From the NCBI GenBank assembly GCA_937948985.1, contig CALFAK010000080.1:1-39670 (forward strand): a stretch of DNA of 39,670 nucleotides. The letters run 5' to 3'. The position numbers and the translations under genes were made by a program. The notes below the pieces were generated by a model. The model did no database searches and was not told where the DNA came from. It was given only the letters and a program-made list of their open reading frames with translations. The DNA is from an uncultured Neomegalonema sp. (GTDB lineage: Bacteria; Pseudomonadota; Alphaproteobacteria; Rhodobacterales; Rhodobacteraceae). Shown in pieces: positions 1 to 39,670 of the stretch (positions are counted from its first letter, which is position 1; every line of letters begins with the position of its first letter).

Positions 1-340
1 CTGCACCTGACCGAGGGACAGACCAGTGATTATCGCGGGGCAGACAGTCTCATCGACGGTCTGCCAAAGACCGGAACGCTCATCGCAGATCGCGGCTATG
101 ACAGCGATGCCCTTCGCGAGGCACTGAAAAACCGCGATATCATCCCCTGCATTCCCCGGCGCAAAAACCGCAAGACAACCATCGTATATGACACCGCAAT
201 CTACAAACAGCGCAACGGCATCGAACGCATGTTCGGCAGGTTCAAGGACTGGAGGCGCGTCGCAACCAGATACAACCGATGCAGCTCACACTTTCAAAAG
301 CGCCATCGCTCTCGCTGCTACAATCATATTCTGGCTATGA
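1..340 (+). pseudogene. IS5-family transposase, 3' fragment with a frameshift
   Basis: The reading frame is open from the left edge and encodes the C-terminal half of a DDE transposase. The second catalytic Asp is seen in ADRGYDSDALREAL. The YKQRNGIERMFGRFK stretch fits the IS4/IS5 Y-2-R-3-E-6-K signature exactly. After RYNRC, at about base 283, one extra A shifts the frame. Removing it restores the usual C-terminus (AHTFKSAIALAATIIFWL) and a stop at 338-340. Without the correction the frame runs on to 546 into unrelated sequence. The sequence just after the stop (GAGTCCTGAATCTAAA) resembles the terminal repeat of IS427-group elements, but the left end is outside the window. Probably an inactive copy; a programmed or sequencing frameshift cannot be excluded. 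Confidence 0.8.
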
Positions 341-1074
341 GTCCTGAATCTAAAGCACCGTCAGGCGTCCGCTTTCAAGAGCAGGGACCGAATGTCTCGG
401 TCGATCCACTAGGCGTAGGCCGGGCGCACGGGATTCCAGAAATACGCCTGGAAGATCGCGTCAATGTGATCAATCGGCTCGGCGGATATCAGAATGCGCT
501 CCACACCATCCGCCGAGACTTCGAGAGCATTTTTGTAGAAAACTGATGAGCAAACCGAATCCGCGCAAACATTGTGACACGGGCGTCTGGCATCTTCCGG
601 CTCCAGAACGAAACCGGTTTGGTACACGACCAACATCCCATTGGTCATGGACTGGAACCGTTTTGGCTTCGGATAGTGCGGCGCAATGCCCCGTTTTCGC
701 AACGTCAGGTGGCTCGGGCTGGGGTTTTCGCACTCCAGACGATCCGGCTGTATCAACCATTTCGCCTCAACCCGCAGCAATTCCCGCACTTCTGTAGTGC
801 TGGATTTAGCGCGTGTTATCAACCTGTTAGCACGCAACATCGTACCACGGTTCATCCTATTCATCCACGGTTCTGCCCCGTTCTGCCCGCTGCTCTCTCG
901 CATAATGCCCCCGCTCGCCGATCCAAGCCATGATTATGCCTCACTTCGATTAACAGATTCTCAATTCACAGTGATCAAAGCGACATTCAGCATGTGGACA
1001 GTGGCGACTACCTAAGGCTATAGACAACGCGTTAATTTGATACGCCACATAAGGCTTTAGCAAGGATACGTCCG
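341..1074. other. Low-information region between the IS fragment and aroG
   Basis: No recognisable gene family is seen on either strand in these roughly 730 bases. Several short overlapping ORFs occur on both strands. Only the reverse one (separate entry) has a codon-like composition, and only in its last 80 or so residues. The final 100 bases are more AT-rich and should carry the promoter and leader of the DAHP synthase. The Shine-Dalgarno AAGGA lies about 10 bases before its ATG. The stretch is probably IS-flanking debris. Confidence 0.5.
409..840 (-). CDS. Uncertain hypothetical ORF
   Basis: Reverse-strand frame of about 143 codons if the Met at 840 is used; the frame is open up to 903. 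No family is recognised. The last 60 codons (for example ISAEPIDHIDAIFQAYFWNP) have the G/C-rich third positions expected of a real gene here. The middle is Pro/Arg/Lys/His-rich and looks like noncoding DNA or a wrong frame. Its position directly after a dead transposon fragment suggests a remnant of a longer gene. It may equally be spurious. Confidence 0.3.
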   Translation of the reverse strand: MLRANRLITRAKSSTTEVRELLRVEAKWLIQPDRLECENPSPSHLTLRKRGIAPHYPKPKRFQSMTNGMLVVYQTGFVLEPEDARRPCHNVCADSVCSSVFYKNALEVSADGVERILISAEPIDHIDAIFQAYFWNPVRPAYA

Positions 1075-2409
1075 ATGACGGTTAACTGGTCAGCAAACAG
1101 CTGGAGAAACCATACAGCGCTGCAAATGCCTGAATATCAAGATCAGGCGGAACTTGACCGCGTTACCGCGAAACTATCGTCTTATCCATTGCTCGTTTTT
1201 GCGGGTGAGGCGCGATCGCTTAAGCAAAAGCTGGGTGATGTTTCGCGTGGCGAGGCATTCTTGCTCCAAGGCGGTGATTGCGCCGAGAGTTTCGGGGAAT
1301 TTTCGAGCGATCTGATCCGGGATACCTTCCGGGTTATGCTGCAAATGGCGGTTGTTCTGACTTACGGGGCGAAAAAACCCGTCGTCAAAGTGGGCCGTAT
1401 GGCGGGCCAATTCGCCAAACCCCGCTCGTCTCCGACCGAGAAACAGGGCGATATCGAGCTGCCGAGCTATCGCGGAGACATCATAAACGAGCTCGCTTTC
1501 ACGCCAGAAGCGCGCCGCCCTGATGCCAATAAGATGCTGGAAGCGTACCTGCATGCTGCTGCTACGTTGAACCTTTTGCGTGCTTTCGCAATGGGCGGCT
1601 ATGCCAACCTGAAACACGTTTCAAGTTGGAACCTCGATTTTGCGAGAGACGAACGCTACTCGGCGATGGCTGAAAAAGTCGCAGATGCGATCGATTTCAT
1701 GGAATCATGTGGCGTCACACCTGACACAACCGCGCGGCTACGCACCACCGATTACTACACCTCGCATGAAGCACTGCTGCTGCCTTATGAGGAGGCGCTG
1801 ACACGCGTTGACTCAACATCCGGCGAGACGCTTGCAGGGTCCGCGCATATGCTGTGGATCGGCGACCGTACGCGTCAGCCTGACGGCGCGCATGTCGAAT
1901 ATCTGCGCGGCGTGCTTAACCCGATTGGCATAAAATGCGGCCCGTCGATGACCACCGAAGACCTCAAGCAACTGCTGAGCGTGCTCAACCCGCATAACGA
2001 GGCCGGACGCATCACCCTAATCGCCCGTTTCGGCGCTGGTAAGGTCGATGAACATCTGCCCCGCCTGATCGAGACCGTGAAGGCCGGGGGCGCCAATGTC
2101 GTCTGGTGTTGCGACCCGATGCACGGCAATACGATCAAAGCGGACAGCGGTTACAAGACCCGTCCATTCGACGCGATTTTGCAAGAAATCCGCGAGTTCG
2201 TCGATTGCTGCCAGGCGCACAATGTCTACCCTGGCGGCGTGCACTTGGAGATGACAGGGTCAAACGTCACCGAATGCACGGGTGGCTTACAGGCCTTGGG
2301 CGATGGGGATCTCTCCTCACGCTATCATACCGCTTGCGACCCGCGCCTGAACGCATCGCAGGCTCTGGAAGTGGCCTTCCTGGTCGCTGAGGAACTGGTC
2401 GGAAAATAA
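1075..2409 (+). CDS. aroG: Class II 3-deoxy-7-phosphoheptulonate (DAHP) synthase
   Basis: Condenses phosphoenolpyruvate with erythrose 4-phosphate, the first step of the shikimate pathway to aromatic amino acids. The 444-residue length is normal for the plant/mycobacterial class II enzyme. Class hallmarks are LLQGGDCAESF (metal-ligand Cys69), GRMAGQFAKPRSSP at 107-120 (PEP binding), WIGDRTRQPDGAHVEY, CDPMHGNT (metal His near 350), HLEMTGSNVTEC (Glu392) and DPRLNASQ (Asp422). The spacing of Cys, His, Glu and Asp parallels the Mycobacterium tuberculosis enzyme. The start is supported by AAGGA about 10 bases upstream. It is monocistronic: a hairpin follows the stop and the next gene has its own operator-like palindrome. 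Gene symbols for class II enzymes vary between genomes. Confidence 0.96.
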   Translation: MTVNWSANSWRNHTALQMPEYQDQAELDRVTAKLSSYPLLVFAGEARSLKQKLGDVSRGEAFLLQGGDCAESFGEFSSDLIRDTFRVMLQMAVVLTYGAKKPVVKVGRMAGQFAKPRSSPTEKQGDIELPSYRGDIINELAFTPEARRPDANKMLEAYLHAAATLNLLRAFAMGGYANLKHVSSWNLDFARDERYSAMAEKVADAIDFMESCGVTPDTTARLRTTDYYTSHEALLLPYEEALTRVDSTSGETLAGSAHMLWIGDRTRQPDGAHVEYLRGVLNPIGIKCGPSMTTEDLKQLLSVLNPHNEAGRITLIARFGAGKVDEHLPRLIETVKAGGANVVWCCDPMHGNTIKADSGYKTRPFDAILQEIREFVDCCQAHNVYPGGVHLEMTGSNVTECTGGLQALGDGDLSSRYHTACDPRLNASQALEVAFLVAEELVGK

Positions 2410-2417
2410 GAATAACA

Positions 2418-2439
2418 GGCGCGGGGCCATCCTCGCGCC
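2418..2439 (+). terminator. Probable terminator after the DAHP synthase gene
   Basis: GGCGCGGGG (2418-2426) pairs with CCTCGCGCC (2431-2439) with one mismatch around a 4-base loop, eight bases after the stop. It is followed by an AT-rich stretch (ATAAATCTATTTTATC) rather than a clean T-run. Confidence 0.55.
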
Positions 2440-2459
2440 CATAAATCTATTTTATCTTG

Positions 2460-2483
2460 TTTGTTCAGTCTGGACTAAACAAA
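2460..2483. promoter_or_regulatory. 24-bp near-palindromic operator upstream of the efflux locus
   Basis: The half-sites TTTGTTCAGTCT and GGACTAAACAAA are inverted copies matching at 10 of 12 positions. The palindrome ends 22 bases before the regulator's ATG, so it should overlap the promoter or transcription start. It is the obvious candidate for autoregulation by the adjacent GbsR/MarR-type protein, though a TetR-family regulator elsewhere could also use it. Confidence 0.65.
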
Positions 2484-2505
2484 GCGACACGCTACATGTT
2501 CAGGC

Positions 2506-2979
2506 ATGAGCAAAAATATCGAAAATGAATTTGTCGAGGCGATGGGTCTGATCCTTCAAGGGGACGGAATGCCCCGTATCGCCGGTCGGTTATTGGGTCT
2601 TTTCGTCTTACACGGCGGACCATTCAGTTTTGCCGAGTTGAGCGAAGCGCTGGATGTCAGCCGTGGCAGCATAAGCACCAACACACGCCTCCTCGAAGAT
2701 CTTGGCATTATAGAACGCGTCGCATTGCGTGGTGAACGTCAGGATTACTTCAAACTATCCGACGAGCCATATGCCGAGTTGGTCGAACGTAAGATGGTAC
2801 GATCCATAAAAGCCCTCGATTCCATCTCTAAAACCGCCGAAAAGCTAGAGAATACGGACCCTGCCACACTCGACAGGATCGGCGAACTCGCAAATTTTTA
2901 CCGGATTCTCGCCGATGCAACCGACGGAGCGCTCGCCGTTTTGCGTAAAAGAGATGCGCCTCAGATCCGTGCAATCTGA
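2506..2979 (+). CDS. GbsR/MarR-type transcriptional regulator of the efflux genes
   Basis: 157-residue winged helix-turn-helix protein. Residues about 22-90 contain the DNA-binding fold: IAGRLLGLFVLHGGPFSF, then the helix-turn-helix ELSEALDVSRGSISTNTRLL, then the wing LGIIERVALRGERQDYF. The C-terminal half is helical and likely dimerises. This arrangement is typical of the GbsR branch of the MarR superfamily. It sits 54 bases upstream of an RND membrane fusion protein gene on the same strand, with a strong palindrome just before it. The inferred role is therefore ligand-responsive control of that pump. The inducer cannot be read from the sequence. The ribosome-binding site is weak (CAGG five bases upstream). 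Confidence 0.88.
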   Translation: MSKNIENEFVEAMGLILQGDGMPRIAGRLLGLFVLHGGPFSFAELSEALDVSRGSISTNTRLLEDLGIIERVALRGERQDYFKLSDEPYAELVERKMVRSIKALDSISKTAEKLENTDPATLDRIGELANFYRILADATDGALAVLRKRDAPQIRAI

Positions 2980-3033
2980 TCTGAACAGCCGATGCTACGC
3001 TCGATCATGTCTTCTTAAGGTAGAAACCGCGCC

Positions 3034-4185
3034 ATGCTGAACGGACTTTTTAAGTTGATTGTCGCCGCATTAATTGCCTTCGGCATCGTCACATATGTGA
3101 CAGGTGGCGATTACGCGCAGGTCAAAACCGCTGCGAATGAGGCGATGGAACAAGCTCTGGCGCGCAAAAATGCCCGTGCGGCTGCTGTCGAAACCGCCGA
3201 CGCGCCCGAAACCGCAGAGCCGGAAACCAACGTGATTGATGTTGTCACTAAAATCAGCCGCGCCCAACCACTCGAATCGACCCTCACATTGACAGGTTCA
3301 ACCGAGGCAAGCCGCACGGTCGATGTGCGCGCCGAGACATCCGGCATCGTTCTGCAAGCACAGCGCAAGGGCGCGCGGGTACGCAAAGGCGACTTGCTCT
3401 GCCAACTCGATATCGGCGACCGCAAAGCCCGCCGCGAGGCCGGCATTGCCCGCCTCAATCAAGCCCTTGTTCAGGCCCGCGCCCAGAAAACACTCAGTGA
3501 AAAGGGTTTTGCCGCTTCCAATACCAGCAGCGCGGCCAAAACAGATGCGGAAGTGATCCGTGCCGAAATCATGCAGATTGATCTCGAAATTGCCAACCTG
3601 CAAATCCGCGCGCCATTTGATGGCGTCGTTGAGGGGAGTACCGTAGAGATCGGCGCTCTCCTGCAAATGGGCAATACATGCGCGCAAATCATGGACCCCG
3701 ATCCCTTGCGTGTTGTCGGTTTCGTACCTGAATTTCGTATCGGCGCTTTGCGCTTGGGCAATCCGGCTACCGCAAACCTGATTACAGGCCAAAAAGTTCA
3801 GGGCGGCATTGTGTATATCGCGCAAAGTGCTGACTCGGCGACACGCACATTCAAAGTCGAGGTTGAAGTCCCCAACTCGGATTACAGCCTGCGCGATGCT
3901 GTTACAGCGGACATAGAGTTTCCTCTTGATACCAAACTGGCCCATAAACTGCCCCAATCCTCCATGACTTTGGGGGACAGCGGTGAAATCGGCGTCATGG
4001 TCGCTGAAGGCGGCAAGGCGAAATTCCGCAAAGTCGAAATCTTACGAGACGACACCAACGGTGTCTGGGTTACCGGGCTGGATAATCAGGCCACCGTCAT
4101 CGTCGTCGGCCAAGAATATGTCAGTGACGGCAGCACCATCAAAGCGACCCCGCAGGATGGCAATATTCTGGGAACACAGTCATGA
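3034..4185 (+). CDS. RND efflux periplasmic adaptor (membrane fusion protein)
   Basis: 383-residue HlyD/AcrA-like adaptor that bridges the inner-membrane pump to an outer-membrane channel. An N-terminal membrane anchor (residues about 4-22) lacks a lipobox Cys, so it is probably an uncleaved or Sec-type anchor. An Ala/Glu-rich linker follows. The first lipoyl half (VRAETSGIVLQAQRKGARVRKGD), a short alpha-hairpin (about 125-190) and the second lipoyl half (LQIRAPFDGVVEGS) come next, then beta-barrel and membrane-proximal domains. Its stop overlaps the permease start as ATGA (4182-4185), which implies translational coupling. AAGG about 13 bases before the ATG is a modest ribosome-binding site. 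No outer-membrane factor gene is in the window, so a TolC-like partner encoded elsewhere is assumed. Confidence 0.93.
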   Translation: MLNGLFKLIVAALIAFGIVTYVTGGDYAQVKTAANEAMEQALARKNARAAAVETADAPETAEPETNVIDVVTKISRAQPLESTLTLTGSTEASRTVDVRAETSGIVLQAQRKGARVRKGDLLCQLDIGDRKARREAGIARLNQALVQARAQKTLSEKGFAASNTSSAAKTDAEVIRAEIMQIDLEIANLQIRAPFDGVVEGSTVEIGALLQMGNTCAQIMDPDPLRVVGFVPEFRIGALRLGNPATANLITGQKVQGGIVYIAQSADSATRTFKVEVEVPNSDYSLRDAVTADIEFPLDTKLAHKLPQSSMTLGDSGEIGVMVAEGGKAKFRKVEILRDDTNGVWVTGLDNQATVIVVGQEYVSDGSTIKATPQDGNILGTQS

Positions 4186-7100
4186 ACCGCCTCGTCGATG
4201 TCGCGATCTCACGCGCCCGGATGATCGTCGCGTTTATCGCCCTCAGTCTGGTGGCGGGATGGATGGCATATAGCGGACTGCCGAAGGAGGGCAGCCCGAA
4301 CATCGACATTCCCACAATCTATGTCTCCGTAAACTATCCGGGCGTCAGCGCACTAGATTCCGAACGTCTGCTCGTCAAGCCATTGGAAAATCAGCTCAAA
4401 ACCCTCGAAGGTCTCAAGGAAATGACGGGGGTGGCCACCGAGGGCCATGCCTCCGTCGCGCTGGAATTCGATTTCGGCTTCGACAAAGAGGCCATCCTCG
4501 CCGAAGTGCGCGCTGAGGTCGACAAAGCCCAGGCCGAGTTCCCGGCGGATGCGCACGAGCCGCGCATTATCGAGATCAACACCTCACAATTTCCGATCCT
4601 CAACGTCACAATCTCCGGCGAAGCATCCGAACGTGTCCTTCTGCGTGTCGCCACCTCGCTGCAAGAGGCCATCGAGGGCATTTCCTCCGTTCTGGAAGCC
4701 GAGATCAACGGTAACCGTGACGAATTGCTCGAAATCCTGATCGATCCGTCCAAACTCGAAAGCTATAACCTCACCGCCAACGAATTGCTGCAAGTGGTCA
4801 GCAACAACAACCAAGTCATTGCGGCGGGGGCGATCACCACCGAACAAGGCGCTTTCTCTGTCAAACTGCCCGGCGCGATTGAAACAGCGGAGGACATCTA
4901 CAACCTCCCCATAAAAGTCTCCGGTGAGCGCGTCGTCACCCTGCGCGACCTCGCCGAGGTACGCCGCACATTTGAAGACCGCACCAGCATCGCACGCTTT
5001 AACGGTGAACCGACAATCTCGCTCTCGGTCAAAAAGCGCACTGGCGAAAACATCATCCGCACCGTCGAACAAGTACGCGCTGTTACAGAAGCCGTCATGT
5101 CGACTTGGCCGGATGCGCTGAAACAATCGGTGAATGTTGACTTCTCGTTGGACGAGGCAAGCCGTGTACAAGACATGGTCAGCCAGCTTGAATCGAGCGT
5201 CATCACCGCGATTTGCCTTGTTATGATTGTCGTCGTCGCCGCACTGGGCCTGCGCTCGGCCATGCTGGTGGCTTTCGCGATTCCCACATCTTTCCTGCTC
5301 GCCTTCGCACTGATGTCCGCATTGGGCATGACCGTGAACAACATGGTGATGTTCGGGCTGATCCTCGCCGTGGGAATGCTCGTGGACGGTGCGATTGTCG
5401 TTACCGAATACGCCGAGAAACGCCGCGACGAGGGCGCACGACCCTCCGTTGCCTATGGCGAGGCGGCACGGCGGATGTTCTGGCCCATCGTGTCTTCCAC
5501 CGCGACCACACTCTGCGCCTTCCTGCCGATGCTGTTCTGGCCGGGGATGCCGGGCCAGTTCATGCGTTACCTGCCGATCACGCTGATCTTCGTGCTGATC
5601 GCCTCGCTGCTGGTCGCACTGATCTACCTGCCGATCACCGGCATCATCGTCGCCCGCATTACCCGCGCGTTCAGCCGCATTCCAACCGCCATCCGTGCGG
5701 GCCTCGGCTGGCTGGGCGCAATGATACTGGGCGGCGTGGCCGCAATCGGCGCGCTCGTGACTTTCGACATGGCCAAAGCCGCCAAAGCGGGCGAGATGGT
5801 TGCGCAAAGCGTCGCCACCGATCCCGCCACCACCGCTCCCCCGGTCCCGCCATCAACTCTCCTATTCGCCGCCACCGCCGCGCTGTGCCTCCTCGCCATC
5901 GTCGCCTTCATGGCTGGTTTCAAGCCCAAAGAGCGGGCCTTCAAACCCTACAACGCCGAAAAACCAAAGCTCGGCATCTACGGCACCGTCCTGCGTTACG
6001 TCGTCGGCAACCCGATCATGCCACTGGTCGTTGTCGGCCTGACAGGCGCGGCAATTGTCGGCATATTTAAAACCTATGGCGAGAACAACTACGGCGTTGA
6101 ATTCTTCGTCGAAACCGACCCTGAAATCGCCAACCTCTATGTCAGCGCGCGCGGTAACCTCTCAATCGAGGAAAAAGACGCCATCATGCGCGTCGTTGAG
6201 GGGCGCGTTCTCGACACCGAATACGTATCCGCCGCCCTCGCCATCGTCGGTGGCGGCAATGGCGCGGGTGCGGATCAGGGCGGCGCGCCAAAGGACAAAA
6301 TCGGCTCGATCCAATTCGAGTTCGACAACTGGCGCGTCCGTAAAAAGGGCAAGGAGATCATGGCAGACCTCACAGCTGCCGTTGCCGACCTGCCCGGAGT
6401 CAAGCTCGAATTGGCAGAACAAGCCGACGGCCCGCAGCAGGGCAAGCCGATCCAAATTCAAGTCGCCGCCATCGATTTCGACACGCTCCAAGGCGCAACA
6501 CAAACCGTCATGGCGCATCTGGAGGGCGTCGAAGGCCTCAAAGACGTCGGCTCCACCCTCCCGCTCCCCGGTATCGAGTGGGAATTGGACATCGACCGCA
6601 CCGAGGCGGGCAAATTCGGCGCAAATGTCGCTTCCATCGGCGCCACCATCCAGCTGGTCACGCGCGGCGTCACGGTGGGCACGTTCCGGCCTGACGATTC
6701 CGATGACGAGATCGACATTCGCGGTCGTTTCCCAGAAGAATACCGCGTCGCAGAGATGCTCGACCGCATCCGCGTGCAAACCAATGTCGGCCTGATCCCG
6801 CTCGGCAATTTCGTTGACCGCCGCGCCGTGCCGAAACTGTCCGAGATCACCCGCCTCGACGGTATCCGCATTTTCACCGTCAGCGCCGACGTTGAATCCG
6901 GCGTCAATGCCAATGAAAAAATCGCCGAGATCGGTGAGTGGCTGGCGACTGCTGATCTGGGCAAGAATGTCAAAACCAACTTCGCGGGCGATTTTGAGGA
7001 GCAACAGGAGAGCCAGACCTTCCTGATGAACGCCTTCGCTGGCGCACTAGGCCTGATGTTCATCATCCTGCTCGCGCAATTCGACAGCTTTTATAACTCC

Positions 7101-7913
7101 TTCCTCGTCTTGCTCGCGGTTATTCTCTCCGTGGGCGGCGTGCTTGTCGGGATGATGGTGATGGGGCAATCGTTCTCGATCATCATGACCGGGATCGGAA
7201 TCGTTGCCCTCGCCGGCATTGTTGTGAACAACAATATCGTCCTCATCGATACCTATCAGGAGTTCAGCAAGACGCTTGAACCGATCGAGGCGATCATCCA
7301 GACGGGCAGCCAGCGTTTACGCCCGGTTCTGCTGACCACAATCACCACGATGGCGGGCCTGCTGCCAATGATGTTCGCGGTGTCGATTGATTTCGTCAAC
7401 GGCGGCATCACCGTCGGCGCGCCGACCGCGCTGTGGTGGACACAGCTTGCCACGGCGATCATCTTCGGCCTCGGCTTTGCGACCGTTCTGACTCTGCTGG
7501 TTACGCCCTCCCTGCTGGCGCTGCGCGTCTGGTGGCTGGGCAAACTGCCAAAACTCGGCTGGACCGGTCTCCGCAGCGTTGCGCTTGCGGGTGTGGGCGG
7601 CAAATCCCAATACATCCGCGACCGCCGTCTGCGCCGCAGTGCAAAACGCGGTCTGCGTAATCAAGAGCCGATCCTGTGGGAGCAGGCCCGCGCTTTCGGG
7701 GCAGACGGGCAAGGCGCCGGAATGGTCGACTTCGCACCGATACCGGCCCGAAATCGCGGCTATGGCGCGCCGGAGGAGATGGATGTGATCGCGGAATTAT
7801 CCGCCGAAGCGGCTTATGTACGACCCAATATCACACCAACAGTCGTCTGGTCAGAGGGCACTGAAATCCCACCCTATGATCAAGGCCCGCGCTATCCGCA
7901 GGCCGCTGAATAA
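4182..7913 (+). CDS. Atypical RND efflux permease (HAE1-like), 1243 aa
   Basis: Inner-membrane proton-driven exporter with the two-fold RND layout: TM1, a large periplasmic loop, TM2-6, then the same again. TM4 reads VGMLVDGAIVV, so the usual Asp pair (AcrB Asp407-Asp408) is Asp402-Gly403. TM10 reads GIVVNNNIVLID, with Asn replacing the relay Lys of AcrB. Two extra features make it about 200 residues longer than AcrB. The central cytoplasmic linker (about 504-600) carries two further hydrophobic segments around an Ala/Pro-rich loop. A polar tail of about 125 residues follows the last helix. Overlaps the adaptor by four bases and converges on the next gene. Substrate unknown; drug, lipid or metal export are all possible. 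Confidence 0.92.
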   Translation: MNRLVDVAISRARMIVAFIALSLVAGWMAYSGLPKEGSPNIDIPTIYVSVNYPGVSALDSERLLVKPLENQLKTLEGLKEMTGVATEGHASVALEFDFGFDKEAILAEVRAEVDKAQAEFPADAHEPRIIEINTSQFPILNVTISGEASERVLLRVATSLQEAIEGISSVLEAEINGNRDELLEILIDPSKLESYNLTANELLQVVSNNNQVIAAGAITTEQGAFSVKLPGAIETAEDIYNLPIKVSGERVVTLRDLAEVRRTFEDRTSIARFNGEPTISLSVKKRTGENIIRTVEQVRAVTEAVMSTWPDALKQSVNVDFSLDEASRVQDMVSQLESSVITAICLVMIVVVAALGLRSAMLVAFAIPTSFLLAFALMSALGMTVNNMVMFGLILAVGMLVDGAIVVTEYAEKRRDEGARPSVAYGEAARRMFWPIVSSTATTLCAFLPMLFWPGMPGQFMRYLPITLIFVLIASLLVALIYLPITGIIVARITRAFSRIPTAIRAGLGWLGAMILGGVAAIGALVTFDMAKAAKAGEMVAQSVATDPATTAPPVPPSTLLFAATAALCLLAIVAFMAGFKPKERAFKPYNAEKPKLGIYGTVLRYVVGNPIMPLVVVGLTGAAIVGIFKTYGENNYGVEFFVETDPEIANLYVSARGNLSIEEKDAIMRVVEGRVLDTEYVSAALAIVGGGNGAGADQGGAPKDKIGSIQFEFDNWRVRKKGKEIMADLTAAVADLPGVKLELAEQADGPQQGKPIQIQVAAIDFDTLQGATQTVMAHLEGVEGLKDVGSTLPLPGIEWELDIDRTEAGKFGANVASIGATIQLVTRGVTVGTFRPDDSDDEIDIRGRFPEEYRVAEMLDRIRVQTNVGLIPLGNFVDRRAVPKLSEITRLDGIRIFTVSADVESGVNANEKIAEIGEWLATADLGKNVKTNFAGDFEEQQESQTFLMNAFAGALGLMFIILLAQFDSFYNSFLVLLAVILSVGGVLVGMMVMGQSFSIIMTGIGIVALAGIVVNNNIVLIDTYQEFSKTLEPIEAIIQTGSQRLRPVLLTTITTMAGLLPMMFAVSIDFVNGGITVGAPTALWWTQLATAIIFGLGFATVLTLLVTPSLLALRVWWLGKLPKLGWTGLRSVALAGVGGKSQYIRDRRLRRSAKRGLRNQEPILWEQARAFGADGQGAGMVDFAPIPARNRGYGAPEEMDVIAELSAEAAYVRPNITPTVVWSEGTEIPPYDQGPRYPQAAE

Positions 7914-7942
7914 ATCCGCTCTACCGGCACCGCATTACGCGA

Positions 7943-8965
7943 TCAGCCGATCCGTTTCATAAGCGGGTCGAGTGCGGCGTCCAGATCATAACGACCCGCT
8001 TTCAAGAACAACAGAACCGCCCGCTCATTCGGCGTCAGCGCACCATCACGCCCAATCCGCGCGCACAGCCAAGCCGCCTCCTGCGCATTCACGTGCTCCG
8101 CGGCTTCGCGGTTCTGCGCATCCGCATTCACACGGCTGGCATAGTATTCTTCCATCGGCGTTATGCCGTTAAAAATATCCGAGACATCACTGAAGAAAGA
8201 ACCGCGCCCGATTCCATTCGCCATCTCTTTCAGAAAACCGTTTTTCCCGTCACTCGGCTGGTTCAGCCACAGATCGATTTGCTTCATCCGCTCACGCGAA
8301 GGCGGCTCATACCCGCTTTGCACCAACAGATAGTTAGAGATCGCGTTCACGAACAGTGCGGACCAAGCCGAACAATTCTCCGCACAAACGGTCGCATCGT
8401 TCAAATCGAACAGCAGATCCGCTTCCGCGCGGCTGATTGCCTCAGAGCGCCCGGCGGCTTTGGCATAGATAACACGACGCAACAACGCGACTTCAGGATC
8501 GCCCAAAACACCCTGACGCAACCGCGCATTGCCGAGCAATTCATAATCACCCTCAAGCACCGCATTGCGCACCGTTTCAAGCGCCAAAATCTCCAACCGC
8601 TCCGGCGCATCAATCGCCTTTTCCAGCAGTTGGATCAGCGTTTCTAACTCGGTCGTACCACAAATCGCATCATCGCGCTTGATCCGCTCCTCAAACCAAG
8701 CGGCGTCACTTTCAGAGATATAGCCACGCGGATCAGCGTTTTCGATCAGATGCGCGACAATGGCCTCAGCGAACAGATCGTCCCACTCGCCACAGCGATG
8801 CTCCAGCACATCGTTGATTTCAAAAATCATCTCCGCCTCGGCACGATTAATCGTGCCATCGGGCCAGACATCCCGACGGATCTCAATCACTTGCTCCGGC
8901 GAAATCATCCGCGTGTTGAGAATGGTTTCGACAATATTTTCGCTGGACGACCGGATTAAAGCCAT
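7943..8965 (-). CDS. Conserved-looking protein of unknown function with internal repeats
   Basis: 340 residues, no signal peptide or membrane segment, acidic and predicted helical. Not assigned to a named family. Two similar units are visible. The first, near residues 28-95, reads INRAEAEMIFEIND, then C..W..LF.EAIVAHL. The second, near 165-245, reads ISRAEADLLFDLND, then C..W..LF.NAISNYL. A third, shorter unit ends the protein (GRDGALTPNERAVLLFL). The DG.(I/L)..(A/E)E pattern recalls degenerate EF-hand or TerB-like helical repeats, which is only a resemblance. It stands alone: the RND permease converges from one side, and the ABC exporter lies downstream on the same strand but beyond it at higher coordinates, ending 54 bases away. 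Cytoplasmic location inferred. Confidence 0.82.
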   Translation of the reverse strand: MALIRSSSENIVETILNTRMISPEQVIEIRRDVWPDGTINRAEAEMIFEINDVLEHRCGEWDDLFAEAIVAHLIENADPRGYISESDAAWFEERIKRDDAICGTTELETLIQLLEKAIDAPERLEILALETVRNAVLEGDYELLGNARLRQGVLGDPEVALLRRVIYAKAAGRSEAISRAEADLLFDLNDATVCAENCSAWSALFVNAISNYLLVQSGYEPPSRERMKQIDLWLNQPSDGKNGFLKEMANGIGRGSFFSDVSDIFNGITPMEEYYASRVNADAQNREAAEHVNAQEAAWLCARIGRDGALTPNERAVLLFLKAGRYDLDAALDPLMKRIG

Positions 8966-9019
8966 TGTGAACTCCCTGAATACAGCTTGGAGTGTTCACC
9001 ATTAACCGTTTACGGAGCG

Positions 9020-10897
9020 TTACGCGGCCTCTGTGGATTCCTGACGCGCCCACATATCGCTATAAATACCACCCTGCGACAGCAACACCGCGTGCGTCCC
9101 ACGCTCGATAACCGCGCCTTTATCCAGCACAATGATCTCATCGGCGTCGATCACTGTAGACAGGCGATGCGCGATGGTAAAAACCGTACGGTCCTCGCTC
9201 AGGCGTCGCAAACTGTCCTGAATTTCATGTTCAGTGGCCGAATCAAGCGCCGATGTCGCTTCGTCGAGAATCAGGATCGGCGGATTTTTCAAAATCGTCC
9301 GCGCAATCGCCACCCGCTGCTTCTCACCACCCGACAGTTTCAGCCCCCGCTCACCCACAGCGGTGTCGTATCCTTCGGGCAGCGCGAGGATAAACTCATG
9401 GATCGCGGCCATTTTCGCGGCGGCGATGATCTCATCCTCCGTCGCGCCCGCTTTGCCGTAGCCGATATTGTAGCGGATCGTGTCGTTGAACAGCACCGTG
9501 TCCTGCGGAACCACACCGATCTGACGGCGCAAACTCTCCTGCGTAACATCCCGCACATCCTGCCCGTCGATCAGCAACCGCCCCTCAGTCACATCGTAAA
9601 ACCGGAACAACAGCCGCGCGATTGTCGATTTACCGGCCCCGCTATGTCCGACCAGCGCAATCGTCGAGCCGCCCTTCGCGTCAATCAACAGATCGCGCAA
9701 GATGGGCCGCTCCGGCCCGTAATGAAACGCGACATTCTCAAACCGCACACGGCCTTCGCTGACCACCAGATCAGCCGCCCCCTCACGGTCCACCACTTCG
9801 GGCGGCGTATCGAGCAGCGTGAACATCTCGCCCATATCGATCAGCGACTGGCGGATTTCGCGGTAGACCGTGCCCAGGAAGTTCAGCGGCATCGCCACTT
9901 GCATCATCAGCGCGTTGACCATGACGAAATCGCCCACAGTCTGCGTCCCGGCCACAACCTCACGCCCCGACATCACCATAACCGCCGCCAGCCCCAGCGA
10001 CAGGATCATCGACTGCCCGAAATTCAGCATCGCCAGCGTTGTCTGTGTTTTGACGGCGGCATCCTCATACTGGATCATCGCACTGTCATAGCGCTGTGTT
10101 TCGCGGGTCTCAGCCGAGAAATATTTCACCGTCTCATAGTTCAGCAGCGCATCAATCGCTTTTTGGTTCGCGTCCTGATCCTGAGCGTTCATCTCCTTGC
10201 GAATTTTCACCCGCCACTCGGTCACGCGGAACGTGAACGAGATATAAGCCGCAATCGCGACCAAAATCGCCAACGCGAAATACGGCCCGAAATGCCAATA
10301 GAAAATACCGATCACCAGGAACAGTTCGATAAACAGCGGCACAATCGAGAACAGCACAAAGCGCAGCAAGAACTCCACACCCTTCACGCCACGCTCGATA
10401 ATCCGGCTCATCGCCCCGGTTTTACGCTCCAAGTGAAAGCGCAGGCTCAGGCGGTGGATATGCCCGAACGTGCGGATTGCCAACCGCCTGAGCGCACGCT
10501 GCCCGACTCTGCTAAACACAGCATCCCGAAGCTGCGCGAACAACACCTGCCCCACGCGCCCCGCGCAATAGGCCAGCACCAGCGCGACAGGGGCGATCAG
10601 AAACGCGCTCTCAACCGAGGGCGCATCCTCACCCGACAACGCGTCAACGGCGTATTTGTAGAAGAACGGCGTGATAACCGTCGCCACCTTGGCCAGCACC
10701 AGAAAGAACAGCGCCAAGACCACCCGCACCCGCGCATCTGTCTCGCCCTTCGGCCACAGGTAAGGGATCACGTCACGGATAACGCGCCACTCTGCCTTGC
10801 CGTCAGTATGCTGGCGCGCTCTCAGACCGCGCATGATCGGAGGGAATTTTTTATTCTCATCAAGGGGAGGTGTAGCGCGGCGCGCGGCGAAGGCCAA
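9020..10897 (-). CDS. Atm1-like (ABCB7-type) ABC exporter, fused permease and ATPase
   Basis: 625-residue half-transporter that would act as a homodimer in the inner membrane. The N-terminal two-thirds hold a six-helix permease. It includes the Atm1-type signatures RIIERGVKGVEFLLRF, TEWRVKIRKEMN and LNYETVKYFSAE. The nucleotide-binding domain has Walker A (GHSGAGKST, about residue 417), Q-loop (GVVPQDTVLF), signature (LSGGEKQRVAIAR), Walker B (ILILDEATSALD) and H-loop (IAHRLSTV). Alphaproteobacterial and mitochondrial Atm1 proteins export glutathione-linked sulfur species or metals and serve Fe-S metabolism and metal tolerance. That role is inferred by family. It is divergent from the Ldh-family gene, with a short shared upstream region. 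Confidence 0.93.
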   Translation of the reverse strand: MAFAARRATPPLDENKKFPPIMRGLRARQHTDGKAEWRVIRDVIPYLWPKGETDARVRVVLALFFLVLAKVATVITPFFYKYAVDALSGEDAPSVESAFLIAPVALVLAYCAGRVGQVLFAQLRDAVFSRVGQRALRRLAIRTFGHIHRLSLRFHLERKTGAMSRIIERGVKGVEFLLRFVLFSIVPLFIELFLVIGIFYWHFGPYFALAILVAIAAYISFTFRVTEWRVKIRKEMNAQDQDANQKAIDALLNYETVKYFSAETRETQRYDSAMIQYEDAAVKTQTTLAMLNFGQSMILSLGLAAVMVMSGREVVAGTQTVGDFVMVNALMMQVAMPLNFLGTVYREIRQSLIDMGEMFTLLDTPPEVVDREGAADLVVSEGRVRFENVAFHYGPERPILRDLLIDAKGGSTIALVGHSGAGKSTIARLLFRFYDVTEGRLLIDGQDVRDVTQESLRRQIGVVPQDTVLFNDTIRYNIGYGKAGATEDEIIAAAKMAAIHEFILALPEGYDTAVGERGLKLSGGEKQRVAIARTILKNPPILILDEATSALDSATEHEIQDSLRRLSEDRTVFTIAHRLSTVIDADEIIVLDKGAVIERGTHAVLLSQGGIYSDMWARQESTEAA

Positions 10898-10974
10898 TGC
10901 TCTTTCGTCCTTGCAACGGGCTTAACCGCGTTGAAAGATCACACATGAAGCGCCTGAAACCGGAAAACCGCCCC

Positions 10975-12078
10975 ATGACTGAGCACCGCATCGACCCCGC
11001 CGCTCTTGAACGCACCATAGCCGGCATTCTGCTCGCCGATCACTGCACACCGGAGGAAGCGCAGGAGGTTGCCCGCCACCTCGTCGAAGCCTCACTTTCC
11101 GGCCATGACAGCCACGGCGTCATCCGCATCATGCGCTATCACAAATGGATCGGTGAAGGCACGATCAACCCCGACACCCCTCTAAGCACCTTGCTCGACA
11201 GCGGCGTGATGCTCCATCTCGACGGCAATGACGGCATGGGCCAGTGGCTCGCACGTGAGGCCACCGCTATGGGCACCGCGCGCGCCAAACAACACGGCGT
11301 CAGCATTGTGGCGCTGCGCAAAGCGGGCCATCTGGGCCGCGCGGGCGCGTATGCTGAACAGGCATGCGCCGAAGGGTTGCTCAGCATCCACTTCGTCAAC
11401 GTCAACGGCTCGCTCCTCGTGGCCCCGTTCGGCACCGCCCGCCGTTGTGCCGGAACGAACCCCGTCGCCATCGGTGTCCCGAACAAAGACGGCGACGACT
11501 TCATCCTAGACTTCGCCACCTCACTGGTGGCAGAGGGCAAGGCGCTTGTCGCCGGGACAGGCGGAAAACCCCTGCCCGACGATGCCCTGATCGATGCAAA
11601 CGGCATCCCCACCGGAAACCCCCGCGTTCTCTACGGGGACAGTCTCGACACCGCCAACCCCGACCCCTTGGCCGGACCCGGCGCTTTGCGGGCAATGGGC
11701 GATCACAAAGGCTCCGGCCTCGCACTGGCTTGCGAGTTGTTGGCGGGCGCGCTGACGGGCAACGGCGCGAACGGGGAAGGCGAAAAATCCTTTGGCAACG
11801 GAATGCTCTCGATCTTCATCGACCCCGAAAAATTCAATGATCTGGGCAGTTTCGGCAGCGAAATCACCGAGTATATCGCCTTCGTGAAGTCTTCACCGCC
11901 CGCAGAGGGGACTGAAACCGTCCTGATCCCCGGCGATAAAGAACGCGGCCTGCGCGCCGAACGCGGCCAGAACGGCCTGCCCATGCCCGAACCCGTCCTC
12001 GCCGGAATCCTTAAGATTGCCGCCAAGCTCAATGTGGACGCGAGCCGGGATGCTCTCATCAGGCGGCCGCCACGGTAA
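10975..12078 (+). CDS. Ldh-family (malate/L-lactate type) NAD(P)-dependent oxidoreductase
   Basis: About 367 residues, of the Ldh2 fold unrelated to classical lactate or malate dehydrogenases. Members oxidise 2-hydroxyacids such as L-malate, sulfolactate or ureidoglycolate, or reduce cyclic imino acids. Conserved stretches are SGHDSHGVIR (with the catalytic His), RKAGHLGRAGAYAE, GTNPVAIGVP, LDFATSLVAEGK and MGDHKGSGLALACELLAGAL. The frame is open from 10897, but that start would overlap the divergent ABC gene and add a Lys/Arg-rich tail foreign to the family. The ATG at 10975 is preferred; 10945 (GAAAG about ten bases upstream) is the alternative. The exact substrate cannot be told. Confidence 0.9.
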   Translation: MTEHRIDPAALERTIAGILLADHCTPEEAQEVARHLVEASLSGHDSHGVIRIMRYHKWIGEGTINPDTPLSTLLDSGVMLHLDGNDGMGQWLAREATAMGTARAKQHGVSIVALRKAGHLGRAGAYAEQACAEGLLSIHFVNVNGSLLVAPFGTARRCAGTNPVAIGVPNKDGDDFILDFATSLVAEGKALVAGTGGKPLPDDALIDANGIPTGNPRVLYGDSLDTANPDPLAGPGALRAMGDHKGSGLALACELLAGALTGNGANGEGEKSFGNGMLSIFIDPEKFNDLGSFGSEITEYIAFVKSSPPAEGTETVLIPGDKERGLRAERGQNGLPMPEPVLAGILKIAAKLNVDASRDALIRRPPR

Positions 12079-12088
12079 GACAAAACAC

Positions 12089-12103
12089 TCCGGGTGAACC
12101 GGA
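12089..12103. terminator. Weak hairpin between convergent genes
   Basis: TCCGG (12089-12093) and CCGGA (12099-12103) form a 5-bp stem eleven bases after the Ldh-family stop and just before the kinase stop on the other strand. There is no T-run. Confidence 0.25.
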
Positions 12104-12109
12104 ACACAC

Positions 12110-13384
12110 TCAACACGCCCTAGGATCGGCCAGTAATTTTGTCGCCGGATCATATCGATATGCGCGTTCGGCAACATTCGGGCGGACCTCTGAAACGGGC
12201 AGCACGATCAAAGCACGCGCCCCGCCTTCTCCACGGTTTGTCAGCTCCAAACACCCCCCGTGTTGTTTTGCCAACATATCAACAATAGACAGCCCAAGCC
12301 CCATCCCTTCGCTCAGAGTGTCCTGTTGAACAAACGGCTTGCGAAGGTTTTCCAAATCATCAGGCGAAAACCCTTTGCCGCAATCGTCAACGATAATGCG
12401 GATTTCGGAGGCACGCTCGTTAATTGTAACCGTTATAAGTCCTGCTTCCCCTGCATATTTTACCGCATTCACGGTCAAATTCGTGACCATGCGTTTTAGC
12501 GAGTGTGCATCGATATATAAATCGGGTTCAAACCCCCGTTGAATCGGGCTTCGCTTGATTTTCGCCTCTGGCCGGGCGAAACGGACTTCTTCCAACGACT
12601 GATCCACAATCGTGACAACGTTATTAAATTCGGGATTATGCGGCACGAGGTTTCTGCTCACATTCGAAAAGTCCAACAGATCTGATATCAATGACAGCAA
12701 ATGCTTACCGCTGTGAGAAATATTTTCCACATATTCCCGTTGCTTTTCTGAGTTAAACTTCCCGAAAATACCGACCAACAGCGCATCCGAAAAACCGATA
12801 ATTGCGTTCAACGGTGTGCGAAGGTCATGGCTCATGGCTGCCAGGAACTTGTCTTTCGCCGCGTCTGCCTCCTTGGCACGGTCCAACGCAACATTCAATT
12901 CTGTCTCGCGAATGCGCAGGTTATTTTCGATTCTTGCGCGTTTCAGAATTTCCTCTTCAGCGCGCTGACGCTCAGCAATCTCATTTGACAACTGCTCATT
13001 TTGCTTTGCGATTTGGGCGCCACTCGGAAATTCGACGATCCGAGGTAAAAGACGCCAGAGCATAAGCGCCGCCGTCAGCGAAATACAGCACGTCAGTACT
13101 TTTAGAATACCTTGCATCCCATAGGCAGGCCACCAAAGGCTGATCGCACCAACCAAATGCGTAATCCCGCAAAAAAAGACAAACGCGGCTGAGACAAGAG
13201 CAACCTTACTGTGCTTGAACTCCGGGCGAAGAGTCGTAAAACGCCAAATCGAGAAGGAAATTACCGTATATGCGGCAAAAGTAAGCATGTCTCCGCCGAC
13301 ATGCATTACGACGAGGTCCGGTCGCCACAAAAGACAATACCCGTGAGGGACAAATGATGCGGCACCGAAGATATAATCTATCAT
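12110..13384 (-). CDS. Orphan histidine kinase with an ethylene-receptor-like membrane sensor
   Basis: 424 residues. The N-terminus (FVPHGYCLLWRP, then three membrane helices to about residue 114) matches the bacterial relatives of the ETR1 ethylene-binding domain. Asp32, Tyr39, Cys72 and His76 fall at the ETR1 Asp25, Tyr32, Cys65 and His69 positions with identical spacing, and Cys-Gly-Ile-Thr-His-Leu is the Cu(I)-site signature. ETR1 Ile35 is Ile42, but Pro36 is Ser43 and Ile62 is Val69. A coiled coil (about 122-178) leads into HisKA (MSHDLRTPLNAIIGFSD, phospho-His186) and an HATPase domain (NLTVNAVKYAG, DDCGKGFSPDD, GLGLSIVDML). There is no receiver domain and no response regulator nearby. 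The ligand is unproven: copper-bound ethylene, another small olefin or redox are possible. Confidence 0.9.
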   Translation of the reverse strand: MIDYIFGAASFVPHGYCLLWRPDLVVMHVGGDMLTFAAYTVISFSIWRFTTLRPEFKHSKVALVSAAFVFFCGITHLVGAISLWWPAYGMQGILKVLTCCISLTAALMLWRLLPRIVEFPSGAQIAKQNEQLSNEIAERQRAEEEILKRARIENNLRIRETELNVALDRAKEADAAKDKFLAAMSHDLRTPLNAIIGFSDALLVGIFGKFNSEKQREYVENISHSGKHLLSLISDLLDFSNVSRNLVPHNPEFNNVVTIVDQSLEEVRFARPEAKIKRSPIQRGFEPDLYIDAHSLKRMVTNLTVNAVKYAGEAGLITVTINERASEIRIIVDDCGKGFSPDDLENLRKPFVQQDTLSEGMGLGLSIVDMLAKQHGGCLELTNRGEGGARALIVLPVSEVRPNVAERAYRYDPATKLLADPRAC

Positions 13385-13436
13385 AAGTTCATTCAGCCCA
13401 GCTCACGGAATTCACGGTTAATTGCGATCAGGTTAC

Positions 13437-13468
13437 AAAAAAGCGAAATCTCATGCCGCTCTTGGCAT
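13437..13468 (-). terminator. Possible terminator of the serine protease gene
   Basis: On the minus strand ATGCC-loop-GGCAT (13453-13468) lies about 32 bases past the protease stop. It is followed ten bases later by six T residues (13437-13442). The gap between stem and T-run makes it imperfect. The same interval is the upstream region of the kinase gene and holds a run of eight C (13474-13481). Confidence 0.35.
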
Positions 13469-13499
13469 TAGTTCCCCCCCCTCAAAACCTGGCAACTGA

Positions 13500-14435
13500 T
13501 TACCTTAAATTCCGTTTATTGCGATGCAAACAATCAATTCGCACTGTTGCCGCCTCACCAATTGTAAACAATTCTTTCAGTGTACGTTCTATACCACGAC
13601 TTGTATCAATGGCAAACTTAGATTTAGCGAGTTTTAAGAACCGCGCCATCTCTCGCGCTTCGGTGACAACACCCAAATGCTTGAGCGTCGTTCCGGTGAG
13701 ACGGGCAGCTTGCACTGAGTCAATCTTCGCCTTCACAACCCCGACCACACGCCCCTTGCTGTCGAGCGCCGGACCACCCGAGTTACCGCGCCGCACATCC
13801 CCGACAACACCGATAAGCCCCCGCTTTTCGGGATTGCTGAGCGTGTAATCGATATTCACCGGGGTCAAACGGGGCGTCAGGCGGATTTTGCCTTCTTGCG
13901 GAAACCCGATCAGCGCCAACGGCTCACCATTTCGCGGCAGGACCGGAGCGACCAACAAGAACCGTTTGGGCCGATACGCCGCCCGCACCAGCGCCAAATC
14001 GTTCTTCGCATCAACAGCAACCACACGGGTCGCGAGGCGGCGTTGTGATCCGGGAACCCGCATCTCAACCGCATGACATTTCGCCACAACATGCGCACTT
14101 GTCAGAAAAAACCCGTCAGAACTCACCGCAAAAGCGGTTCCCGCACTATGAAAACGTACAGGCCGCGCCGCCTCTGCCCGCCGCAGCGCATCCCCCCGTA
14201 CCAGATGCGCCCGCCGCGCTTTCTCGTACCGCGTTTTAAGCGCAAATGCCTGTTCAGCACTCACCTCCGCGCCATTGCACGTACGTCTGCGCTTTTCTTG
14301 CACAATTCCCCGTGCCCGATCCCAACAATAGATCACCTGTTCGGACGCTGCCGTTCGCGTTGCCGCAACGGCAGGCAAAGAATGGACAGGAAGCACGATG
14401 GCGGCGAGGGTCAGAAGGCGGATGATCTGTTTCAT
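13500..14435 (-). CDS. Exported trypsin-like (S1/DegP-type) serine protease
   Basis: About 311 residues from the preferred ATG at 14435. The upstream frame to 14483 adds 16 residues before a good signal peptide (MKQIIRLLTLAAIVLPVHSL, cleavage after AVAA), so the internal start is chosen. The catalytic triad is visible as FLTSAHVV (His), KNDLALV (Asp) and GDVRRGNSGGPAL (Ser). No PDZ domain follows, unlike DegP. A Cys pair near the mature N-terminus (YCWDRARG, RRRTCNG) may form a disulfide. Likely periplasmic. It is separated by 115 bases from the kinase gene downstream and shows no evident functional link to it. Confidence 0.88.
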   Translation of the reverse strand: MKQIIRLLTLAAIVLPVHSLPAVAATRTAASEQVIYCWDRARGIVQEKRRRTCNGAEVSAEQAFALKTRYEKARRAHLVRGDALRRAEAARPVRFHSAGTAFAVSSDGFFLTSAHVVAKCHAVEMRVPGSQRRLATRVVAVDAKNDLALVRAAYRPKRFLLVAPVLPRNGEPLALIGFPQEGKIRLTPRLTPVNIDYTLSNPEKRGLIGVVGDVRRGNSGGPALDSKGRVVGVVKAKIDSVQAARLTGTTLKHLGVVTEAREMARFLKLAKSKFAIDTSRGIERTLKELFTIGEAATVRIDCLHRNKRNLR

Positions 14436-14481
14436 ACGGTCAAGCACAGCAAAAACCGTGCAAACCGGTCTCAAAAGACTC

Positions 14482-14505
14482 AAAAAACGCGAGAAATCGC
14501 TTTTT
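14482..14505. terminator. Bidirectional intrinsic terminator with a GAAA loop
   Basis: Reading plus, A6 then C then GCGA, loop GAAA (14493-14496), TCGC and T5 (14501-14505). Reading minus, the same hairpin is followed by T6. On the minus strand it would end transcripts coming from ccmFH, about 220 bases after the ccmH stop. It separates that transcript from the protease gene. Confidence 0.65.
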
Positions 14506-14724
14506 CCATGCGTTTATGCCTACCGCCGGCAGCCGGGGAGAGAAAGCCGCTAAAATTATGATCGCTTTCAGGACGTATCAGGCGGATGCAAAACATAGAG
14601 TGCAATTTCGTTACAGTCGCTGAGGACATAATCTGCGGGATAAGTCTTTCACATTCGATGTCCCGGCGTGCGGCCGGGCCGCATCGCACGGCTATACAAA
14701 AACATAAGTCAAGCGCGTGCGCTC
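14506..14724. other. 219-bp gap after ccmH
   Basis: No ORF with a convincing composition. It holds a strong GCGGC-CGG-GCCGC hairpin (14670-14682) and a shorter AGCGC/GCGCT inverted repeat directly after ccmH (14712-14723), and it ends at the intrinsic terminator at 14482-14505. It may be only a ccmFH 3' untranslated region, or it could encode a small RNA. Confidence 0.35.
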
Positions 14725-15189
14725 TTAACCTTCCCGATCCGCCGTCAATCGCTCCACCCGCGCCCGCTCCTCATCGGACAAAGGCGCAGCCGCCGCAGGG
14801 ACACTCGACGGACGCATCGAAATCTGCCGCCACGCGAAAAATCCACCCAACAACAACAACAGCGGCCCGCCCAGGTACAGCGCCGCACTCAACGCATTAA
14901 AACGCGGTTTCAGCAGCACATACTCGCCATACCGTGCCACCACATAGTCGAGCACTTCCTCATTGCTGTCCCCTTCGCTCAGGCGCTCACGCACCAGAAC
15001 GCGCAGGTCTTTCGCCAACCCCGCATCGGAATCGTCAATGCTCTGGTTCCGGCAAACAAGACAGCGCAAGCCTTTGGACAACTCCCGCGCACGCTGCTCC
15101 AATGCGGGATTCTCCAACATTTCCGAAGGCTGCACCGCGGCCACCGGCGACGTGAACAAGGCAAGGCATATCAGCAAAACCGCCCTCAT
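14725..15189 (-). CDS. ccmH: Cytochrome c maturation protein CcmH
   Basis: 154-residue thiol-disulfide subunit of the heme-attachment (system I) machinery in the periplasm. It reduces the apocytochrome CxxCH cysteines so that CcmF can ligate heme. A signal peptide (MRAVLLICLALFTSPVAA) is followed by the helical domain with the active-site LRCLVCRNQS (Cys43, Cys46), a conserved RLSEGDSNEEVLDYVVARYG, and a C-terminal membrane anchor (LYLGGPLLLLLGGFFAW). The longer frame to 15306 overlaps ccmF and lacks a signal peptide at its start. The ATG at 15189 overlaps the ccmF stop as ATGA, which fixes the start. It is the short form, with no CcmI-like extension. Confidence 0.95.
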   Translation of the reverse strand: MRAVLLICLALFTSPVAAVQPSEMLENPALEQRARELSKGLRCLVCRNQSIDDSDAGLAKDLRVLVRERLSEGDSNEEVLDYVVARYGEYVLLKPRFNALSAALYLGGPLLLLLGGFFAWRQISMRPSSVPAAAAPLSDEERARVERLTADREG

Positions 15190-17171
15190 TCCGCCGCCAC
15201 CAGCGGTTCTTCGCGCCGCGCGGCCTGCCTTGGCGCACCCACGCGGTGCCGCCTGTCTGTCAGGCTCAACACGCCGCCCAGCGTCATGATCAGCGCCCCG
15301 ATCCATATCCAGTTCGCATAGGGCTTCACATAGCTTCGCACGACCCAGCCGCCGTTATCCTGCTTGTCCCCAATCACCACATAGACGTCCTCGATCAGGC
15401 TCGCACGGATACCCGCCTCGGTCGTCTGAGTGCGCTGCACCGGATAAAACCGCTTCTCCGAAACCAGCGTCGCAATCTCCTTACCATCGCGGAACACGGT
15501 GAAATTCCCGCCATCAATCCGATAATTCGGCCCACGCGAGCGCTCGACCCCGTCAAACCGGATTTCATAGCCCGACAGCGGGATCATATCGCCCTTCTGC
15601 GCCACCCGAATATCCTCAGTCGCCCAAGCGGAGATCGCCGCAATCCCGAACGCGGTCACACCAAACCCGATATGCGCCACCGCTTGCCCCCAGGCCGAAC
15701 GCGGCAACCCGCCCAGCCGCCGCATCACTTCTCCGGCGGGCGCACGGCCAAGCTTCACCCGCTCGGCCAGATCGACCAGCACCCCGAATATCGCCCAGAA
15801 AGCCAACGCAATCGCAATCGGCGCAAGGATAGACCCGCCCCAACGCGACACTGCAAACACCACCCCGACCAGCGCCGACAGCAGCGCGGCAAGCCACAGC
15901 TTGCGCATCACCTTGCCCAAATCGCCCCGCTTCCAGGGCAACGCGGCCCCCAGCGGCATGGCGATCAGTATGGCGATCATCAACGGCGCGAATGCCAAAT
16001 CGAAGAACGGCGCACCGACGCTGATTTTCTCTTCCGTGAATGCCTCGACGAACAACGGATAAAGCGTCCCGATAAACACCACCGCCGTCCCGACAGTCAG
16101 CATCAGATTGTTGAATATCAAACCGCTTTCACGGCTCACAGGCGCAAACACACCCTCAGGGGCCATTTTCGGCGCCCGCCATGCATACAGCGCCAGCGCA
16201 CCCCCCGTCGCAATCGCCAAAATGCCGAGGATAAACACCCCCCGCTCAGGATCACTTGCAAAGGCGTGAACACTGGTCAGCAAACCCGAACGCACGATAA
16301 ACGTCCCCACCAGACTCAGCGAAAAGCCGATAATCGCCAGCAAAATCGTCCAGCTTTTCAGCGTCGAGCGCTTCTCCACCACGATCGCCGAATGCAGCAG
16401 CGCGGCGGCGATCAACCACGGCATAAAGCTCGCGTTTTCAACAGGGTCCCAGAACCACCAGCCGCCCCAGCCCAATTCGTAATACGCCCAATAGCTGCCC
16501 AGCGCGATCCCGACCGTCAGCGTTGACCACGCCAGCAACGCCCAAGGCCGCACCCACCGCGCCCACGCCGCATCAACCCGCCCGTCAATCAGGGCGGCCA
16601 CGGCAAAGCTGAACGGCATCGACAGGCCCACATAGCCCAGATACAGGAACGGCGGATGCGCCGCCAAGGCCCAGTCCTGTAGCAACGGATTCAACCCGTT
16701 ACCATCCAACGGCACAGGATCAAGCCGCTCAAACGGGTTCGACGTGAACAGGATAAACGCCATAAACGCGACCCCGATCATTGCCTGAACCGACAGAGTC
16801 CGGGCGCGCAATGCGGGGGGGATATTCTGCCCGAATGCCGCGACCATTGCGCCGTAGAGGGTCAGAATCAACACCCATAAAAGCATCGATCCTTCATGGT
16901 TTCCCCAAACTCCGGCGATCTTGTAGAGGAACGGCTTGGCGCTGTGCGAGTTGCTTGTCACCAATTTCACCGAGAAATCCGAGGTGATAAAGCTGTAAGT
17001 CAGCGCCGCGAATGACAGGCCGATCAATAAAAACCCAATCAAAGCAGCAGGTTCCGCGAAGCGCATCGGCTCCGCGTATCCTTTTTGCGCCCCCCACATC
17101 GGGATGATGGCCTGTGCCAGCGTCACCGCAAATGCGAGCACCAGCGCGAAATGTCCGAGTTCTGCTATCAT
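15186..17171 (-). CDS. ccmF: Heme lyase subunit CcmF
   Basis: 661-residue polytopic membrane protein of the HCC family that transfers heme from holo-CcmE to apocytochrome c. The WWD signature is WGGWWFWDPVENASFMPWL at about residues 235-250. Other family marks are GVWGNHEGSMLLW near residue 90, HPPFLYLGYVG and the large periplasmic domain before the last helix. Its length is typical. It is followed by ccmH with a four-base overlap. In many relatives ccmE lies directly upstream, but here the upstream neighbour is a divergent LysE-type exporter, so ccmE must be elsewhere. No strong ribosome-binding site is seen. Confidence 0.96.
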   Translation of the reverse strand: MIAELGHFALVLAFAVTLAQAIIPMWGAQKGYAEPMRFAEPAALIGFLLIGLSFAALTYSFITSDFSVKLVTSNSHSAKPFLYKIAGVWGNHEGSMLLWVLILTLYGAMVAAFGQNIPPALRARTLSVQAMIGVAFMAFILFTSNPFERLDPVPLDGNGLNPLLQDWALAAHPPFLYLGYVGLSMPFSFAVAALIDGRVDAAWARWVRPWALLAWSTLTVGIALGSYWAYYELGWGGWWFWDPVENASFMPWLIAAALLHSAIVVEKRSTLKSWTILLAIIGFSLSLVGTFIVRSGLLTSVHAFASDPERGVFILGILAIATGGALALYAWRAPKMAPEGVFAPVSRESGLIFNNLMLTVGTAVVFIGTLYPLFVEAFTEEKISVGAPFFDLAFAPLMIAILIAMPLGAALPWKRGDLGKVMRKLWLAALLSALVGVVFAVSRWGGSILAPIAIALAFWAIFGVLVDLAERVKLGRAPAGEVMRRLGGLPRSAWGQAVAHIGFGVTAFGIAAISAWATEDIRVAQKGDMIPLSGYEIRFDGVERSRGPNYRIDGGNFTVFRDGKEIATLVSEKRFYPVQRTQTTEAGIRASLIEDVYVVIGDKQDNGGWVVRSYVKPYANWIWIGALIMTLGGVLSLTDRRHRVGAPRQAARREEPLVAAE

Positions 17172-17320
17172 CTGTACAGCTTTACCCGAACCCCGGCTTC
17201 ATGCAACGCGGCAAATTTTCAGTGACGCAAAGGTGACAAACCAACACCTGCCCCATGCCGACAAAGCGCCCCTGCACAGCCAGATCCCCCCGCTACAATT
17301 CCCCTGCCAAAAAAATAAAA

Positions 17321-17334
17321 GTGATTCGAGTCAC
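17321..17334. promoter_or_regulatory. CRP/FNR-superfamily-like binding site
   Basis: GTGA-TTCGAG-TCAC, flanked by A on each side, matches the GTGA-N6-TCAC dyad of CRP-type sites. It lies 66 bases before the LysE-type gene and about 150 bases before divergent ccmF. The regulator is unknown. Confidence 0.4.
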
Positions 17335-17400
17335 AGCACCACCGCAGCTCAACCCTTACCCCTGTTCAAGTCACCAAAAACAACCGAACAGGAGGCCACG

Positions 17401-18012
17401 ATGACTTTCAACGACACGACCGCGTATTTTCTGACCCTCGTTGCAATCGCACTGGCCCCCGGCCCGGTTGTCCTGATGCTGATCGCCCGCGCGGCCAGCC
17501 GCGATACGATGGGCGCGATGTCCTTCGGAGTCGGTTTCGCTTGCGGAGGCGTCCTCATTATCACCGCCGTTTGCTTCGGCCTCGGCGGTTGGCTGCAAGC
17601 CGCCCCGCAGGTCTTCGAGTACGGAAAATACGCGATGCTCGCCTACATCCTCTACCTCGCACGCGGTATCTGGACCAGCGGCTTCGACGCAGGCGGCACG
17701 GATGCAGCCCCCGCAAGCGGCCTCTGCTTCAGCTTCTTCGCCGGCGTCATGAGCTGCGCAATCTCGCCCTATATGATGATCCTTTTCCCGCTGGTCCTGC
17801 CCAGCGTCGTCGATATCAATACCTTGAACGGTATGACATTTTCGCTGATCTCAGTCACCACATTCACCGCGCTGGGCACAGGGGCCGCCATCATCATCCT
17901 GTTCGCCAGCCAACTCCGCCGCCTCTCCGGCTCCCCCCGCCACGTCGCCATCCTGAACCGCTCCCTCGCCTGCCTCCTCGCCTCCGGCGGCGGATACATG
18001 GCGCTGGCTTGA
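17401..18012 (+). CDS. LysE/RhtB-type amino-acid exporter
   Basis: 203-residue inner-membrane protein with about six hydrophobic helices. LysE-family marks are the N-terminal LVAIALAPGPVVLMLIARA and the following GAMSFGVGFACGGVLI. Family members export lysine, threonine, homoserine lactone or other small amino-containing metabolites; the substrate here is not predictable. The frame is open to 17104, but the ATG at 17401 has a clear AGGAGG seven bases upstream and begins the family-conserved sequence. A CRP-like dyad lies 66 bases upstream. It converges on the DJ-1/PfpI gene across a REP-like hairpin. Confidence 0.9.
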   Translation: MTFNDTTAYFLTLVAIALAPGPVVLMLIARAASRDTMGAMSFGVGFACGGVLIITAVCFGLGGWLQAAPQVFEYGKYAMLAYILYLARGIWTSGFDAGGTDAAPASGLCFSFFAGVMSCAISPYMMILFPLVLPSVVDINTLNGMTFSLISVTTFTALGTGAAIIILFASQLRRLSGSPRHVAILNRSLACLLASGGGYMALA

Positions 18013-18043
18013 TTGGACAAACCTGTGGGAAACTCCACTGAAA

Positions 18044-18077
18044 CCTTCTCCCTTCGGGAGCAGGCAGGGTGAGGGTT
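18044..18077. repeat. REP-like palindromic repeat, copy 1
   Basis: CTCCC-TTC-GGGAG hairpin (18048-18060) followed by AGGGTGAGGGTT, the core of a common proteobacterial extragenic palindrome. A related copy lies inside pbpC at 35125-35164. Here it sits between convergent genes and may serve as a transcription end. Confidence 0.55.
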
Positions 18078-18134
18078 CTATCCTGGCGTCCGGACGATCC
18101 AATAAGAACTGATAACGCCTCCGTCCTCAAACCC

Positions 18135-18743
18135 TCAAACCAACCCCGCCAATTTCGCAAACGGATCGCGGCTTGCATCCTGATGCCATTCATATTCACA
18201 GCCCAAAGCCAGCCTCTCGGCCATTTCCAGCCCGAATAAATCCGCCATCACCGCCAGCGCCATGTCCATTCCCGCTGAAACACCCGAAGACGTATAGAAC
18301 TTCCCGTCTTTCACCCATCGCGCCTCCTTCACCCAGTTAACCTGCGGCGCGAGAGGGATGGTTTTGGTGAAATCGATCTTGTTGGTCGTCGCCCTGCGCC
18401 CGTCCAACACGCCCGCCATCCCCAACAACACAGTCCCCGTGCATACCGCCATCACCCGTTCCGCGTTCGCCGATGCTTCGCGAATCCACTTTAACAACTC
18501 CTCGTCCTCGCCTTCGACCAACGCCGCATCGCCGCCGGGGATAAACAAAAGGTCATAGTCATTCTTTTCGGCCAAAGTTTTGTCGATGACGATCCGCTGC
18601 CCATGACAACTCGGCACAGGATCACGGCCCTTTGCGACCGTGATGATTTCTGTCTCCCCGCCAAATCCCCCCAACATTTCGATGGGTCCGAAGTAGTCAA
18701 GCGTTTCAAAGCCGGGAAAAACCAATGCTGCGAGTGTTCTCAT
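18135..18743 (-). CDS. DJ-1/PfpI-family protein
   Basis: 202 residues with the ThiJ/PfpI fold. N-terminal LAALVFPGFETLDYFGPIEM is typical of the isonitrile-hydratase and AraC-ligand-domain branch. The acidic residue of the active site is Glu in the PIEM stretch, and the nucleophile elbow is AVCTGTVLLGMAG with the catalytic Cys near residue 100. SSGVSAGMDMAL near residue 154 completes the pocket. Proposed activities in this branch include isonitrile hydration and glyoxalase or deglycase action; no choice can be made. Cytoplasmic. It is divergent from the M20D amidohydrolase with a 200-bp shared upstream region. Confidence 0.9.
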   Translation of the reverse strand: MRTLAALVFPGFETLDYFGPIEMLGGFGGETEIITVAKGRDPVPSCHGQRIVIDKTLAEKNDYDLLFIPGGDAALVEGEDEELLKWIREASANAERVMAVCTGTVLLGMAGVLDGRRATTNKIDFTKTIPLAPQVNWVKEARWVKDGKFYTSSGVSAGMDMALAVMADLFGLEMAERLALGCEYEWHQDASRDPFAKLAGLV

Positions 18744-18943
18744 AATCAGTTACCTTTGAGGGGCGCTTACGCTGAAAACAGCCGCGCGGGCCTTATGATA
18801 TGTATCGCGTGATCTTGAATGGTACCTGCACGCCTTTACACGCCCCGTTCTCAATCAGATTGCCGAAAGCCAAACATTCCCAACTTGCCCGCCAACCTGC
18901 TACGCTCTCCCGTGTACTCACCTGCCCACCCAACGGACCCGCC

Positions 18944-20092
18944 ATGACCGACTTCCACACCAAACTCACCGCCCTGCGCCGCGATTTCCACCGCCACCCC
19001 GAACCCGGCTTCCAGGAGGTCCGCACAAAGGCAAAAGTTGCCGCCATCCTGCGCGATCTGGGGGTGGAGGTGCATGAAGGTGCGGGCGTTGTCGGCATCC
19101 TCCGCTGCGGCACGGGCAACCGCGCCATCGGCCTCCGCGCGGATATGGATGCGCTGCCGATCCACGAGACCAGCACCCACGACTACCTCTCCACCAACCC
19201 CGGCGTAATGCACGCCTGCGGCCATGACGGGCATACGACTATGCTGCTCGGCGCGGCGGAAATCCTGTCCCAAACCCGCGATTTCGACGGCACAATCGTC
19301 TTCCTCTTCCAACCAAACGAGGAGCACGGCCTCGGCGCACGCGCCATGATTGATGAGGGCGTGCTGGAGCGATTCCCCATCGAAGAAGTCTACGCCATCC
19401 ACAACCTCCCCGGCGCGCCGTTGGGCCAAATATCCACCCGACCGGGCCAAATCTGCGCCTCTGAGAGCCTGTTCGAGATCACCATTACGGGTAAAGGCGG
19501 CCACGCCTCCATGCCCCAAACCGGAGTCGATGCGATCACTGTGGGCGCGGAGATGGTACTGGCCCTGCAAACCATCGTCTCGCGAAAGCTGGCCCCGGCG
19601 GCGGGTGCGGTCGTCTCCGTCACCGAGTTCCTTACCGATGGCCAGCGCAACGTCCTGCCCGGAACCGTCACACTAAAGGGCGACGCCCGCGCCCGCCTGC
19701 CCGAAGACCGCGAAACCATCGAACGCTTCATGCGCCAGATCGCCAGTGGCGTCGCCGCCACCCACGGGGCAGAAGTCGCGGTCAGCTTCAACACCGAATT
19801 CATCGAGACGATCAACGCGGACGAGCCAACCCGAGCGGCCATCCGCGTCTCCCGTGCCGCAGGGCTGGACACCATCCCGGACCGCCCCGCCATGAGTTTC
19901 TCCGAAGATTTCGCCCATTTCAGCGCGGCGGTCCCCGGCTGCTTCCTGCTGCTCGGCAATGGCGAGGACGGCCCCCACGCCCAACCCCTCCACGCCAGCA
20001 ACTACGATTTCAACGACGCCCTGTTACCCATCGGCGCAAACTTCTGGGCCGATCTCGCGCGCGATCGGTTGCCTGTGAGGGAGAAAAATTGA
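18944..20092 (+). CDS. M20D amidohydrolase (hippurate hydrolase/IAA-amino acid hydrolase type)
   Basis: 382-residue cytoplasmic metallo-amidohydrolase that cleaves N-acyl amino acids, N-acetyldiaminopimelate-like amides or similar amide conjugates. N-terminal LTALRRDFHRHPEPGFQE is a family hallmark. Metal ligands appear in VMHACGHDGHTTML (Cys, His), LFQPNEEHGLGA (Glu) and AIHNLPGAPLG (His), with a C-terminal SFSEDFAHF region. The dimerisation (lid) domain starts at ITGKGGHASMPQTGVDAI. The frame is open from 18800, but the family N-terminus starts at 18944, so that ATG is used; its ribosome-binding site is weak. Ends just before a small inverted-repeat element. Confidence 0.92.
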   Translation: MTDFHTKLTALRRDFHRHPEPGFQEVRTKAKVAAILRDLGVEVHEGAGVVGILRCGTGNRAIGLRADMDALPIHETSTHDYLSTNPGVMHACGHDGHTTMLLGAAEILSQTRDFDGTIVFLFQPNEEHGLGARAMIDEGVLERFPIEEVYAIHNLPGAPLGQISTRPGQICASESLFEITITGKGGHASMPQTGVDAITVGAEMVLALQTIVSRKLAPAAGAVVSVTEFLTDGQRNVLPGTVTLKGDARARLPEDRETIERFMRQIASGVAATHGAEVAVSFNTEFIETINADEPTRAAIRVSRAAGLDTIPDRPAMSFSEDFAHFSAAVPGCFLLLGNGEDGPHAQPLHASNYDFNDALLPIGANFWADLARDRLPVREKN

Positions 20093-20105
20093 TGAGCAAA
20101 GACAA

Positions 20106-20223
20106 TGTCACACCACGCGCAGGCGGGGTATCCATTCATCAACACGCCTTGGCCACGCAATTTTTCAACCAAACCATCAAGGCTTGTTGAGCGATAGATT
20201 CCCTGCTTCCGCAAGGAATGACA
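20106..20223. repeat. 118-bp element with imperfect terminal inverted repeats
   Basis: The left end TGTCACACCACGCGCAGGCG and, inverted, the right end TGTCATTCCTTGCGGAAGCA resemble each other over about 27 bases. The GCGCAGGCGGGG-type core is that of interspersed repeats common in alphaproteobacteria. The interior has no credible gene. It is wedged between the M20D and cupin genes, and the cupin ribosome-binding site lies just beyond it. A smaller related element is at 23306-23349. Confidence 0.6.
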
Positions 20224-20253
20224 CCCTTTTGTAAGCCTGAGGAAAGCCCCGGA

Positions 20254-20631
20254 ATGACATTCCCCAAATACAGGCCCGGCGACGACGTAGGCCCGCTCGA
20301 ACACTGGCCCTTCGATAACCCCGCCAGCGATTACCGCATCATCAGCGGCACACCGGAAACTTCAGGTCGCATGGACGCTGGCGGCTCCGGCCACACAACC
20401 CGCTTCGGCATCTGGCGCTGCACGGTCGGCGCGTTCGAGTGTACAGAACAGGGCGACGAGTTGATGACGATTCTCTCCGGCACATGTCGCCTCACCGACC
20501 ACGCCACCCGCCAGACCGTCACATTGCAGACGGGCGACAGTTATTTCGTCCACGACAACACCCGCGTCACATGGGACGTGCGCGAGGAACTGACGAAGGT
20601 GTTTTTCGGGCATAAGGCGACAGGGTATTAG
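20254..20631 (+). CDS. Small cupin-domain protein
   Basis: 125-residue single-domain beta-barrel protein. The central segment GDELMTILSGTCRLTDH matches the first cupin motif only partly, and LQTGDSYFVHDNTRVTWDV matches the second. It is of the EutQ/DUF861 (Cupin_3) sort, whose members bind small acids or metal. Metal His residues are fewer than in dioxygenase cupins, so catalysis is doubtful. The frame is open to 20218. The ATG at 20254 is chosen because GAGGAA lies about ten bases upstream and the earlier codons fall in the repeat. No operon partner is evident: an inverted-repeat element precedes it and the P450 gene converges. Confidence 0.8.
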   Translation: MTFPKYRPGDDVGPLEHWPFDNPASDYRIISGTPETSGRMDAGGSGHTTRFGIWRCTVGAFECTEQGDELMTILSGTCRLTDHATRQTVTLQTGDSYFVHDNTRVTWDVREELTKVFFGHKATGY

Positions 20632-20738
20632 AGTCACCCGCCAAGACCGGAGTCATCCGCGATCAGGTTAGCCATAGGGCGTCAGAATTCACGCAAGTCT
20701 TGGCGGGAATTTTGACACAGATGATCGCGAATGACTCT
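20631..20738. repeat. Interleaved inverted repeats between convergent genes
   Basis: CCCGCCAAGAC (20637-20647) is perfectly inverted at 20697-20707. AGTCATCCGCGATCA (20651-20665) is inverted at 20722-20736 with one mismatch. The two pairs interleave, so both stems can form together only as a pseudoknot or alternate structures. GAGTCA also opens and closes the block. It fills the whole gap between the cupin and P450 stops. Confidence 0.6.
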
Positions 20739-21915
20739 AAGCCACTTCATACCGGACGGGTAACTGTATCGGGCTGGTATTGCCGCTATCGGGCAGCCAT
20801 TCGCTCGCCCCGTCATAGTGGAACGCCTTGAAACGCTTGCTCAACGCCGCCAGCGCACATCTCATATCCGCCCGTGCGATGCCATGCCCGATACAGTGAT
20901 GCGCCCCGCCGCCAAAGCCGAAATGCTTGCGTCGCCGCACGCTGATATCAAACTCCACATCCTCACAAACCGCCGGATCACGGGCCGACGCATGGACCAA
21001 CAGGTGCAGCACCGTCCCCCGCGCAATCGCCTCGCCGCCGAACTCAAAATCCTCCACCGCCTCCCGCGTCACCCAGGTCGTGGTGGGCCGGGCGCGGATT
21101 ATCTCCTCCACCGCCGCCGGAACCAGCGCCGGATCATCCCGCAACGCCCGCCATTGCGCCGGATGATCAATAAACATCGACATGCCCAGCCCCAATTGCG
21201 AACGCGTCGTATCCACCCCGCCGAAAATCGCGATCACAACCATATCCAGCAAATCCTGCTCGCCATGTCCCCCCGCCGCATCCGCCCGCGCCACCAACCC
21301 GGCGACGAGACCGTCCGTGTCCTCCCCCCGCCGCGCCCGCGCCAGCAAATCACGGGCAACATCGGTCAGGCGTTCGCATGCCGCATTGAAAACCGGCTCA
21401 TGCCGCTTGCACTCAACCCCCATCGCGTGACCCAAATCCGATGCATCATGCGAGATTTGCGGCCAGTCGGACAGCGGCAGCCCAAGCACCGCACAAATCG
21501 CCTGCCCCGCAAACGGAATGCTGAACGCCTCCTGAAACTCACAGCGCCCCGTCTCAGCCAGCCTGTCGCAAAGGTCTCCAGCAATCTTCGCGAATACAGG
21601 CCGCAAACGGGCGATGAAATCATCGTTCAGGACCGGAACGATCAGATCACGCAACGCCCTGTGATCCGTGCCCTCATGGCTGATAACGCTGTTACGCCAG
21701 AAATCCGCGAACCGCCCCTCCAGCCCGTTCGTCTGCGGCCATGCATGGCTCCCCTGCCGCAACCGCCTGTCCCTCAGCAGCAGCCCGACTTCCCGATAAC
21801 GCAACACCGCCAACCCGTAAGGCGTCCGCGCGCACCAATGCCCCGCCCGCGCCTCCAAAACCGCTTGCGAGCGGGTCGAGAACGCCGGGTCTGAGAGGTC
21901 AAGAAAGGGAATCAT
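20737..21915 (-). CDS. Cytochrome P450 (bacterial class I type)
   Basis: 392-residue soluble heme-thiolate monooxygenase. The heme loop is HFGFGGGAHHCIGHGIAR with the axial Cys341. The I-helix oxygen-binding groove is IFGGVDTTRSQ. The K-helix ExxR is VEEIIRARP, followed by TTTWVTREAVEDFEFGG. Length and absence of a membrane anchor fit a bacterial enzyme using separate ferredoxin and ferredoxin reductase, neither of which is adjacent. The substrate cannot be assigned. The upstream gene on the same strand is a CoA-transferase 126 bases away, but three hairpins lie between them, so a shared transcript is uncertain. Confidence 0.93.
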   Translation of the reverse strand: MIPFLDLSDPAFSTRSQAVLEARAGHWCARTPYGLAVLRYREVGLLLRDRRLRQGSHAWPQTNGLEGRFADFWRNSVISHEGTDHRALRDLIVPVLNDDFIARLRPVFAKIAGDLCDRLAETGRCEFQEAFSIPFAGQAICAVLGLPLSDWPQISHDASDLGHAMGVECKRHEPVFNAACERLTDVARDLLARARRGEDTDGLVAGLVARADAAGGHGEQDLLDMVVIAIFGGVDTTRSQLGLGMSMFIDHPAQWRALRDDPALVPAAVEEIIRARPTTTWVTREAVEDFEFGGEAIARGTVLHLLVHASARDPAVCEDVEFDISVRRRKHFGFGGGAHHCIGHGIARADMRCALAALSKRFKAFHYDGASEWLPDSGNTSPIQLPVRYEVA

Positions 21916-21943
21916 TTACAAATCAACAGATTAAAAACTATCA

Positions 21944-22015
21944 CCTTCGGACTTGTTCTGAAGGCCCGGTCCAAGCGGCAATACGGCTCTGGATCGTCGA
22001 AAAAAGTCCGACGAT
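21944..22015. promoter_or_regulatory. Two hairpins in the P450 upstream region
   Basis: CCTTCGG/CTGAAGG (21944-21964, one mismatch) and ATCGTCG/CGACGAT (21993-22015) form two stems 29-100 bases before the P450 ATG. The nearer one is followed on the minus strand by T5 after several bases. They could be a structured leader, an attenuator or extra terminators. Confidence 0.35.
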
Positions 22016-22022
22016 GACTGTA

Positions 22023-22047
22023 GGATAGGAATGGCCCATTCCTATCC
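22023..22047 (-). terminator. 25-bp palindrome overlapping the CoA-transferase stop codon
   Basis: GGATAGGAATGG and CCATTCCTATCC are perfect inverted copies around a single C. The stop codon (22042-22044) is inside the stem. It probably ends or stabilises the CoA-transferase mRNA; no T-run follows immediately. Confidence 0.55.
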
Positions 22048-23202
22048 ATCAAGCCCCTCCAACCGCGCCAAGACCGCCGCCGTATCCGCCCCCAGCTTCG
22101 GCCCCGGCCTATCAGCAATCATCGGCTGCCCGTCGAACAGGATCGGCATCCGCACCCCGGCAATCGGCCCGTCCGGTGTGTCGTGCGAGATTTGCAGCCC
22201 CCGCGCCTGAACCTGCGGATCATCGAAAACCTCGCCAATCGTATTGATCGGTCCCGCCGGAACCCCCGCTTCCTCCAGCGCCGCCAGCAGCTTCCATTTC
22301 TTCCACCGCTGCAATGCCGGAATCATCAGCGGCACCAACACCTCCCGATGCTTCACCCGCAGCGGGTTGGTCGCAAACCGTTCATCGGCGGCCAGCTCAG
22401 GCAGGTCCAGCACCTTACACGCCCGCTGAAACTGTCCATCATTGCCCACCGCGAGAATAATATGCCCGTCCGCCACCTCAAACACCTGATAAGGCACGAT
22501 ATTCGGATGCGCATTGCCCAACCGCCGCGGACTGTTGCCTGAGACGAGATAGTTCATCGCCTGATTGGCCAGCACAGCCACGCTCGAATCCATCAGCGCC
22601 ATGTCGATATACCGACCGCGCCCGGTGGTTTCCCGCTCACGCAACGCCGCCTGAATCCCGATCACCGCATACAGCCCGGTGAACAGATCAGACACCGCAA
22701 ACCCTGCTTTCTGCGGCTCCTCCGGCGCGCCGGTGACAGACATCATCCCGCTCATCGCCTGAATGATAAAGTCATACCCCGCCCGCGCCGCATAGGGACC
22801 GTTCTGCCCGAACCCCGTGATCGAGCAATAGATCAAGCGCGGGTTCGCCGCCATCAGAGTGGCATGGTCGAGACCGTATTTCACCAGCCCGTCCAGCTTG
22901 AAATTCTCGATCACCACATCCGATTGCGCCGCCAACGCCGCCGCCGCGGCGCGCCCGGCTTCTGTGCGAAAATCCAGCACGACCGATTGCTTGCCCCGGT
23001 TGGCCGAATGAAAATACGCCGCCGCCCCGGTCGCCTCCACAAAAGGCGGCCCCCAAGTGCGCGTATCATCACCATCGGGGCTTTCAATCTTGATGACCTC
23101 CGCCCCCAAATCCGCCAGCGTCTGCCCGATCCACGGCCCCGCCAGAATCCGCGCAAACTCCAGAACTTTCAGCCCCGCGAGGGGTTTGGGCATATCAGTC
23201 AT
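22042..23202 (-). CDS. CaiB/BaiF-type CoA-transferase (class III)
   Basis: About 386 residues. It transfers CoA between acyl groups through an aspartyl-CoA intermediate, as in formyl-CoA:oxalate, carnitine and succinyl-CoA transferases. The N-terminus MPKPLAGLKVLEFARILAGP is characteristic, followed by TLADLGAEVIKIESPDGDDT, NRGKQSVVLDF and SVTGAPEEPQKAGFAVSDL. The active-site Asp is expected in the FKLDGLVKYGLDH region. The frame reaches 23307, but the ATG at 23202 begins the family sequence and has AGGA upstream. Specificity is unknown; the nearby P450 and uronate dehydrogenase give no consistent pathway. Confidence 0.92.
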   Translation of the reverse strand: MTDMPKPLAGLKVLEFARILAGPWIGQTLADLGAEVIKIESPDGDDTRTWGPPFVEATGAAAYFHSANRGKQSVVLDFRTEAGRAAAAALAAQSDVVIENFKLDGLVKYGLDHATLMAANPRLIYCSITGFGQNGPYAARAGYDFIIQAMSGMMSVTGAPEEPQKAGFAVSDLFTGLYAVIGIQAALRERETTGRGRYIDMALMDSSVAVLANQAMNYLVSGNSPRRLGNAHPNIVPYQVFEVADGHIILAVGNDGQFQRACKVLDLPELAADERFATNPLRVKHREVLVPLMIPALQRWKKWKLLAALEEAGVPAGPINTIGEVFDDPQVQARGLQISHDTPDGPIAGVRMPILFDGQPMIADRPGPKLGADTAAVLARLEGLDG

Positions 23203-23305
23203 CGCAACGATCCATCCTGTGAAGCTGAACCCCAGCTTACACAAGCCCGCGCGCGATACATCCCTATTCTTCGTGGTCAGGCACCGCGACCCCGCACACC
23301 CCAAC

Positions 23306-23349
23306 ATATGTCACGCCAGCGAAGCCCGGCGTCCGGGCGTCTGTCATAT
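23306..23349. repeat. Small palindromic element upstream of the CoA-transferase
   Basis: ATATGTCACGCC at the left is roughly inverted in GGGCGTCTGTCATAT at the right, with GCGAAGCCCGGCGTCC between. This resembles the end of the element at 20106-20223. Confidence 0.35.
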
Positions 23350-23358
23350 CGAACTCCC

Positions 23359-24201
23359 TCACGTCTTCTTCGTGTCATCAATGATGGTCATGCTGGCCAG
23401 CCCGCTCGCGCCCAATTCAACGGCGGCAAACGGCCCGCCATGACGGGATATTGACAGATCATGCGGATCGGCGGGCGGCGCTTCGGCCAGGATTTGCCCG
23501 GCGAACTGCTCCGCATTGTCCTTCGGGCGATACCCCAGATGCTTCGCAGCCGTGTTATCGAGGGGTGAACGGTCATTATCGGACACGCCATAAACCACCG
23601 TGAACTCGACCACGGGCGTATCAATGGACCGCGTCACAAGCTGGATCAGATCATCATAGCTCAACCACGTCCCCAGCGCGCGGGCATTGGTTACCTGCGC
23701 ACAGGAGCATATGCGCATACACACGCTCTCCAACCCGCGTTTCTCCCAATACATCCGCCCCAGATCTTCCGCGAAACACTTGGCAAGACCATAGAAAGTA
23801 TCGGGCCGGTGCGGGACATCCGTGCCGATGGCTTCAGATTTCGGATACATGCCGACCGCATGGATCGAGCTGGCATAGACCACCCGCTTCACACCCTTGC
23901 GATGCGCCGCCTCCCACACATTATACGCCCCGATAAAATTCGGCCTCAGCAGCGTCTCAAAATCGCGCTCATCACCAATCGCTCCGAAATGCACAACCGT
24001 ATCGGCCCCCTCCAGCAATGCCTCCATCGCCGCAAGGTCCGTAATATCCGCCCGCTCATACCGCTCATTCGGGTGCAGCGTCCCCACACCATCTGCAACA
24101 TCAGAGGAGACAAACTCATCCGCCATTTTCGACAACGGCTCCCGCAGCCAGGAGCCAAGGCGTCCGGCGGCCCCCGTCAGAACAATCTTCGATTTTTTCA
24201 T
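23359..24201 (-). CDS. udh: Uronate dehydrogenase (SDR-type, NAD-dependent)
   Basis: 280 residues from the ATG at 24201. It resembles Agrobacterium-type uronate dehydrogenase, which oxidises galacturonate or glucuronate to the aldarolactone. The Rossmann motif is TGAAGRLG (Gly10-x2-Gly13-x2-Gly16) and the catalytic Ser is in YASSIHAVGMYP. YGLAK (Tyr137, Lys141) is followed by FAEDLGRMYWEKRG, RICSC and a PKDNAEQFAGQI C-terminal region. All fall where the known enzyme has them. The frame to 24255 would add 18 residues not seen in the family. No other aldarate genes are adjacent, so another sugar-nucleotide or polyol substrate is conceivable. Confidence 0.85.
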   Translation of the reverse strand: MKKSKIVLTGAAGRLGSWLREPLSKMADEFVSSDVADGVGTLHPNERYERADITDLAAMEALLEGADTVVHFGAIGDERDFETLLRPNFIGAYNVWEAAHRKGVKRVVYASSIHAVGMYPKSEAIGTDVPHRPDTFYGLAKCFAEDLGRMYWEKRGLESVCMRICSCAQVTNARALGTWLSYDDLIQLVTRSIDTPVVEFTVVYGVSDNDRSPLDNTAAKHLGYRPKDNAEQFAGQILAEAPPADPHDLSISRHGGPFAAVELGASGLASMTIIDDTKKT

Positions 24202-24467
24202 GGTGCGACTCCGTTCAAAGGGCGGGAGTTCAGCGTAGGAGTGAGGGAAGATCATGCCAAATTATTTTACTCGATCATTTCCATCAATAATTCTGATGAA
24301 AGCGGATCGGCGAATTTATGCCTTAATCTCTCTTAAGTTAACCTCACATCCTAATCCTCCTTGTTAATCTTCCGCTAAGGGAAACGAGTCATTCTCAAAT
24401 GCTTACAGAGAACGCTTATCGGCCCTGCCTCCCGCATCGCCGAAGCCCATAGATCGGAGCATTGCCG
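24202..24467. promoter_or_regulatory. Divergent promoter region between udh and the CAP-domain gene
   Basis: These 266 bases separate two divergent genes and are clearly more AT-rich than their surroundings (for example AAATTATTTTACTCG and TCTCTTAAGTTAACC). No credible ORF is present, and no operator palindrome stands out. Confidence 0.5.
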
Positions 24468-25052
24468 ATGATGATCACGAAGATTCTCCAAGCCGCCTTT
24501 GGCATGACCCTCGCGCTTGGCCTCACCGCACCCGCCGTTCAGGCACAATCAATCGAGGCGGCCTCCGTCTCCAGCCGCAATCTGATCCAGGGCGTTGACC
24601 GTCGCGGCCCGTGGGGCGATTCCGCCTATACCTTCGCGCTGAAGGTCAGCACGTCGATCTACAAAACCGTCAACCTGCATCGCAAAAAGAACGGCTTGGC
24701 CCAGCTTGAAGCGGATCAGGGTTTGGGCGTCGTCGCCGGGTCTTACTCCGGTGACATGGTCACAGGTGATTTCTTCGGCCACTTCGCCCCCGATGGCCGC
24801 GACCTCGCCGCCCGTCTGGGCGAGGCCAACATCGCGCATTATAATAAAGTGGCGGAAATCCTTTGGGATACGACCAACGCCAATATCGACTGGACGATCG
24901 ACGCCACCGTGCGCGCCGCCGTCACCGATTGGCTCAAATCCCCTGAAGGCCACCGCGAAGCCCTGATGGACCCCTCAGCCCGCATCGTCGGCATAGGCAC
25001 CGCAATCCGCGACGAACGTATTGTCGTGACGATGTTGCTGGGTGATCGCTGA
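24468..25052 (+). CDS. Secreted CAP (SCP/YkwD-like) domain protein
   Basis: 194 residues. The signal peptide is MMITKILQAAFGMTLALGL with cleavage after VQA. The CAP fold follows: NLHRKKNGLAQLEADQGL (helix 1), GDMVTGDFFGHFAPDGRDLAARL, KVAEILWDTTNANID and WLKSPEGHREALMDP with the conserved His near the C-terminus. Bacterial CAP proteins are exported to the periplasm or medium and their activity is mostly unknown. An ORF start at the TTG 24462 is possible, but GGAG eight bases before the ATG at 24468 supports that Met. It converges on the acetyltransferase gene over a strong bidirectional terminator. Confidence 0.88.
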   Translation: MMITKILQAAFGMTLALGLTAPAVQAQSIEAASVSSRNLIQGVDRRGPWGDSAYTFALKVSTSIYKTVNLHRKKNGLAQLEADQGLGVVAGSYSGDMVTGDFFGHFAPDGRDLAARLGEANIAHYNKVAEILWDTTNANIDWTIDATVRAAVTDWLKSPEGHREALMDPSARIVGIGTAIRDERIVVTMLLGDR

Positions 25053-25063
25053 GGCGAACACTT

Positions 25064-25093
25064 TCAAAAGCGGTCACACATGATCGCTTTTGA
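25064..25093. terminator. Bidirectional terminator between convergent genes
   Basis: TCAAAAGCG (25064-25072) and CGCTTTTGA (25085-25093) are a perfect 9-bp inverted repeat with T-rich arms on both strands. The acetyltransferase stop (25074-25076) lies in the loop. Serves the CAP-domain gene and the long oxidase-thrC block. Confidence 0.65.
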
Positions 25094-25664
25094 TCCGCGC
25101 GAACAGCATATGGTCGCGCACCGCGCCGTTTACTTCCAGATATGACCGCGCGATCCCCTCATACGAGAACCCGCAACTGGCCAGTAACGCCCGCGAGGCC
25201 TCATTCGTCTCCAGACATGCAGCCTCCAACCGGGTCAGCTTCATACGGGTAAACGCATGATGCGCCATCGCCTCGGTCGCCTCGGTCATATAGCCCTGAC
25301 GCACATACTTGCGCCCGATCCAGTAGCCCAACGTCGCCGATTGTGACGGCCCGCGCCGGATATTCGACAGCGTCAGCCCGCCGACCATCACCCGATCCGC
25401 CTTGCGGAAAATCAAGAACGACAGCGCGCGATCCGCCTCCGCCTCCGCCTGCGCCCAGCGGACCCGCCGCTTGAACGCCCCGCGCGAGAGATGGTCCTTC
25501 GGCCACAGCGGCTCCCACGGTTGCAAAAACCCGTGGCTGTCCCGCCGCAGCGCCTTCCACTCAACGAAATCATCCGGATGTGGAACGCACATTTCCAACC
25601 GCTCGGTCTTCAGGCGCGGCAATGGCGCGGGCCTTTTCCACCCCACAAGGCCCAGCTTCCACAT
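25074..25664 (-). CDS. RimJ/RimL-type GNAT N-acetyltransferase
   Basis: 196 residues. The N-terminal LPRLKTERLEMCVPHPDDF is the usual opening of the ribosomal-protein-alanine acetyltransferase branch (Acetyltransf_3). The acetyl-CoA site is GYWIGRKYVRQGYMTEATEAM, with RQGYMT at the pyrophosphate loop, followed by RLEAACLETNEASRALLASCGF. It is the last gene of the minus-strand block, 12 bases after the M16 peptidase. Relatives keep it next to thrC and the peptidase, which argues for a shared transcript more than a shared pathway. The acceptor substrate (protein N-terminus or small molecule) is unknown. Confidence 0.92.
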   Translation of the reverse strand: MWKLGLVGWKRPAPLPRLKTERLEMCVPHPDDFVEWKALRRDSHGFLQPWEPLWPKDHLSRGAFKRRVRWAQAEAEADRALSFLIFRKADRVMVGGLTLSNIRRGPSQSATLGYWIGRKYVRQGYMTEATEAMAHHAFTRMKLTRLEAACLETNEASRALLASCGFSYEGIARSYLEVNGAVRDHMLFARIKSDHV

Positions 25665-25676
25665 CCCGCCCCGGCC

Positions 25677-26960
25677 TCAGGCCGCGCCGCGCAAGGCTTG
25701 CGGCAGCCCCCCGCCTTTCGGCCCCAGATACACCGCACTCGGCGCACCGCCATCCAGCAACTCGCGCATCCCGCGTTTCACAGCGGTCGTATCCACGGCA
25801 TCGATCATCTCGACAATTTCGCTCATGCCATAGGGTCGTCCGCGTAAAAACATCTGCCGCGCCAGCGTTTCCGCCCGCCGCATCGGCGATTCCAGTCCCA
25901 TGACCAGCCCCGATTTCGACTGCGCCCGCGCCCGGCTGACCTCCGCCTCGGTCACATCATCCGCCGCCCGCTCAAATACATCCAGCGCCAACGTCGCCAG
26001 TTCCCCGGCCTGATCGGCCCCCGTGGCCGCATAAATCGTCATCAGCCCGGCATCACTGAACGACTCGGCATAGCTATAGATCGAATAGCACAACCCCCGC
26101 TCCTCGCGCGCCTCCTGGAACAGCCGCGAAGACATCCCCCCGCCCAGCACGGCGGCGGCGGTTTGCGCACGAAACTGCGCCTCCAGATCGGTGCTGTCCG
26201 GCCCTTCAAAGCCCAGCACGATATGCGCCTGCTCGGAATCCTTGATGATTTCCCGCGTCGCGGCGTGATAATGCCCCGGCTCGATCACACTCGCGGGACG
26301 GCGCTCCATATCCCCGAACAGACGCTCGGCATCGCGCACCACTTCATCGTGATCGACAAATCCGGCAGCGGACAAAATCATGCTTTCCGGCGCATAATGC
26401 CGTTGCATATATCCCTGCACCGTATCCCGGTCGAACGACATCACACTGTCCGGCGTCCCTATAATCGGCCGGCCCAGCGGTTGATCCGGGAAAGCAATCT
26501 CCTGCAAAGCCTCCACCGCGACCATCGACGGCATATCATTGCGCTCGCCGATCTCCTGCAAGATCACATGCCGCTCACGTTCGATCTCGTCCGGCAGAAA
26601 GGTCGACTCGCGCAAAATATCCGCAATAATATCAATGGCCAGCGGTGTATGCTCGGCCAGCACCCGCGCCTGATACGCGGTGATTTCAAGGTCCGTATAG
26701 GCGTTCAGATCACCGCCCACATCCTCAATCTCTTCAACAATCCCCCGCGCCGTCCGCCGCTTCGTCCCCTTGAACGCCATATGCTCCAGCATATGCGACA
26801 GGCCCGTCTCAACCAGTGTTTCATTGCGCGACCCGACACTGACCCAAACGCCCAACGCCGCCGATTTCACATGCGGCATATGCTCGGTAATTACCCGAAA
26901 CCCGTTAGACAGCGTCGTCGCCCGGATACGCCCGTCTTCGATGGAGATATGGTCAGTCAA
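25677..26960 (-). CDS. M16 (mitochondrial-processing-peptidase-like) zinc peptidase
   Basis: 427 residues with the inverted zinc motif HMLEH (His56, Glu59, His60) in the stretch LSHMLEHMAFKGTKRRTA, and a distal Glu ligand in the following helix region. The C-terminal inactive half has the usual GGGMSSRLFQEARE(E/R)RGL signature. Close kin of mitochondrial processing peptidase beta and of alphaproteobacterial single-chain M16 proteases; substrates in bacteria are unclear. The start is TTG: the codon overlaps the thrC stop as TTGA (26957-26960), and AAGGAG lies seven bases upstream inside the thrC end. This supports coupled translation. Confidence 0.94.
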   Translation of the reverse strand: MTDHISIEDGRIRATTLSNGFRVITEHMPHVKSAALGVWVSVGSRNETLVETGLSHMLEHMAFKGTKRRTARGIVEEIEDVGGDLNAYTDLEITAYQARVLAEHTPLAIDIIADILRESTFLPDEIERERHVILQEIGERNDMPSMVAVEALQEIAFPDQPLGRPIIGTPDSVMSFDRDTVQGYMQRHYAPESMILSAAGFVDHDEVVRDAERLFGDMERRPASVIEPGHYHAATREIIKDSEQAHIVLGFEGPDSTDLEAQFRAQTAAAVLGGGMSSRLFQEAREERGLCYSIYSYAESFSDAGLMTIYAATGADQAGELATLALDVFERAADDVTEAEVSRARAQSKSGLVMGLESPMRRAETLARQMFLRGRPYGMSEIVEMIDAVDTTAVKRGMRELLDGGAPSAVYLGPKGGGLPQALRGAA

Positions 26961-28345
26961 ACAGCACGCTCCTTGCGGATATAGGCTTCGATGATGGCGA
27001 GGTCGTTCGGCAGCACGGTAATACGCTCATCCCGTTCGTAAAGATCAGCCATCCGCTCCGGCAACGGCGTCTCCGCTCCCGTCGCATCCCGCACGGCATC
27101 CGGGAATTTCGCTGGATGCGCCGTGGCCAGCGTGACCATCGGCGTGTCACTCCGCGCGGTCTGGCGGGCGGCGGCGAGACCCACGGCACTGTGCGGATCA
27201 AGCGTCATTCCGATCTCCGCCCGCACCCGCCGGATCGTCTCAATCGTCTCATCCTGCGGGATGCGCGCCGAAGCGAACTCATCACGCAGCTTGTCCTGCT
27301 GCCCCTGTGACAGCGCCATCGATTTCTTAGTCTTCAGATCATCCATCATCGACGCCACCGCCACACCCTCACGGTCGGCGAGATCAAAAATCAGCCGCTC
27401 GAAATTCGAGGAAATCTGAATATCCATGCTCGGCGTGATGGTCTGGCTCACGCCCTCAATCTCATAACGGCCCGTCTCCAAAGTCCGGTGCAGGATATCA
27501 TTCTCATTCGTCGCAATCACCAGATTGCCAATCGCAAAGCCCATCCGTTTGGCCACATAGCCCGCGAAAATATCCCCGAAATTCCCGGTCGGCACGGCGT
27601 AATCAATCTTCCGGTCCACCCCGCCCAAGGCCAGTGAGGAGGTCGCATAATACACCACTTGCGCCAAAACCCGTGTCCAGTTGATCGAATTGATCGCCCC
27701 AAGGCGCATTTCATCACGGAACTCAAAATCGTTGAACATCGCTTTGACCAGCGCTTGGCAATCGTCAAAATCACCCTCAACCGCAATCGCCCGCACATTC
27801 GCTTCGGTCGGCGTCGTCATCTGCCGGCGCTGCACCTCGGAAATCCGGCCATGCGGGTAAAGGATAAACACATCCGCCCGCGCGCGGCCCCGAAACGCCT
27901 CAATCGCCGCCGATCCCGTATCGCCGGAGGTCGCGCCCACAATCGTGATCCGCTCATCACGCTTATCCAGCACATGCTCGAACAGATGCCCGATCAGCTG
28001 CATCGCCAGGTCTTTAAACGCCAGCGTCGGCCCGTGGAACAGTTCCAGCAACCACTGCCCGCTCTCCATCTGCACCAGCGGTGCAACAGCCGTGTGACCA
28101 AAGCCCGAATAAGCCTTCTCAATCATCGCTTCCAGCGCGGCCATGTCCATGTCACCGACAAACGGACGCAGCACTTCAAGCGCGACTTTCTGGTAGGGCT
28201 GCCCCTCCAGCGCGGCAATCTGCTCCCGGCTCAGCGTCGGCCAGCTTTCGGGCACATAAAGCCCGCCATCACGCGCCAATCCGGCCAGCAATGCATCCTC
28301 AAAACCGACAACGGGCGCGCTGCCACGGGTGCTGACATAATTCAT
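26957..28345 (-). CDS. thrC: Threonine synthase
   Basis: 462 residues; converts O-phosphohomoserine to threonine with pyridoxal phosphate. The N-terminal MNYVSTRGSAPVVGFEDAL and RDGGLYVPESWP are typical of the bacterial/fungal class. The cofactor Lys111 is in FHGPTLAFKDLAMQLIG, the phosphate cup in GATSGDTGSAA, and GNFGDIFAGYVAKRMG follows. Starts 30 bases after surf1 and overlaps the M16 peptidase by four bases. The cox-surf1-thrC-M16-acetyltransferase order is a known Rhodobacterales arrangement. Confidence 0.96.
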   Translation of the reverse strand: MNYVSTRGSAPVVGFEDALLAGLARDGGLYVPESWPTLSREQIAALEGQPYQKVALEVLRPFVGDMDMAALEAMIEKAYSGFGHTAVAPLVQMESGQWLLELFHGPTLAFKDLAMQLIGHLFEHVLDKRDERITIVGATSGDTGSAAIEAFRGRARADVFILYPHGRISEVQRRQMTTPTEANVRAIAVEGDFDDCQALVKAMFNDFEFRDEMRLGAINSINWTRVLAQVVYYATSSLALGGVDRKIDYAVPTGNFGDIFAGYVAKRMGFAIGNLVIATNENDILHRTLETGRYEIEGVSQTITPSMDIQISSNFERLIFDLADREGVAVASMMDDLKTKKSMALSQGQQDKLRDEFASARIPQDETIETIRRVRAEIGMTLDPHSAVGLAAARQTARSDTPMVTLATAHPAKFPDAVRDATGAETPLPERMADLYERDERITVLPNDLAIIEAYIRKERAV

Positions 28346-28375
28346 CGACGGCTCCTTCGCTTGAAGACCTAGGCT

Positions 28376-29092
28376 TTATTCGGGTTCATCCACGGGTGCA
28401 AGCCGTTGCCGTCGCATCCAGATCGCGCTCATCACAATCCAGATCAGCGCGATCGAAAACCACGTGATCGCATATTGCAGATGGTTGTTCGGCAGTGTCA
28501 CCTGCGGCGGTCGCGCCTTGGGCCAGCCTTCGCTGCCATCCGGTTGCCGCACGACCATCACAGGCTCCGCTTTCACAGCGGCGGCGATGCTCTCCACATT
28601 CTGCGCGTACCATTCCCGCTTTTGCAGATTCGGCTCCGGCGTGAACGCGTTCGTATCGTCAGGCCAGCGCAGCAACCCCGTCACCTGCTGAGGCCGCGTC
28701 GGCGCTTCGGGCAGTGTCGCCACATCCCCCTCGCGCGTGGCGTGAGGCGCAAAACCGCGATTGACCAATATCCGCCGCCCATCCGTCGTCTCGAACGGCG
28801 TGATCAGCTCATAACCGGGGCCATGCACTTTGAACGACGTAAGAACGTTGATCGTCTCCGCGCCCACATACCGCCCCTGCACGATCACAGGCTTATAATC
28901 ATCGCGCGCGGGATCCAGATCACGCGGCAACGCCACAGGCTCCGCCGAAATCCGCGCGCCCGCCTCTGCGATCAGACCCTGCTTCCAAGCCAGACGCTGC
29001 ACTTGCCAAGCGCCCAGCCCCGCCAAAACGAGAAAACCGCCAAGCCCGACAACAATCGGACCCAGCGGTTTCAATTTACTCATTAAACCCAT
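28376..29092 (-). CDS. SURF1-family cytochrome oxidase assembly protein
   Basis: 238 residues. Two membrane helices (about 10-30 and 208-228) flank a periplasmic domain, the standard SURF1 layout. Conserved features are LGAWQVQRLAWKQGLI after the first helix, VIVQGRY, GPGYELITPF, ILVNRGFAP and, before the second helix, LPNNHLQYAITWFSIALIW. SURF1 proteins help insert or retain heme a in subunit I of aa3-type oxidases. The gene begins six bases after coxC; a second ATG three codons in (29083) is an equally possible start. It is the last oxidase-related gene before thrC. Confidence 0.94.
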   Translation of the reverse strand: MGLMSKLKPLGPIVVGLGGFLVLAGLGAWQVQRLAWKQGLIAEAGARISAEPVALPRDLDPARDDYKPVIVQGRYVGAETINVLTSFKVHGPGYELITPFETTDGRRILVNRGFAPHATREGDVATLPEAPTRPQQVTGLLRWPDDTNAFTPEPNLQKREWYAQNVESIAAAVKAEPVMVVRQPDGSEGWPKARPPQVTLPNNHLQYAITWFSIALIWIVMSAIWMRRQRLAPVDEPE

Positions 29093-29098
29093 TCAGGT

Positions 29099-29977
29099 TC
29101 AGTGACCGCCGGTCGCGAAGAACCAATAGCTGCCAGCATAAATCGCGAAGAACAGGAACAGCCATACCACGTCAACGAAGTGCCAGTACCAAGCCGCCGC
29201 CTCAAACCCGATGTGGCGCTCCGGCGTGAAATGACCTTTCTTCACACGGATCAGGCAAATCGCGAGGAAGATCGTTCCGATCAGAACATGCATCCCGTGG
29301 AAGCCCGTGGCCATAAAGAACGCCGCACCGTAGAACGTGTTCTGCAGGGTCAGACCGTGATGATACGCTTCAACATACTCAATCGCTTGCATGATCAGGA
29401 AGATCGCACCAAGGAACGTTGTAAGCGCCAGCGCCCAGAAAACCTTCTCGCGCTTCGGATCAGTCTGGCGATCCTCGTTCCGCATCTCAATCAGATAGTG
29501 GTGCGCGACGGTCAGCGTACAACCGGACAGCAGCAGGATCAGCGTGTTCACCAGCGGCAGGGCCAGCGGATCAACCGCGTGCACACCTTCTGGCGGGAAA
29601 ATACCACCCTCGGCAAAACCAACACCGTGACTCTCATCCGTCGTCTGAGGCTGAATGAACAGCGCATACCGGAAATACGCCCAGAACCATGCGAGGAAGA
29701 ACATCACTTCGGAAATGATGAACAGGATAAACCCGTAGCGCAAACCGATATACACGACCGGCGTATGATCGCCGGAATGCGACTCGCGGATGACTTCCGC
29801 CCACCACGAATACATCACGAACAACACCCCGGCGAGGCCCGCCAGTGTGATCAGCGGCGTACCGCCTTTGAACCAGATAACCGAGCCGAACAGCATAACA
29901 AATGCGCTGACTGCGGCCACAAACGGCCAAACGCTTGGTTCAATGATGTGATAATCGTGTTTCGCGTGACTTGCCAT
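29099..29977 (-). CDS. coxC: Cytochrome c oxidase subunit III
   Basis: 292 residues, seven predicted membrane helices, subunit of the aa3-type heme-copper oxidase. Family marks are the N-terminal HDYHIIEPSVWPFVAAVSAF, EVMFFLAWFWAYF with the conserved Glu, GFHGMHVLIGTIFL, and C-terminal FEAAAWYWHFVDVVWLFLF. It lies 33 bases after ctaG and six before surf1. The catalytic subunit I gene is not in the window. In many alphaproteobacteria coxA is also unlinked from this block. Confidence 0.97.
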   Translation of the reverse strand: MASHAKHDYHIIEPSVWPFVAAVSAFVMLFGSVIWFKGGTPLITLAGLAGVLFVMYSWWAEVIRESHSGDHTPVVYIGLRYGFILFIISEVMFFLAWFWAYFRYALFIQPQTTDESHGVGFAEGGIFPPEGVHAVDPLALPLVNTLILLLSGCTLTVAHHYLIEMRNEDRQTDPKREKVFWALALTTFLGAIFLIMQAIEYVEAYHHGLTLQNTFYGAAFFMATGFHGMHVLIGTIFLAICLIRVKKGHFTPERHIGFEAAAWYWHFVDVVWLFLFFAIYAGSYWFFATGGH

Positions 29978-30010
29978 TTTATCGCTCCCAAGACGGCGCG
30001 CTGTGCCGCC

Positions 30011-30607
30011 TTAATTGACCACTTGCCCGGTGGATGCCGTGCCGTTTTCTACGACCTGCGTTCCTTCGGGTAAATCGGTTTTATAGAAAGTATATGAAAG
30101 AGTGACGCCTTTAACCTCCTCTGTCGCCCGATCCGTGCGGATCTCAGGGTCAATAAAGAAGGTTACGGGCATTTCGACCGTTTCGCCGGCCTGCAACACC
30201 TGCTCCGTAAAGCAGAAACAATCAATCTTAACGAAATACGGCCCGATCTTGAACGGCGTCACATTGAACACCGCCGTTCCGGCCACAGGCTCATCCGTCG
30301 GATTATGCGCGGTATAAAACGCCAAACCCGTCTCACCGAGAGGGATTTCCATTTCACGCTGCACGGGCTTGAAAACCCAAGGCATCTGCGACTCGGTTGA
30401 GGCATCAAACCGGACCTTGATCGTCTCACCTGAAACAGCCCCCGGCGCGACATCCGCCCGCAAAGGCGTTCCACCGAATCCGGTAACCTGACAAAACAGC
30501 TGGTAAAGTGGGATTGCCGCGAAAGACATGCCCAGCATCACAACCGCCATTCCGGCCAGCTTGAACGCTGTTCTCATATTCGTCTGATCTGCAGAAGATT
30601 TAGACAT
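30011..30607 (-). CDS. ctaG: CtaG/Cox11 copper chaperone for CuB
   Basis: 198 residues. One N-terminal membrane helix (about 13-33) is followed by a periplasmic beta-sandwich. The copper-binding motif is KIDCFCFTEQ, and the conserved VTFFIDPEI precedes the final strand TLSYTFYK. Delivers copper to the CuB site of oxidase subunit I. It follows the 46-aa membrane-protein gene by seven bases and precedes coxC. GAGGGG upstream of the ATG is the likely ribosome-binding site. Confidence 0.95.
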   Translation of the reverse strand: MSKSSADQTNMRTAFKLAGMAVVMLGMSFAAIPLYQLFCQVTGFGGTPLRADVAPGAVSGETIKVRFDASTESQMPWVFKPVQREMEIPLGETGLAFYTAHNPTDEPVAGTAVFNVTPFKIGPYFVKIDCFCFTEQVLQAGETVEMPVTFFIDPEIRTDRATEEVKGVTLSYTFYKTDLPEGTQVVENGTASTGQVVN

Positions 30608-30614
30608 GCGCCCC

Positions 30615-30755
30615 TCAGACAGTCGCTTGAAGTTTCACGAGCGTAACGGCGAAGATCAGGGCCACGAACGCGGCCAGTATCAGCCCGACAAACACGTTCC
30701 GGCCAAAACGGCGTTTATATATCTCGTGTGATCCGGCGGTTTTCTGCGTTTCCAT
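30615..30755 (-). CDS. coxF: 46-aa single-helix membrane protein in the oxidase operon (CoxF-like)
   Basis: Short reading frame of 46 residues filling the gap between ctaB and ctaG. It begins METQKTAGSHEIYKRRFGRN, with a basic stretch before one hydrophobic helix (VFVGLILAAFVALIFAVTLV), and ends KLQATV. It starts four bases after the ctaB stop and ends seven bases before ctaG, so it is surely co-transcribed. Small proteins with a basic cytoplasmic head and one helix occupy this place in rhizobial and Rhodobacterales oxidase operons and have been called CoxF. Their role is presumed to be assembly or accessory. The name rests on position and size more than on sequence. Confidence 0.8.
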   Translation of the reverse strand: METQKTAGSHEIYKRRFGRNVFVGLILAAFVALIFAVTLVKLQATV

Positions 30756-30759
30756 CACA

Positions 30760-31689
30760 TTACGCTCCCACACTGCGGATCAACGCGTCACAAAGCAGCG
30801 CCGCGAAAATCAGCGCCAGATAAGTCAACGAGTAACCGAACAGCTTTTTCTCAGGCACATAGTTTTCCGCAATCGCGGTCTCTTCATCGCGTTTGTAGAC
30901 ATTCCACGCGAGGTAGCAGAACACCGCATTCGCGATCACCGCCGTCACCGTGTAAATCATGCCGCTGACCGCCGTCGGTATAAGCGCAAGGCTGCTGAAC
31001 GCCAGCAGGATCGAATAAACCAAAACCTGTACTCGTGTCACCTTCGGTCCGGCAACAACAGGCAGCATCGGCACATCAGCATCCGTATACTCGCGCCGCT
31101 TCCACAGGGCCAGCGCCCAGAAATGCGGCGGGGTCCAAAGCAGGATGATCGCAAACATCAGCAACGGCTCAATCGAAACCGATCCCGTCGCCACCGTCCA
31201 GCCAATCACAGGCGGAATCGCTCCGGCGGCTCCGCCGATCACGATATTCTGCGGCGTCCGGCGCTTCAGCCACATGGTGTAAAACCCGCCATAAAACGCA
31301 ATCGTTCCCGCCAGCAGCACAGCGGACAGCACATTCGCAAACACCGCCAACATCGCCACGGACAACACCGACAGCCCCAACCCGATGCCCAGCGCTTCAT
31401 CGCGCGTCACACGACCGGAAGGAATAGGACGCCCTTTGGTCCGGCCCATCTTGCCGTCGATATCCGATTCCCACCACATGTTGAGCGCACCTGACGCCCC
31501 GGCACCGATGGAAATACACAGGATCGCGGCAAAACCGATCACCGGATGTACAGAAGTTGGCGCAGCCAGCATCCCGACCAGTCCGGTAAAGATCACCAGC
31601 GACATCACGCGCGGCTTCATCAGCGCGAAATAGTCACCAATGCTGGCTTCATACCCGCCAGAGGCATCGTTGACGCTTATATCTGTCAT
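30760..31689 (-). CDS. ctaB: Heme O synthase (protoheme IX farnesyltransferase)
   Basis: 309 residues, UbiA-superfamily membrane prenyltransferase; farnesylates heme b to heme O, the precursor of heme a. The first Asp-rich motif is NMWWESDIDGKMGRTKGRP, followed by IPSGRVTRDEALG. The second conserved loop is TPPHFWALALWKRREYTDADVPMLPVV. About nine hydrophobic helices are present. It starts two bases after coxB ends, within the oxidase assembly block. Together with a heme A synthase encoded elsewhere it would supply the aa3 oxidase. Confidence 0.96.
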   Translation of the reverse strand: MTDISVNDASGGYEASIGDYFALMKPRVMSLVIFTGLVGMLAAPTSVHPVIGFAAILCISIGAGASGALNMWWESDIDGKMGRTKGRPIPSGRVTRDEALGIGLGLSVLSVAMLAVFANVLSAVLLAGTIAFYGGFYTMWLKRRTPQNIVIGGAAGAIPPVIGWTVATGSVSIEPLLMFAIILLWTPPHFWALALWKRREYTDADVPMLPVVAGPKVTRVQVLVYSILLAFSSLALIPTAVSGMIYTVTAVIANAVFCYLAWNVYKRDEETAIAENYVPEKKLFGYSLTYLALIFAALLCDALIRSVGA

Positions 31690-31691
31690 GA

Positions 31692-32585
31692 TTATTCCGC
31701 CGCGACCGCAGCTACTTTGACAGAAGAAGGCGTGTAGTTATGAGCGAATTCCTCAAGCACTTCGGCAAGACGGGCCTCATACTCATCCTTCTCAACGACC
31801 TCAACCATGATCGGCATGTAAGAATGATCAGGACCGCACAGCTCTGAACACTGGCCATAATATGTACCGGTCTCTTTTGCCTTGAACCATGTTTCGTTCA
31901 AACGACCCGGTACCGCATCAACTTTGACCGCGAAAGAAGGCACAGCAAACGCGTGCAGTACATCCGCCGCAGTTACCTGAACACGCACAACCGTATCAAC
32001 GGGCACAACCATCGGCGCTGTGGCCTTAAGCTTCCACTCCATCGGGGAAGGAACCTCTTCGCCCTCTTCTTCGAGCGCGGCTTTCATCGTCTCGTAGTCG
32101 GAATAGCCTTTACCCGCCATAAGACTGTCGAAGATCACCTCTTCACCATCCACGTCGTAAGCATAGCCCCAGTACCATTGATATCCGACGGCCTTAACGG
32201 TCAGCTCGGCATCCTCAACAGTTTCCTGATCGTAAAGCAGCTTGATCGACGGCCACGCCATCGCCACCAAAATCACAACCGGAACCACGGTCCAGATCAC
32301 TTCGATGACCGAGTTGTGGGTGAAACGATCCGGCGTCGGGTTATTTTTCTTGGAGAACTTGATGCACACATAAGCAAGCAAAACCGTCACAAACAGTGTG
32401 ATCACAAATGCGAGGACGTGCAGGTTAAAAGACAGGGTTTGAACCCGCTCTGCAATATCCGTAACAGGTTCCTGATAACCCAGCTGCCAAGGTTCCGGCT
32501 GACCTTTGCCGGCCGCAAGCGCGGCACTGGCGCTCATCATGCTTCCCGAAAGGGCGGCGAACAGGGCGGCAATTTTACGGTTCAT
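31692..32585 (-). CDS. coxB: Cytochrome c oxidase subunit II
   Basis: 297 residues. A signal peptide (cleavage after AALAAG) precedes two membrane helices (about 50-75 and 93-115) and a periplasmic cupredoxin domain. The CuA ligands are His near 211 (DVLHAFAVPSF) and Cys246, Glu248, Cys250, His254 and Met257 in CSELCGPDHSYMPIM. The aromatic QWYWGYAYD patch for electron entry is intact. There is no fused cytochrome c domain, so this is the aa3 rather than caa3 type. First gene of the block; its promoter should lie in the 131 bases before it. Confidence 0.97.
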   Translation of the reverse strand: MNRKIAALFAALSGSMMSASAALAAGKGQPEPWQLGYQEPVTDIAERVQTLSFNLHVLAFVITLFVTVLLAYVCIKFSKKNNPTPDRFTHNSVIEVIWTVVPVVILVAMAWPSIKLLYDQETVEDAELTVKAVGYQWYWGYAYDVDGEEVIFDSLMAGKGYSDYETMKAALEEEGEEVPSPMEWKLKATAPMVVPVDTVVRVQVTAADVLHAFAVPSFAVKVDAVPGRLNETWFKAKETGTYYGQCSELCGPDHSYMPIMVEVVEKDEYEARLAEVLEEFAHNYTPSSVKVAAVAAE

Positions 32586-32716
32586 GTGACATTCTCTCCG
32601 TCAGAACAGCGCGATCCGCGAGTCTCCCGGCGCGCCTGATTTCCGCCACGTTCAATCACAACAGCCTCGCTTACGCAAGCCACTCTCACGCGGCATTCCG
32701 TCTCGTGAGACGCGGG
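32586..32716. promoter_or_regulatory. coxB promoter region and ggt 3' end
   Basis: The gap between coxB and the gamma-glutamyltransferase stop contains TCTCACG/CGTGAGA inverted repeats (about 32687-32710) and a shorter GTCTC-AC-GAGAC-type stem within them. These may terminate ggt. No clear FNR box is seen here. Confidence 0.4.
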
Positions 32717-34453
32717 CTATTTGCCCATCGCAATCCCTTCACGGCGCGGGTCGGCGGCTCCGGTCAAGCTGCCGTCCGCATCAATCTGTATCGCGTGCAG
32801 ACCGCTGTTCAGGTTGCGCAGCTTCACCGTATGCCCCAACGCCTTCAACGCGGCGGCCAGCGCATCGCTGCCCTCCTCCACATCAGTATCCCCGTTGCGA
32901 TTGACCACATGCGGCAGGGCCAGCGCCTCTGCGGGGTCCATCCCCCAATCCAGAATCGCCACAACGCTCTGCGCGACATAATTGATAATCCGCGACCCGC
33001 CGGGCGACCCGATCAACAACACCGGCGCGCCATCCTTCATCACAATCGTCGGCGCCATTGAGGAGCGTGGCCGCTTACCCGCCTCAACCCTATTGGCAAT
33101 AGGACGGCCATCACGCTCAGGCGCACGCGAGAAATCCGTCAGTTCATTATTAAGCAAAAACCCGCGCACCATTACGCGGCTACCGAATCCCGTCTCAATC
33201 GTCGTGGTCATCGAGGCTGCGTTACCATAGCTGTCGCGCACCACGATGTGCGAGGTTCCGGGTCGATCCGGATCCGTATCAGGACTGCGCGACGCCGCTT
33301 CACGCCACGGCGGATTGCCCGCCTGCGCTTTACCCCCCGCCCGCAACCGATCAATCCCCTGCGCGCGCAGCGTCATATATGCCCGATCAAGCAAACCGCG
33401 CGTCGGAACCCGCACAAAATCACTGTCCGCCATATAAAGCGCCCGGTCCGCATAGGCCCGCTTGCCCGCTTCCGCAAACAAATGCCGCGCATCCGCGTGG
33501 TTGGCGGTTCCCGGCGCAAGGCCCGCCATATCGAAATGTTCCAATAACATCAGGATTTGCCCCACCGTCAGCGCACCGGACGACGGCGGCCCCATCCCGC
33601 AAACGTCATGCCCGCGATAGGGCGCACAGACAGGTGCACGCTCGACCACGGCATAGCCGCTCAAATCCGCCCGCGTCAGCTCCCCCGCATTCTCTTCGGT
33701 CTTCACCGCCGCAACAATATCCCGCGCGATCTCACCCTCATAGAAAGGCTTGCTCCCACCAGCCGCGATAAGGCGCAAAGTCTCCGCGAACTTAGGGTTC
33801 TTGAGCAGCGTCCCCGCCGCTTTCGGCGCATCCCCGTTGAAAAAATATGCCCGCGTTTCGGCAAAGTCCCCCAGCCGCCGATCCACCGCCCCCGCAATAG
33901 ACCCGGCCAAACGCGGCGAGATTTCAAACCCTTCATCCGCTATCGAAATCGCCGGGCGCACCAAATTCGCCCAAGGCCGCTTGCCCCAACGGTCATGCGC
34001 CTCTTCCAACAATTTCAGCGTCCCCGGCACCCCGACCGAACGTCCGCCAACCACAGCATCCCACCACCCGACAGGCTCACCATCATCGCCAAGCCAATAG
34101 TCGGGCGTGGCAGAGGCCGGCGCTTTTTCCCGCCCGTCCAGCGTCGTCAGACGCCCCGTTTCGGCATCCCAATAAACAAGAAAAGCTCCGCCACCGATCC
34201 CCGAACTCTGCGGCTCGACGAGGTTCAGAATCAACTGCACCGTCACCAGCGCATCCGCCGCCGTGCCACCCTTCTCCAGCACCGCGTACCCCGCCTCAAC
34301 GGCAATCGGATTCGCGGCGGCGACCATAAATTCAGTGCCCTGCGCGGCAGGTTTCGGCGCGAATGCAAACGTCTTCTCAGGCTGCACCGCCTCCTGCGCA
34401 GCGGCGGGCGCGGCGAGGGCGATCAACAGGGCGGCAAGAGCGGTTCTGGTCAT
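32717..34453 (-). CDS. ggt: Gamma-glutamyltransferase
   Basis: 578-residue precursor of the periplasmic N-terminal nucleophile hydrolase that cleaves the gamma-glutamyl bond of glutathione. The signal peptide is MTRTALAALLIALAAPAAA. The frame is open to 34507, but the ATG at 34453 has GGAGA upstream and starts the signal peptide. Self-cleavage is expected before Thr400 in the stretch RPGTSHIVVRDSYGNAASMT, which would give about 399- and 179-residue chains. GIGGGAFLVYWD (large subunit) and SPGGSRIINYVAQ (small subunit) complete the site. FLLNNELTDFS is the lid-region sequence. It follows pbpC by about 50 bases. Confidence 0.95.
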   Translation of the reverse strand: MTRTALAALLIALAAPAAAQEAVQPEKTFAFAPKPAAQGTEFMVAAANPIAVEAGYAVLEKGGTAADALVTVQLILNLVEPQSSGIGGGAFLVYWDAETGRLTTLDGREKAPASATPDYWLGDDGEPVGWWDAVVGGRSVGVPGTLKLLEEAHDRWGKRPWANLVRPAISIADEGFEISPRLAGSIAGAVDRRLGDFAETRAYFFNGDAPKAAGTLLKNPKFAETLRLIAAGGSKPFYEGEIARDIVAAVKTEENAGELTRADLSGYAVVERAPVCAPYRGHDVCGMGPPSSGALTVGQILMLLEHFDMAGLAPGTANHADARHLFAEAGKRAYADRALYMADSDFVRVPTRGLLDRAYMTLRAQGIDRLRAGGKAQAGNPPWREAASRSPDTDPDRPGTSHIVVRDSYGNAASMTTTIETGFGSRVMVRGFLLNNELTDFSRAPERDGRPIANRVEAGKRPRSSMAPTIVMKDGAPVLLIGSPGGSRIINYVAQSVVAILDWGMDPAEALALPHVVNRNGDTDVEEGSDALAAALKALGHTVKLRNLNSGLHAIQIDADGSLTGAADPRREGIAMGK

Positions 34454-34506
34454 GGGATTCTCCGATGTGACCGCATAACCGTATGACGACTGACGCACCC
34501 TTGTCA

Positions 34507-36570
34507 CTACTCCACCCGCACCCGCACCCGCGCCGCTTTTCCATTAGCATCAACAACAGAGATCAAGACAAAACCCGGCCCCTCCGGCGTCATCCAGACC
34601 TGCCGCGCACGGGGGTCGGCATCAATCTTCTCCCCGTCCACCAGCCACGCGAACGGCGCAACCCCGTCCCGCACCTTCAGCGGCAGCGCATCTCCACCAG
34701 CAACCACCAGTACAGCCCCGTCCGGCGGAAACGAGATCGCGGGCGCGTTTGCCGCCGCAACATTCCGTCCCGCACCCCGGAACCGCCGCAGCGGCGCAGG
34801 CAACTCAGCGGTTGTCAGTGTCAGCACTTGTGCCGGCGGCGGCGGCAACGGGTCGGGGGCCGCTTTCAACCGCGCAAATGCCTCAAACAACGCGGGCGCG
34901 GCGGTCCCCAGCCCCAATATCCCCGGCGAGGGCGCACCATCAGGCCGACCAAACCACAGTCCGATCACATGCCGCCCGTCAAACCCGACCGCCCAAGCGT
35001 CACGATGGCCGTAAGAAGTCCCCGTCTTAAACGCCAACGCCTCCTGCAACGCGTTCTCCGGCGCGGGTGCACTGGCCAAAATATCCGCCACCTGCCACGC
35101 CGCTTCGGGCGACAACAAAACATCCCTTCTCCCCGCGTGCGGGGTGAGGGTTAGAGAGGAGGGGCTGGCCGTCAGTTCAACCGCCTCGCCCCCACGCGCC
35201 AGCCCGGCATACAGCGTCACCAGATCATGCAAACTCAACCCCAACCCGCCCAGCGCAATCGCCAGCCCCGGCGCATCGCCCCCCGGCAAGCGCGCCTTAA
35301 CCCCCGCGCGCCGCATCCGCGAGACCAACCGCGCCGTACCTATCGCATCCAACACAGCCACCGCCGGAATATTCAACGACAGTTGCAGCGCCTTACGGAT
35401 CGTCACCGTGCCATGATATTGCCTGTCAAAATTCTGCGGCGCATAGCGCCCGAACCGCATGGGCCGATCATCAATCAGCGTTTCTGGATGCCCCGCCCCC
35501 TGCTCGAACGCCAGCCCGTAGATCAGCGGTTTCAGCGTTGATCCGGGCGAGCGGACGGCGCGGCTCATATCCACATACCCGCCCCGCGCGGTATCATGCA
35601 AATCCGCCGAGCCTACCTGCGCCAGTATCTCGCCCGTCTGATGGTCCGCCACAATAGCGGCCGCTGAAATCCGCGCCCCCAGCGACCGCGCACGCGCCTT
35701 CAACAACGCCTCCAACTTACCCTGCAACCCCGCATCCAGCGTCGTGCGAACCGCCCCCACACCGCGCAGCCGATCCGCCACATGCGGGGCAAGTTGCGCA
35801 AATGCCAGCCGCCGCTCCGGCACAGCCTCCGTCTTCGCCGCCGCCGCATCATTCGGGTCGAGCGCCCCCGCCAGAACCGCGCGATCCAACACCCGGTCCC
35901 GCGCCGCACGCGCCCGTGCGGGAAAACGGTCAGGCCGCCGTCCCTCAGGCGATTGCGGCAGCGCCACCAACAACGCCGCCTCCGCTTGGGTCAGGCGTCG
36001 CGGCTCCTTGCCGAAGTAACTCAGGCTCGCCGCACGCACGCCTTCGATATTCCCACCGAACGGCGCGAGCGCGAGATAAAGCCGCAAAATTTCAGATTTA
36101 TCGAGCGCACGCTCCAACGCCAGCGCCACCCGCATTTGCCGCAGCTTACCTTTAAACGACCGTGTCGGCGTCTCCTCCAACAGCCGCGCCACCTGCATCG
36201 TCAGCGTCGATCCGCCCGATACAATCCGCCCCGCCTTCACCGAAGACCAAACCGCCCGGGCCATCGCAAGGGCATCTACCCCGGCGTGGTCCCAAAACCG
36301 CTTGTCCTCATAGGCGAACAGCAGATCAAGATACCCCCGATCCACCGTATCCCCGCGCACAGGCAACCGCCACAGCCCGTTTTCCACCTGATACGCCCGC
36401 AACAAGACCCCGTTACGATCCAGCACCGTGGCCGAAGTCGCAGGCGAAAGGGACGGCAACTCCGTCCCCGCCACCCACCTGTCGGCGGCAAAAATCGAAA
36501 GGACGAACAGAATCGCACCTGCAATCAGGGTGCGCTTCACCCGCCTGTCCGCTAAAACGCTCATACTCAA
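34507..36570 (-). CDS. pbpC: Penicillin-binding protein 1C with a repeat-encoded insertion
   Basis: 687-residue bifunctional cell-wall enzyme. A membrane anchor (13-30) precedes the GT51 glycosyltransferase domain (catalytic Glu88 in AYEDKRFWDHAGVD; SGGSTLTMQVARLLE). The transpeptidase domain has SxxK (Ser344-Lys347 in SPGSTLKPL), SLN (398-400) and KTGTS (515). The Pro-rich linker is followed by a BiPBP C-terminal beta domain. Residues about 469-483 (SPSSLTLTPHAGRRD) are encoded by a REP-like palindrome inserted in frame between the SLN and KTG motifs. An alpha-2-macroglobulin gene, the usual partner, is not adjacent. Start at 36570, or two codons later. Confidence 0.94.
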   Translation of the reverse strand: MSMSVLADRRVKRTLIAGAILFVLSIFAADRWVAGTELPSLSPATSATVLDRNGVLLRAYQVENGLWRLPVRGDTVDRGYLDLLFAYEDKRFWDHAGVDALAMARAVWSSVKAGRIVSGGSTLTMQVARLLEETPTRSFKGKLRQMRVALALERALDKSEILRLYLALAPFGGNIEGVRAASLSYFGKEPRRLTQAEAALLVALPQSPEGRRPDRFPARARAARDRVLDRAVLAGALDPNDAAAAKTEAVPERRLAFAQLAPHVADRLRGVGAVRTTLDAGLQGKLEALLKARARSLGARISAAAIVADHQTGEILAQVGSADLHDTARGGYVDMSRAVRSPGSTLKPLIYGLAFEQGAGHPETLIDDRPMRFGRYAPQNFDRQYHGTVTIRKALQLSLNIPAVAVLDAIGTARLVSRMRRAGVKARLPGGDAPGLAIALGGLGLSLHDLVTLYAGLARGGEAVELTASPSSLTLTPHAGRRDVLLSPEAAWQVADILASAPAPENALQEALAFKTGTSYGHRDAWAVGFDGRHVIGLWFGRPDGAPSPGILGLGTAAPALFEAFARLKAAPDPLPPPPAQVLTLTTAELPAPLRRFRGAGRNVAAANAPAISFPPDGAVLVVAGGDALPLKVRDGVAPFAWLVDGEKIDADPRARQVWMTPEGPGFVLISVVDANGKAARVRVRVE
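35125..35164. repeat. REP-like palindromic repeat, copy 2, inside pbpC
   Basis: CCCCGC-GT-GCGGGG (35131-35144), preceded by CCTTCT and followed by TGAGGGTTAGAGAGGAGGGG. It shares the CTTCTCCC...GGGTGAGGGTT core of the repeat at 18044-18077. Its length keeps the pbpC frame. Confidence 0.6.
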
Positions 36571-36617
36571 TCTTGGAGCGACAAGAGCGGCTTTTCAATG
36601 GCCAAACACCAACGCAC

Positions 36618-37463
36618 TCAATGCGAAAACAGCACCGGGACCGTCATCGTCTTTAAAATCTCCCGCGTGACACCACCGAAAATATACTCCCGCGCCCGCG
36701 AGTGCCCGTACCCTCCCATCACCAGCAAATCCGCCCCGTGATCGGTAATCCGCGACAGCAGATCGCTCGCAACCGTGGTTTCAGGCGGCGTTGCGGAATC
36801 AGCAACAACGGTGATGTCATGCCGGGCCAGCGTCGTCGCCAGTTCGGCCCCTTGCAGCGCAGTCATATCCTTCGCGGCGGCTTTTGACTTAACAGCATAC
36901 AGCCGCACATCCTGCGCATTTAGCAGGAAAGGCATCGCGTCAAACACCGCCCGGCTGCTCTCGCGCGAACCATTCCAAGCCACAAACACATGCTTGCCGA
37001 AATCCGCGTGATCGCCCGCGTAAGGAACCATCAGAACGGGACGCCCCGTTTGCAAAATCACCCTGCCAACCGCTCCGAGACCTTGGCCCGAAGGGGTTCG
37101 CGAGTCCGGTTGCGGCAAAACCAGCAAGTCACAGCAGCGCGCGTGATCGATCACATCTTCATCAATATCGGGCACTTGCGACCAGATCGTCCGCCAATCA
37201 ACGGTTACGCCGTATTGCCCGTCGGTCAAATACGCAAACCGCGTTTGCAGCGTATCAGCTAATTCTTTCGCGCGTTTCCTGACTTTTTCTTGGACATCGA
37301 CTGGAAAATCAAAGCGATAGGCCGGATAGACTTCGGGGCTGGGTATCACATGCAGCCCGATGACATGACCACCGGACTCCGTGGCCACTTTCAGCGCCAC
37401 AGGCACAACCCGATCCAATTCCTCAACCGAATTGGCGTGAACAAGAATGGTTTTGAAACTCAT
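36618..37463 (-). CDS. Tandem-domain universal stress protein
   Basis: 281 residues made of two UspA folds. The first (about 1-150) begins FKTILVHANSVEELDRVV and has a degenerate nucleotide loop. The second (about 155-281) has the ATP-binding pattern GGYGHSRAREYIFGGVTRE of the G-2x-G-9x-G type. Cytoplasmic. Tandem Usps in Rhodobacterales are typically induced under low oxygen or stress. An FNR/FnrL-like dyad lies 50 bases before the ATG, which supports oxygen-dependent control. It is separated from pbpC by 47 bases on the same strand, so read-through is possible. Confidence 0.93.
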   Translation of the reverse strand: MSFKTILVHANSVEELDRVVPVALKVATESGGHVIGLHVIPSPEVYPAYRFDFPVDVQEKVRKRAKELADTLQTRFAYLTDGQYGVTVDWRTIWSQVPDIDEDVIDHARCCDLLVLPQPDSRTPSGQGLGAVGRVILQTGRPVLMVPYAGDHADFGKHVFVAWNGSRESSRAVFDAMPFLLNAQDVRLYAVKSKAAAKDMTALQGAELATTLARHDITVVADSATPPETTVASDLLSRITDHGADLLVMGGYGHSRAREYIFGGVTREILKTMTVPVLFSH

Positions 37464-37512
37464 GACAAATCCCCTTTCGGATTCATCATGGCCATACGGT
37501 CAGCGCTTCACA

Positions 37513-37526
37513 TTGACAGAGATCAA
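37513..37526. promoter_or_regulatory. FNR/FnrL-type box upstream of the universal stress protein gene
   Basis: TTGAC-AGAG-ATCAA matches the TTGAT-N4-ATCAA consensus at nine of ten positions. It lies 50 bases from the usp ATG, a distance compatible with activation, in the 80-bp gap between the usp gene and the downstream end of the GcvT fusion. Confidence 0.6.
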
Positions 37527-37543
37527 ATTACCCGAACAGCAAC

Positions 37544-39670
37544 TTACCCGTAATTCCCCTTCGCACGCTCTTTGGTCGGGTCAAAATGCGCAAAGCGGAC
37601 CACGGTCGCGGGCAAGCGTTTTTGATGCCCGTCCAACTGCCCCACTTCCAGAGCCGTGCCAATCTCCGCATGGGTCACGTCCACCCGTGCCAGCGCGATA
37701 ACCTTGCCCAAAATCGGTGACTTCATCGCCGAGGTAATCACCCCGACCTGTGCCTTGCCCAACCGCACACAATCACCATGTACGGGTACATTCCCGCCTT
37801 CAACATCCAACCCAACCAGCTTGTCACGCGGATGCGCTTTGCGACGCTCAATCGCGGCACGGCCAATGAAGTCATCCTCTTGCGTCTTCAACGGCACAGT
37901 AAATCCGATCCCCGCCTCAAACGGATCCGTCTGATCGGAAAAATCATACCCGCCAAAGATCAATCCGGCCTCAATCCGCACCATATTCAACGCGTCCAGC
38001 CCGAACGGGATCAACCCGTGCTCCTGCCCCGCGTCCCAAATCGCATCGAAAACCTCAACCGCATCGCGCGGATGGCAGAACACCTCATAGCCCAACTCGC
38101 CCGTATAGCCCGTGCGTGAGACGACAACAGCCGTCCCGTGCAACCCGCCAATCCGCGCGGGCGCGAAGCGGAACCATTCCAAATCGCTCATATCGGGCTG
38201 GTCGGGATTGGTCCAGAACACCGCCTCCATAATCTTACGGCTGTTCGGCCCTTGCACGGCGATATTGTGCAGCTGGTCGGTCGAGGACCGCACCCACGCT
38301 TGCAACCCGTGTTTTTCGGCTTGCTCACGCAACCACAAGCCGGAGGTATCGTTCCCCCCCACCCAACGGAACAGATCATCGCCCAGCCGGAACACCGTCC
38401 CGTCATCGATCATCCCGCCATGCTCGTAACACATCGCGGTGTAGACCACCCCGCCCACGGCCAGCTTTTTCATGTTCCGCGTGACGCACATTTGCAGCAG
38501 CTTTTCCGCGTCCGGCCCCGTCACCTCATATTTGCGCAGCGGCGACAGGTCCATGACCACCGCCTTCTCGCGACACGCCCAGTATTCGGCAATTGCCCCG
38601 TGACTGCGCATCTTATTCGCCAGCCAGTAGCCATTATACTCGATGAAATCGTCCGTATGGCGGGCAAAGCAGTCGTGGAACCCGGTCTTCTGCGTCTCGT
38701 TCATGTCACTCTCCACGCTGGCACGCCAGCCGATGGACCGTTTGAAAATTTCGTTCTCGCCGTAAACCCGCACCTGAATATCGGTCGGATCCCAGCCATT
38801 CGTCGCATCAATATCGCTGGGGCACGCCGTCGAGACGCAGGTGATATCGTCCAACGCTTGCAGCAGCAGATAGTCACCGGGCCGCGTCCAAGGGTCATCG
38901 CTCGAAATCTGATGATGATCGTCCAGCGCCGTGTTGAAAAAGAAGTTCAGCGCGGGCCAGCTTGAGCGCGGCTTCAACCCGAATTGCGCCGTCGTCGCGT
39001 TGATATTGTCGGTACAGTTCACATGCCCCGGATAGCCCGCATCCTCGTAAGATCGCGCGGTACAGGCGGCCCCGAAAGTATCGTGCCGCATCACCGTATC
39101 GCGCATCATCTCGACCAGCGGATCATGGTCCACAGTCCAGTATTTCGACAGAATTCCGGGCTGCGGATACAAGCTGCCATTCATACTGCGCGAGGTGGTC
39201 GGGTCAATCTCATGCTCGATCCCCGCATCCAGCTTCCGCTGCGAGAACGCCTGAAAATCCGAGCATTCGCGCCCCTGCACGTCGATAATTTGTATCCACT
39301 GGCCCTTTTTGACCTGATACGCATGGGCGCGCCCCGGGCCGATATTCACATCCATCAGCGTATCGGCCAGCGGATCCGGCGGGGCCAGCCGCTCCTTGCC
39401 AGTCTTGCGCTTCGCACGCTTGATATAAACGGTCAAACCGGTTGGCGTGTTTTGCTCATGCGGCGACATCGGCGCACCGGGCGCACAGACGATCAGCGCC
39501 CCGTCACAGCGCGCGGAAAACGTCTCCATATCCCCCGCCCGCGAGCCATCCCCGAAAACCCGCACCGCCTGAGCGCGGCCAATATCCAGCCCCTTATCGC
39601 TCAGCGCAGCCCGCATCTTTGTCGCCGTCCGCGCATCACCGTCCAGCAAGGCTTGCAATCCGGCGGGCGC
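37544..39670 (-). CDS. DUF1989-GcvT (aminomethyltransferase-like) fusion, 5' end missing
   Basis: At least 708 codons, open at the right edge, so the true start is outside; the TTG at 39658 is only the first possible start codon inside the window. After about 85 residues of unclear type there is a DUF1989 (urea-carboxylase-associated) domain, about 105-310: GQWIQIIDVQGRECSDFQAF, GYPGHVNCTDN. A GcvT-like folate-binding aminomethyltransferase region fills about 335-704: VMDLSPLRKYEVTGPDAEKL, SRTGYTGELGYEVF, FGLDALNMVRIEAGL. GcvT relatives pass one-carbon units to tetrahydrofolate during glycine, sarcosine, dimethylglycine or DMSP breakdown. The DUF1989 fusion suggests amine or urea-linked nitrogen catabolism, which is inference. 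No glycine-cleavage partners are visible. Confidence 0.88.
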   Translation of the reverse strand, partial: APAGLQALLDGDARTATKMRAALSDKGLDIGRAQAVRVFGDGSRAGDMETFSARCDGALIVCAPGAPMSPHEQNTPTGLTVYIKRAKRKTGKERLAPPDPLADTLMDVNIGPGRAHAYQVKKGQWIQIIDVQGRECSDFQAFSQRKLDAGIEHEIDPTTSRSMNGSLYPQPGILSKYWTVDHDPLVEMMRDTVMRHDTFGAACTARSYEDAGYPGHVNCTDNINATTAQFGLKPRSSWPALNFFFNTALDDHHQISSDDPWTRPGDYLLLQALDDITCVSTACPSDIDATNGWDPTDIQVRVYGENEIFKRSIGWRASVESDMNETQKTGFHDCFARHTDDFIEYNGYWLANKMRSHGAIAEYWACREKAVVMDLSPLRKYEVTGPDAEKLLQMCVTRNMKKLAVGGVVYTAMCYEHGGMIDDGTVFRLGDDLFRWVGGNDTSGLWLREQAEKHGLQAWVRSSTDQLHNIAVQGPNSRKIMEAVFWTNPDQPDMSDLEWFRFAPARIGGLHGTAVVVSRTGYTGELGYEVFCHPRDAVEVFDAIWDAGQEHGLIPFGLDALNMVRIEAGLIFGGYDFSDQTDPFEAGIGFTVPLKTQEDDFIGRAAIERRKAHPRDKLVGLDVEGGNVPVHGDCVRLGKAQVGVITSAMKSPILGKVIALARVDVTHAEIGTALEVGQLDGHQKRLPATVVRFAHFDPTKERAKGNYG

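Follow-up and report, generated by a model that had tools for sequence, protein, structure and literature searches.

Does a bacterial histidine kinase that keeps the copper-site residues of the plant ethylene receptor ETR1, and has lost the proline at position 36 of that receptor, still respond to ethylene? The question is raised by a gene in the 3.4 Mb draft genome of an uncultured Neomegalonema, a genus of the Rhodobacterales, within a 39.7-kb stretch of DNA that is referred to here as the window.

Organization of the kinase gene

The gene (12110..13384, minus strand, as are all of its features given below) begins with ATG and codes for a 424-residue sensor histidine kinase, an assignment drawn from the open reading frame list, the Pfam matches and the purifying selection described below. 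Its domain order is ETR1_N sensor, linker, HisKA and HATPase_c. The ETR1_N domain, with three membrane helices, spans residues 24-118 (13031..13315; Pfam PF25487), and the segment 13040-13312 corresponds to residues 115 down to 25. PF25487 matches the N-terminus with E=1.8e-24 and a score of 86.2 bits, where the curated cut-off is 27, so that a chance match is ruled out. The original prediction of an ethylene-receptor-type domain on a histidine kinase thus stands, and the profile search, which could have placed the N-terminus in an unrelated family, returned PF25487 instead.

The HisKA domain (residues 176-241, 12662..12859; PF00512, E=2.1e-19) and the HATPase_c domain (residues 292-397, 12194..12511; PF02518, E=9.2e-22) provide the histidine-kinase core found in receptors of the SynEtr1 and AzoEtr1 type. 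The putative phospho-acceptor is His186 (12827..12829), read from the translation within SHDLRTPLNAIIGFSD, which we take from established knowledge to be the H-box. A Pfam search of the 424 residues found no PAS, GAF or receiver domain, and no relative was found in the PDB by sequence. The kinase core resembles those of DivJ/PleC/PdhS-type kinases, and the DivJ model NF050805 is the best of the NCBIfam models listed (147.1 bits, on the kinase core); this is far under its cut-off of 1000, and a DivJ/PleC/PdhS assignment was not made. The closest paralogue in the genome is 39% identical across the kinase core.

The copper-ligand residues are retained

Alignment with the AtETR1 membrane domain equates ETR1 D25, Y32, I35, C65 and H69 with D32, Y39, I42, C72 and H76 of the window protein. 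The offset is a constant +7, and the D-to-C spacing of 40 is therefore the same as in ETR1, as had been predicted for Asp32, Tyr39, Cys72 and His76. The residues concerned are Asp32 (13289..13291), Tyr39 (13268..13270), and Cys72 (13169..13171; PMC11819568, PMC6586836) and His76 (13157..13159; PMC6586836) as the probable Cu(I) ligands. The Cu(I) site of ETR1 has been placed at Asp25, Cys65 and His69 (PMC12643061), all of which have their counterparts in register here, and the ETR1 membrane domain binds Cu(I) 1:1 with a femtomolar apparent affinity (PMC6586836). In a model of ETR1, Asp25 positions H69 and pairs with K91, a pairing that bears on output (PMC11819568); its partner here would be Lys95 (13100..13102), predicted to form a polar bond to Asp32. 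Lys95 and Thr98, equivalent to K91 and T94, belong to the Lys-Val-Leu-Thr motif of the third helix, which is present as described earlier. On a helical wheel the copper-site residues and the changed residues discussed below lie no more than 80 degrees from D25, C65 or K91 of the helix concerned, with the exception of position 24 at 100 degrees, which is a weak hint that they face a common region.

The PHGYCLLW segment noted in the original prediction lies before helix 1, at residues 13-20 (13325..13348), and contains an HxxC pair, His14/Cys17. Both residues are present in each of the 106 sequences that keep D25, C65 and H69 (99 relatives and the seven Neomegalonema carriers), a count that is biased since 80 of the 106 came from search patterns that include the PHG motif. 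We also note that HxxC (13334-13345 in the window) tracks the copper ligands among 56 loci found by profile: 44 have HxxC together with C65/H69, eight have neither and four have one, although the rows are not independent. The His14/Cys17 pair of the PHGxC segment might help to load or hold copper.

Changes around the presumed pocket

A different picture is seen at the other core positions when the seven Neomegalonema carriers are compared with 99 relatives whose copper ligands are intact. These relatives are what is left of 114 aligned rows after removal of the seven genus members, the ETR1 row and seven loci (L038, L040-L044 and L046) that have a garbled N-terminus or changed ligands. All seven carriers have D25, Y32, I35, F61, C65, H69, K91, S98 and A102. 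At the Pro36 position, however, which is Ser43 (13256..13258) in the window protein as had been predicted, three carriers have Ser and four have Ala, against Pro in 97 of 99 relatives. The Phe58 position (Ser65, 13190..13192) is Ser in 7/7 carriers and Phe in 98/99 relatives, and the Thr101 position (Ala105, 13070..13072) is Ala in 7/7 and Thr in 93/99. Gly or Ala occupies the S24 position in all seven carriers, compared with Ser in 83 relatives, and a loop position (ETR1 48) is Glu in all seven, compared with Asp in 83. I28T, I62V and T94V are each found in six of the seven; the window protein has Val69 (13178..13180) at Ile62 and retains T94. The changes at Phe58 and Ile62 are additional to those noted originally. 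A sequencing or assembly error at Pro36 is ruled out by the presence of Ser or Ala in seven separate genome assemblies.

Seven residues that we take to be required for ethylene binding in ETR1, and so to mark an ETR1-like ethylene receptor, are D25, Y32, I35, P36, I62, C65 and H69; the window protein keeps five of these, with P36 replaced by Ser43 and I62 by Val69. In ETR1, I35, P36, I62, C65 and H69 are among the residues essential for ethylene binding (PMC6586836), and D25 and C65 are among those identified as required by alanine scanning (PMC11819568). Of the other changed positions, the available text of PMC6586836 describes F58 just as buried, states that I28 had not been tested and reports no effect of T94 on binding. 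Substitution of Pro36 by Leu gives ethylene-insensitive tomato (PMC6727826), and P36L is also a gain-of-function allele in squash (PMC8012379).

The residues of the core are smaller in the carriers. Over 18 conserved membrane positions, picked by conservation and not by change (position 24 was excluded though it is over the 80% mark), the residue volumes of the window protein add up to 2224 A3 and those of the seven carriers to 2224-2354 A3, against 2471 +/- 34 A3 (range 2325-2558) in the 99 relatives; the comparison is biased in that large conserved residues can, for the most part, change only to smaller ones, and rows that are related do not count as independent. The window value is 10% under the relatives' mean. 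Five of the seven carriers fall below every relative, and the other two fall below all except L023, which is itself F58A/T101A. At the 55 other membrane positions there is no reduction in the carriers (7094-7583, compared with a mean of 7298, sd 188).

The reading that we favor from these alignments, and hold with about even confidence, is that the gene encodes an ETR1_N-family sensor kinase that depends on copper, has a remodelled pocket and an altered ligand, and is probably not ETR1-like for ethylene. Cys72 and His76 of a dimer, near Asp32, would coordinate Cu(I) within the membrane; when a small molecule bound this copper, the packing of the helices (Asp32-Lys95) would shift, and this shift would switch autophosphorylation at His186, from which the phosphate would pass to a response regulator encoded elsewhere. 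Small residues at the positions of both Pro36 and Phe58 probably make this pocket more polar or give it more room, and ethylene is thus unlikely to be bound with the affinity seen in ETR1; some other small molecule that binds copper, or a bulkier one, would be a likelier ligand. The earlier suggestion that the change at Pro36 makes a different ligand plausible is backed at the sequence level. The Ala found at the P36 position in four of the seven carriers is the same residue as in the ETR1 alanine scan, which is consistent with an altered pocket. Weighing against this, the available part of PMC6586836 lists just P36 and I62, among the changed positions, as essential for ethylene binding, and the second of these is a mild Ile-to-Val change.

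An ordinary bacterial ethylene receptor, in which the P36, F58 and I62 changes are compensated and ethylene is still bound at the copper site, is also possible, if somewhat doubtful. The copper ligands, Tyr32, Ile35 and Lys91 are all intact, and the bacterial members AzoEtr1 and SynEtr1 have been shown to bind ethylene (PMC11819568). However, the window protein differs from ETR1 at two of the seven required residues, none of the seven carriers has P36, and P36L is the allele that confers ethylene insensitivity in tomato (PMC6727826).

Selection on the sensor domain

It could be asked whether the domain binds anything, and a relic that simply anchors and dimerises the kinase might be expected to accumulate core changes and to sit on a long stem branch, both of which are seen here. 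Its distribution is also patchy: the domain was found in seven of 14 genomes of the genus (the window's included) and in five of the eight of good quality, although some of the seven genomes with no match are incomplete drafts. We nonetheless consider a relic very improbable. Of 21 pairs, 14 have unsaturated synonymous sites, and in these dN/dS for residues 1-120 is 0.05-0.20, values that are rough because most pairs are near saturation. Of the 12 unsaturated pairs where both could be computed, 11 give a lower value for residues 1-120 than for the ATPase domain. The ETR1_N domain is under purifying selection. Moreover, D25, Y32, C65, H69, K91 and S98 are invariant over the seven species, whereas decayed-looking domains elsewhere (L040, L041, L043 and L044) have lost Cys65, and two of them (L043 and L044) have also lost His69.

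Distribution of the family and loss of Pro36

An alphaproteobacterium had been thought a less expected host for such a domain, and this does not hold up. A profile search finds ETR1_N in 28 of 385 sampled genomes of the class and in 29 of 398 drawn from the phylum (28 over the cut-off), the window's genome being included in both counts; the family profile gave zero matches in 14 control genomes. Within the order, a search by alignment found matches in 14 of 390 genomes, again with the window's included; of the other 13, L235 carries Ser in place of C65, L236 no longer has the copper ligands, and L237 aligns partially and shows no copper ligands. The family is scattered yet not rare. Named carriers include Roseibium, Stappia, Cognatishimia, Leisingera and Qipengyuania, which we take to be marine genera. 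A proven ethylene receptor is present in Azospirillum (PMC11819568).

Loss of Pro36 is uncommon. The first tally covers 57 loci found by profile, with the window, of which one with a garbled N-terminus was dropped and from which matches with no locus were excluded; D25, C65 and H69 are kept in 44 of the remaining 56, and these have Pro36 in 40 cases, Ser in three (the window, L169 and L173) and Ala in one (L176, which also carries Phe at Y32 and Ser at K91). In the second tally, of 80 loci kept from 157 that had been found with patterns favoring the PHG motif, 72 have Pro36, and the eight without it are six from Neomegalonema, L098 from Filomicrobium and L140 from Telmatospirillum. Outside Neomegalonema, proteins with D25, C65 and H69 intact and no Pro36 are L098 (Ser; L098:5001-5372), L140 (Gly; L140:5001-5360), L169 and L173 (Ser), and L176 and L233 (Ala). 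Phe58 is kept in L098, L140, L169/L173 and L176, and among the rows read Ser at F58 is combined with Pro36 loss solely in Neomegalonema.

In a 98-row tree, from which six core columns were removed and in which L176, L233 and the ETR1 row are not included, the seven Neomegalonema carriers form a single clade (support 100/99). Pro36 loss requires four changes on the best tree, at least three of them forced by well-supported branches, all with the copper ligands kept; a single shared origin for the Pro36-less members (11 of the 98 rows) is rejected (p-AU 0.00019). A tree with L176, ETR1 and all columns needs five changes. Repeated loss in lineages that keep Phe58 suggests that the proline may be dispensable in bacteria, a point in favor of an ordinary ethylene receptor. 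The stem branch of the Neomegalonema clade is long, at 0.95 changes per column, and some of the core changes may therefore be drift. Coupling of F58 with T101 or P36 across the tree is represented by one independent pair on supported branches, too few for a conclusion.

A more complex relationship concerns L233, a protein from a different genus in the same family group (genome G1108). It has I28T, P36A, F58A, T94V and T101A and keeps D, Y, C, H and K, but differs from the Neomegalonema proteins in having Phe at Ile35, and the tree places it apart. It groups with the Neomegalonema clade in 0 of 200 bootstrap trees, yet a single clade is not rejected (p-AU 0.22), so that convergence is possible. 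Tentatively, part of the family may have kept the copper site while its ethylene pocket was enlarged (Ser or Ala at P36 and F58, T101A, and mostly I28T, I62V and T94V) and came to sense another small molecule, with L233 suggesting a recurring type of pocket and not decay.

Earlier publications describe the family, its occurrence in proteobacteria and its role as an ethylene receptor (PMC11819568, PMC7700396), and bacterial ETR1_N proteins have been read as likely ethylene receptors for carrying seven ETR1 residues (PMC11819568). Our literature search, which was thin on subscription papers, found no published bacterial clade with intact copper ligands and no Pro36. Plants that lose this proline no longer sense ethylene, so a natural clade that lacks it and yet keeps every copper ligand would set copper binding apart from ethylene binding, and the Neomegalonema proteins are ready material for studying the role of the proline and other ligands at the copper site.

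Comparison with known systems

L147, read as AzoEtr1 of Azospirillum brasilense, is like the window protein in having ETR1_N, HisKA and HATPase_c domains, a PHGxCLxW segment, and D, Y, I, C, H and K at the same alignment positions. It differs in having Pro36, Phe58 and Ile62 where the window protein has Ser, Ser and Val, and in carrying a PAS domain and being followed by a receiver gene, both of which are absent here. Plant ETR1 shares the copper-site residues, their spacing and the Lys-Val-Leu-Thr of helix 3, and is separated from the window protein by P36S, F58S, I62V, I28T and T101A; the PHGYCLLW segment replaces the plant N-terminus, and the GAF and receiver domains of plant ETR1 are missing.

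The ETR1_N kinases of Roseibium and Stappia have sensors 42-48% identical to that of the window protein over the matched part, but unlike it they keep Pro36 and Phe58. One of these, L077, combines a PAS domain with an HWE-type kinase, and its neighbors are phyR, nepR and a sigma gene resembling ecfG. We note that this Roseibium aggregatum region (L077:2673-6812) is a putative general stress response locus with the order ecfG-like sigma gene, nepR, phyR, csbD-like gene and then the kinase, whose Pro36 is intact. Kinases of this stress-locus type also occur in L075, L076, L078, L080, L082, L083, L085, L086, L092, L093, L095 and L104, and of 80 loci compared by BLAST, 15 contain a PhyR homologue and 13 an EcfG homologue. 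The arrangement suggests that ethylene or copper feeds into the stress response in these alphaproteobacteria, a link of which our literature search found no published account. Separately, L022, L026 and L018 have open frames of 142, 153 and 195 residues with little beyond the ETR1_N domain, and are possible stand-alone sensors with no kinase.

Genomic context

The kinase gene is found in three distinct settings across the genus. In the window and in G013 it is downstream of a trypsin-like protease gene (13500..14483, minus strand in the window, co-directional; Trypsin_2, E=1.8e-19) and convergent to an Ldh_2 dehydrogenase gene; among six congener contigs, the protease adjoins the kinase only in G013. 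In G004, G008 and G009 the kinase adjoins a putative tyrA, with a putative hisC beyond it in G004 and G008, identities that we assume by eye from the N-termini. In G003 and G006 the genes downstream of the kinase are shared; the G006 contig ends at the kinase gene, and the gene upstream of the kinase in G003 is presumably purA, again read by eye.

These neighbors bear on whether the kinase senses copper itself, reading the occupancy of the Cu(I) site with no organic ligand. The 1:1 binding of Cu(I) by the ETR1 domain with femtomolar apparent affinity (PMC6586836) fits such a role, as does the retention of the ligands while other core residues have changed. We nevertheless think it unlikely, in that the nearest genes in the window, and only these are considered, encode the protease and the dehydrogenase, and a femtomolar site would always be filled unless its affinity is much lower here.

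In keeping with the original prediction, there is no adjacent response regulator: neither a home-made receiver profile nor Pfam Response_reg finds a receiver domain anywhere in the 39.7 kb of the window, and the home-made profile finds none in the six congener contigs within 6-20 kb. The gene thus differs from those of the SynEtr1 and AzoEtr1 type, which have an adjacent response-regulator gene, an arrangement that is common in the ETR1_N family and not universal. The genome as a whole has 35 Pfam Response_reg matches, none of them on the window's contig, and these give no basis to pick a partner. Contig C120 has two receivers in one 477-residue frame beside a 121-residue receiver frame, which we take, by layout only, to be a pleD-divK arrangement; a DivK-like partner for the kinase is therefore conceivable.

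Among other features of the window, we note that the region 14725-17171, upstream of the protease and kinase genes, contains a CcmF/NrfE-family heme-lyase gene that scores over its cut-off and an NrfF-like gene that, at 73 bits, is under its cut-off of 159. A 653-residue open frame (8987-10948, plus strand) is antisense to an ABC transporter gene (9020-10897, minus strand) whose best model is MsbA, under its cut-off. The antisense translation aligns over 650 residues with that of the congener G013 at 71% identity, and this conservation is probably an effect of codon composition.
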